Source: a bacterium (GTDB lineage Bacteria > Bacillota_I > Bacilli_A > RF39 > UBA660). From it: a stretch of 33,153 bases of DNA. This document shows positions 1 through 33,153 of this stretch, in pieces. Below the pieces are notes generated by a model, which saw nothing but the letters and a program-made list of their open reading frames with translations, made no database searches and was not told the DNA's origin. Position 1 is the stretch's first letter, and the number at the start of each line of letters is the position of its first letter. A program made the position numbers and the translations under genes. Location of the stretch: assembly GCA_030524925.1 (NCBI GenBank), contig JAUNFS010000010.1, positions 1-33,153 on the forward strand. The letters are read 5' to 3'.

Positions 1-80
1 AAATTTATATTATATTAAATAATTGTCTACTTTTAGTTGACTAATGCAAAATTTTTGGGTTTGCCACAGTTTACTTAAAA
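1..80. other. AT-rich flank, no gene seen
   Basis: The first 80 bases contain no open frame or RNA structure that I can support. They lie downstream of the terminator of the MMPL gene and probably belong to an intergenic region that continues outside the window. Confidence 0.5.
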
Positions 81-104
81 AAATGTGCCTTGTTTAGCAC
101 ATTT
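81..104 (-). terminator. Rho-independent terminator of the MMPL gene
   Basis: On the minus strand AAATGTGC pairs perfectly with GCACATTT (81-88 with 97-104, 8 nt loop) and is followed by a run of T. It begins directly after the stop codon of the MMPL gene. Confidence 0.8.
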
Positions 105-3100
105 CTATTTAAATAAATTTTTAATTCTTGTCCAAAGATTGTCTTTTTCAGTCTTTTCTTCAGTAGTATTTTTTTCTTCTTTTACTTTTTCACCGTCAAT
201 CACATAAATGAATTTAGTTTCTCCGGTTACATTACTACCAGCAAATGATGTGTAATTTTCACCTAGTTTTGTTAATTCTTTTACTCTAGTTGTCATAGGA
301 ATTAATTCATTAGTTATTTTGTTAGTAATAGGTTTGATAGCTTCATTATTTAACATTGTGATTCCTTCATTTAAAGTTTTTAGACCTTCTTCTAAATTAT
401 TTGTACCAATTACTAATGTTTTTCCTTTGATACTTAACTCGTTAGTTGCAGCATTTAGTTTTGCCATATTAGTGCTTAGACTAGTAGTTCCAGTTTTAAG
501 TTTGCTGATACCTGCTTCCATCTTTGGTAACATTTGAGTTACTTTAGCACTTAAACTTTCTAATTCTTTAATATTACTTTCTAGAGCAGAAACGTTTAAT
601 TTTAATAGACCAATTAATTGATTATTACTATCATAGTGGTTTTCATATTCACTTTTTAAGTTAATTAACGTTATTTTAGTATTATTATCTAAAGAATCAT
701 TTCCTAAGATTAGTTCATAAGATAATTCTTTTAGATTGGCACTATCGTATTTTTCTTTAATAGTACTATTTAATGTACTTAGATTATTGATAGTGTTATT
801 ATTTGCAGCAATTAAGTCATTCATTTTATTAATGCTTTCAGTATTATCTGGTAATAATAATTTAATGTTATTAATATTTTCTATTATTTGGTCTACTCCA
901 CTATCTATGTCGACACTACCATTTTTTAAAGCTGTTACGTTTTCATCTAAGCTTGTTAGAGCTTCGCTTAACTTTTTAACATTTGCATTTAATTTAATGC
1001 TGCCATCTTTTAAATCAGTACTTCCGCTTTCTATTTTATTAACACTTTCGGTTAGTTCTGCAAGTTTACTGTTAACGCCAGTTATATTATTTAATTTTGA
1101 TAGATCACTACTATTTAGTAGCTTTGGTGTAATAACACTATAAATAGGTCCTAATTCAAATTTAGTTGTATCATAAGTTATTACAGTTTTATTTAAAGTA
1201 TTTAAACTATTAATATTTAGACTGCCTGATAGGTTTGGACTAGCAATAGCAATGGCAACAGTACTTGTTCCATTATTAATTACTTTTCCGTTAGTGATGC
1301 TAATGTTTTTGCAGTCTTCATTTAAAGAAATGCTGGTAAGTACAACAAATGGTGTATACATTGTTTCGTAATTATTATTTATTTTTACACTCTTTTTAGA
1401 GTTATTAGTATATTCTATTTTTATCTCTACTTTACCACTTTTGCCAAGTAAGTCTTTTAGTAAAATTTCTTGACCATCTAGTTTATAAGTTACTTTAAAT
1501 GATACTGGTTCTTTTTTAGTTGTTTTACCTTGATAGAAAATATTGTTGCCTGATGCATTCCAAGTTAGTTTGTCATTTGTTTTAGTAAATGTTTCATTAC
1601 CACTTAAGTTGATAATATCTTCTAATGATGTAACATCGTTTATTTCTTTTAAATTAGAGGTATTCAATAATTCTTCGTTTACAAAAGATGTTTTGATACT
1701 TCCATCTGGATATAGTTTGTTATATACAGTTTCATTTTTGGTAAGTGCAAAGGTGTTTAGAGGGATTGTTAATGCTATTAGTGAGCATATAGCTAATTTT
1801 TTATTTTTCATATTTTTTTCCTTTCCAATACTTGTTTTTTGAATAATTTTATCAAAGATAAGAAGAATTGATGGTAAGACAGTTATTACTATTACCATAC
1901 TCAATAGGGCGCCTCTACTTATTAATGTACATAGAGAGCCAACCATTTCTAGCTGAGAATAAATGCCAACACCGAATGTTGCTGCAAAGAAGCATAGACC
2001 ACTAACAAATACTGATGGTCCACACTGATTAAGTGTAGCTAAAATGGCATCTTCTTTACTTTGAGTTTTTCTTTTATCTAAATAAGTTGTAGTCATTAAA
2101 ATTGCATAGTCTATAGTTGCTCCTAACTGGATTGTTCCTAATACGATAGGTGCAACAAATGGTAAGACCGTACCACTAAAGTAAGATATTCCCATGTTTG
2201 CGCAGATTGCAAATTCAATAGCTAGTATTAATAAGAATGGCAAACTAAATGATTTTAGTACAATAAATAGTATTACGAAGATACAAACAATTGATGAGGT
2301 ATTAACATTATTAAAGTCAGTATCACTAATATTTATTAGGTCTTTCATTAGTGGGCCTTCACCAGCTACAATACCATTTTTATCGTATTTTTTTACGATG
2401 TCATTAACTTTTGCTACTTGTTCATTTAACTCATCACTAGCAACTTCATAAGTTGAGTTTACTAGAAACATTTGATAATTATCACTTTCAAATAATGAGC
2501 TTATTTCACTTGGTAACATGTTAGAACTTATTCCTAAGTCATCAAAGTCACTTTTAGAAAGTACAAAATCTATGCCATCAATTTGTTTAATTTCACTAAC
2601 CATATTTTTAATGTCATTAGTTTTTATATCTTTACTTGTAATAATCATTTCCGGACTTACAATATTGTATTTTTCTTTTAAAATAGTATTTGCAGTGATG
2701 CTTTCTAAGGTTTCTGGTAAAGTTTTATCTATTTTATAGTAAACTTCTACCTTAGAGTTTGCAAGGTATGCTGGAACTAATAATATTAAGAATATAATAA
2801 AGATTAGTTTATGATGTTTTACTATTTGTTTGTTTAATTTATCAAACTTTGGTGTTAGTATTTTATGACTGGTTTTCGCTATTTGTTTATCAAAGAATAA
2901 TAAAAGTGCCGGAAAAACAGTTAGTACAGTAATAACGCCTAGGGCAACACCTTTAGCCATTACAATTCCTAAATCTTTACCTAGGGTTAGGCTCATTGTA
3001 CATAAAACAAGGAAGCCAGCGATCGTAGTAGTTGATGAACCAATTACGGAAACAAAGGTTTCTTTAATAGCTTTTTTCATAGCGATTTCTTTAGAATCAG

Positions 3101-3866
3101 TCTTTTTATTTTTCTCATAAGCATGATATAAGAAGATGGAGAAGTCAGTAGTAACACCTAATTGTAATACGGCTACTAGAGCTTTAGTTATGTAAGATAT
3201 TTCACCTAGGAAAATGTTTGTTCCTAAGTTATAGACAATAGCCATACCAATATTTAATAGTAATAAAACAGGTACTAAGTATGAGTCAAGTGATAATTCT
3301 AAAACTATTAGGCAAAGCACTACAGCTATTGTTACATATATAGCTATTTCTTTTTCTGATAGGTTCATAGTATCTAATACCATAGAACTCATTCCACCGA
3401 ACTTGTAATTGTCATCTGTTAGGTTTCTAATTTCTTCAATAGCGTTTATAGTATTTTCATTTGATGTTGAATCTTTAAAAGTTACAATTAGTAAGTCAGT
3501 GTTGTTATTATGAACTTTTTCTAAAGCGTCTTCTGGAAGTATCTCTAAGGGGATGTTTGTACCAAAGACGTCATAGATAGATGCAACCTCATTTACTCCT
3601 TCTACTTGTTTTATCTTTTCTTCTATTTTAAGAATTTCTTTTGGACTAGCATTTTCTACAACAGCGATGGAATATGATCCCATAGAAAAGTCATCAGTTA
3701 ATATGTTTTGACCTTTAATGGTTTCAATGTCATTTGGAAGATATACTAGGATATCGTAGTTTATTTTTGTAAGCTTCATACCAATAAAAGAAAAACCTAA
3801 AAGAATTAAAGATATAATTAATATTAATTTACTCTTTTTGGTTATAAACTCTGATAGTTTATCCAT
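105..3866 (-). CDS. MMPL/RND-family transporter fused to a secreted coiled-coil domain
   Basis: Membrane exporter of 1253 residues. Residues 1 to about 680 have the two-halved MMPL layout: one TM, a large outer loop, five TMs, then the same again. The second half opens near 'HKLIFIIFLILLVPAYL', and both halves contain the 'LQLGVTTDFSIFLYH' / 'IQLGATIDYAILMTT' type of TM4 motif with the acidic residue of proton-driven RND pumps. Residue 686 starts 'MKNKKLAICSLIALTIPL', which looks like a signal peptide or 13th TM. About 550 outer residues follow: a beta-rich part, then heptad-like coiled coil rich in 'LKDGS', 'LKNGS' and 'LEEGL' repeats, as in YhgE/Pip-like proteins. The start at 3866 is chosen because GAGGTGA lies just upstream; an ATG at 3887 is possible but lacks such a site. 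The gene is divergent from a TetR regulator, its likely repressor. The substrate is unknown, perhaps a lipid or peptide. Confidence 0.85.
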   Translation of the reverse strand: MDKLSEFITKKSKLILIISLILLGFSFIGMKLTKINYDILVYLPNDIETIKGQNILTDDFSMGSYSIAVVENASPKEILKIEEKIKQVEGVNEVASIYDVFGTNIPLEILPEDALEKVHNNNTDLLIVTFKDSTSNENTINAIEEIRNLTDDNYKFGGMSSMVLDTMNLSEKEIAIYVTIAVVLCLIVLELSLDSYLVPVLLLLNIGMAIVYNLGTNIFLGEISYITKALVAVLQLGVTTDFSIFLYHAYEKNKKTDSKEIAMKKAIKETFVSVIGSSTTTIAGFLVLCTMSLTLGKDLGIVMAKGVALGVITVLTVFPALLLFFDKQIAKTSHKILTPKFDKLNKQIVKHHKLIFIIFLILLVPAYLANSKVEVYYKIDKTLPETLESITANTILKEKYNIVSPEMIITSKDIKTNDIKNMVSEIKQIDGIDFVLSKSDFDDLGISSNMLPSEISSLFESDNYQMFLVNSTYEVASDELNEQVAKVNDIVKKYDKNGIVAGEGPLMKDLINISDTDFNNVNTSSIVCIFVILFIVLKSFSLPFLLILAIEFAICANMGISYFSGTVLPFVAPIVLGTIQLGATIDYAILMTTTYLDKRKTQSKEDAILATLNQCGPSVFVSGLCFFAATFGVGIYSQLEMVGSLCTLISRGALLSMVIVITVLPSILLIFDKIIQKTSIGKEKNMKNKKLAICSLIALTIPLNTFALTKNETVYNKLYPDGSIKTSFVNEELLNTSNLKEINDVTSLEDIINLSGNETFTKTNDKLTWNASGNNIFYQGKTTKKEPVSFKVTYKLDGQEILLKDLLGKSGKVEIKIEYTNNSKKSVKINNNYETMYTPFVVLTSISLNEDCKNISITNGKVINNGTSTVAIAIASPNLSGSLNINSLNTLNKTVITYDTTKFELGPIYSVITPKLLNSSDLSKLNNITGVNSKLAELTESVNKIESGSTDLKDGSIKLNANVKKLSEALTSLDENVTALKNGSVDIDSGVDQIIENINNIKLLLPDNTESINKMNDLIAANNNTINNLSTLNSTIKEKYDSANLKELSYELILGNDSLDNNTKITLINLKSEYENHYDSNNQLIGLLKLNVSALESNIKELESLSAKVTQMLPKMEAGISKLKTGTTSLSTNMAKLNAATNELSIKGKTLVIGTNNLEEGLKTLNEGITMLNNEAIKPITNKITNELIPMTTRVKELTKLGENYTSFAGSNVTGETKFIYVIDGEKVKEEKNTTEEKTEKDNLWTRIKNLFK

Positions 3867-3913
3867 TTTTCTCACCTCGCTAATCATTTTATTATTAACT
3901 TAATAAAAATAAC

Positions 3914-3979
3914 ACATAACAATTATGTTTTTTGTATGTTTTCCAACAATTTGTTAAATATGTATTGTTAATTAAACAA
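3914..3979. promoter_or_regulatory. Candidate TetR operator inverted repeats
   Basis: The intergenic region between the MMPL and TetR genes holds three short inverted repeats: ACATAA-CAA-TTATGT (3914-3928), AACAA-T-TTGTT (3945-3955) and TTGTT-AATTA-AACAA (3965-3979). The last two share the half-site TTGTT/AACAA. Divergent TetR repressors usually bind such sites to control both genes. Assignment to this TetR protein is inference, and AT-rich DNA gives such repeats by chance fairly often. Confidence 0.4.
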
Positions 3980-3995
3980 CAAGCAGTACTTTATC

Positions 3996-4036
3996 TTGCA
4001 AAAAATTGCTTATTTGCGTTATAATTAGCTTGTGAT
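3996..4036 (+). promoter_or_regulatory. TetR gene promoter and very short leader
   Basis: TTGCAA (3996-4001), an 18-nt spacer and a perfect TATAAT (4020-4025). Seven nucleotides further is GTGAT (4032-4036), a Shine-Dalgarno complementary to the AUCAC of the 16S rRNA tail. The transcript would start at or near the SD itself and have only about 9 nt before the ATG at 4041. Confidence 0.65.
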
Positions 4037-4040
4037 TGTT

Positions 4041-4613
4041 ATGAAAGAAGAAAAAAAAGATTTAAGAATTGTAAAAACTAAGAATGCATTATATTTAGCT
4101 CTTGTTGATTTAATGAAAGATAAGACTTTTGAAGAGATAAAAGTATCGGAGATTTGTAATAAGGCTTTGGTTAACCGCTCTACTTTTTATGCACATTTTG
4201 AGGATAAGTATGAATTTTTAGTAGATTTTTTAGATACATTTAAAGATAGTTTGACCAGTTATTTAGATACAAATAAGAATATTTTAAATACCAAAGAATA
4301 TTATATGGAACTTATAAAGTTAGTTTTAACACACATTGAAGATAAGAAAAATATTTATAGTGCAATAATGGTTAATAATCGTAATGGCGTGATGATGGAT
4401 ATCATTATAGATGTCGTTAATAAGGATATTCGTAAGAGGGTTTTGGATTTAGGTAGTACAAAGTCTAGTGTACCAGCTGATATTATTATTAAGTTTTATT
4501 TAGGAGCTATTATTAATGTAGGAATTGATTGGATTACTGAAAATAAATATACTAAAGAAGAAGTTATCGGTTATTTAGATAAATTACTTCCTGATGATAT
4601 GGATGCAATTTAA
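4041..4613 (+). CDS. TetR/AcrR-family transcriptional regulator
   Basis: 190-residue DNA-binding repressor. The N-terminal helix-turn-helix is clear: 'RIVKTKNALYLALVDLM' then 'FEEIKVSEICNKALVNRS' and 'TFYAHFEDKYEFL', the standard TetR recognition helix (S/T-x-F-Y-x-H-F). The C-terminal ligand domain (about residues 60-185) is alpha-helical and of the type common in Firmicutes regulators of efflux genes. I place the start at ATG 4041, preceded by GTGAT at 4-nt spacing. A GTG at 4032 is in frame but would overlap the SD and the expected transcription start. It is divergent from the MMPL exporter, whose expression it probably represses until a ligand binds. The ligand is unknown. Confidence 0.9.
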   Translation: MKEEKKDLRIVKTKNALYLALVDLMKDKTFEEIKVSEICNKALVNRSTFYAHFEDKYEFLVDFLDTFKDSLTSYLDTNKNILNTKEYYMELIKLVLTHIEDKKNIYSAIMVNNRNGVMMDIIIDVVNKDIRKRVLDLGSTKSSVPADIIIKFYLGAIINVGIDWITENKYTKEEVIGYLDKLLPDDMDAI

Positions 4614-4640
4614 AAGGCTTAAGAAATGTTTAAGCCTTTT
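4612..4640. terminator. Bidirectional terminator between TetR and DUF1848 genes
   Basis: AAAAGGCTTAA (4612-4622) pairs with TTAAGCCTTTT (4630-4640) around a 7-nt loop. T runs on both strands suit termination of the convergent TetR and DUF1848 genes. Confidence 0.85.
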
Positions 4641-5527
4641 TATTTGGTTCTGATTTTAATTATGTCATCATCTTTAATGTGACCAATTAGTAAAGATGAG
4701 TTGTCGTCATGATTTTTAAAATTGGTACTTACAGTTTTTTCATCGTAATTAGCATAGCAGTATTTGCATAAGTGCATGCAGGAATTATAATCACCAATAT
4801 CAACCATCTGCACGCAGGAGCACTTTTTTTCTTTTCTTACGTTTGAGGTTTTATATTTTTTACCAGTTAAATAATAAGCTAGTTCATGAGATAGACATTC
4901 GCCTTTAATAAAGCCGTATTCAGTTAAGTCTTCGTCTTCAAAGCAGGTTTGGATGGTCATATTATTTTCACGGGCTATTTTGCTAAAAGCTAGGCCAATT
5001 TGTTCATAGTCTTCTTTAGTAATAGGACGATATTTTAGAGTGCTTTTGTTATTTATTACATTTTTATATTCGTCCATAAAAGAGATGATTACTCTATTTA
5101 CGTAACCGTTTAACTTTGTACAAAGTTTATTAAAAGCTTTAATGTGATATTCTACGCTATATTTTTCACTTAGAAAGATAGGATCATATCTTAATACGAC
5201 ATTATCAATACCTAGTTTTAAAGATAGTTTTTTTACGCTTTCAATAATTTGGGGTTTATCTATAATATTTGGCTCAATGTCACGGCCGTATGGCGTTATT
5301 GTTACGTGAAATAATATTGGAAATTTTATTTTGTCTAATTTATCTATTATTGGTATTGGATTTTTACTACAAAACATGATTAAATCTACATCGCTAAAGT
5401 TTATTCTACTTATTAGATTTGGGTTGAAAGGATTTCTTACGTCTATAAAGCCCGCATCTACCCTATTTAAAAACCAGTTTGAGTAAAATGCAGGAATGTC
5501 GGTTCGGCCGCTAGCAAATAAAATCAT
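4640..5527 (-). CDS. DUF1848-family protein, putative Fe-S protein
   Basis: 295-residue protein recognised as DUF1848. The N-terminus 'MILFASGRTDIPAFYSNWF' and the segment 'VDLIMFCSKNPIPII' are typical of the family. So is the C-terminal cysteine cluster: 'KKCSCVQMVDIGDYNSC', then 'HLCKYCYANYD'. The CxC and CxxCxxCYA spacing suggests iron-sulfur binding; the fold resembles a radical-SAM-like barrel, but the biochemical role is unknown. The start ATG is preceded by AAGGAG at 8 nt. That ribosome site and about 60 nt upstream lie inside a broken copy of the small-peptide module (5540-5593, other strand). The gene may therefore be transcribed from, or downstream of, the antisense promoter at 5709-5737. 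Confidence 0.8.
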   Translation of the reverse strand: MILFASGRTDIPAFYSNWFLNRVDAGFIDVRNPFNPNLISRINFSDVDLIMFCSKNPIPIIDKLDKIKFPILFHVTITPYGRDIEPNIIDKPQIIESVKKLSLKLGIDNVVLRYDPIFLSEKYSVEYHIKAFNKLCTKLNGYVNRVIISFMDEYKNVINNKSTLKYRPITKEDYEQIGLAFSKIARENNMTIQTCFEDEDLTEYGFIKGECLSHELAYYLTGKKYKTSNVRKEKKCSCVQMVDIGDYNSCMHLCKYCYANYDEKTVSTNFKNHDDNSSLLIGHIKDDDIIKIRTK

Positions 5528-5539
5528 GAATACCGCTCC

Positions 5540-5593
5540 TTAATCATTATTATCTTCCTATTAGTATTATTACTATTCGTAGTTTTAGTATAA
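5540..5593 (+). pseudogene. Decapitated copy of the 27-residue hydrophobic peptide gene
   Basis: Seventeen codons plus stop read 'LIIIIFLLVLLLFVVLV', matching the C-terminal two thirds of the peptides at 8991-9074 and 9453-9536. The N-terminal 'M(N/H)KKDFL', the ribosome site, the 5' UTR and the promoter are missing. Upstream sequence instead belongs to the start of the DUF1848 gene on the other strand. There is no ATG in frame before an upstream TAA. The 3' UTR, antisense promoter and antisense terminator remain intact. Confidence 0.75.
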
Positions 5594-5595
5594 AA

Positions 5596-5702
5596 AGAAA
5601 ATCACCTAACTCAGCAATGATTTAGGTGAAACCAATTTAAAGGCAACACCCAACCTGCTATAATTAGATGTTCCTTTTTTATTTTATGCAAGTTTCCTTG
5701 AC
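5596..5702 (-). ncRNA. Orphan antisense RNA of the small-peptide module, copy 1
   Basis: Predicted transcript of about 107 nt starting near 5702, from a TTGAAA-17-TACAAT promoter. It has the three-part layout of the other two copies. First comes a 5' hairpin with a GAAA loop (CAAG-GAAA-CTTG, near 5691-5703). Then an AU-rich stretch leads into a middle segment complementary to the peptide 3' UTR. Last is a terminator hairpin, TCACCTAA...TTAGGTGA (5602-5629), followed by ATTTTCTTTTT. Its own cis target is broken, so it could act in trans on the related copies or just drive DUF1848 by read-through. Ends are estimates. Confidence 0.55.
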
Positions 5703-5703
5703 A
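5671..5703. repeat. Conserved 33-nt block of the peptide/antisense module, copy 1
   Basis: This 33-nt segment is identical to 9152-9184 and nearly identical to 9634-9663, which has one more T in the T run. It spans the sense terminator T-run and the 5' hairpin of the antisense RNA. The flanking intergenic DNA is not conserved. Confidence 0.85.
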
Positions 5704-5708
5704 AATAC

Positions 5709-5737
5709 ATTGTAACAAAAAAAAGAACTCTTTTCAA
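5709..5737 (-). promoter_or_regulatory. Antisense RNA promoter, copy 1
   Basis: On the minus strand TTGAAA (5732-5737), a 17-nt spacer and TACAAT (5709-5714). It aligns position for position with the antisense promoters at 9190-9218 and 9669-9697. The -35 box falls inside the terminator hairpin of the upstream lipoprotein gene. Confidence 0.7.
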
Positions 5738-5742
5738 GTTCT
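5724..5742 (-). terminator. Terminator of the lipoprotein gene
   Basis: On the minus strand AGAACT (5737-5742) pairs with AGTTCT (5724-5729), followed by eight T. It overlaps the lipoprotein stop codon and also overlaps the antisense promoter -35 region. Confidence 0.65.
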
Positions 5743-6775
5743 AATCCTTTTCAATATAACCACTGATGCCTTTAGTATACATCTCATCAGTTACTGATTT
5801 ATATCTTTCGCCATCATAGTCATCGGTAAAGCCGTTATATGCTTTGTATGTTTCGTTTGTTTCAGTATCATATACTCTTTCATAACCAAGTATCGCATCA
5901 CTTTGTTTTTGACTCATAATATCAAATGATTTATTTCTCTTATTCCAAGAATCCATTATTCCATCACTTATTTGATTACCTATTGCTCTAATTTGTTGGA
6001 AGTTTTTCATGACTGCGTCTTGTTGTTGATTAAATCCATTTATAAAGGTATCTGTAAATTCTAGTGAAGAACAAATAGTATTTAATGTGTCTTGCCAATC
6101 TATAAGTTCATCTTTTGGTGCAGTAATAAAGATAGCGTCATAAACATTTAAGTATTGTATATCTATTTGTTTACCTGAAATTATATTTTCATAAACATAA
6201 TATGGACCAGCATCATATACATAAGCCGTAAATATTCCTTCGCCCTCTTTACCATTTGCATCTTTAAATGTTGCCCTTAACATATCTCCACCTAAACTGC
6301 CTTTACCTAAATTCTCAGTTACAGTAAAATCAGTTAATGTTGGGAATGTAAATGCACTATTATTATTTAAAGTACCCAAATCATTAAATATTTTATAAAA
6401 TCCTTCTGTATCTTTAGTAGCTATTACACTAGTTTTAGCAAACATATTATTTGGATAATATTTTTGTTGCCATCTTTTAGCATCTTCCGACTTATTATAT
6501 CCTTCAGTTTTCATATTAAAGAAGAACTGATAAGTAGGATTGTCTGGATTATATACTTTAATCGTATAATGAATATAATCACCTAATGTATCAACTTTCC
6601 AACCATCTGGCACTTTCATTTTGATTAAACCATTATCATAGTCCGTGAATTTGATTGATTTAGTTTCAGCTTCTTTGATTTTAACATTATTTTCTTTTGT
6701 GATGGTTTTGCCACAACCTGATAGTGCAATAATCATTAAAGCACTAAATAAAATATATAAAGTTTTCTTTTTCAT
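5741..6775 (-). CDS. Lipoprotein of unknown function
   Basis: 344-residue exported lipoprotein. The N-terminus is a short basic stretch, a hydrophobic core and a lipobox 'LSGC' with Cys21 as the predicted lipidated residue. The start is supported by GGAGG four to five nt before the ATG. The mature part is a mixed alpha/beta extracellular domain with 'GLIKMKVPDGWKVD' near the beginning, the kind of beta-strand opening seen in PsbP/Mog1-like and DUF lipoproteins. A helical, Gln-rich C-terminal part (about 245-300) follows. I recognise no catalytic motif. It is a single-gene unit with its own terminator. A solute-binding or envelope-stress role is possible, but nothing in the sequence decides it. 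Confidence 0.75.
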   Translation of the reverse strand: MKKKTLYILFSALMIIALSGCGKTITKENNVKIKEAETKSIKFTDYDNGLIKMKVPDGWKVDTLGDYIHYTIKVYNPDNPTYQFFFNMKTEGYNKSEDAKRWQQKYYPNNMFAKTSVIATKDTEGFYKIFNDLGTLNNNSAFTFPTLTDFTVTENLGKGSLGGDMLRATFKDANGKEGEGIFTAYVYDAGPYYVYENIISGKQIDIQYLNVYDAIFITAPKDELIDWQDTLNTICSSLEFTDTFINGFNQQQDAVMKNFQQIRAIGNQISDGIMDSWNKRNKSFDIMSQKQSDAILGYERVYDTETNETYKAYNGFTDDYDGERYKSVTDEMYTKGISGYIEKD

Positions 6776-6786
6776 TTTTCCTCCAT

Positions 6787-6813
6787 ATTATACTATTTAT
6801 TTGTTAAATAAAT
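6787..6813 (-). promoter_or_regulatory. Lipoprotein promoter with adjacent 19-bp inverted repeat
   Basis: TATAAT on the minus strand (6787-6792) lies just upstream of the GGAGG site. Directly behind it is a perfect inverted repeat, ATTTATTT-GTT-AAATAAAT (6795-6813), sitting where the spacer and -35 would be. No good -35 box is visible, so an operator or activator site is possible. In AT-rich DNA chance is a real alternative. Confidence 0.4.
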
Positions 6814-6885
6814 TGTAACACAGATTGGTTGGGAATGCTATAAATAATTAATTAAAAAATTACCATACTTTTTTTAAAAATAAGT

Positions 6886-6915
6886 CACAAAAAAAGCCCT
6901 ACAATAAGGGGCTTT
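6886..6915 (-). terminator. Terminator of tRNA-Thr(CGT)
   Basis: Minus strand AAAGCCC (6909-6915) pairs with GGGCTTT (6893-6899), followed by a T run to 6886. It lies 11 nt after the CCA end of the tRNA. Confidence 0.85.
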
Positions 6916-6926
6916 GAACATTTTAA

Positions 6927-7002
6927 TGGTGCTGAAAATAGGACTTGAACCTACAACCTACGCGTTACGAGGGCGTTGCTCTACCGATTGAGCTATTTCA
7001 GC
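6927..7002 (-). tRNA. tRNA-Thr (anticodon CGT)
   Basis: 76-nt cloverleaf including encoded CCA. The acceptor stem GCTGAAA/TTTCAGC is perfect, the D arm is GCTC/GAGC, the T arm GTAGG/CCTAT with TTCAAGT loop, and the discriminator is A. The anticodon loop CTCGTAA gives CGT, reading ACG (Thr). The anticodon stem ACGCC/CGCGT has a C-C mismatch at position 31-39, next to the loop. Confidence 0.92.
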
Positions 7003-7010
7003 ATATAAGT

Positions 7011-7019
7011 ATTATATCA
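7011..7019 (-). promoter_or_regulatory. tRNA-Thr(CGT) extended -10 promoter
   Basis: Minus strand TGATATAAT is a TGn-extended -10 (TATAAT at 7011-7016), nine nt before the tRNA 5' end. No strong -35 box is seen. Confidence 0.55.
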
Positions 7020-7052
7020 CGTTTTTGATAAAATAAAAGAAAAAATGAGGGT

Positions 7053-7376
7053 TTATTCCTCACTTTCTAAATCGCTTAGTTCAGTACATAACATGTCATA
7101 TTTAGTTTTGATTTTGGTGGTTTCAGATTTTTCTAAAGCATACCAACCATTTGCAAACATTTCTTCATAAACTTCTCGTTGCATTTTAATGATATTGTCA
7201 AAATCTTTTTTTATTGATTTAAATAAAGTTTCATTACTAGCTTCAGTTAGTGCTACTGTATAATTCTTACTCATTTCTTTAAGAGATGATAAGATACTAT
7301 TCATGTAATCTTTATCATTTAAGCAAATACCTTTTGGCGTAGTCGTTTTTTTATTTTGAACCATATTTTTATTCAT
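7053..7376 (-). CDS. CotF-like spore coat protein
   Basis: 107-residue helical protein resembling the Coat_F family. It has 'KGICLNDKDYMNSILSSLK' early, then 'YTVALTEASNETL' and 'MQREVYEEMFANGWYAL', the usual ND-x-D-Y / helix / GWY pattern. The start at 7376 is chosen because GGTGA lies 5 nt upstream, and this ATG overlaps the stop of the upstream gene by 8 nt, which suggests translational coupling. An ATG at 7388 would lie inside the upstream gene without a ribosome site. Such proteins are mother-cell products deposited on the spore. The presence of sigK in the window agrees with this. Confidence 0.7.
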   Translation of the reverse strand: MNKNMVQNKKTTTPKGICLNDKDYMNSILSSLKEMSKNYTVALTEASNETLFKSIKKDFDNIIKMQREVYEEMFANGWYALEKSETTKIKTKYDMLCTELSDLESEE

Positions 7377-7584
7377 TTGCTTCACCACTTTCTAGAATGT
7401 TTAAAACATTATCCATGTTGGTCGCAAATAATTTTGCACATTTTGAAGCTAAATTACATAGTTTTTGATCAGTTATTTCTTCAAGCATATTGATGCAAGA
7501 TTTGTATGCGCCGTAATTCCAGTTAAACATGTCACTTAGATAATCTAAATCTTTTGTACTAATTATATTTGGTACTTTATTCAT
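7369..7584 (-). CDS. Small spore-coat-associated protein
   Basis: 71-residue protein, preceded by GGGAGG at 6 nt. It is helical with 'DLDYLSDMFNWNYGAYKSC' and two further Cys. Short proteins of this type commonly stand before CotF-like genes in spore formers and look like a half-size relative of the same four-helix fold. It overlaps the CotF-like gene by 8 nt, so the two are probably made together. The exact function is unknown. Confidence 0.6.
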   Translation of the reverse strand: MNKVPNIISTKDLDYLSDMFNWNYGAYKSCINMLEEITDQKLCNLASKCAKLFATNMDNVLNILESGEANE

Positions 7585-7622
7585 AATTTTCCTCCCTTTT
7601 TATTTTTAGTAATTTAAGGAAA

Positions 7623-7628
7623 ATTATA
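7623..7628 (-). promoter_or_regulatory. Possible -10 box for the coat gene pair
   Basis: A perfect TATAAT on the minus strand 39 nt before the start at 7584. No matching -35 box is seen, and no sporulation-sigma type -10 (CATA...) was found. Read-through from the upstream gene is an alternative. Confidence 0.3.
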
Positions 7629-7632
7629 CTAT

Positions 7633-8865
7633 TTAAATTTTAGGAAGATGAAAATCTTGCATATTATTTTTTTCTATTTTTAAAAGTTCTATTTTATTGT
7701 TTAAGCCGCCACCATAGCCGGTTAAATTGCCATTTGCTCCTACTACTCTATGGCATGGAATGATGATACAAATTGGGTTCCACCCTACGGCTCCACCTAC
7801 TGCTTGCCCTGACATTTTTGATATTTTCCTTTTTTTAGCAATAAATTTAGCAATGTCATTGTATGTTATTGTTTTTCCATAAGGAATGGTTTTCATAATA
7901 TCAACTACTTCCTGCCTAAATAGAGTTAAATTATCTATTTTGTATTTTGGAGTAAATTTTGGAATTTGCCCCTTAAAATAAATATCTAACCAGGCAGAGG
8001 TTTCTTTAAAAATTGGTAAGAATTCTTTGATACCTTTTAAACTATATTTCTTTTCATCCTTAGAGTTAATAAAGCAGAGCCTTGTTAAAGATGTACCATC
8101 ACTATTCATGATTAAATCATCTAAGCTTTCTGGAGTTTTGTAAAGCCAATAGTAATTTTTGCTTAAATTATATTTTGATTTAAAATAGTTAATGCTTTCA
8201 TCTAGTAAAGTTTTTTCATCGTTTAAAATTTGTTCTTCGTTTTTGATATATGACAGTAAATTACTTTTGGTTTCAATTAGGTATCTACCAACTACTTTAA
8301 ATAAGTCATAGCCGTTATATTCATTGGTTACGATGTTACCTTTGGCAAAAGATAAATTATTTAATTTAGGAAGTTTTTTATTATTTATTAATTTATTTAC
8401 TATGTCTTTAAAAGTATTATCTTTAATTGATTTTTCGGTGGTACCATCAAAGCAGCTAGCTAGAGCTTCATCAAGCCATACTATCCTACTTATGTTGTAT
8501 TTTTCATAAATGAATTTAGAAAATAATATATGAAATGTTTCATGAGCAAGGGTGGTAAATTTTTCGTATGGTTTATTTACATCAAGTAAAATTTGAATTT
8601 CACCACCATAAAAGCAGCCAGTTGCCCATGTTGGTGGTAATTGAACGTTTGGTCCTGATACTTCTTTTATTCTATTTATAAAGTCACTATGATTGGTTAA
8701 AAAGGAGCCTTTTATTTTTATACCATTAGGTTTCTCTTTAAAAAATAATAAATATTCTTTTAACTTTTTTGATGAATATTTTAATACTTCTTCTCCATAA
8801 GTTTTTAATATTTCAGGAACTAGAATTTCAAAATTAGTGTTTTTTAAAGTTATATATTTTGTCAT
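7633..8865 (-). CDS. HExxH metallopeptidase-like domain fused to O6-alkylguanine-DNA alkyltransferase
   Basis: 410 residues, two enzymes in one frame. Residues 1 to about 243 look like a gluzincin peptidase: 'LAHETFHILF' gives H108-E109-x-x-H112, and 'WLDEALASCFDG' supplies E133 as the third zinc ligand. Residues about 245-405 are a complete Ogt/MGMT: opening strand 'LIMNSDGTSLTRLCF', helix-turn-helix 'IPYGKTITYNDIAKFI', and active site 'IIIPCHRVVG' with alkyl-acceptor Cys371, then 'GNLTGYGGGLNNKIELL'. The usual Arg finger before AVGGA is Gln (Q354), as in one Firmicutes subgroup. Ogt removes alkyl groups from guanine O6 by suicide transfer. The partner's substrate is unknown. The start at 8865 follows GGGTGAT; the longer frame to 8970 runs through the peptide-module promoter on the other strand and has no ribosome site. 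Confidence 0.85.
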   Translation of the reverse strand: MTKYITLKNTNFEILVPEILKTYGEEVLKYSSKKLKEYLLFFKEKPNGIKIKGSFLTNHSDFINRIKEVSGPNVQLPPTWATGCFYGGEIQILLDVNKPYEKFTTLAHETFHILFSKFIYEKYNISRIVWLDEALASCFDGTTEKSIKDNTFKDIVNKLINNKKLPKLNNLSFAKGNIVTNEYNGYDLFKVVGRYLIETKSNLLSYIKNEEQILNDEKTLLDESINYFKSKYNLSKNYYWLYKTPESLDDLIMNSDGTSLTRLCFINSKDEKKYSLKGIKEFLPIFKETSAWLDIYFKGQIPKFTPKYKIDNLTLFRQEVVDIMKTIPYGKTITYNDIAKFIAKKRKISKMSGQAVGGAVGWNPICIIIPCHRVVGANGNLTGYGGGLNNKIELLKIEKNNMQDFHLPKI

Positions 8866-8887
8866 TTTATCACCCTTAATCATTTTA
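8866..8887 (-). promoter_or_regulatory. -10 box and short leader of the peptidase-Ogt gene
   Basis: Minus strand TAAAAT (8882-8887), six nt, then GGGTGAT (8869-8875) and AAA before the ATG at 8865. This is the same -10/SD spacing seen at several other genes here. It supports the short form of the protein. Confidence 0.45.
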
Positions 8888-8896
8888 AAAAAAATC

Positions 8897-8925
8897 TTGC
8901 ATTCCAAACACTTGTTTGCTGTTAT
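8897..8925 (+). promoter_or_regulatory. Promoter of small-peptide mRNA, copy 2
   Basis: TTGCAT (8897-8902), 17 nt, TGTTAT (8920-8925). The distance from the -10 end to the conserved 5' UTR pairing segment is 23 nt, against 22 nt in copy 3. Confidence 0.5.
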
Positions 8926-8948
8926 TGCAAGTAAGGAACGTTTAATAA

Positions 8949-8961
8949 GTTGGGTGGAGCC
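8949..8961 (+). other. 5' UTR fold-back segment, copy 2
   Basis: GTTGGGTGGAGCC in the leader pairs with GGCTACACTCAAC in the 3' UTR (9123-9135): 12 of 13 positions including one G-U. The same arrangement with different bases exists in copy 3. Confidence 0.6.
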
Positions 8962-8990
8962 GAACTTCAATAAGAAGGGAGGCGATAAAG

Positions 8991-9074
8991 ATGAATAAGA
9001 AAGATTTTTTAGTCTTAGCTTTAGTAATTATTATCTTCCTTTTACTATTATTGTTATTTATAGCTTTAATATAA
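8991..9074 (+). CDS. Putative type I toxin: 27-residue hydrophobic peptide, copy 2
   Basis: Starts 'MNKKDFL' and continues as an unbroken hydrophobic helix with 'VIIIFLLLLLLF'. It has a strong ribosome site GGGAGG (8977-8982) at 8 nt spacing. Basic and acidic residues occur only at positions 3-5, so it is predicted to be a single-span membrane peptide with the N-terminus in the cytoplasm. It is flanked by a sense promoter, a sense terminator and an oppositely directed promoter that makes an antisense RNA over the 3' UTR. This is the architecture of type I toxin-antitoxin loci (compare Fst/RNAII, TxpA/RatA, BsrG/SR4, Ibs/Sib), in which excess peptide damages the membrane. The peptide sequence does not resemble those families, so I treat it as a new one. 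Toxicity is inferred, not shown. A small sporulation or regulatory membrane peptide is the alternative. Confidence 0.7.
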   Translation: MNKKDFLVLALVIIIFLLLLLLFIALI

Positions 9075-9183
9075 AAGAAATCCACCTAACTCAGCAATGA
9101 TTTAGGTGGAACCCATATTTTTGGCTACACTCAACAGTGCAATATTGAATGTTCCTTTTTTATTTTATGCAAGTTTCCTTGAC
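9072..9183 (-). ncRNA. Antisense RNA (putative antitoxin), copy 2
   Basis: Predicted transcript of about 112 nt from TSS near 9183. Its 5' hairpin CAAG-GAAA-CTTG has a GNRA loop. A middle hairpin includes GGAACATTCAA...TTGAGTGTAGCC. The terminator hairpin is TCCACCTAA...TTAGGTGGA (9081-9110) with tail TTTCTTTTAT. Two stems contain pairs that are G-U on this strand but C-A on the sense strand, which indicates that selection acts on the antisense RNA. It is fully complementary to the 3' UTR of the peptide mRNA and reaches its stop codon. Ends are estimated from promoter and terminator positions. Confidence 0.6.
9123..9166 (+). terminator. Terminator of small-peptide mRNA, copy 2
   Basis: An imperfect hairpin (GG..ACA.TCAA / TTGA.TGT..CC, 9123-9155) followed by TTTTTTATTTT. 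Its 5' arm is the same segment that can pair with the 5' UTR. Confidence 0.55.
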
Positions 9184-9184
9184 A
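9152..9184. repeat. Conserved 33-nt block of the peptide/antisense module, copy 2
   Basis: Identical to 5671-5703 and nearly identical to 9634-9663. It covers the sense T-run and the antisense 5' hairpin. Confidence 0.85.
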
Positions 9185-9189
9185 TATTC

Positions 9190-9218
9190 ATAGTAACACA
9201 AAAGCAGCTTTTTTACAA
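9190..9218 (-). promoter_or_regulatory. Antisense RNA promoter, copy 2
   Basis: Minus strand TTGTAA (9213-9218), 17-nt spacer, TACTAT (9190-9195). The same elements, spacing and flanks occur in copy 3, and close variants in copy 1. Confidence 0.75.
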
Positions 9219-9356
9219 GTTGGTTTTGGATTATTAAACTATTTAGTGTCTTAAGGGAAGAAGTAGAACAATTTCTAGGGTAAAAGAAATAGTTAGTATA
9301 ATCACTATTAACTAACATAATTTTAATATTTTTTACAAAAATTTTCTATTGTTCGC
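9219..9356. other. Spacer between tandem module copies 2 and 3
   Basis: No open frame is supported. The spacer contains overlapping inverted repeats around a TATAAT: AATAGT/ACTATT (9288-9293/9304-9309) and GTTAG/CTAAC (9292-9296/9312-9316). This could be a regulator site, but no gene starts from it. Confidence 0.35.
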
Positions 9357-9385
9357 TTGTTATGTAAAAATTTATATAGTACTAT
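9357..9385 (+). promoter_or_regulatory. Promoter of small-peptide mRNA, copy 3
   Basis: TTGTTA (9357-9362), 17-nt spacer, TACTAT (9380-9385), about 67 nt before the peptide start. Confidence 0.65.
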
Positions 9386-9407
9386 TTTTACAGGGAAATA
9401 TTTAACT

Positions 9408-9421
9408 GTTGAGTGCTTGCC
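9408..9421 (+). other. 5' UTR fold-back segment, copy 3
   Basis: GTTGAGTGCTTGCC pairs with GGCAAGTACTCAAC in the 3' UTR (9599-9612) over all 14 positions (one G-U). Directly next to it CCTCC (9420-9424) can also pair with the GGAGG ribosome site (9439-9443), so the two pairings compete. Confidence 0.65.
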
Positions 9422-9452
9422 TCCAACTATATAAGGAAGGAGGTTGATAGTT

Positions 9453-9536
9453 ATGCACAAGAAAGATTTTTTAATCTCTTCTTTAATCATTATTATCTTC
9501 TTACTAATAGCCTTACTTTTTACTTTAGTAAAGTAG
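9453..9536 (+). CDS. Putative type I toxin: 27-residue hydrophobic peptide, copy 3
   Basis: Starts 'MHKKDFL' and continues with 'LIIIIFLLIALLF', ending in Lys. It is the same length as copy 2, with identical positions 1, 3-7 and 14-18, and conservative changes elsewhere. The ribosome site AAGGAGG (9437-9443) is near perfect at 9 nt. The gene has its own sense promoter, a hairpin terminator and an antisense promoter, exactly as in copy 2. A membrane-acting toxin is the best guess by analogy with type I systems. No experiment is visible in the sequence. Confidence 0.72.
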   Translation: MHKKDFLISSLIIIIFLLIALLFTLVK

Positions 9537-9546
9537 TAAACTATAT

Positions 9547-9662
9547 AAGAAAAACAGCACTCAATCTAGCATAGATTAAGTGCTTTACCATAAATATGGG
9601 CAAGTACTCAACTCGGCAAAGTTAAGTATTCCCTTTTTTTATTTTATGCAAGTTTCCTTGAC
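9547..9662 (-). ncRNA. Antisense RNA (putative antitoxin), copy 3
   Basis: About 116 nt from TSS near 9662. It has the same GAAA-loop 5' hairpin, then a middle hairpin (9598-9633). The terminator is AGCACTTAATCT/AGATTGAGTGCT (9556-9584, a 12-bp stem with one T-G pair) followed by GTTTTTC. It overlaps the peptide mRNA from its terminator to just past the peptide stop codon. The sequence GTTGAGTACTTGCC inside it mimics the peptide 5' UTR segment. Confidence 0.65.
9598..9640 (+). terminator. Terminator of small-peptide mRNA, copy 3
   Basis: A GGG..GTACT..AACT / AGTT..AGTAT.CCC hairpin (9598-9633) followed by seven T. Its 5' arm is shared with the long-range pairing to the 5' UTR. Confidence 0.65.
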
Positions 9663-9663
9663 A
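9634..9663. repeat. Conserved block of the peptide/antisense module, copy 3
   Basis: The third occurrence of the T-run plus antisense 5' hairpin block also seen at 5671-5703 and 9152-9184. It differs by one extra T. Confidence 0.8.
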
Positions 9664-9668
9664 TATTC

Positions 9669-9697
9669 ATAGTAACACAAAAGTAACTTTTTTACAA
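9669..9697 (-). promoter_or_regulatory. Antisense RNA promoter, copy 3
   Basis: Minus strand TTGTAA (9692-9697), 17-nt spacer, TACTAT (9669-9674). It has the same boxes and spacing as copy 2. Confidence 0.75.
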
Positions 9698-9740
9698 GTT
9701 GATTTTATATTATGTGTATTTTTATTTTTTTCTTAATAAG

Positions 9741-9769
9741 ATAAAAATAGTTCCATATTGTAGAACTAT
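9741..9769 (-). terminator. Terminator of the KilA-N gene remnant
   Basis: Minus strand ATAGTTC (9763-9769) pairs with GAACTAT (9747-9753), followed by TTTTAT, 21 nt after the reading-frame end. Confidence 0.65.
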
Positions 9770-9789
9770 CAAAACTCATTTATTGTATT

Positions 9790-10694
9790 TTATTTACTCT
9801 CAGTTAAATATTTATTATCTTTATTTACTTGTTGTTGTAATACTTCTAATTCCTTAACATTCTTATTATTTCTTAAAGCTACCATTTGATTTCTTGCTGA
9901 TTCATTTAATTGAATAAGTCTATCAGATTGTTTTATATTCATTCTAATCAATTCTGCGTTTGTATTTTCTAAATTATTTAAAATTATTAAATGAAGTAAA
10001 TCTGTATAATTCCTCATATTTCCATTTTTAGCAAGTTCTGGATTATCTTCACGCCATTCTTTAGCAGTCATACCAAACAATGCAACATTTAATACATCAG
10101 CTTCATTTGCATATACAAACTTAATTTGTTGTTCTGTTAAAATAGGTATAATATATTTTTTTATTGCATCTGTATGAACAACATAATTTAATTTAGATAA
10201 TAGTCTATTTGCATGCCATTCAATTTTTTCTTGATATGTCTCATTTCTTTTTAATCTTTCAAATTCTTTAATTAAATATAATTTAAACTCTGGACTTAAC
10301 TAACTTGCAAATTCAAATGCTATATCACTTCTAGCATATGTTCCACCATTATTACCTGATTTGGAAATCATTCCTACTGCATTTGTTTCCCTAATCCATT
10401 TTTGAAGGGACATAGTAAATGCATGTCTTCCTGCTTCATTTTTAAACTGGTCGAATTCGACCACTTTAAAATTTTCATTATTTAATTCTTCCCATACACC
10501 TAGAAAAGAAATCGTTTCTTTATTTCTTAACCAATTTTTAACAACATCTGCTGGTGCTTCATCATTTTGAGTTTTTGCTAAATCTGTTAATGATATATAT
10601 TCGTATCCATCAACTCTAACTACATTAATTTTACTACCTTTAACATCTAATCTGATTTTATTATTTCTTGTTTCATTAAGACCCCCTTGACCAT
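9790..10694 (-). pseudogene. KilA-N domain protein, disrupted by an amber codon and an N-terminal frameshift
   Basis: The minus strand reads as one frame of about 300 codons. It contains 'YEYISLTDLAK', 'ADVVKNWLRNKETISFLG', 'HAFTMSLQKWIRETNAVG' and 'NNGGTYARSDIAFEFAS'. Then comes a TAG (10300-10302), followed in the same frame by 'LSPEFKLYLIKEFERLKR' and a coiled C-terminus. The TAG stands where the family has Trp (FASWLSPEF), a one-base TGG to TAG change. At the 5' end no ATG is in frame. The ATG at 10694 would join the frame only if the G5 run at 10682-10686 had one more G. KilA-N proteins are DNA-binding proteins of phages and mobile DNA, also found as stand-alone chromosomal genes. A 96-residue piece could still be made from an internal ATG at 10080. 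Confidence 0.85.
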
Positions 10695-10742
10695 AATTTT
10701 AAGATTCCTTTTTTCTATAGTTACTTTACCATATTAAAGTAT

Positions 10743-10785
10743 ATTAAAACTCGAACTAATCAAAAAGATTGAAAAGTTCGAGTTT
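10743..10785 (-). terminator. Terminator of tRNA-Thr(GGT)
   Basis: An 11-bp stem, AAACTCGAACT/AGTTCGAGTTT (10747-10757 with 10775-10785), with an inner AATC/GATT and a short T run on the minus side. Confidence 0.7.
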
Positions 10786-10795
10786 GGTAACAATC

Positions 10796-10869
10796 TGGTG
10801 CTGAATGACTGAATTGAACAGTCCTCTGAAGCTTACCATGCTTCTGTTCTACCACTAAACTAAATCAGC
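10796..10869 (-). tRNA. tRNA-Thr (anticodon GGT)
   Basis: 74-nt cloverleaf with encoded CCA. The acceptor stem GCTGATT/ATTCAGC has one T-T mismatch at the sixth pair. The D arm is GTTT/GAAC, the anticodon stem GAAGC/GCTTC is perfect, and the loop ATGGTAA gives anticodon GGT (Thr). The T arm is GACTG/CAGTC with loop TTCAATT, and the discriminator is A. Confidence 0.88.
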
Positions 10870-10877
10870 ATACTAAC

Positions 10878-10905
10878 ATTATAGCATACATTTGATTTCT
10901 GTCAA
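10878..10905 (-). promoter_or_regulatory. tRNA-Thr(GGT) promoter
   Basis: Consensus TTGACA (10900-10905), 16-nt spacer, TATAAT (10878-10883), nine nt before the tRNA. Confidence 0.85.
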
Positions 10906-10909
10906 TTAG

Positions 10910-10933
10910 AAAAAGGCTGGGTAGTCAGCCTTT
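10910..10933 (-). terminator. Hairpin terminator upstream of tRNA-Thr(GGT)
   Basis: Minus strand AAAGGCTG-ACTACC-CAGCCTTT followed by TT. It may be a second stop for the surface-protein operon before the tRNA promoter. Confidence 0.65.
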
Positions 10934-11090
10934 AATATATTTTTGGAAATGTAAAATAGTATTAATATGTTTTATATTTTTCTATTATTACCTTATCACC
11001 TTCCTTTCATGATTTAATGATAAATCTGAAATGTGAAAATTTGGTGATTTTTTTGTGATTGTTTTATGAAATTTATTTTAGTGTAAAGAA
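10934..11090. other. Untranslated AT-rich gap
   Basis: No gene is supported. On the minus strand an orphan AAGGAAGGTGAT-like ribosome site (near 10995-11010) is followed only by stop codons. A weak GATTTA-ATGA-TAAATC hairpin lies near 11015. It might be a decayed small gene. Confidence 0.3.
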
Positions 11091-11119
11091 AAAGAAGAAA
11101 CTAGTTAAATTTCTTCTTT
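11084..11119 (-). terminator. Terminator of the VWA/MucBP gene
   Basis: Minus strand AAAGAAGAAA (11110-11119) pairs with TTTCTTCTTT (11091-11100), followed by TTCTTT. The stem spans the stop codon. Confidence 0.7.
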
Positions 11120-14100
11120 AAAATTAGTAATAAAGCTATACCTAAAATGCTTGTTCCCATTAGTGAATAATCTAGGATATAATTTTCACTATCAATTCCT
11201 GTATATGGAATTTCAGGCTCTTCAGGAGTTATAGGAGTATCGTCTCCACCTTGTCCCATTACATAAGTATATACGTAAGTTACAATAATATCTTCTTTAG
11301 TATATTTACCCTTTTCTTCCCCAATTACATTTTTTAGTTCATAATCAGTAATAGTTGCAGGACTAGTTTGATAGTCTGTACCTACTTGACCGTTAGTAGT
11401 AGTTTCATCTAATAAGACTTTGCCATCTTCGTCAACATATCTAGTAATAACTTTACCCATATCTTTTTTATAATAGTAAATAACTTCAATTACTTCTTCA
11501 GTAAATTTACCACTTGCATTTTGTGGAGTTTCTACTAAAACATAACCAATAACACTAGCTTCTTTAGTAGTATAATCTTTACTTACTTTTCCATCAATAA
11601 TTTCATCGTCTGCTACTTTAATAGTAGTTCCTTCTTCATAATGATGAACGATTACTTTAGCAGATTTTAATCTATAATAGAATTTTGCTTCTTGAACTTC
11701 ATCAGTTAGAATACCACTTATAGTTCCTTCACTTTCAACAAATTCATAGTCGCCTAAGTCAGTGTGAGCGCTAAATGAAAATTTATCATCTAATTTTCCA
11801 GTTGCTACATCATCTTTAAATAGTTTATCTGTAGTTTTATTGCCATTTTCATCAATAATATAATGATGAGCTATAGCACCAGCACTATCTAATTTTTCAT
11901 AGTAGAAAGTATATTCTTTAGGTTCTACTGTAAACTCTCCAGTATATGATGTTTGATCTACTGCTTTATATTTAGGAATATCTATAGCACTGATATTGAA
12001 TCTTTCAGTTACTTTACCATTAAGTTCACTGTCAGGTGCTAGAGTTTTATTAGTTCCTTTTTCTACATAGTGAATAATTATTTTAGTATCTTTTAAACTA
12101 TAATAGAATGTGATTACATTACCACTACGCGTTAATTGAATAGCTTGCTCTTTAGCACTATCTAAATTGTAGTTAGCAAATACCTTATTATCTTTTTCAT
12201 CTTTAGCATAAGCCGTGTAATTATCATTAATTCTACCTGTATCTTTAATTGGATTAATTAAATCTATAATATTACCATCTTTGATAGTTACGTATCTTAC
12301 AGTAACGTCTGTCATCTTTAATTGATAGTAGAAAACAGCTTCTTGTCTTGTGCTAGATAGAGTTCCACTTGTTGTGCCTTCACTTTCAACAAATTCATAA
12401 TCGCCTAATCCTTCAGATTTAGGACTAAATGAGAATGGTGTACCAATTTTACCTGTTACCTCATCATCATTAAATAGTTTTCTATCAGTTTTTTTACCAT
12501 TGTTATCAATGATATAGTGAAATGCTACTGCTCCAGCACTTTCAGCTTTTTCATAGTAGAATGTGTATTCTCTAGTATTTAACTTAAATTCAACGTTTTG
12601 AGTGTTACTACCAACTACAACATAGTCAGTAATATCTTTAGAGAAGATGTCTCTTTTTTCAGTTACTTTACCTGTGAAAGTATCATCATCTGCTAATTTT
12701 TTACCTGTACCTTTTTCTCTATGATGAACAATGATTTTAGAATCTTTAAGTTCATAATAGAAATTAATAACATTTTCTTTGTTATTCAGTGTGATAGTTT
12801 CTGGACTATTGCTTACTAAATTATAATTATTTAAAGTTAAAGCGTGTTCTATAACCTTATCCCCAATATATAAATCTTCACCACTAGCATTTGTGGAAAC
12901 TTGTTTGCTTGGTGCAACTTGATTGTTAGTACCTTTTTCTAAATAGTTAACAGTGTAAGTTGCCTTAACACCTTTGACATTAATAGTTACAGTTGCAACG
13001 TCTGACTTTGCGTAAGTCTTATTACCATTTTTATCTGTGATAGTAGTTTTAATATAATACGTGAAATTATCACTGCCACGGAAATTTAAATTTGGATTAT
13101 ATTTAAGTGATCCATCTTGATTAAGATCTAATGAACCATATTTTGTATCAGTAACTATAATGATTTCATCTAAAACAGTTCTTTCGCCGTCTTCTTGTTT
13201 GCCATTATAATCATTTGACGTAATGCCATCATTTGCATCTACTACTAATTCCTTGTTAGTTTCTGTGTCATAATTATCATCTTTTGTTCTTGATGCTATA
13301 GGCGCAACTGGATCAATTAAATCTTCGCTAATCTTACCATCAACGTTTTCATAGAACTTATTACCATCACTGGCAGTACCAGTTACTGTAGCACCATTAT
13401 TAGTATACATACTACCATAATAATTATCTTTAGCAGTTACTGTAAATTCTAACTCTTCTGGTTCTTTAGAAGATAATTCATCAAATTTATAAGTAATGAT
13501 TGTTTGTTTATCTTCGTCAGTAGTAATTTCTACTTTATCACCATACTTTGCTTTTAAAGCTTCAGTATCAACTGTGAATGTATTTGGAACAACGTCTCTA
13601 ATAGTTAAGTTTTTAGCAACAATTTCCATATCTTTTGATACAGCAGCAAATGCTTCATTTAATTTAGCTGTGTCACTTGCGTCAAAGTAGCTACCACCAT
13701 TTTTTACAATTGATTTTAAGAATTTTTCAGCTTCTTCGTTAGTAATGGTATTACCTCTCCAATCTGTTGTAGTTATACCAAAACCGATTGAGTATATTTT
13801 TCCTTTGAATGATTCTGTTTCTTTTTTTGCTGCTTCACTTGGTTTCATATAAAATCCATCTTGGCAAGTTTCACTTTCATAAGTGGTTTCTCTCCAGTGT
13901 TTTCTATAGCCAACGTATTCACATCTATATGTTTCTTTGCTTTTATAATCGTAGTAATCAATATATCCATCGGCTACATCTTGACCAAGATTATTTTGAT
14001 AAGTTTTTGTTGCTACAAAATCATAAGCATATAAATCTTCATGAATGTCTACACGACCATGACCATGTTCAATACCGTTTTTATCAGTGTAATATGTTGG

Positions 14101-14676
14101 CACGCCGTCTGATAAAACGATTAAGCTCTTTTCATTATCTGCTTTTGTAAATAAATCTTTGGCTATACTGATTCCAAGTTGTACGTTAGTACCACCATTA
14201 GCTGTTTTACCAGAAACGCAATCTTTTAGAGTTGTAGCATTATCATTTAAAACACATACTTCACTTTTATTGGTATTATCCTTATCAGAATACCATACTA
14301 TACCGATTTTAATCTTTCCAGCATTTTCTTCTGTTAAAAGACTATCAATGAAATTTTCAGCAGCGTCCTTTAATGTTTCAATTTTATTTTTACTAGAACC
14401 GCTTATTCCTTCATCCATACTACCAGAAGCATCTAACACTAAAACGATTTCTCTATCTTTTTGGGTAGTTATAGTGTAAGGATTACCACTTACTGTTATT
14501 TTAACTTTAGCACTTCTGCTAGTTTCATCGCCAATACGTTCTGCAGTTTTAGTTGCAGTAACTTTACCAGCGTTTGGATTAGCATCAGCAAATACAACAA
14601 AAGCATTACTAAATATAGATGTTATAGTTAAGACTAATGCCATAAATAACTGACCTAAATTTTTTAATTTTTTCAT
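11101..14676 (-). CDS. Sortase-anchored VWA-domain adhesin with eight MucBP-like repeats
   Basis: 1191-residue surface protein. It has a signal peptide (1-30, cleavage after 'VVFA'). A von Willebrand A domain follows at about 77-350 with full MIDAS: D82-A-S84-G-S86, T163 in 'GGTNVQLG' and D190 in 'LSDGVPT'. A Cys252/Cys271 insertion and the Cys141/Cys153 pair may form disulfides. Next come a beta domain (350-450) and a cadherin/Big_9-like domain (475-568, 'LKYNPNLNFRGSDNFTYYI'). Eight MucBP-type repeats follow (571 to about 1135), each ending in 'FYYxLK' or 'xYYYKK'. At the C-terminus are a Pro-rich linker, sorting motif IPYTG (1156-1160), a TM helix and a 'KKKFN' tail. Similar proteins bind host glycans or matrix, or act as pilus tips. 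It lies 34 nt after the sortase gene in one operon. The start has GGGAGG upstream. Confidence 0.92.
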   Translation of the reverse strand: MKKLKNLGQLFMALVLTITSIFSNAFVVFADANPNAGKVTATKTAERIGDETSRSAKVKITVSGNPYTITTQKDREIVLVLDASGSMDEGISGSSKNKIETLKDAAENFIDSLLTEENAGKIKIGIVWYSDKDNTNKSEVCVLNDNATTLKDCVSGKTANGGTNVQLGISIAKDLFTKADNEKSLIVLSDGVPTYYTDKNGIEHGHGRVDIHEDLYAYDFVATKTYQNNLGQDVADGYIDYYDYKSKETYRCEYVGYRKHWRETTYESETCQDGFYMKPSEAAKKETESFKGKIYSIGFGITTTDWRGNTITNEEAEKFLKSIVKNGGSYFDASDTAKLNEAFAAVSKDMEIVAKNLTIRDVVPNTFTVDTEALKAKYGDKVEITTDEDKQTIITYKFDELSSKEPEELEFTVTAKDNYYGSMYTNNGATVTGTASDGNKFYENVDGKISEDLIDPVAPIASRTKDDNYDTETNKELVVDANDGITSNDYNGKQEDGERTVLDEIIIVTDTKYGSLDLNQDGSLKYNPNLNFRGSDNFTYYIKTTITDKNGNKTYAKSDVATVTINVKGVKATYTVNYLEKGTNNQVAPSKQVSTNASGEDLYIGDKVIEHALTLNNYNLVSNSPETITLNNKENVINFYYELKDSKIIVHHREKGTGKKLADDDTFTGKVTEKRDIFSKDITDYVVVGSNTQNVEFKLNTREYTFYYEKAESAGAVAFHYIIDNNGKKTDRKLFNDDEVTGKIGTPFSFSPKSEGLGDYEFVESEGTTSGTLSSTRQEAVFYYQLKMTDVTVRYVTIKDGNIIDLINPIKDTGRINDNYTAYAKDEKDNKVFANYNLDSAKEQAIQLTRSGNVITFYYSLKDTKIIIHYVEKGTNKTLAPDSELNGKVTERFNISAIDIPKYKAVDQTSYTGEFTVEPKEYTFYYEKLDSAGAIAHHYIIDENGNKTTDKLFKDDVATGKLDDKFSFSAHTDLGDYEFVESEGTISGILTDEVQEAKFYYRLKSAKVIVHHYEEGTTIKVADDEIIDGKVSKDYTTKEASVIGYVLVETPQNASGKFTEEVIEVIYYYKKDMGKVITRYVDEDGKVLLDETTTNGQVGTDYQTSPATITDYELKNVIGEEKGKYTKEDIIVTYVYTYVMGQGGDDTPITPEEPEIPYTGIDSENYILDYSLMGTSILGIALLLILKKKFN

Positions 14677-14710
14677 TTTCCAATTCCTCCCTATATCTAT
14701 TTAAACAATC

Positions 14711-15409
14711 TTAAAGATTGGTTATTTTCCTAGCGCTAACTATTAAATAATCTCTTGTTCCATCTAGTAAACAAGTTTGTAAGATTAAAATATCGTCAGT
14801 TTCGGAAATTTCAGTTTCGTCATTATATAACGCATCTTTTCTTAATTTTTTAATGTGACCCAAGAAGTTATTAGTTTTTAATATCATGTGCTCAGTTTCT
14901 TTGGTTCTTTTTACTGAAAATACTTGGTATGTAGTAGTTCCGTTTTCGGTTTCTATATAAATTAAATTATTTTTTTTAGTAAATTCATTATCTAAATATA
15001 ACCTTAAAGTTTTAAAAGCTACATCATATTTATTTGAATTATGGCCATATATATTTATTTGTTTATCGTCAAACGTGTTTCGGTAGTCCATAAATACTGC
15101 ACCTATTTTACTTTTTTCTTTTTTTAATGTATGTGATAAATAATATGAATTATTTGATGGTTTAACAAATAATGTATTAATCTCAGTGCCAGGTATATAG
15201 ATACTACCAATTATGTCATCATTTTGATATTCTTTTCTAAAGTTATAATATTTTTCTTTTAAGTTTTCTTCTTTAGTTTCTTCAAGTTGTCCTTCTAATG
15301 CGATGATATTTAGTTCTTCTTCATTATTTTTATGAATAATAAGCATAGATGATGAGCTAATAAATAGAATTAAACAAAAACTAAGTAAAAAATAATACCA
15401 CTTCTTCAT
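14711..15409 (-). CDS. Class B-like sortase
   Basis: 232-residue membrane-anchored transpeptidase. It has an N-terminal signal anchor (about 5-25) followed by a charged linker and the sortase barrel: 'IIGSIYIPGTEINTLFV', 'YYLSHTLKKEKSKIGAVFMD', catalytic His123 in 'INIYGHNS', Cys213 in 'LILQTCLLDG' and Arg219 in 'TRDYLIVSARKI'. The G-x-I-x-I-P and 'YGHN' forms and the C-x5-R-x-Y-L-x-V end are those of class B sortases. It should cut between Thr and Gly of its substrates' motif and link them to the wall. It is first gene of an operon with the VWA/MucBP protein and is flanked by the beta-helix protein; both carry IPYTG, so they are the obvious substrates. Classic sortase B prefers NPQTN, so specificity here appears shifted. 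The ribosome site is GGGGG before the ATG. Confidence 0.9.
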   Translation of the reverse strand: MKKWYYFLLSFCLILFISSSSMLIIHKNNEEELNIIALEGQLEETKEENLKEKYYNFRKEYQNDDIIGSIYIPGTEINTLFVKPSNNSYYLSHTLKKEKSKIGAVFMDYRNTFDDKQINIYGHNSNKYDVAFKTLRLYLDNEFTKKNNLIYIETENGTTTYQVFSVKRTKETEHMILKTNNFLGHIKKLRKDALYNDETEISETDDILILQTCLLDGTRDYLIVSARKITNL

Positions 15410-15450
15410 ATTTTACCCCCTAAAATAATATATGAGTGTTTGGGTTATTT

Positions 15451-15472
15451 AGTATATTTTTATATATATACT
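15451..15472. other. 5' UTR hairpin of the sortase operon
   Basis: AGTATAT...ATATACT forms a perfect AT-only stem in the roughly 80-nt leader between the promoter and the sortase start. It may have no function. Confidence 0.3.
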
Positions 15473-15496
15473 AGATAACTCGTTTACAAGGACTAT

Positions 15497-15537
15497 ATAC
15501 TAAAGGATTGTAGTGATTTTGTCAATATTTAATATTG
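15497..15537 (-). promoter_or_regulatory. Sortase operon promoter with overlapping palindrome
   Basis: Minus strand TTGACA (15520-15525), 17-nt spacer, TAGTAT (15497-15502). A perfect palindrome, CAATATT-A-AATATTG (minus strand; 15523-15537), overlaps the -35. The same promoter and palindrome recur at 17439-17479. Confidence 0.75.
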
Positions 15538-15556
15538 GAAATTTTGAGATTTTGAG

Positions 15557-15582
15557 CATAAAAAAACTAGTTGCCTAGTTTT
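15557..15582 (-). terminator. Terminator of the beta-helix surface protein gene
   Basis: Minus strand AAAACTAG-GCAA-CTAGTTTT (15563-15582) followed by TTT. It overlaps the stop codon. Confidence 0.8.
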
Positions 15583-17404
15583 AATTGAATTTTTTACGAA
15601 TTAGTATTAAGTATGCTAGTGATGTGATACTCATTGTTGTTAAAGTGCTATATTCACATGTACTTTCTTCTTCTATTCCTGTGTATGGAATTTCTGGTAC
15701 TTCTGGTGTAACTGGTGTATCATCGCCACCTTCACCCATTACATATTCGTATACATATGTTACATAGATGTCTTTAATTGTCATCTTACCTGTAACATTT
15801 CCTTCAATATGATTTAGTTCATAACCATAAATTTCTTTTAATAAAGTTTGATAGTTATCATTAACATAACCATTGATAGTTTCTTCTTCAGCTATAACTT
15901 TACCGTCCATATCAACATAACGAACTATTACTTTAGCTTTTAGATTATGAGCTGCTTTAATACTAAATCCGGTTTCATATTTTCCTGATTTAACGTCATC
16001 AACGTGAATTTCTTCTTCTTTGTCAGTATGAGCATTCCATCTATTATCTTTACTATCATCATACCAGTTGTTGATTTTATCATCACAGTCATCCAAGATC
16101 CAGTTATCTTTAACGTCTTTAAAGTCAATAACAGCGCCTTCTGCATTATAAATATCATCAGCAGCTTCTAGAGCATGATTGTTATAAATGTTAACGTCTT
16201 CACCAATTACAAGTGTACCAACATTATAGATACCACCACCAAGATTAGCACCAATGTTGTTTTTATTTACTAAACCTGTACCATTATTAGTAATTTCACC
16301 AGCTAGAATTGTTAAATTACCAATCTTTTGAGCAGTATAAATACCTGATCCAGCATTATTTTTAATTTCTACTTTAGCGCCTTTTTCAATTGTACTTGTG
16401 TAAGTTCCATTTCCTTGGAAGAAAATACCGCCATTTTTTGTTGGAACATCTGCTTTGGTACCATTACTATTTGCGATTAATGTACAAGTACTATCAACAT
16501 TTAATACTCTAGTCCAAATACCACTTAAGCCATTATTGTTAGCTGTTAGTGTAGAGTTATTGGTCATATCTATTCTCCAAGCTGAAATACCCCAAGCACC
16601 ATTATTATTAAATGTTACATTACTATTATTCTTAACAGTAAAGTATGTATTATTTGAACCATTTCCAGTACTATTAATTACTTTTACTGTACTGTTATCA
16701 AATGTAGCATAGAATGTTCCAGTAAATCCTGAACGGTTATTATCAGATATAAATGTTGAATTTAATAAATTAACATTATATCCACCGTTGCCGCCGTCCC
16801 ACTCTAAAGCGTCTTGTTTATAATTTTTGATAATTAAAGTTGAATTAGTTAAATTTAACTTATTATTACTGCAAAAATAGATTGCATGAGCGTTGCCAGC
16901 ACCTTCACCGTCTAGAGTTAGCTTAGCATTTTCTAAATTTAATACTGCGTCTTTTGAAGCACAGATTGTCATCCAGTTCCATTCAGCTGTATATGGAGTT
17001 GAACCTATACCTTTGATATTCACTGTTACATCTTTAAATGTTAAAGCTGCAGCCCATAGAGCGATTCCTTTGTCTTCAAATGTAAGAGTGTATTCTTTTG
17101 AACCATCTATTATTAAGTTTTTAGATAAGTTCAAACCTTTTGTTGTTGCATTATCAAGTAATTTAATAGTGTCACCAGCATTAGCTGCATTTACAGCTTC
17201 ATCAAATGTTTCATACATAACTTCATTTATTGATGCTACGTATTTTATTTCTTGAACAACAGGTTCTTCATTTAATTGTGCTTCTTCCTCTTTTACTTCT
17301 TTAATTTCTTCTATTTGTTCTTCTTGCACAGTTTCTGTATCGGCACTAACATACATAACTGGCATAGATAGAACTAATAAAACTGTTAAAAACCATTTTT
17401 TCAT
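15581..17404 (-). CDS. Sortase-anchored beta-helix surface protein with one MucBP repeat
   Basis: 607-residue exported protein. The signal peptide (1-21, 'VMYVSA') is followed by an acidic Glu-rich linker (22-50). A right-handed beta-helix/pectin-lyase-like region (about 55-430) has Asn ladders such as 'NNSNVTFNNNG', 'NNSTLTANNNG' and 'SNGTKADVPTKNGG'. After a Trp/Asp-rich segment comes one MucBP-type repeat (about 480-550, 'KVIVRYVDMDGKVIAEE'). The C-terminal 'MGEGGDDTP' linker, IPYTG (572-576), TM helix and 'RKKFN' tail match the VWA protein almost residue for residue. It is probably a polysaccharide- or host-binding adhesin; no polysaccharide-lyase catalytic set is evident. It is transcribed alone from a promoter twin to that of the sortase operon. 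AGGAGG precedes the start. Confidence 0.88.
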   Translation of the reverse strand: MKKWFLTVLLVLSMPVMYVSADTETVQEEQIEEIKEVKEEEAQLNEEPVVQEIKYVASINEVMYETFDEAVNAANAGDTIKLLDNATTKGLNLSKNLIIDGSKEYTLTFEDKGIALWAAALTFKDVTVNIKGIGSTPYTAEWNWMTICASKDAVLNLENAKLTLDGEGAGNAHAIYFCSNNKLNLTNSTLIIKNYKQDALEWDGGNGGYNVNLLNSTFISDNNRSGFTGTFYATFDNSTVKVINSTGNGSNNTYFTVKNNSNVTFNNNGAWGISAWRIDMTNNSTLTANNNGLSGIWTRVLNVDSTCTLIANSNGTKADVPTKNGGIFFQGNGTYTSTIEKGAKVEIKNNAGSGIYTAQKIGNLTILAGEITNNGTGLVNKNNIGANLGGGIYNVGTLVIGEDVNIYNNHALEAADDIYNAEGAVIDFKDVKDNWILDDCDDKINNWYDDSKDNRWNAHTDKEEEIHVDDVKSGKYETGFSIKAAHNLKAKVIVRYVDMDGKVIAEEETINGYVNDNYQTLLKEIYGYELNHIEGNVTGKMTIKDIYVTYVYEYVMGEGGDDTPVTPEVPEIPYTGIEEESTCEYSTLTTMSITSLAYLILIRKKFN

Positions 17405-17438
17405 TCAAAACCCTCCTAAATAATTTTTACGAGACTAT

Positions 17439-17479
17439 ATACTAAAGTAAAGTGTTAAGTTTGTCAATATTTAATATTG
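17439..17479 (-). promoter_or_regulatory. Promoter of the beta-helix gene with the shared palindrome
   Basis: Minus strand TTGACA (17462-17467), 17-nt spacer, TAGTAT (17439-17444), then ATAGTC as in the sortase promoter. CAATATT-A-AATATTG (minus strand) lies at 17465-17479 over the -35. Confidence 0.75.
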
Positions 17480-17498
17480 GAAATTTTAAAAAATAGTA

Positions 17499-17526
17499 AA
17501 AAAAAGATAGACTTTTTTTAGTCTAT
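17499..17526 (-). terminator. Terminator of the lipid operon
   Basis: Minus strand ATAGACT (17520-17526) pairs with AGTCTAT (17507-17513), followed by a T run. It overlaps the end of the DUF362 gene. Confidence 0.75.
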
Positions 17527-18396
17527 ACTTATTAGTTCATATTCTTTGGTACCGATACCTCTTTCAGCAGCTTCATCTATTGTATGGTGACCATTTCTAC
17601 TTTCTATTCTTTCTAAAAAGTGAGCTTTACCTTCATCGTTACTATTTTTTACTAAGTCGATTGAGGCTTCATCAATAGCTACTGGGTCTAGGCTTGCTAA
17701 AATGCCAATATCTTTAATGCATGGGTCTTCAGCTTTGGCACAGCAATCACAGTCTACTGACATATTACATAGTACATTAATATATACGATATTTTTGTTA
17801 AAGTAGTTTACTACTGATGATGCAGCATCGGCCATAGATTCTAAAAATTCATCTTGTTTTGGAAGATTTTCCCATAGTTTATTTGGATCTTTAGTAGCTC
17901 CTGCTGTGTGAATATATGCTTTACCAGCAGATGAAGCAATCCCGATTGATAACTGTTTTAATGCGCCACCGTAACCGCCCATCGGGTGTCCTTTAAAGTG
18001 TGATAAAACTAGCATAGAGTCATAGTTTTCAATGTGTTTGCCAACGTAGTTTTTCTTAATTTTTTTGCCATTTGGAACGTCTAGTTCTAAGTCTTCAGTT
18101 TCATCTAATAGATCTACGTTAAAATGTTTACTCCAACCATGATTTTCTAGTAATTTTTGGTGTTTTGAAGTAGTATTTCTTTCACCGTCATAAGCTGTGT
18201 TGCATTCAGCAACTGTTCCATTTACATGGTTTATTAGTTCTTCTACGAACTCAGGCTTTAAGTAGTTTTGATTGCCAGCTTCTCCTGAGTGTAATTTTAC
18301 GGCAACATTTCCGCTTAGTTTGTGTCCTAGGGCTTCATAGATTTTAACTAGAGCACTTGGGGTTAATTCTTTTGTAAATAATACTTTTGATTTCAT
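17518..18396 (-). CDS. DUF362-family protein
   Basis: 292-residue cytoplasmic protein of the DUF362 family. Visible family features are 'NVAVKLHSGEAGNQNYLKP' near the start, 'LSHFKGHPMGGYGGALKQ' at the centre, and 'CNMSVDCDCCAKAEDPCI' with 'IGILASLDPVAIDEASID' toward the end. The Cys-rich CDCC...C patch may bind metal or a cluster, and some relatives have an attached ferredoxin domain; none is present here. Function is not established. It is the last gene of the acyltransferase/ligase operon, 14 nt after the upstream gene, so a lipid- or redox-linked role is possible but unproven. Confidence 0.85.
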   Translation of the reverse strand: MKSKVLFTKELTPSALVKIYEALGHKLSGNVAVKLHSGEAGNQNYLKPEFVEELINHVNGTVAECNTAYDGERNTTSKHQKLLENHGWSKHFNVDLLDETEDLELDVPNGKKIKKNYVGKHIENYDSMLVLSHFKGHPMGGYGGALKQLSIGIASSAGKAYIHTAGATKDPNKLWENLPKQDEFLESMADAASSVVNYFNKNIVYINVLCNMSVDCDCCAKAEDPCIKDIGILASLDPVAIDEASIDLVKNSNDEGKAHFLERIESRNGHHTIDEAAERGIGTKEYELISID

Positions 18397-18410
18397 AAAA
18401 ATTCCCTTTC

Positions 18411-19247
18411 TTATATATCTTTACTTTCTAAAATTATATTTTTAATTTCATTTTGCAATTTTTCATTGGCTTCTTCTAAATTACCTTCTTTACTTACCTT
18501 AAATGGTTTACCAAATTTGATTGTTAGTTTGTTATTTAGAAATTGGTATTTACCAGTTATGGCATAAGGAACGATAGTAGCGTTTGTTTTTGATGCAAGT
18601 GAAACAGTTCCGAATTTAACTGGTAATAGAAGTGTATCTTTGTAAGTGTCTTTGCTTATTTTGTTGTCTTTTACTAACTTAATTAGATAGTTATCTAGGT
18701 CTAGCAAAGCTTTTTTAAGTTCTTCTTTAGTTATAACATTATCATTATATAGAGTTTTTAAAAATTCATACTGACTTAGTAGAGTCATTTGTTTTTTAGT
18801 TATTTTTTTAAATTTAGATAAGCTCATGTCATCTTTTAGATATTCATGGGCTTCTTTTAGTTTTTCTTCTTTGCTTGCTAGGCTGTTTCTAGTCCCTTCA
18901 GGATAGATTCCTAAAGCCCACTTTTTATTTAGAACTTTTTCAGCAATCTCTTTGGAGTTACCACCGTGGTGCTCACGATCAACGCTGATGCAGCCGGCTG
19001 CTTTAAAGAACCAAGCAAATGGGCCGTCAAAGTATTCTTTTTTAGCCATATAGTGGAGCATTCTTTTAGTTGATAAAATTGGTAAGCACTGATCAAAAAG
19101 ATGAATATGATTTCCACAAACAATGATTGGTCCGTCTTTTGGAATTACCTCTTTATTAAGATATTTTGGTCTATAATAGCAGGTAAATATGACTCCTAAA
19201 ATGCTTTTAAAAATTTTAAAACCTACTTGATGTTTTTCTTTTTCCAT
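18411..19247 (-). CDS. PlsC-family acyltransferase with an insertion
   Basis: 278 residues. The acyltransferase motifs are 'CGNHIHLFDQ' (H47-x4-D52), 'GCISVDREHHGG' and 'GIYPEGTRNS' (116-122), the glycerol-phosphate-binding EGT block. In standard PlsC proteins a 'F(K)KGAxxLA' segment follows at once. Here about 80 charged, helical residues (roughly 125-208) intervene before 'KFGTVSLASKTNATIVPYA'. The family transfers an acyl chain to lysophosphatidic acid or a related lysolipid at the inner membrane face. It starts 1 nt after the ligase stop. The insertion could be a regulatory or partner-binding arm. Confidence 0.85.
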   Translation of the reverse strand: MEKEKHQVGFKIFKSILGVIFTCYYRPKYLNKEVIPKDGPIIVCGNHIHLFDQCLPILSTKRMLHYMAKKEYFDGPFAWFFKAAGCISVDREHHGGNSKEIAEKVLNKKWALGIYPEGTRNSLASKEEKLKEAHEYLKDDMSLSKFKKITKKQMTLLSQYEFLKTLYNDNVITKEELKKALLDLDNYLIKLVKDNKISKDTYKDTLLLPVKFGTVSLASKTNATIVPYAITGKYQFLNNKLTIKFGKPFKVSKEGNLEEANEKLQNEIKNIILESKDI

Positions 19248-19248
19248 A

Positions 19249-21006
19249 TTAGGCCTCTTTACTGTATTTTTTAGTACATTCTTCTTCTAGCTTTTTATAG
19301 TTAACTTTACCAATTAAAGTTTTAGGAACACTTTTTATGTAGTGATATCTATATGGCATCGCGTATTTTGCGATGGATTTAGCACAGTAGCATTTAATGT
19401 CATTGGTTAGTTCTTTTGATTCTTTAAAATTGTCTCTTAAAACGATGCATGCTACTGGTACTTGTTTTTTGTATGGATGAGGTATTCCTACTACTACGCA
19501 AGCTAAAACTGCAGGATGCGAGTCAATGATTTTTTCTAGATAACTAGGGTAAACATTATAACCACTAGTTACAATCATTCTTTTTAGTCTTGAGGTAAAG
19601 AATACTAAGCCTTCTTCATCTTTATAGCCGATGTCACCAGTGTGCAAGTAGATTTTGCCGTCTGGGTGAAGTTTTAGAGTGTTTGCAGTTTCTTCAGTTT
19701 CATTTAGATAGCCAAGCATAACGGTAGGTCCACTTATACAGATTTCCCCTTCTCTTTTCTTTCTTTGTTCCTTGGTGGTTCCTGGTTTAATTATTTTGAC
19801 GGTAACGTCAGGAAATGGTACGCCTAAAGCGCCTTCTTTGTAGTAGTGCTTTGGGGTAAGGATTGCAGCGGCGGTGCTTTCAGTAAGGCCATAACCTACT
19901 CTTATTTGGGCATTAGAACCGTGAGCTAAAAGATATGCGTTTACTCGCTCTCTTAGGTCAGTTTTTAGAGTATCGCCACCACAGATACAGTTTGTTACAC
20001 ATTTTAAATATTTTGATTTGTCTTCATTATTAATTAGAGCTTCATACATTGTTGGTACACCAATTAAAAATGATGGACGGTATAGTTTGATTAATCTTGC
20101 AAATTCACTTACTTTAAATGCTGGGATTAAAATACATTTCATTCCGGAGATAAGCTCGGTATGGACACTTACTCCTAAGCCAAAGCCATGAAATATTGGC
20201 ATGATGGTAAGCACAGATTCACCGGCTTTTGCACCAGTCATAGCAAAACACTGCATTCCTTCGGCGTTAAAGTTTTTATTAGATAAAACTACGCCTTTAG
20301 GTTTACCAGTTGTTCCACCACTATATAGGATAACTGCCTCTTTATCACTTTTGCCAGTTACTTTGTACTTTCCTTCATAACCATAACCAGTATCAAAGAA
20401 CTTTTTAAAGGTCATAACATTTTCATCGTTAAGGTACTCTTTATTTGCTTTTTCTTTAAAGATTTTTGTAACATAGTTGTATGCTTCTATGGTTTTTTTG
20501 ATTACTGTAAACATACCGTCGGTTACATCAGCAATGATAATTTTTTTAGCGTTTACTCTTTTTGCTGCAGTTATTACTTTTTCTTCAAAGACATTTACGG
20601 TAAAGATAAATTTACTATTTGCAGCGTCCATATAGAATTCTATTTCATTTTCACTTGATAGTGGATGAATCATACTTGCTACGGCGCCGACCATATTAAT
20701 AGCGTAAAAAGCAATGATAGCTTCAGGGGTGTTTGGCATGCAGATAGTTATTCTGTCGCCTTCTTTTACGCCATTTGCTTTTAGGGCTTTAGCACAAATT
20801 TCTATTTTTTCATAAAATTTCTTGTAAGTTAAGTTTTTTCCATAATAAGAAATAGCGTTGCTGTGAGCGTATTTTTTTGATGATTCATAGATCATTTCAT
20901 GCATCATTAAATCAGGATATTCTAAGTGAGTTAAGGTTTCCCCGTATAAATCATAATATGGTTTTTCTGGTTCTTTATTATTTAAAATTCTATTTATAAA
21001 ATTCAT
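19249..21006 (-). CDS. Acyl-CoA/acyl-ACP synthetase (AMP-forming)
   Basis: 585-residue adenylate-forming ligase. Motifs in order are 'ILYSGGTTGKPKG' (P-loop, 226-238), 'IMPIFHGFGLGVSVH', 'RVGYGLTESTAA', 'YLHTGDIGYKDEEG' and 'LKRMIVTSGYNVYP', with catalytic Lys567 in 'LIGKVNYK'. It should activate a fatty acid with ATP and pass it to CoA or ACP. The start overlaps the stop of the first PlsC gene (ATGA), and the second PlsC gene follows after 1 nt. A PlsC-ligase pairing is the arrangement fused in Aas of enteric bacteria, which re-acylates lysophospholipids using free fatty acids. Use of exogenous fatty acids for membrane lipids is therefore the likely pathway. Confidence 0.9.
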   Translation of the reverse strand: MNFINRILNNKEPEKPYYDLYGETLTHLEYPDLMMHEMIYESSKKYAHSNAISYYGKNLTYKKFYEKIEICAKALKANGVKEGDRITICMPNTPEAIIAFYAINMVGAVASMIHPLSSENEIEFYMDAANSKFIFTVNVFEEKVITAAKRVNAKKIIIADVTDGMFTVIKKTIEAYNYVTKIFKEKANKEYLNDENVMTFKKFFDTGYGYEGKYKVTGKSDKEAVILYSGGTTGKPKGVVLSNKNFNAEGMQCFAMTGAKAGESVLTIMPIFHGFGLGVSVHTELISGMKCILIPAFKVSEFARLIKLYRPSFLIGVPTMYEALINNEDKSKYLKCVTNCICGGDTLKTDLRERVNAYLLAHGSNAQIRVGYGLTESTAAAILTPKHYYKEGALGVPFPDVTVKIIKPGTTKEQRKKREGEICISGPTVMLGYLNETEETANTLKLHPDGKIYLHTGDIGYKDEEGLVFFTSRLKRMIVTSGYNVYPSYLEKIIDSHPAVLACVVVGIPHPYKKQVPVACIVLRDNFKESKELTNDIKCYCAKSIAKYAMPYRYHYIKSVPKTLIGKVNYKKLEEECTKKYSKEA

Positions 21007-21581
21007 TTTTTAATCACGCTTTCTAAAAGGGTTGTTACTTTAGTTTCTAAAACTTTAGTTTCTTTTTCTACATCATCTGTTTTAGGAAAGTATTTTTTAC
21101 CAATTTTAATTATTATTTGATTTCGTTTATAAATACCATTTATAGCAAAGGGAACAATTGGACAGTTATTATCTATTGCTAGCTTTGCTGCTCCTTTTTT
21201 AAATGGCATGATAAGATCATCAGTTTTATTAATTGTGCCTTCTGGAAATATTACAACGACATAATTTTCTTTTAGGACATTGCTTGCAGCCGGCAAAACT
21301 GTTTTATCTTTGATTTTACGGTTTACAGGAATGATTCCAGCAAATCTAAAGAAGATACCAAATGGTGGGTCTAAAAGTTCTTTTTTAGCTAGAAATCTAA
21401 GGGGTTTATTTGTAAGACTGGCAATTAAAAGACAATCTTTAAAACTAGTATGTGTTCCAGCAAAAATAAAGGGGCCCTCAAAATCAAGTGGTTCTTCATA
21501 GATAACTTGAGGTTTATAAATAAGCTTCATGTAGAGGCTTACTACTGGTCTTAGTAGTCTATATAAAAATGTTTCTTTCAT
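21003..21581 (-). CDS. 1-acylglycerol-3-phosphate acyltransferase-like (PlsC)
   Basis: 192-residue compact PlsC. It has one N-terminal amphipathic/TM segment, 'AGTHTSFKDC' (H44-x4-D49), 'AGIIPVNR' and 'VIFPEGTINK' (112-119), then the normal 'FKKGAAKLAIDNNCPIVPFA'. It makes phosphatidic acid or repairs lysolipids. It is the first gene of a four-gene operon and overlaps the ligase by 4 nt. GTGAT acts as ribosome site before the ATG. It follows the terminator of the membrane-protein gene. Confidence 0.88.
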   Translation of the reverse strand: MKETFLYRLLRPVVSLYMKLIYKPQVIYEEPLDFEGPFIFAGTHTSFKDCLLIASLTNKPLRFLAKKELLDPPFGIFFRFAGIIPVNRKIKDKTVLPAASNVLKENYVVVIFPEGTINKTDDLIMPFKKGAAKLAIDNNCPIVPFAINGIYKRNQIIIKIGKKYFPKTDDVEKETKVLETKVTTLLESVIKK

Positions 21582-21619
21582 GTTATCACATTTCCTTTAC
21601 AGTAATAATTTTATCATAT

Positions 21620-21655
21620 TAAATAAAAAAATAAAAGAGAACCCATAAAGGTTCT
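21620..21655 (-). terminator. Terminator after the 21660-22862 gene
   Basis: Minus strand AGAACC (21650-21655) pairs with GGTTCT (21638-21643), followed by CTTTTATTTTTTT. It separates the dnaE-linked gene from the lipid operon. Confidence 0.75.
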
Positions 21656-21659
21656 AATA

Positions 21660-22862
21660 TTACATATCAACTTGTTTGTTTTCTAAATTTATTTTAGTAC
21701 TTGCTAGAAGTTTACTTGAAAAATTAATAGCTTCGGTCCAGTCATTATCAGTAAAGTTACTAAAGATACCAATTAAATAAAAATTATTTTCTAGCTGGGT
21801 TACATAATAAATATCTTTTTCGTTTTCATCTTCTAGGTACTGCATTTTAAACATTTTATAGTCTACACTATTATAGGTTTCATCTTTTATTTCTAGGATG
21901 TTGTAACTTTTCATTAATTCTTTTCTATAACTTTTATAAAATTCTTCTAAGTCGCCATCATATTCTGATTTTAGTTTGACAATCATGACACCGCCAACTT
22001 TTTCATTTAGCTGATTTTCATAAAATACGGATTCACTGTCAGTTTCAGTTTTAATAAAATTTGAAGTTAAGTTTAAAGATACATTTTCAAAAGTAACTGT
22101 TGTTTCTTTCTTTTCAGTAATATTTCTTGGCTGCACTTCAGTGGAGTTGTATGCTAGATAAATACCTGCTAGAACTGATGCTAAAACGATAACGATGCTT
22201 ATAATAATCCCAGGCATGATATTCTTTTTAAAGTTTGCTTTAGCTTTATCTTCGTTGGTTAGAGCTTCTTCATCAAAGTAACTCTTTTTAAATGGTGAGA
22301 CAATTATTCCCTTCTTTTCCATTCTAGTTAAAAATGGTAGTTTGTCAGCAAAGTCTAGTTCTTTTAAAACTGTAATTTCTGAGATTGTATGTTCTTTATC
22401 AAATGCACTATACTTTTCATAAACTGATTTTAGTTTTTTGATTTTTTCTTCTTCTGTTAATGTATTATCAGTTTTTGCTTCTTCGTTCATTTTTTTCAGT
22501 AATGATGAGATACCTAAAATTGTAAAGATTAAACTTACGATATTTTCTTTTACTAAAGCTGTAACAAAGGCATCATTTGCATAAAGAGCATTAAAAGTGG
22601 TGCCTTCTAGGTAGGCGGTCATGGATGGCATGACTACAAATGTAATAAATGTGATAACTATAACTGAGATTGTTACGATTATATATTTAGCTTTTGAGTC
22701 AATCTCACAAACTTTTTTATAGAATAAGTAAGCACCATAGCCAATTATAAAGGCACATATTGATGCGATATATCCTAGATAATATATAAATATCCAGGGA
22801 ATACTGAAGATTAGAGCACCGATTAGAGCACTTAAACTTGCTAAGATTTTATTATTTTTCAT
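21660..22862 (-). CDS. Multi-pass membrane protein with outer C-terminal domain, function unknown
   Basis: 400 residues. There are four predicted N-terminal TMs (about 7-25, 30-48, 57-80, 105-122) and a charged cytoplasmic segment (125-210). A fifth TM follows (213-235, 'IIISIVIVLASVLAGIYLA'), then an exported domain of about 160 residues with alternating beta strands. The exported part has the 'TFENVSLNLTSNF' opening typical of PsbP/Mog1-like domains, similar in style to the lipoprotein at 5741-6775. The start overlaps the dnaE stop by 4 nt (ATGA), so the two are co-transcribed, probably for convenience rather than function. I do not recognise a named family. Confidence 0.75.
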   Translation of the reverse strand: MKNNKILASLSALIGALIFSIPWIFIYYLGYIASICAFIIGYGAYLFYKKVCEIDSKAKYIIVTISVIVITFITFVVMPSMTAYLEGTTFNALYANDAFVTALVKENIVSLIFTILGISSLLKKMNEEAKTDNTLTEEEKIKKLKSVYEKYSAFDKEHTISEITVLKELDFADKLPFLTRMEKKGIIVSPFKKSYFDEEALTNEDKAKANFKKNIMPGIIISIVIVLASVLAGIYLAYNSTEVQPRNITEKKETTVTFENVSLNLTSNFIKTETDSESVFYENQLNEKVGGVMIVKLKSEYDGDLEEFYKSYRKELMKSYNILEIKDETYNSVDYKMFKMQYLEDENEKDIYYVTQLENNFYLIGIFSNFTDNDWTEAINFSSKLLASTKINLENKQVDM

Positions 22863-25717
22863 TTTTGTTCCTCATTTCTTATTTTATCTATTTTATTAAT
22901 AATTAATTGGTATTTGTCGTATCTTTTTTCTACGTGGCCATAAAACTTTAAGACCTCGCCTTCTTTGATGCGGTTAATATAGTCAATTTTTTTGGGAAAG
23001 ATTGTACAGTCAAAGTAACCGGTTTCATCGGATATTCTTAAGAAAGCCATAGTGTCATTTTTTTTGGTTTTGATGGTTTTAATGCTTTCTAGAAGGCCGT
23101 ATATTTCAATCATTTTATCAAAGTAGTTAGGTATTTCGTTAATTTTTATACCTTTAAATTTACTTGCTGGGTGATTTGATACATAAAATCCATAAAGGTC
23201 TATTTCCGCTTTCATAAGTTCATTAAGCGGCAACTCCTCTTTTCTTTCTAGTTCAGGTTTTGAGACTAGAGAGCTATCTAAACCACTAATTAACTCGGCA
23301 TAGATGCTGGCATTTTTCATGGAATTTATAAGAGTGTTTCTAGTTTCATTAAAGTTATCAAAGACACCAGACATAATTAGATTTGTAATGGTTTTAGTGT
23401 TTACCGATTTTCCGTATAGTCGGCTTACAAAGTCATAGAAGTCTTGGAATGGCCCTTTTTCGCGTTCTTTGACAATATCATTACTGGCCGTGCCACCAAC
23501 ATTTTTAATAATGTTAAAAGGCATTAAGATATTATTATTATAAATTATGTATTCGTTAGTACTTAAATTAATATCTGGCTTTACTATTTTTATTCCTAAG
23601 CTTTTGGCTTCATCTATATATTCTTTAGTCTTGGTTGCTGAACCAATATTAATAGTTAAAAGATCTTTGTAAAAATATAATGGGTATTTTACTTTTAGGT
23701 ACATCATTTGATAACCGACAAAGGCATAAGCTACTGAGTGAGATTTATTAAAGCCATAGTTAGCAAATTTCATAATTAAGTTATATATTTTACTTGCGGT
23801 TTCTTCGCTAACTTTATTTTTAGCTCTATTTATAAATTTGATTTGTTCTTCTTTAATGACTTCTTCCTTCTTTTTGGAAATGGCTCTTCTTATGATGTCA
23901 GCTTCACTGTATGAGTACCCTGCTAGAGTTGTAAATATTTGCATTATTTGTTCTTGGTAGACAATAATTCCATAAGTTTCTTTTAAAATATCTTCTAGTT
24001 CAGGAGTGATGTAATCTACTTTTTCCTTGCCTTCTTTTCGGCGAATAAAAGTATCAATGTTTTGCATGGGGCCAGGTCTATATAGAGCAAGGGCGACTAC
24101 TAGGTCATCAAATTTTGCAGGTTTTAATTTTTGTAAGAAACTTTTCATGCCTTCACTTTCAAATTGGAAAATACCAGTAGTATTGACTCTTTTAAATTCG
24201 TTTAAGACACTTTCATCTTCTAAATCTATTTTATTTAAGTCTATCTTTTCATTTATATCATCTATAATCATTTTCATAGTGGTTAAGTCTTTGATAGCTA
24301 GAAAGTCCATTTTAAGTAGGCCAAGGGCTTCTAAATAATTCATTGTGTAGCCAGTAAGATAAGTATCTCCACTTTTAATAATTGGAATGACGTTATCAAG
24401 AGCAGTATTACAGATGACAACGCCTGCTGCATGAGTACTAATATGTTTTTTTAGGCCTTCAAATTTAAAAGCTTCATAGTAGATTTTTTTAATTTCTAAA
24501 TTAGAATTTAAGATTTTAATTACTTCAGGAGTTAGATTTTCTTTAAGGCTCTTTTTGGCATCAATTAAGGGCATTAAAGTATCTATTTCTACATCCCAAA
24601 TTTTAGCGATAGATAAAAGAACCTGTTTAGATGCAAATGTACCATAAGTCATAATTGGCATGACACAGTTGTTACCATATCTTTCTTTTACGTAATTAAT
24701 AACTCGCCAGCGCTCTTTAGCATCAAAGTCAATATCAATATCGGGCATTGTTACTCTTTCTTTATTTAGGAATCTTTCAAATAATAAGTTATATTTTAAA
24801 GGGTCTATCATAGTTATTCCAAGTGAGTAAGTTACTAAACTACCAGCAGCTGATCCTCTTCCTGGGCCAACCATTATATCGTTATTTCTAGCATATTTCA
24901 CGTAGTCATAAACTATTAGAAAGTAGTCAACAAAGTTCATGTCTTTGATAACTTTAAGCTCGTATAAAAGCCTTTCTTGATAATTTTGAGGGACTATACC
25001 ATTTAATCTTTTTTTAAGTCCTAGGACAGCCAACTGTTTTAAGTACTCATAACTATCTTTAATTTTTTCGTCATAGTGAGGAATTAAATTAGGATTTTGC
25101 GATAGTGTAATATTGATTTGACTGGTAAAGTCTTGGTTGTTTCCTGGTTTTAAATAGTTTTCTTGAAAATCTTCTTGATTTATTTCTGGCCTTTTACCAT
25201 CTTCTATTAGATTTAAGTATTTAAGATATTTAGTATCTTCTTTTTGAAGAGTTTTGGCGATATTAAAAAATACAGTTTTGGCTTTTTGGTCTATTCCCAC
25301 TTTTTTGGTATTTTCATTATCATAGCCAAAATAAATATTACTTGTTTGATTTGATAGGTCTTTATAAAGTTCTATGTCTGTTACGACTACTAAAAAGTCT
25401 TTGAGTTTTGATACTAAGTAATCTTTAGTAATTTCATTATCTAATTTATAAGTATTTATTTTAAATAGTTTTTTTAAAGAATTTTCGTCTTTTGCATATA
25501 AATATATGTGTTTATTATCTATTTCTATATCAAGTGCTATTAAGGGTTTGATGTTATTTTGCTTGCATGCTTTTAGAAACTCTGCAGATGCACATAAGTT
25601 ATTATCAATAATTCCCAAAGTATCAAGATTTTTACTTTTAGCATAGGAAATTAAGTCTGGTATTTTAATTAGACTGGCTAGTACTTCATAATCAGTTTTT
25701 ATACTTATTGCATCCAT
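22859..25717 (-). CDS. dnaE: DNA polymerase III alpha subunit (DnaE type), short form
   Basis: 952 residues, against about 1100-1160 in most DnaE proteins. It has an N-terminal PHP domain (1 to about 200) whose metal motif is lost: the normal 'HxHxxYS' start is 'ISIKTDYEVLA'. The polymerase core has 'GPGRGSAAGSL' (284-294), the palm 'PDIDIDFD' (325-332, catalytic D326 and D328) and the third Asp at 471 in 'KMDFL'. Further signatures are 'GIFQFESEGM', 'YGIIVYQEQIMQI' and 'YGFNKSHSVAYA', then a C-terminal OB fold (about 865-945). There is no proofreading exonuclease. In Firmicutes DnaE extends primers together with PolC, or replicates alone in lineages lacking PolC. The start follows GGTGAT with a TATACT box six nt before it. 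Confidence 0.95.
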   Translation of the reverse strand: MDAISIKTDYEVLASLIKIPDLISYAKSKNLDTLGIIDNNLCASAEFLKACKQNNIKPLIALDIEIDNKHIYLYAKDENSLKKLFKINTYKLDNEITKDYLVSKLKDFLVVVTDIELYKDLSNQTSNIYFGYDNENTKKVGIDQKAKTVFFNIAKTLQKEDTKYLKYLNLIEDGKRPEINQEDFQENYLKPGNNQDFTSQINITLSQNPNLIPHYDEKIKDSYEYLKQLAVLGLKKRLNGIVPQNYQERLLYELKVIKDMNFVDYFLIVYDYVKYARNNDIMVGPGRGSAAGSLVTYSLGITMIDPLKYNLLFERFLNKERVTMPDIDIDFDAKERWRVINYVKERYGNNCVMPIMTYGTFASKQVLLSIAKIWDVEIDTLMPLIDAKKSLKENLTPEVIKILNSNLEIKKIYYEAFKFEGLKKHISTHAAGVVICNTALDNVIPIIKSGDTYLTGYTMNYLEALGLLKMDFLAIKDLTTMKMIIDDINEKIDLNKIDLEDESVLNEFKRVNTTGIFQFESEGMKSFLQKLKPAKFDDLVVALALYRPGPMQNIDTFIRRKEGKEKVDYITPELEDILKETYGIIVYQEQIMQIFTTLAGYSYSEADIIRRAISKKKEEVIKEEQIKFINRAKNKVSEETASKIYNLIMKFANYGFNKSHSVAYAFVGYQMMYLKVKYPLYFYKDLLTINIGSATKTKEYIDEAKSLGIKIVKPDINLSTNEYIIYNNNILMPFNIIKNVGGTASNDIVKEREKGPFQDFYDFVSRLYGKSVNTKTITNLIMSGVFDNFNETRNTLINSMKNASIYAELISGLDSSLVSKPELERKEELPLNELMKAEIDLYGFYVSNHPASKFKGIKINEIPNYFDKMIEIYGLLESIKTIKTKKNDTMAFLRISDETGYFDCTIFPKKIDYINRIKEGEVLKFYGHVEKRYDKYQLIINKIDKIRNEEQK

Positions 25718-25722
25718 CTTTA

Positions 25723-25740
25723 ATCACCATTTAAAGTATA
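25723..25740 (-). promoter_or_regulatory. dnaE promoter and short leader
   Basis: Minus strand TGA-TATACT is an extended -10 (TATACT at 25735-25740). Six nt later is GGTGAT (25723-25728), then TAAAG and the ATG. The predicted leader is about 11 nt. No convincing -35 is visible. Confidence 0.5.
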
Positions 25741-25773
25741 TCATGATAGTAACAAAAGTTCTAGATGAAGATA

Positions 25774-25797
25774 ATAAAAATGCATGATATTTCATGC
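25774..25797 (-). terminator. Terminator of the methyltransferase gene
   Basis: Minus strand GCATGA-AATA-TCATGC (25782-25797) followed by ATTTTTATT. It overlaps the stop codon. Confidence 0.7.
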
Positions 25798-26379
25798 GCA
25801 TATTACTTTAACGATGTAGTAACCCATATCTTTTTTTAGAACTTCAACAGGATATTTTGCTTTTAAATTTTTAATTACCGTTTTTACACCATGATTGGTT
25901 CGCATAACAAACCATAATTCACCACTTGAATTAAGATATTTTGGAGCATCATTAATAATCGTTAAATAAACACTTTTACCTGCCCTAATTGGTGGGTTAC
26001 TTATTATACAGTCGTATTTTTCCGTAATATTTTCATAGATGTTACTTTTGAAAATATTAACTACTGCTTTGTTTTCTTTTTGATTCATTTTTGCTAGGTG
26101 CATTGCTCTATCGTTAATGTCTATCATATCTACATTAGCATCCATTACTTTATTTAAGGTTATACCAATAAAACCATAACCACAACCAACATCAAGAACT
26201 TTAATAGATTTTTTACCATATTTAAAATACGTTTCTACCAAAAGACGACTTCCCAAGTCAATTTTATCTTTAGAAAAGACTCCGAGATCACTATAAAAGG
26301 TAAAATGATTATTTTCATAAGTGTAGTTAAGTGTTCTTAATTCACTTTTTAAATTTTCGTTATTTTCAAAATATTGCAT
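25792..26379 (-). CDS. RsmC/YbxB-like class I SAM-dependent methyltransferase
   Basis: 195 residues. It contains SAM motif I 'IKVLDVGCGYGFIG', an acidic strand-2 end 'VDMIDINDRAMHLA', and the catalytic 'IISNPPIRAGK', which is diagnostic for the MTS-domain guanine-N2 rRNA methyltransferases (RsmC/RlmG; YbxB in Bacillus). Only the catalytic half is present, as usual in Firmicutes. The probable target is a guanosine of rRNA, but the exact base cannot be read from the sequence. It starts 2 nt after the preceding DUF2207-like gene, so the pair is transcribed together. Confidence 0.85.
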   Translation of the reverse strand: MQYFENNENLKSELRTLNYTYENNHFTFYSDLGVFSKDKIDLGSRLLVETYFKYGKKSIKVLDVGCGYGFIGITLNKVMDANVDMIDINDRAMHLAKMNQKENKAVVNIFKSNIYENITEKYDCIISNPPIRAGKSVYLTIINDAPKYLNSSGELWFVMRTNHGVKTVIKNLKAKYPVEVLKKDMGYYIVKVICA

Positions 26380-26381
26380 AA

Positions 26382-27440
26382 TTAATTCTTTCTTTCTTTG
26401 ATCTTATTGATAATAAATACTAGGATAGGTACTACAATAACTAAATAAATATAATAGATTTCTGTTTTAAATAAATAGTTAAATAGGCATAGTAATAAGC
26501 CAAGAACCGTATAGATTAATAATAATATTTTATTTGTATTCTTATATACATAAATACCTGTTAAGGTATAAAGAATACTTAATGATATTAAAACTAATTT
26601 GGCATATTTATATATTGTCTTTCCCCTTTGATTATTAGCAATTAATTTTTCTTCTATTTCAATTATTTTATCTAAGGCGTCAATATTTGATTTGTTTGTA
26701 TTAATATCAATTGGAACTTGATCTAGTGGTAACGTCATTCTAATATTAGGACTACCCTTTAAGTTTTCATAGACTGCTACTATTCCGTATTTTTGACCGT
26801 CTTTTTCAATATCTTCATAACCTCCTTTAGCTCCATGGAGAAATGCGTGATAGTTTTCATCGCTAGTTGGATATGGAATTAAAACTCTTAAAAGCGTTGT
26901 TTGGGGTGCATAATTTAAGTTTTTAAATGTATAATTTAACTCTTTAATATCATTATGAGATACAATTGCATTACCAATAATATATTCTAAGTAAAACGCT
27001 GTTAAACCATTACTTTGATAATATATGTAATAATCATTTTCACCATCTTTTGTTTTTATATTAAAAGTTTTATCACTAACTTTTTTAGGGTCTAATTCTT
27101 TAAAATACGTAACATCTTTGCCTAAATCATTGATATTAATTTCTTCATTATTATATTTATAAGCACTACAAGCAAAATTGTAAATATTTAAGGCATTATA
27201 TATTTCGCCATTTTCTAGATTGACAGTTTTACCGTCCCATTTACCACCAAAAGAATTATAATTTAAAGTTCTTAATAAATAATCTATTTCACCATCTACA
27301 ATTAAAAGCTCTTTGACTCTTAAGTTGCCACTTATTTCTATTTCACTATCAATATAATGCTTAACTACTTTATAGTTATTATCAGCACTTACAATGATTG
27401 GAAGGCTTAATATTATTAAAAATAAAAAGATTTTTTTCAC
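26382..27440 (-). CDS. DUF2207-like membrane protein
   Basis: 352 residues. A cleavable signal peptide ('FLFLIILSLPIIVSA') is followed by an outer beta-rich domain (about 20-270). Its layout, 'VVKHYIDSEIEISGNLRVKE' then the 'LRTLNYNSFGGKW' segment, resembles DUF2207. A C-terminal membrane part has about three TM helices (285-345). I place the start at GTG 27440, where GGTGG lies 4-5 nt upstream. This removes six residues of the longer frame and gives a normal signal peptide. DUF2207 proteins are envelope proteins of unknown role. It is divergent from sigK with an 85-nt gap containing both promoters. Confidence 0.7.
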   Translation of the reverse strand: MKKIFLFLIILSLPIIVSADNNYKVVKHYIDSEIEISGNLRVKELLIVDGEIDYLLRTLNYNSFGGKWDGKTVNLENGEIYNALNIYNFACSAYKYNNEEININDLGKDVTYFKELDPKKVSDKTFNIKTKDGENDYYIYYQSNGLTAFYLEYIIGNAIVSHNDIKELNYTFKNLNYAPQTTLLRVLIPYPTSDENYHAFLHGAKGGYEDIEKDGQKYGIVAVYENLKGSPNIRMTLPLDQVPIDINTNKSNIDALDKIIEIEEKLIANNQRGKTIYKYAKLVLISLSILYTLTGIYVYKNTNKILLLIYTVLGLLLCLFNYLFKTEIYYIYLVIVVPILVFIINKIKERKN

Positions 27441-27445
27441 TTTTA

Positions 27446-27465
27446 CCACCATAAACATATTATCA
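27446..27465 (-). promoter_or_regulatory. Promoter and short leader of the DUF2207-like gene
   Basis: Minus strand TGA-TAATAT extended -10 (TAATAT at 27457-27462), six nt, then GGTGG (27446-27450) and the GTG start at 27440. Confidence 0.45.
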
Positions 27466-27502
27466 TAACTAAAGTTTACAGTCTAGTTTTTAAGATAGTT
27501 TT

Positions 27503-27522
27503 CATATATTTTATTAGGTGAT
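27503..27522 (+). promoter_or_regulatory. sigK promoter region and short leader
   Basis: CATATATT (27503-27510) fits both a TATATT -10 and the CATAnAnT form used by mother-cell SigE/SigK polymerases. Six nt later is GGTGAT (27517-27522) and three nt after that the ATG. No convincing -35 is assigned. Control by a sporulation sigma factor would fit the gene but is inference. Confidence 0.45.
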
Positions 27523-27525
27523 TTA

Positions 27526-28215
27526 ATGTTATATTTAATTAGTTTGTTAAAAGGTTTAATGTTTTTTACAGGGTCTTATTCAATTAATGTCTTTCCTCAG
27601 CCCCTAAATAAAATTGATGAAGAAGAAGCCACTAGAAAGATGCTACTTGGTGATAAGGATGCAAGAAATAAACTTATTGAGCATAATTTAAGATTAGTTG
27701 CCCACATCGTAAAAAAGTATGAAAGCAATGAATATTTACAAGATGATTTAATTAGTATTGGGACAATCGGATTAGTAAAAGGGATTGATTCGTATAAGCC
27801 TAGTAAAAATACAAGACTAACAACATATGCTGCTAGATGTATTGAAAATGAAATCTTAATGCATTATAGAAGTAATAAGAAGCATTTAAATAATGTAAGC
27901 TTAAATGATTCAATTGGTTTTGATAAAGATGGTAATGAAATAAATTTAATTGATGTTTTAAAATGTGATAATGAAGATATTGCTGATATGATTGATACTC
28001 AAAATAAAATAGATTTGTTACTTAAATATTTAGATACTTTATCTAAAAGAGAAAAAGAGATAATAATTAAAAGATATGGTTTATATAACACGAGGGAAAT
28101 GACTCAAAAGGAAATTAGTAAAGAGATGAAGATATCTAGAAGTTATGTTTCTAGAATTGAAAAAAGAGCTATTACTAAGATTTTTAGAGAATTTATTAAA
28201 AATAAGAAGATTTAA
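27526..28215 (+). CDS. sigK: Pro-sigma-K, late mother-cell sporulation sigma factor
   Basis: 229-residue sigma-70-family factor that closely follows Bacillus SigK. A hydrophobic pro-sequence (1-17) precedes 'GSYSINVFPQPL'; in B. subtilis the intramembrane protease SpoIVFB cuts between Ser and Tyr of the equivalent 'VSY', here Ser17-Tyr18. Region 2 is 'NLRLVAHIVKKYE', 'DLISIGTIGLVKGIDSY' and 'YAARCIENEILMHYR'. Region 4 is 'LSKREKEIIIKRYGL', 'TQKEISKEMKISRSYVSR' and 'IEKRAITKIF'. It directs coat and mother-cell lysis genes late in sporulation. The gene is uninterrupted, with no skin-type element. The organism is therefore predicted to form endospores. Confidence 0.93.
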   Translation: MLYLISLLKGLMFFTGSYSINVFPQPLNKIDEEEATRKMLLGDKDARNKLIEHNLRLVAHIVKKYESNEYLQDDLISIGTIGLVKGIDSYKPSKNTRLTTYAARCIENEILMHYRSNKKHLNNVSLNDSIGFDKDGNEINLIDVLKCDNEDIADMIDTQNKIDLLLKYLDTLSKREKEIIIKRYGLYNTREMTQKEISKEMKISRSYVSRIEKRAITKIFREFIKNKKI

Positions 28216-28313
28216 TGTATAACTTATTACTATTTTACTCATCATAAACTAGGACTATAGGCCCGTTCATTTTCTTTTATTTTTTTGAGAAAATAATGTT
28301 AGGAGAGTAGATT

Positions 28314-28544
28314 ATGGTAGAAAGAAAATCTGACAGTTATTATTATAATTTAGTAAGAAGCAATATTCGCAAATATAGATTAGAAAAGAATTTTACACAA
28401 GCAAAATTAGCTGATGAAGCGAATTTGAGTACTGATTATATATGCGAAATTGAAAGTAAAAAGAAAAATAAAAGTTTTTCTATCGCTACAGTTGGCAAGA
28501 TTTCAGAAGCTTTAGACGTAGATTTTAAAAACTTTTTTGAGTAG
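28314..28544 (+). CDS. Small XRE-family regulator
   Basis: 76 residues, essentially one helix-turn-helix domain: 'NIRKYRLEKNFTQAKLADEA', 'LSTDYICEIESKKKN' and 'SFSIATVGKISEALDVDF'. AGGAG precedes the ATG. It has no effector domain, so it is a simple DNA-binding protein, possibly of phage-repressor origin. It lies 98 nt after sigK and has its own terminator. Confidence 0.85.
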   Translation: MVERKSDSYYYNLVRSNIRKYRLEKNFTQAKLADEANLSTDYICEIESKKKNKSFSIATVGKISEALDVDFKNFFE

Positions 28545-28560
28545 GCATCTACTCTTTTTC
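28539..28560 (+). terminator. Terminator of the first XRE gene
   Basis: GAGTAG-GCAT-CTACTC (28539-28554) followed by TTTTTCTTTT. It overlaps the stop codon. Confidence 0.88.
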
Positions 28561-28628
28561 TTTTCACACCATATACTGACAAAATCTTTGGCATCTTCTT
28601 GATAAAATATTATTGAGGAGTGCTTAAT

Positions 28629-28922
28629 ATGGTTAACAAGGAAGACATTAAATATGTTTATGATTTAGTTTCTAAAAGAATTAAGTTATTTAGAAAATAT
28701 CGTGGCATAACTCAAGAACAGTTAGCTGAAAAAACTACCTTTTCTAGAGGTTTAATTGGTAATATTGAAAGCGCTAAAACTACGCAAACATTTAGTTTAG
28801 CGGTTCTCTACTCTTTTGCAAGATGTTTAGATATTCCCCTAGAGATGTTTGTTAAGGAAGATATAAGTGATTATTTAAATGAACTGGGAATAGAGATTCC
28901 AGAGGAAGATAGCAAAGTATAA
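28629..28922 (+). CDS. Second XRE-family regulator
   Basis: 97 residues with HTH 'KLFRKYRGITQEQLAEKTTF', 'SRGLIGNIESAKTTQ' and 'SLAVLYSFARCLDIPLEMF', plus an acidic 15-residue tail. The start at 28629 is chosen because GAGGAG stands 7-8 nt upstream; the in-frame GTG at 28620 overlaps that site. It is related to but distinct from the preceding XRE protein, with about the same domain length. The target is unknown. Confidence 0.85.
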   Translation: MVNKEDIKYVYDLVSKRIKLFRKYRGITQEQLAEKTTFSRGLIGNIESAKTTQTFSLAVLYSFARCLDIPLEMFVKEDISDYLNELGIEIPEEDSKV

Positions 28923-28942
28923 CGAAAGGTTATATTTTTTTT
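28918..28942 (+). terminator. Terminator of the second XRE gene
   Basis: TATAAC-GAAAG-GTTATA (28918-28934) followed by eight T. It overlaps the stop codon. Confidence 0.8.
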
Positions 28943-28944
28943 AT

Positions 28945-28971
28945 GAAAAAAACTTACTATTACAGTAAGTT
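28945..28971 (-). terminator. uvrC terminator
   Basis: Minus strand AACTTACT (28964-28971) pairs with AGTAAGTT (28951-28958), followed by TTTTT. It overlaps the uvrC stop. Confidence 0.82.
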
Positions 28972-30724
28972 AAATTTCTTTTAGGTAGTTATGAAGTTTT
29001 TCAGCAACATCTAAAGGTAAAATATTTGCTAAATCAGTGACACTTGCTTCTTTAATTTTTTTGATACTACCATAAGTTTTAATAAGTTCTTTTCTTCTTT
29101 TTTCACCAATTCCAGGGATGTTATCTAAAACACTTGCGATATTTCCTTTAGATCTAATTTGACGGTGATAGTTTATGGTATATCTATGAACTTCATCTTG
29201 CATCCTAGTTAGATAGTGAAATAAGTTACTAGTATGGTCTATTTGATAGATTTCTAAGGTGTCTCCATCAAGCAAGTCATTTGTGCGGTGTTTATCATTT
29301 TTAACTAGTCCGCAAACTTTGATATTTAAATTTAATTCTTCTAAAACTTCTTTAGCTGCTCTTATTTGACTTTTACCACCATCTACTAAAATCAAATCCG
29401 GTAAATCTTTTTCAAGTAGAGCACGATAATATCTACGATAGATTACTTCTTTCATAGTGTGATAATCATCGTTTTTATCAACCATAATTTTGTATTTACG
29501 ATACTTATTCTTACTTGGTTTACCATCAACAAAAACTACCATTCCTGATACGGCAAAAGAGCCAAAAAGATTAGAGTTATCAAATACGTCTATTCTTTTG
29601 ATACCAATATTTAATAGTTTTTCTAGTTCTTCATTGGCGCCAGTACTTCTATTTATTTCGTTTTGAATTCTTTTAAAGTTATTTTCTAAATTAATACTAG
29701 CATTTTCTTTAGCCATTGTAAGAAGTTTATGTTTAGGTCCCCTACTTATTTTAATAAATTTAGTATTAATGATTTCTTTTAAGATATTTGGATCTATTTC
29801 ATCAGGTAAAAGGATTTCTTTAGGAACTTCTTTTTTATTATAGAAAAGCGCTATGTAATATTCTAATTCATTTAAGTAGTCATCAGTTACTGGTTTGATT
29901 TCAGTATAATTACCAACTAGTTTACCAGCTCTAATGAATAGAATTTCAAGGGAGATAAAACCATTTTCAAAGACATAGTTAATAACGTCCATATCTTCTT
30001 TGTTAGTTAGCTCTACTTTTTGTTTTTCTAAAACTACGGTCATATAATCCAGTTCTTTTTTTAAGTCTAGAGCCATCTCATAGTTCATATTTTCAGAATA
30101 GTAATTTATTTTTTCTTTTAACTTATTTTTAATAATGTCTTCGTTACCTTTAAGAAAAGAAATAATTTCATTTTCCATGTCAATAATCTTATTTTCATCT
30201 ACTTTTCTAGTGCAGTATCCTAAACATTCATGAATATGATAGTAAAGGCAAACTTCCTTTGGCAGACCTTCACATTTTTTTAGTGGGTATAATCTATTTA
30301 TTAAGCTAGTTATTCTTCTTGCGGCATAAGCATTTACATAGGGACCAAATAAAACTTTATCTTTGTGTTTTTTAGCTGACAAGTATCTTACTACTTTTAA
30401 ACTAGGAAATGGCTTTCTGGTATATTCAATATAAGGGTAACTCTTGTCATCTTTTAGTAGAATATTATATTTAGGACTATATTTTTTAATTAGATTTATT
30501 TCTAGGATAAATGCCTCTAGCTCAGTAGAAGTTACGATATATTTAAAATAAGCTATGTCACTTATCATCTTGGCTGTTTTACCAGAATGTTTTCCACGAA
30601 AATAAGAACTTACTCTTTTATGTAAGTTTTTGGCTTTACCCACGTAGATTATAATATTGTTTTTATCATACATTTGATATGAGCCAGGCTTATTTGGAAT
30701 AAGGGCAATTTCTTCTTTAAACAT
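28970..30724 (-). CDS. uvrC: Excinuclease ABC subunit C
   Basis: 584 residues. It has an N-terminal GIY-YIG nuclease ('PGSYQMYD', 'IIYVGKAKNLHKRVSSYF') for the 3' incision, a Cys segment 'CEGLPKEVCLYYHIHECLG', and a UVR/UvrB-binding helix ('EKINYYSENMNYEMALDLKK', about 200-235). An RNase H-like nuclease follows for the 5' incision ('IDVFDNSNLFGSFAVSGMVV', 'PDLILVDGGKSQIRAA'). C-terminal tandem HhH is 'LDNIPGIGEKRRKELIKTYG'. It works with UvrA and UvrB in nucleotide excision repair. I use the start at 30724, four nt after GTGAT; two ATGs nine and six nt further up overlap that site. It is divergent from the yigZ-like gene. Confidence 0.95.
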   Translation of the reverse strand: MFKEEIALIPNKPGSYQMYDKNNIIIYVGKAKNLHKRVSSYFRGKHSGKTAKMISDIAYFKYIVTSTELEAFILEINLIKKYSPKYNILLKDDKSYPYIEYTRKPFPSLKVVRYLSAKKHKDKVLFGPYVNAYAARRITSLINRLYPLKKCEGLPKEVCLYYHIHECLGYCTRKVDENKIIDMENEIISFLKGNEDIIKNKLKEKINYYSENMNYEMALDLKKELDYMTVVLEKQKVELTNKEDMDVINYVFENGFISLEILFIRAGKLVGNYTEIKPVTDDYLNELEYYIALFYNKKEVPKEILLPDEIDPNILKEIINTKFIKISRGPKHKLLTMAKENASINLENNFKRIQNEINRSTGANEELEKLLNIGIKRIDVFDNSNLFGSFAVSGMVVFVDGKPSKNKYRKYKIMVDKNDDYHTMKEVIYRRYYRALLEKDLPDLILVDGGKSQIRAAKEVLEELNLNIKVCGLVKNDKHRTNDLLDGDTLEIYQIDHTSNLFHYLTRMQDEVHRYTINYHRQIRSKGNIASVLDNIPGIGEKRRKELIKTYGSIKKIKEASVTDLANILPLDVAEKLHNYLKEI

Positions 30725-30728
30725 AAAC

Positions 30729-30745
30729 ATCACAGTTTTATTTTA
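30729..30745 (-). promoter_or_regulatory. uvrC -10 box and short leader
   Basis: Minus strand TAAAAT (30740-30745), six nt, GTGAT (30729-30733), four nt, ATG. The predicted leader is about 9 nt. Confidence 0.5.
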
Positions 30746-30777
30746 ACACATTTTAGGTTTTATTATTACTTAAATTT

Positions 30778-30797
30778 TGCTATAATTTTCTTGTGAT
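30778..30797 (+). promoter_or_regulatory. yigZ-like gene promoter and short leader
   Basis: TGC-TATAAT extended -10 (TATAAT at 30781-30786), six nt, GTGAT (30793-30797), four nt, ATG at 30802. The 12 bases from GTGAT to ATG are identical to those before the TetR gene. Confidence 0.6.
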
Positions 30798-30801
30798 TGT
30801 T

Positions 30802-31155
30802 ATGAATTTAAATTTAATTAGTGATTCTTTAGTTGTTCAAAAGAAATCTAAGTTTATTGGTATGCTTTTTAAAATAGATAGTAAAGAAGATGTTGCTAGT
30901 ATTATTTCTTATGTAAAAGAGAAAAATAAAGGATATAGACATATTCCCTATGCTTATAAAGTTAATAATACGGGTGGCAAAAGTGATGATAAAGAACCAG
31001 GTGGTATTGGTCTTGCTTTCTTTAATATTTTAGAGAGAAATAATTTAGATGGATATTTATTATTAGTAGTAAGATATTATGGTGGGGTTAAGCTTGGCGC
31101 TTCAAATTTACTTAGAGCTTATAATAGTGCTGCTAATCTTTGCATAAAAAAATAA
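30802..31155 (+). CDS. IMPACT/YigZ N-terminal domain protein
   Basis: 117 residues, only the UPF0029/Impact_N domain: 'VVQKKSKFIGMLFKI', 'YRHIPYAYKV', 'KSDDKEPGGIGL' and 'LLVVRYYGGVKLGASNLLRA'. Typical YigZ/YvyE proteins are about 200-215 residues with a second DUF1949 domain, absent here. Eukaryotic IMPACT modulates translation control, and bacterial members may act on ribosomes or RNA; the role is not settled. The start is at ATG 30802 after GTGAT; an upstream GTG at 30793 is part of that site. Confidence 0.88.
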   Translation: MNLNLISDSLVVQKKSKFIGMLFKIDSKEDVASIISYVKEKNKGYRHIPYAYKVNNTGGKSDDKEPGGIGLAFFNILERNNLDGYLLLVVRYYGGVKLGASNLLRAYNSAANLCIKK

Positions 31156-31185
31156 TAGCCACATAGATTTTACTAGGTGGTTATT

Positions 31186-31539
31186 TTGAATTTAATTATA
31201 AATTATTTAAAAATATTAGTTATTCCTTTAGTATTTGTTTTTGCTTTTCCATTAATTTTAGCAATTCTTAATTTATTTGGAGTGTTTTCTACTAAGCTTA
31301 TTACAATTATCTTTTTTGGAGTTATTGCTTTATATAGTGGCTATAAGCTGGGTAGAACGGTGAACAAAAGAGGCTTTATACATGGCCTTGCATTAGGTGT
31401 TATACTTTCACTATTTATGTTTGTATTTAGTTTGTTATTTCATAATCATTATCAGTTTAATACATTAATTTATTATATTATTATTTGTTTATCCTCTTTA
31501 ATAGGTGCTAGTTTAGGTATACAAAAATCGGGCAATTAA
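31186..31539 (+). CDS. TIGR04086-like small membrane protein
   Basis: 117 residues, four hydrophobic helices (about 6-28, 33-52, 60-83, 90-110). The glycine pattern 'ALYSGYKLGRTVNKRGFIHG' followed by 'LGVILSLFMFVFSLLF' and a final 'LIGASLGI' fits the TIGR04086/YrzE group of small membrane proteins of spore formers; function unknown. I place the start at TTG 31186, after AGGTGG at 5 nt; a GTG at 31177 overlaps that site. The site lies in a stem, AAAATAA..CCAC/GTGGTTATTTT, with the end of the preceding gene, which may reduce its translation. Confidence 0.6.
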   Translation: MNLIINYLKILVIPLVFVFAFPLILAILNLFGVFSTKLITIIFFGVIALYSGYKLGRTVNKRGFIHGLALGVILSLFMFVFSLLFHNHYQFNTLIYYIIICLSSLIGASLGIQKSGN

Positions 31540-31555
31540 GTCCGATATTTTTATT
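31527..31555. terminator. Bidirectional terminator
   Basis: ATCGG (31527-31531) pairs with CCGAT (31542-31546), with T runs on both sides. It serves the small membrane protein gene and the convergent surface protein gene. Confidence 0.65.
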
Positions 31556-31566
31556 TTAGATATTTA

Positions 31567-33063
31567 TTAAGGAAGAGTTACAGTATATGGATTGTCAGGC
31601 TCTCCTGTGCCTCCAGTTAGAATGATATCCGTGCGAAGAGACACTACGGGCCTGATGCCCATTTTTTCGCCTGTAACATAGCTCGCTGCTAACCCCCTAC
31701 TGGTAACGAATCCAGGTTGTAAAAAACCTGATGATATTATTCCAAAATTATTTATTAAATAATATGAATTATTACTAGTTAAAAAGGAACCTGCTTGATT
31801 ATTATTTGATGAAAGCAGGGCTTCTTTAACATTATAAAGGCCAACTGGATAATCTAAAGCATTGTTTCCATAATTTGTTGTACCGCCAGCTGATACTTTT
31901 AATGTATATTGATCCAACTTGTTAGAGCAAGTTAATGTTGTATAGTTTAATATAAAATTAGATGTTAGATTACCACCATTTGGATCAAATCCACCATAAT
32001 CATTAATAGTACGGTTAGCACAAAAAATCGCATTTTCTAAATAATTTGTAGCAGAAGTCATGTTTGTTTTATACCAGTTATCAACGATTGTTTTTAACTC
32101 GGAATTAGTTGAGTTAACATCGTCTGCAAATAGCATTTCATTTAAAGCAGTTTCAATAGTCGTTCCATTTTCTAGCGTTAAATAATGTATATATAATGAT
32201 AATGAATACCAAAGTGAATATATGTAGGAAACGCTAGAACAGGTTCTACTGGTAGAAAAACATGTATAATGATAATTATCTAAGCCATTATCGTATGTAG
32301 AATCTGTGGTTCCAGAAAAATGATTTTCAAATTTATCTGTTATTGTGTTGTTTAAAGTATAGACCCCATTTGCATATGACACTGATGAGCCAAAAACGTA
32401 ACTTGAGTTATCACTTGTTTTAGCGTTTCTTGTATAAACTTTGTTGTGCATATAACCTAAATACGCAGGCGTTGCAGTTGTACTTCCTTGTGATACATAA
32501 TATTTTTCTACCTCTGTGTCATCGCCAGTATTGTTGCATTTAGTACTAGAATTATATAGCCCGTTATATATTAATTTTACTCCGTTAGTTTCGGTGGTTC
32601 GTCCCATTTTCCAGCAAAAGTTGTTTAATACTAGATTGTTATTCGTTATATTACCTACATAATAATATACTTCTTTGCCGTTTTCGTCGGTAGTTTGTGA
32701 AACTCCGTTATTTTTGGCGTAGTCAGCTAGAACTTTATCGTATACTGTTGGTTTCTTAGTAAATTCAACATTACATCTTGCTTTATTTTGAGTGATACTT
32801 GTTACGTTAAAAATCCATTTACTTCCGTTCCATAAGGCTGTACCACTTCCGTTTGAACAAATTACTGTTCCGTTATAACTAGAAGTAGTTGGAAAATTAT
32901 CTGATTCTTTACCGTCAATGGTTATTGCTAAAAGTTCGTCTTCTTTTTCGCTCCATTTAGCGTCTATTAAAGTTTCACTCTGATATCTTTTTAAATACAC
33001 AGTTCCAGTTATCACTACAAATACACTTAAAAGAAGAATGAGTGATACTTTTTTATTTTTCAT
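31567..33063 (-). CDS. Secreted or membrane-tethered Cys-rich protein with a DUF6273-like end
   Basis: 498 residues. One N-terminal TM/signal anchor (about 6-24, uncleaved-looking) is followed by an exported body rich in Asn, Ser, Thr and Tyr with about ten cysteines. The C-terminus 'EKMGIRPVVSLRTDIIL' then 'GGTGEPDNPYTV' resembles the 'xRPVxSL ... GTGTxxxPY' ending of DUF6273-type and related surface proteins that occur in several copies in gut Firmicutes. No sorting motif is present. It is probably a cell-surface or fimbria-like protein; I do not know its ligand. GGTGGT precedes the ATG. The promoter contains a G7 run, so expression may be phase variable. Confidence 0.7.
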   Translation of the reverse strand: MKNKKVSLILLLSVFVVITGTVYLKRYQSETLIDAKWSEKEDELLAITIDGKESDNFPTTSSYNGTVICSNGSGTALWNGSKWIFNVTSITQNKARCNVEFTKKPTVYDKVLADYAKNNGVSQTTDENGKEVYYYVGNITNNNLVLNNFCWKMGRTTETNGVKLIYNGLYNSSTKCNNTGDDTEVEKYYVSQGSTTATPAYLGYMHNKVYTRNAKTSDNSSYVFGSSVSYANGVYTLNNTITDKFENHFSGTTDSTYDNGLDNYHYTCFSTSRTCSSVSYIYSLWYSLSLYIHYLTLENGTTIETALNEMLFADDVNSTNSELKTIVDNWYKTNMTSATNYLENAIFCANRTINDYGGFDPNGGNLTSNFILNYTTLTCSNKLDQYTLKVSAGGTTNYGNNALDYPVGLYNVKEALLSSNNNQAGSFLTSNNSYYLINNFGIISSGFLQPGFVTSRGLAASYVTGEKMGIRPVVSLRTDIILTGGTGEPDNPYTVTLP

Positions 33064-33086
33064 TTTACCACCTATTTTCTTCTTTT

Positions 33087-33112
33087 ATTATATAACAACC
33101 CCCCCGTGTCAA
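33087..33112 (-). promoter_or_regulatory. Promoter with G7 homopolymer in the spacer
   Basis: Minus strand TTGACA (33107-33112) and TATAAT (33087-33092) are both perfect but separated by only 14 nt, seven of which are consecutive G (33099-33105). Optimal spacing is 17. A weaker TAATAA lies at 17-nt spacing. Confidence 0.65.
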
Positions 33113-33153
33113 CTAAAGATGTGGAAAACTTATCATATATTAAAGTAAAATTG

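Follow-up and report, generated by a model that had tools for sequence, protein, structure and literature searches.

The window, the entire 33,153-nucleotide stretch of DNA analysed here, contains three copies of a small module with genes on both strands: the intact copies 2 (8940-9220) and 3 (9410-9700) and a truncated one, copy A (5540-5740), which lies between the genes for a DUF1848 protein and a predicted lipoprotein (Table 1). In copies 2 and 3 a ribosome site precedes a hydrophobic frame of 27 residues, which is followed by a 3′ UTR; the opposite strand holds an antisense unit that has both promoter and terminator. In the alignment with these two, the homology of copy A sets in abruptly at 5540 and extends to about 5740, and its match to copy 2 in a within-genome search (E=1.3e-46) is far above chance. 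On the toxin side the homology ends at approximately codon 10, leaving an in-frame tail (TTA ATC ATT ATT ATC TTC CTA TTA GTA TTA TTA CTA TTC GTA GTT TTA GTA, then TAA); nothing is left of the toxin start codon, its ribosome site or the sense promoter, and copy A is not a complete type I module. Judged by its sequence it would be a solo (orphan) antitoxin RNA gene, with a complete antisense transcription unit and no cognate toxin. The alignment with copies 2 and 3 bears out what a sequence-only reading had proposed for 5540-5737, namely a decayed toxin beside a complete antisense unit, down to the 17 C-terminal codons and 3′ UTR that are left, the N-terminus, ribosome site and sense promoter that are gone, and the antisense promoter boxes, GAAA hairpin and terminator that are intact. 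The same reading had noticed a block identical to copy 2, which does exist and measures 36 nt (ATGTTCC...TTGACA) rather than 33. As this block is conserved throughout the bacterial family, it is no special evidence for kinship between copies A and 2; over the terminator hairpin, another 26 nt are identical in the two copies.

Table 1. Features of copy A, the adjoining genes and the intact copies in the window.
Feature	Positions	Strand	Basis
DUF1848 gene (PF08902), reading in the direction of the orphan antisense gene and lying downstream of it	4640..5527	-	
Break point: toxin tail immediately adjoining the DUF1848 ribosome site (5533-5539) and start codon (5525-5527)	5525..5540	-	
Toxin-frame remnant, T1 subtype: last 17 codons and stop, without start	5540..5593	+	alignment
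Antisense intrinsic terminator: stem-loop 5602-5629 and U-run 5592-5601	5592..5629	-	family-wide covariation
Orphan antisense (antitoxin) RNA, predicted, ~110 nt	5594..5702	-	inferred from promoter and terminator
Sense-mRNA terminator remnant, central stem of the antisense RNA	5642..5680	+	
GAAA-capped hairpin CAAG-GAAA-CUUG, antisense 5′ end	5689..5700	-	
Antisense promoter TTGAAA-17-TACAAT with extended -10 TG (10/12)	5709..5737	-	
Terminator-like hairpin immediately past the lipoprotein gene; its loop holds the antisense -35	5717..5742	-	
Gene for a predicted lipoprotein, lying upstream of the antisense gene	5741..6775	-	
Copy 2 intact toxin peptide (MNKKDFLVLALVIIIFLLLLLLFIALI)	8991..9074	+	
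Copy 2 antisense unit	9070..9215	-	
Copy 3 intact toxin peptide (MHKKDFLISSLIIIIFLLIALLFTLVK)	9453..9536	+	
Copy 3 antisense unit	9545..9700	-	

The terminator-like hairpin around the antisense -35 is found at the same place in most copies, with its U-run ending at the -10, and could be a terminator-promoter composite that isolates the antisense gene from upstream transcription. The region of the sense-mRNA terminator is also predicted to pair with the mRNA 5′ end in intact copies. At 8940-9166 and 9404-9646, and in L003, the 5′ end of the toxin mRNA (GGAAC..GTTGGGTG..) comes close to being a reverse complement of the 3′ end of the same molecule, and the full-length toxin mRNAs are predicted to close by a long-range 5′-3′ stem, as in aapA1. 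Inside the copy A remnant, the plus strand carries a promoter-like site (TTTAAA-17-TATAAT with TG, 5636-5664) whose TATAAT stretch is absent from copy 2 and which is possibly a chance gain. Two further copies of the module, with open toxin frames, lie beside a tRNA-Ala gene on another contig of the same genome (C6). Elsewhere in the window, large, repeat-rich surface proteins bearing anchor-like motifs (IPYTG) at the C terminus are encoded at 11101-14676 and 15581-17404 and adjoin a sortase-like gene (14711-15409), and a 55-nt repeat (87%; 15491-15545 and 17433-17487) upstream of predicted sortase-like and surface-protein genes is perhaps a shared promoter or regulatory site.

The module is widespread, being present in 113 of the 145 genera of the bacterial family in a DNA search of genomes that are mostly incomplete assemblies. 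The antisense core alone has matches in 66 genera, and its reversed control pattern has none. Across the 138 antisense-core copies with enough context to be examined, one common antisense architecture accompanies at least five subtypes of toxin peptide of 25-30 aa, with N-terminal charged residues and a single hydrophobic stretch; a short hydrophobic frame (~24-31 aa) with a start codon occurs in 103 of the 138, most with a clear ribosome site. A promoter and terminator for the antisense gene are recognized from sequence in 96 of the 106 intact copies, and 11 of 23 base pairs of the antisense RNA show covariation in an alignment of 38 T1 and T2 copies. By these sequence features the intact copies combine two hallmarks of type I systems, a conserved short hydrophobic peptide and an overlapping antisense gene with its own promoter and terminator, and the module looks like a type I toxin-antitoxin system of the 3′-overlapping arrangement, with a peptide that would be toxic. 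Searches of Pfam, NCBIfam and PDB sequences with the peptides give no match above cut-off, and Rfam at a low threshold gives only chance-level matches for copies 2 and 3 and the remnant; lacking a match above cut-off in any of Pfam, NCBIfam and Rfam, the family is uncatalogued. Tandem arrays of at least three modules are seen in G138 (C6 and C8, L171-L181) and G028 (C16, L223-L225), and G138 has 13 antisense-core matches, several with broken toxins.

Loss of the toxin is not peculiar to copy A. An intact toxin is missing in 32 of the 138 antisense-core copies (23%, about a fifth), a count that classes four borderline cases as intact and that comes from copies picked by their antisense core, which favours preserved antisense genes and under-counts losses that began with the antisense. 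The damage takes the form of deleted toxin heads (the window copy, L156, L116), lost start codons (L136, L195, L114, L218), nonsense or frameshift changes (L132, L213, L235) and complete erosion of the toxin (L111, L144, L187, L214, L217). Close relatives are affected as well: in a copy from the same genus (G003) ATA replaces the toxin ATG, and in the sister species G001 the toxin heads of both copies are broken, one of them at the same tRNA-Ala site that carries intact copies in the source genome. With 32 of 138 copies lacking an intact toxin, those of the sister species included, orphan antitoxins are a recurrent process of which copy A is one case.

The antisense genes left behind by these breaks decay with age as a class. 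The terminator is kept in 30 of 32 broken copies versus 105 of 106 intact ones, a full promoter and terminator are found in 22 of the 32 versus 96 of the 106, and promoter losses are commoner in orphans than in intact copies for both the -10 (p=0.011) and the -35 (p=0.007). Orphan antisense genes score below the cross-validated scores of intact copies against the antisense profile (p=0.008), and their scores drop as the toxin erodes (rho 0.46, p=0.009). Copy A stands at the 30th percentile of intact copies by antisense score. Its dead toxin tail has diverged from intact T1 copies exactly as far as these have from one another (0.728 and 0.726), and its antisense part likewise shows 0.767 against intact T1 copies and 0.761 among them. 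The dead tail thus shows no relaxed constraint, which argues that the break is recent, and a recent break means that the intact antisense of copy A needs no selective explanation; a search for selection on it after toxin loss found no excess conservation over the dead tail. The earlier description of this antisense RNA as maintained is not supported, given divergence at the level of intact copies in tail and antisense part and the decay of orphans as a class.

Taken together, the data make it fairly likely that copy A is a recently 5′-truncated copy of a multi-copy type I toxin-antitoxin-like module whose antisense persists mainly because the break is young. A rearrangement would have removed the toxin head, ribosome site and sense promoter, leaving an antisense RNA still made from a sigma-70 promoter with an extended -10 and ended at an intrinsic terminator. 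This RNA would have no cognate toxin and would owe its persistence chiefly to the youth of the break; if expressed, it may pair with the copy 2 mRNA as a redundant second antitoxin, and it would be expected to erode eventually like the other orphans of the family. Copy A is most likely a recent relic and, judged from its promoter and terminator, probably still transcribed.

The history of the site can be compared with that of relatives. In G001 (L014), the closest relative with the locus, the gene order is Coat_F, lipoprotein, DUF1697, YbaK and DUF1848, and the source genome has the module remnant between lipoprotein and DUF1848 where G001 has DUF1697 and YbaK. A simple deletion of DUF1697-YbaK from the source genome was considered and rejected, as YbaK copies are found on its contigs C18 and C36; on C18 (G000:C18:9739-10488) a DUF1697 gene broken into fragments that lie in different frames stands before the YbaK-type gene, and the second YbaK copy is on C36. 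Among the relatives' loci compared, no intact ancestor was found at the lipoprotein-DUF1848 syntenic site. The absence of a larger module from related genomes, which the sequence-only reading had named as counter-evidence, is half borne out: none is present at the syntenic site of G001, while in another genus (G057) an intact module with the same orientation does closely precede DUF1848. As an orthologous intact ancestor the G057 module was rejected, because the genes on its other flank differ and because three of about 50 other DUF1848 loci are near a module, by our estimate roughly the chance level for so abundant an element.

Although the class as a whole decays, a good antisense gene survives in about half of the orphans with the greatest erosion (L111, L197, L217 and L144 among them), and so many highly eroded orphans with good antisense genes suggest that some could be under selection. 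That a subset of toxin-less antisense genes, copy A included, is selectively kept as trans-acting antitoxins or captured promoter-leaders, so that a family-wide standing pool of orphan RNAs insulates cells against their own type I toxins, is nonetheless improbable. The related proposal for copy A alone, that its RNA acts against addiction, being kept since it silences the copy 2 toxin mRNA in trans and thereby makes loss of copy 2's own antisense tolerable, is equally unlikely. With mRNA ends set at the terminator and kissing-loop kinetics left out of the energies, cofolding pairs the orphan antisense with the copy 2 mRNA at -32.9 kcal/mol, against -5.6 +/- 2.8 for shuffled RNA, and the perfect 26-nt block shared with copy 2 lies over the hairpin loop. 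The cognate pair is far stronger, however, at -93.6 (cognate antisense/mRNA pairs range from -94 to -129), and the mRNAs of copies 3, D and E are left unbound (-4.7, -6.4 and -2.5). Of the pairing with copies 2 and 3 that the sequence-only reading had put forward for checking, the first is therefore predicted and the second is not, and its idea of trans action on both other copies narrows to copy 2, which ranks 11th of 26 T1 mRNAs as a partner of the orphan RNA, behind several from other genera. Since the orphan RNA pairs equally well or better with mRNAs of other genera, nothing suggests co-adaptation between copies A and 2. Precedents from paralogous type I systems, where cross-action is often abolished by small differences, also speak against it: antitoxin action in C. 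difficile is as a rule confined to the cognate antitoxin or one nearly identical to it (PMC6563280), and 15 nt of complementarity do not enable OrzP to act on zorO (PMC3919570).

A role in the expression of DUF1848 is quite unlikely. Here the antisense promoter would drive DUF1848 by read-through, with the old antisense RNA serving as a leader and its terminator as an attenuator openable by toxin mRNA pairing. The antisense unit and DUF1848 do lie on the same strand, with approximately 50 nt from the U-run to the ribosome site and just one weak alternative promoter-like site between them, in the toxin tail, but the intact terminator (-13.7 kcal/mol) stands between the antisense promoter and the gene. 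Orphan L111 likewise has a co-directional gene start approximately 150 nt from its core, although this gene seems to come with a -10 of its own. Near orphans, co-directional gene starts are more frequent than near intact copies (8 of 32 versus 10 of 106, p=0.03, uncorrected), an enrichment that is weak and partly expected after loss of the toxin head. It is very improbable that the antisense gene of copy A merely looks intact and is no longer transcribed, since the several promoter-region bases that set it apart from copies 2 and 3 (GACAAATACAT) occur naturally as a frequent variant of the core across the family and TACAAT is nearer the -10 consensus than TACTAT, even though promoters are lost in orphans as a class.

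Copy A itself is probably an ordinary relic, and it leads to a widespread, multi-copy and uncatalogued type I-like family in uncultured Bacilli, the source being a gut-type bacterium. The broken copies, about a fifth of the family sample, suffice to measure how such modules die, and the order of decay is that the toxin breaks while the antisense is complete and the antisense erodes afterwards. Whether orphan RNA antitoxins are selected or left over becomes a question testable with population data.

Among known systems, TxpA/RatA, BsrG/SR4 and Fst/RNAII of Gram-positive bacteria resemble the module in the convergent arrangement of toxin mRNA and antisense RNA with a 3′ overlap, in the small hydrophobic peptide and in the presence of several loci per genome (PMC4147584). 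No sequence or covariance-model match to these three rises above cut-off; the Rfam score for BsrG is 14.1 bits against a cut-off of 55, with no significant sequence match. The module peptide has 25-30 aa whereas TxpA has 59, and the GAAA-capped 5′ hairpin and the -35 inside a terminator-like hairpin set the module apart from all three. AapA/IsoA of Helicobacter pylori offers a peptide that is similarly short and hydrophobic, at 30 aa, and a full-length mRNA whose folding blocks translation (PMC8322730), much as the 5′ and 3′ ends of the module mRNA are predicted to pair; it belongs to an unrelated phylum, and no homology to the module has been shown. RCd11/RCd12 of C. difficile and SprF of S. 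aureus are, like the copies described here, type I antitoxins that occur as paralogues within one genome and show limited cross-action (PMC6563280), and unlike copy A they have intact cognate toxins. The direct precedent for copy A is NikS (IsoB, HPnc4160) of H. pylori, which is regarded as a descendant of a degenerated type I system (PMC8322730, PMC8687705) and is likewise an antisense RNA left from a probably degenerated module (PMC8322730). NikS is strongly conserved and has known targets, whereas copy A is without demonstrated conservation or target. The NikS precedent makes a new function of an orphan antitoxin RNA a possibility already known rather than a new category.
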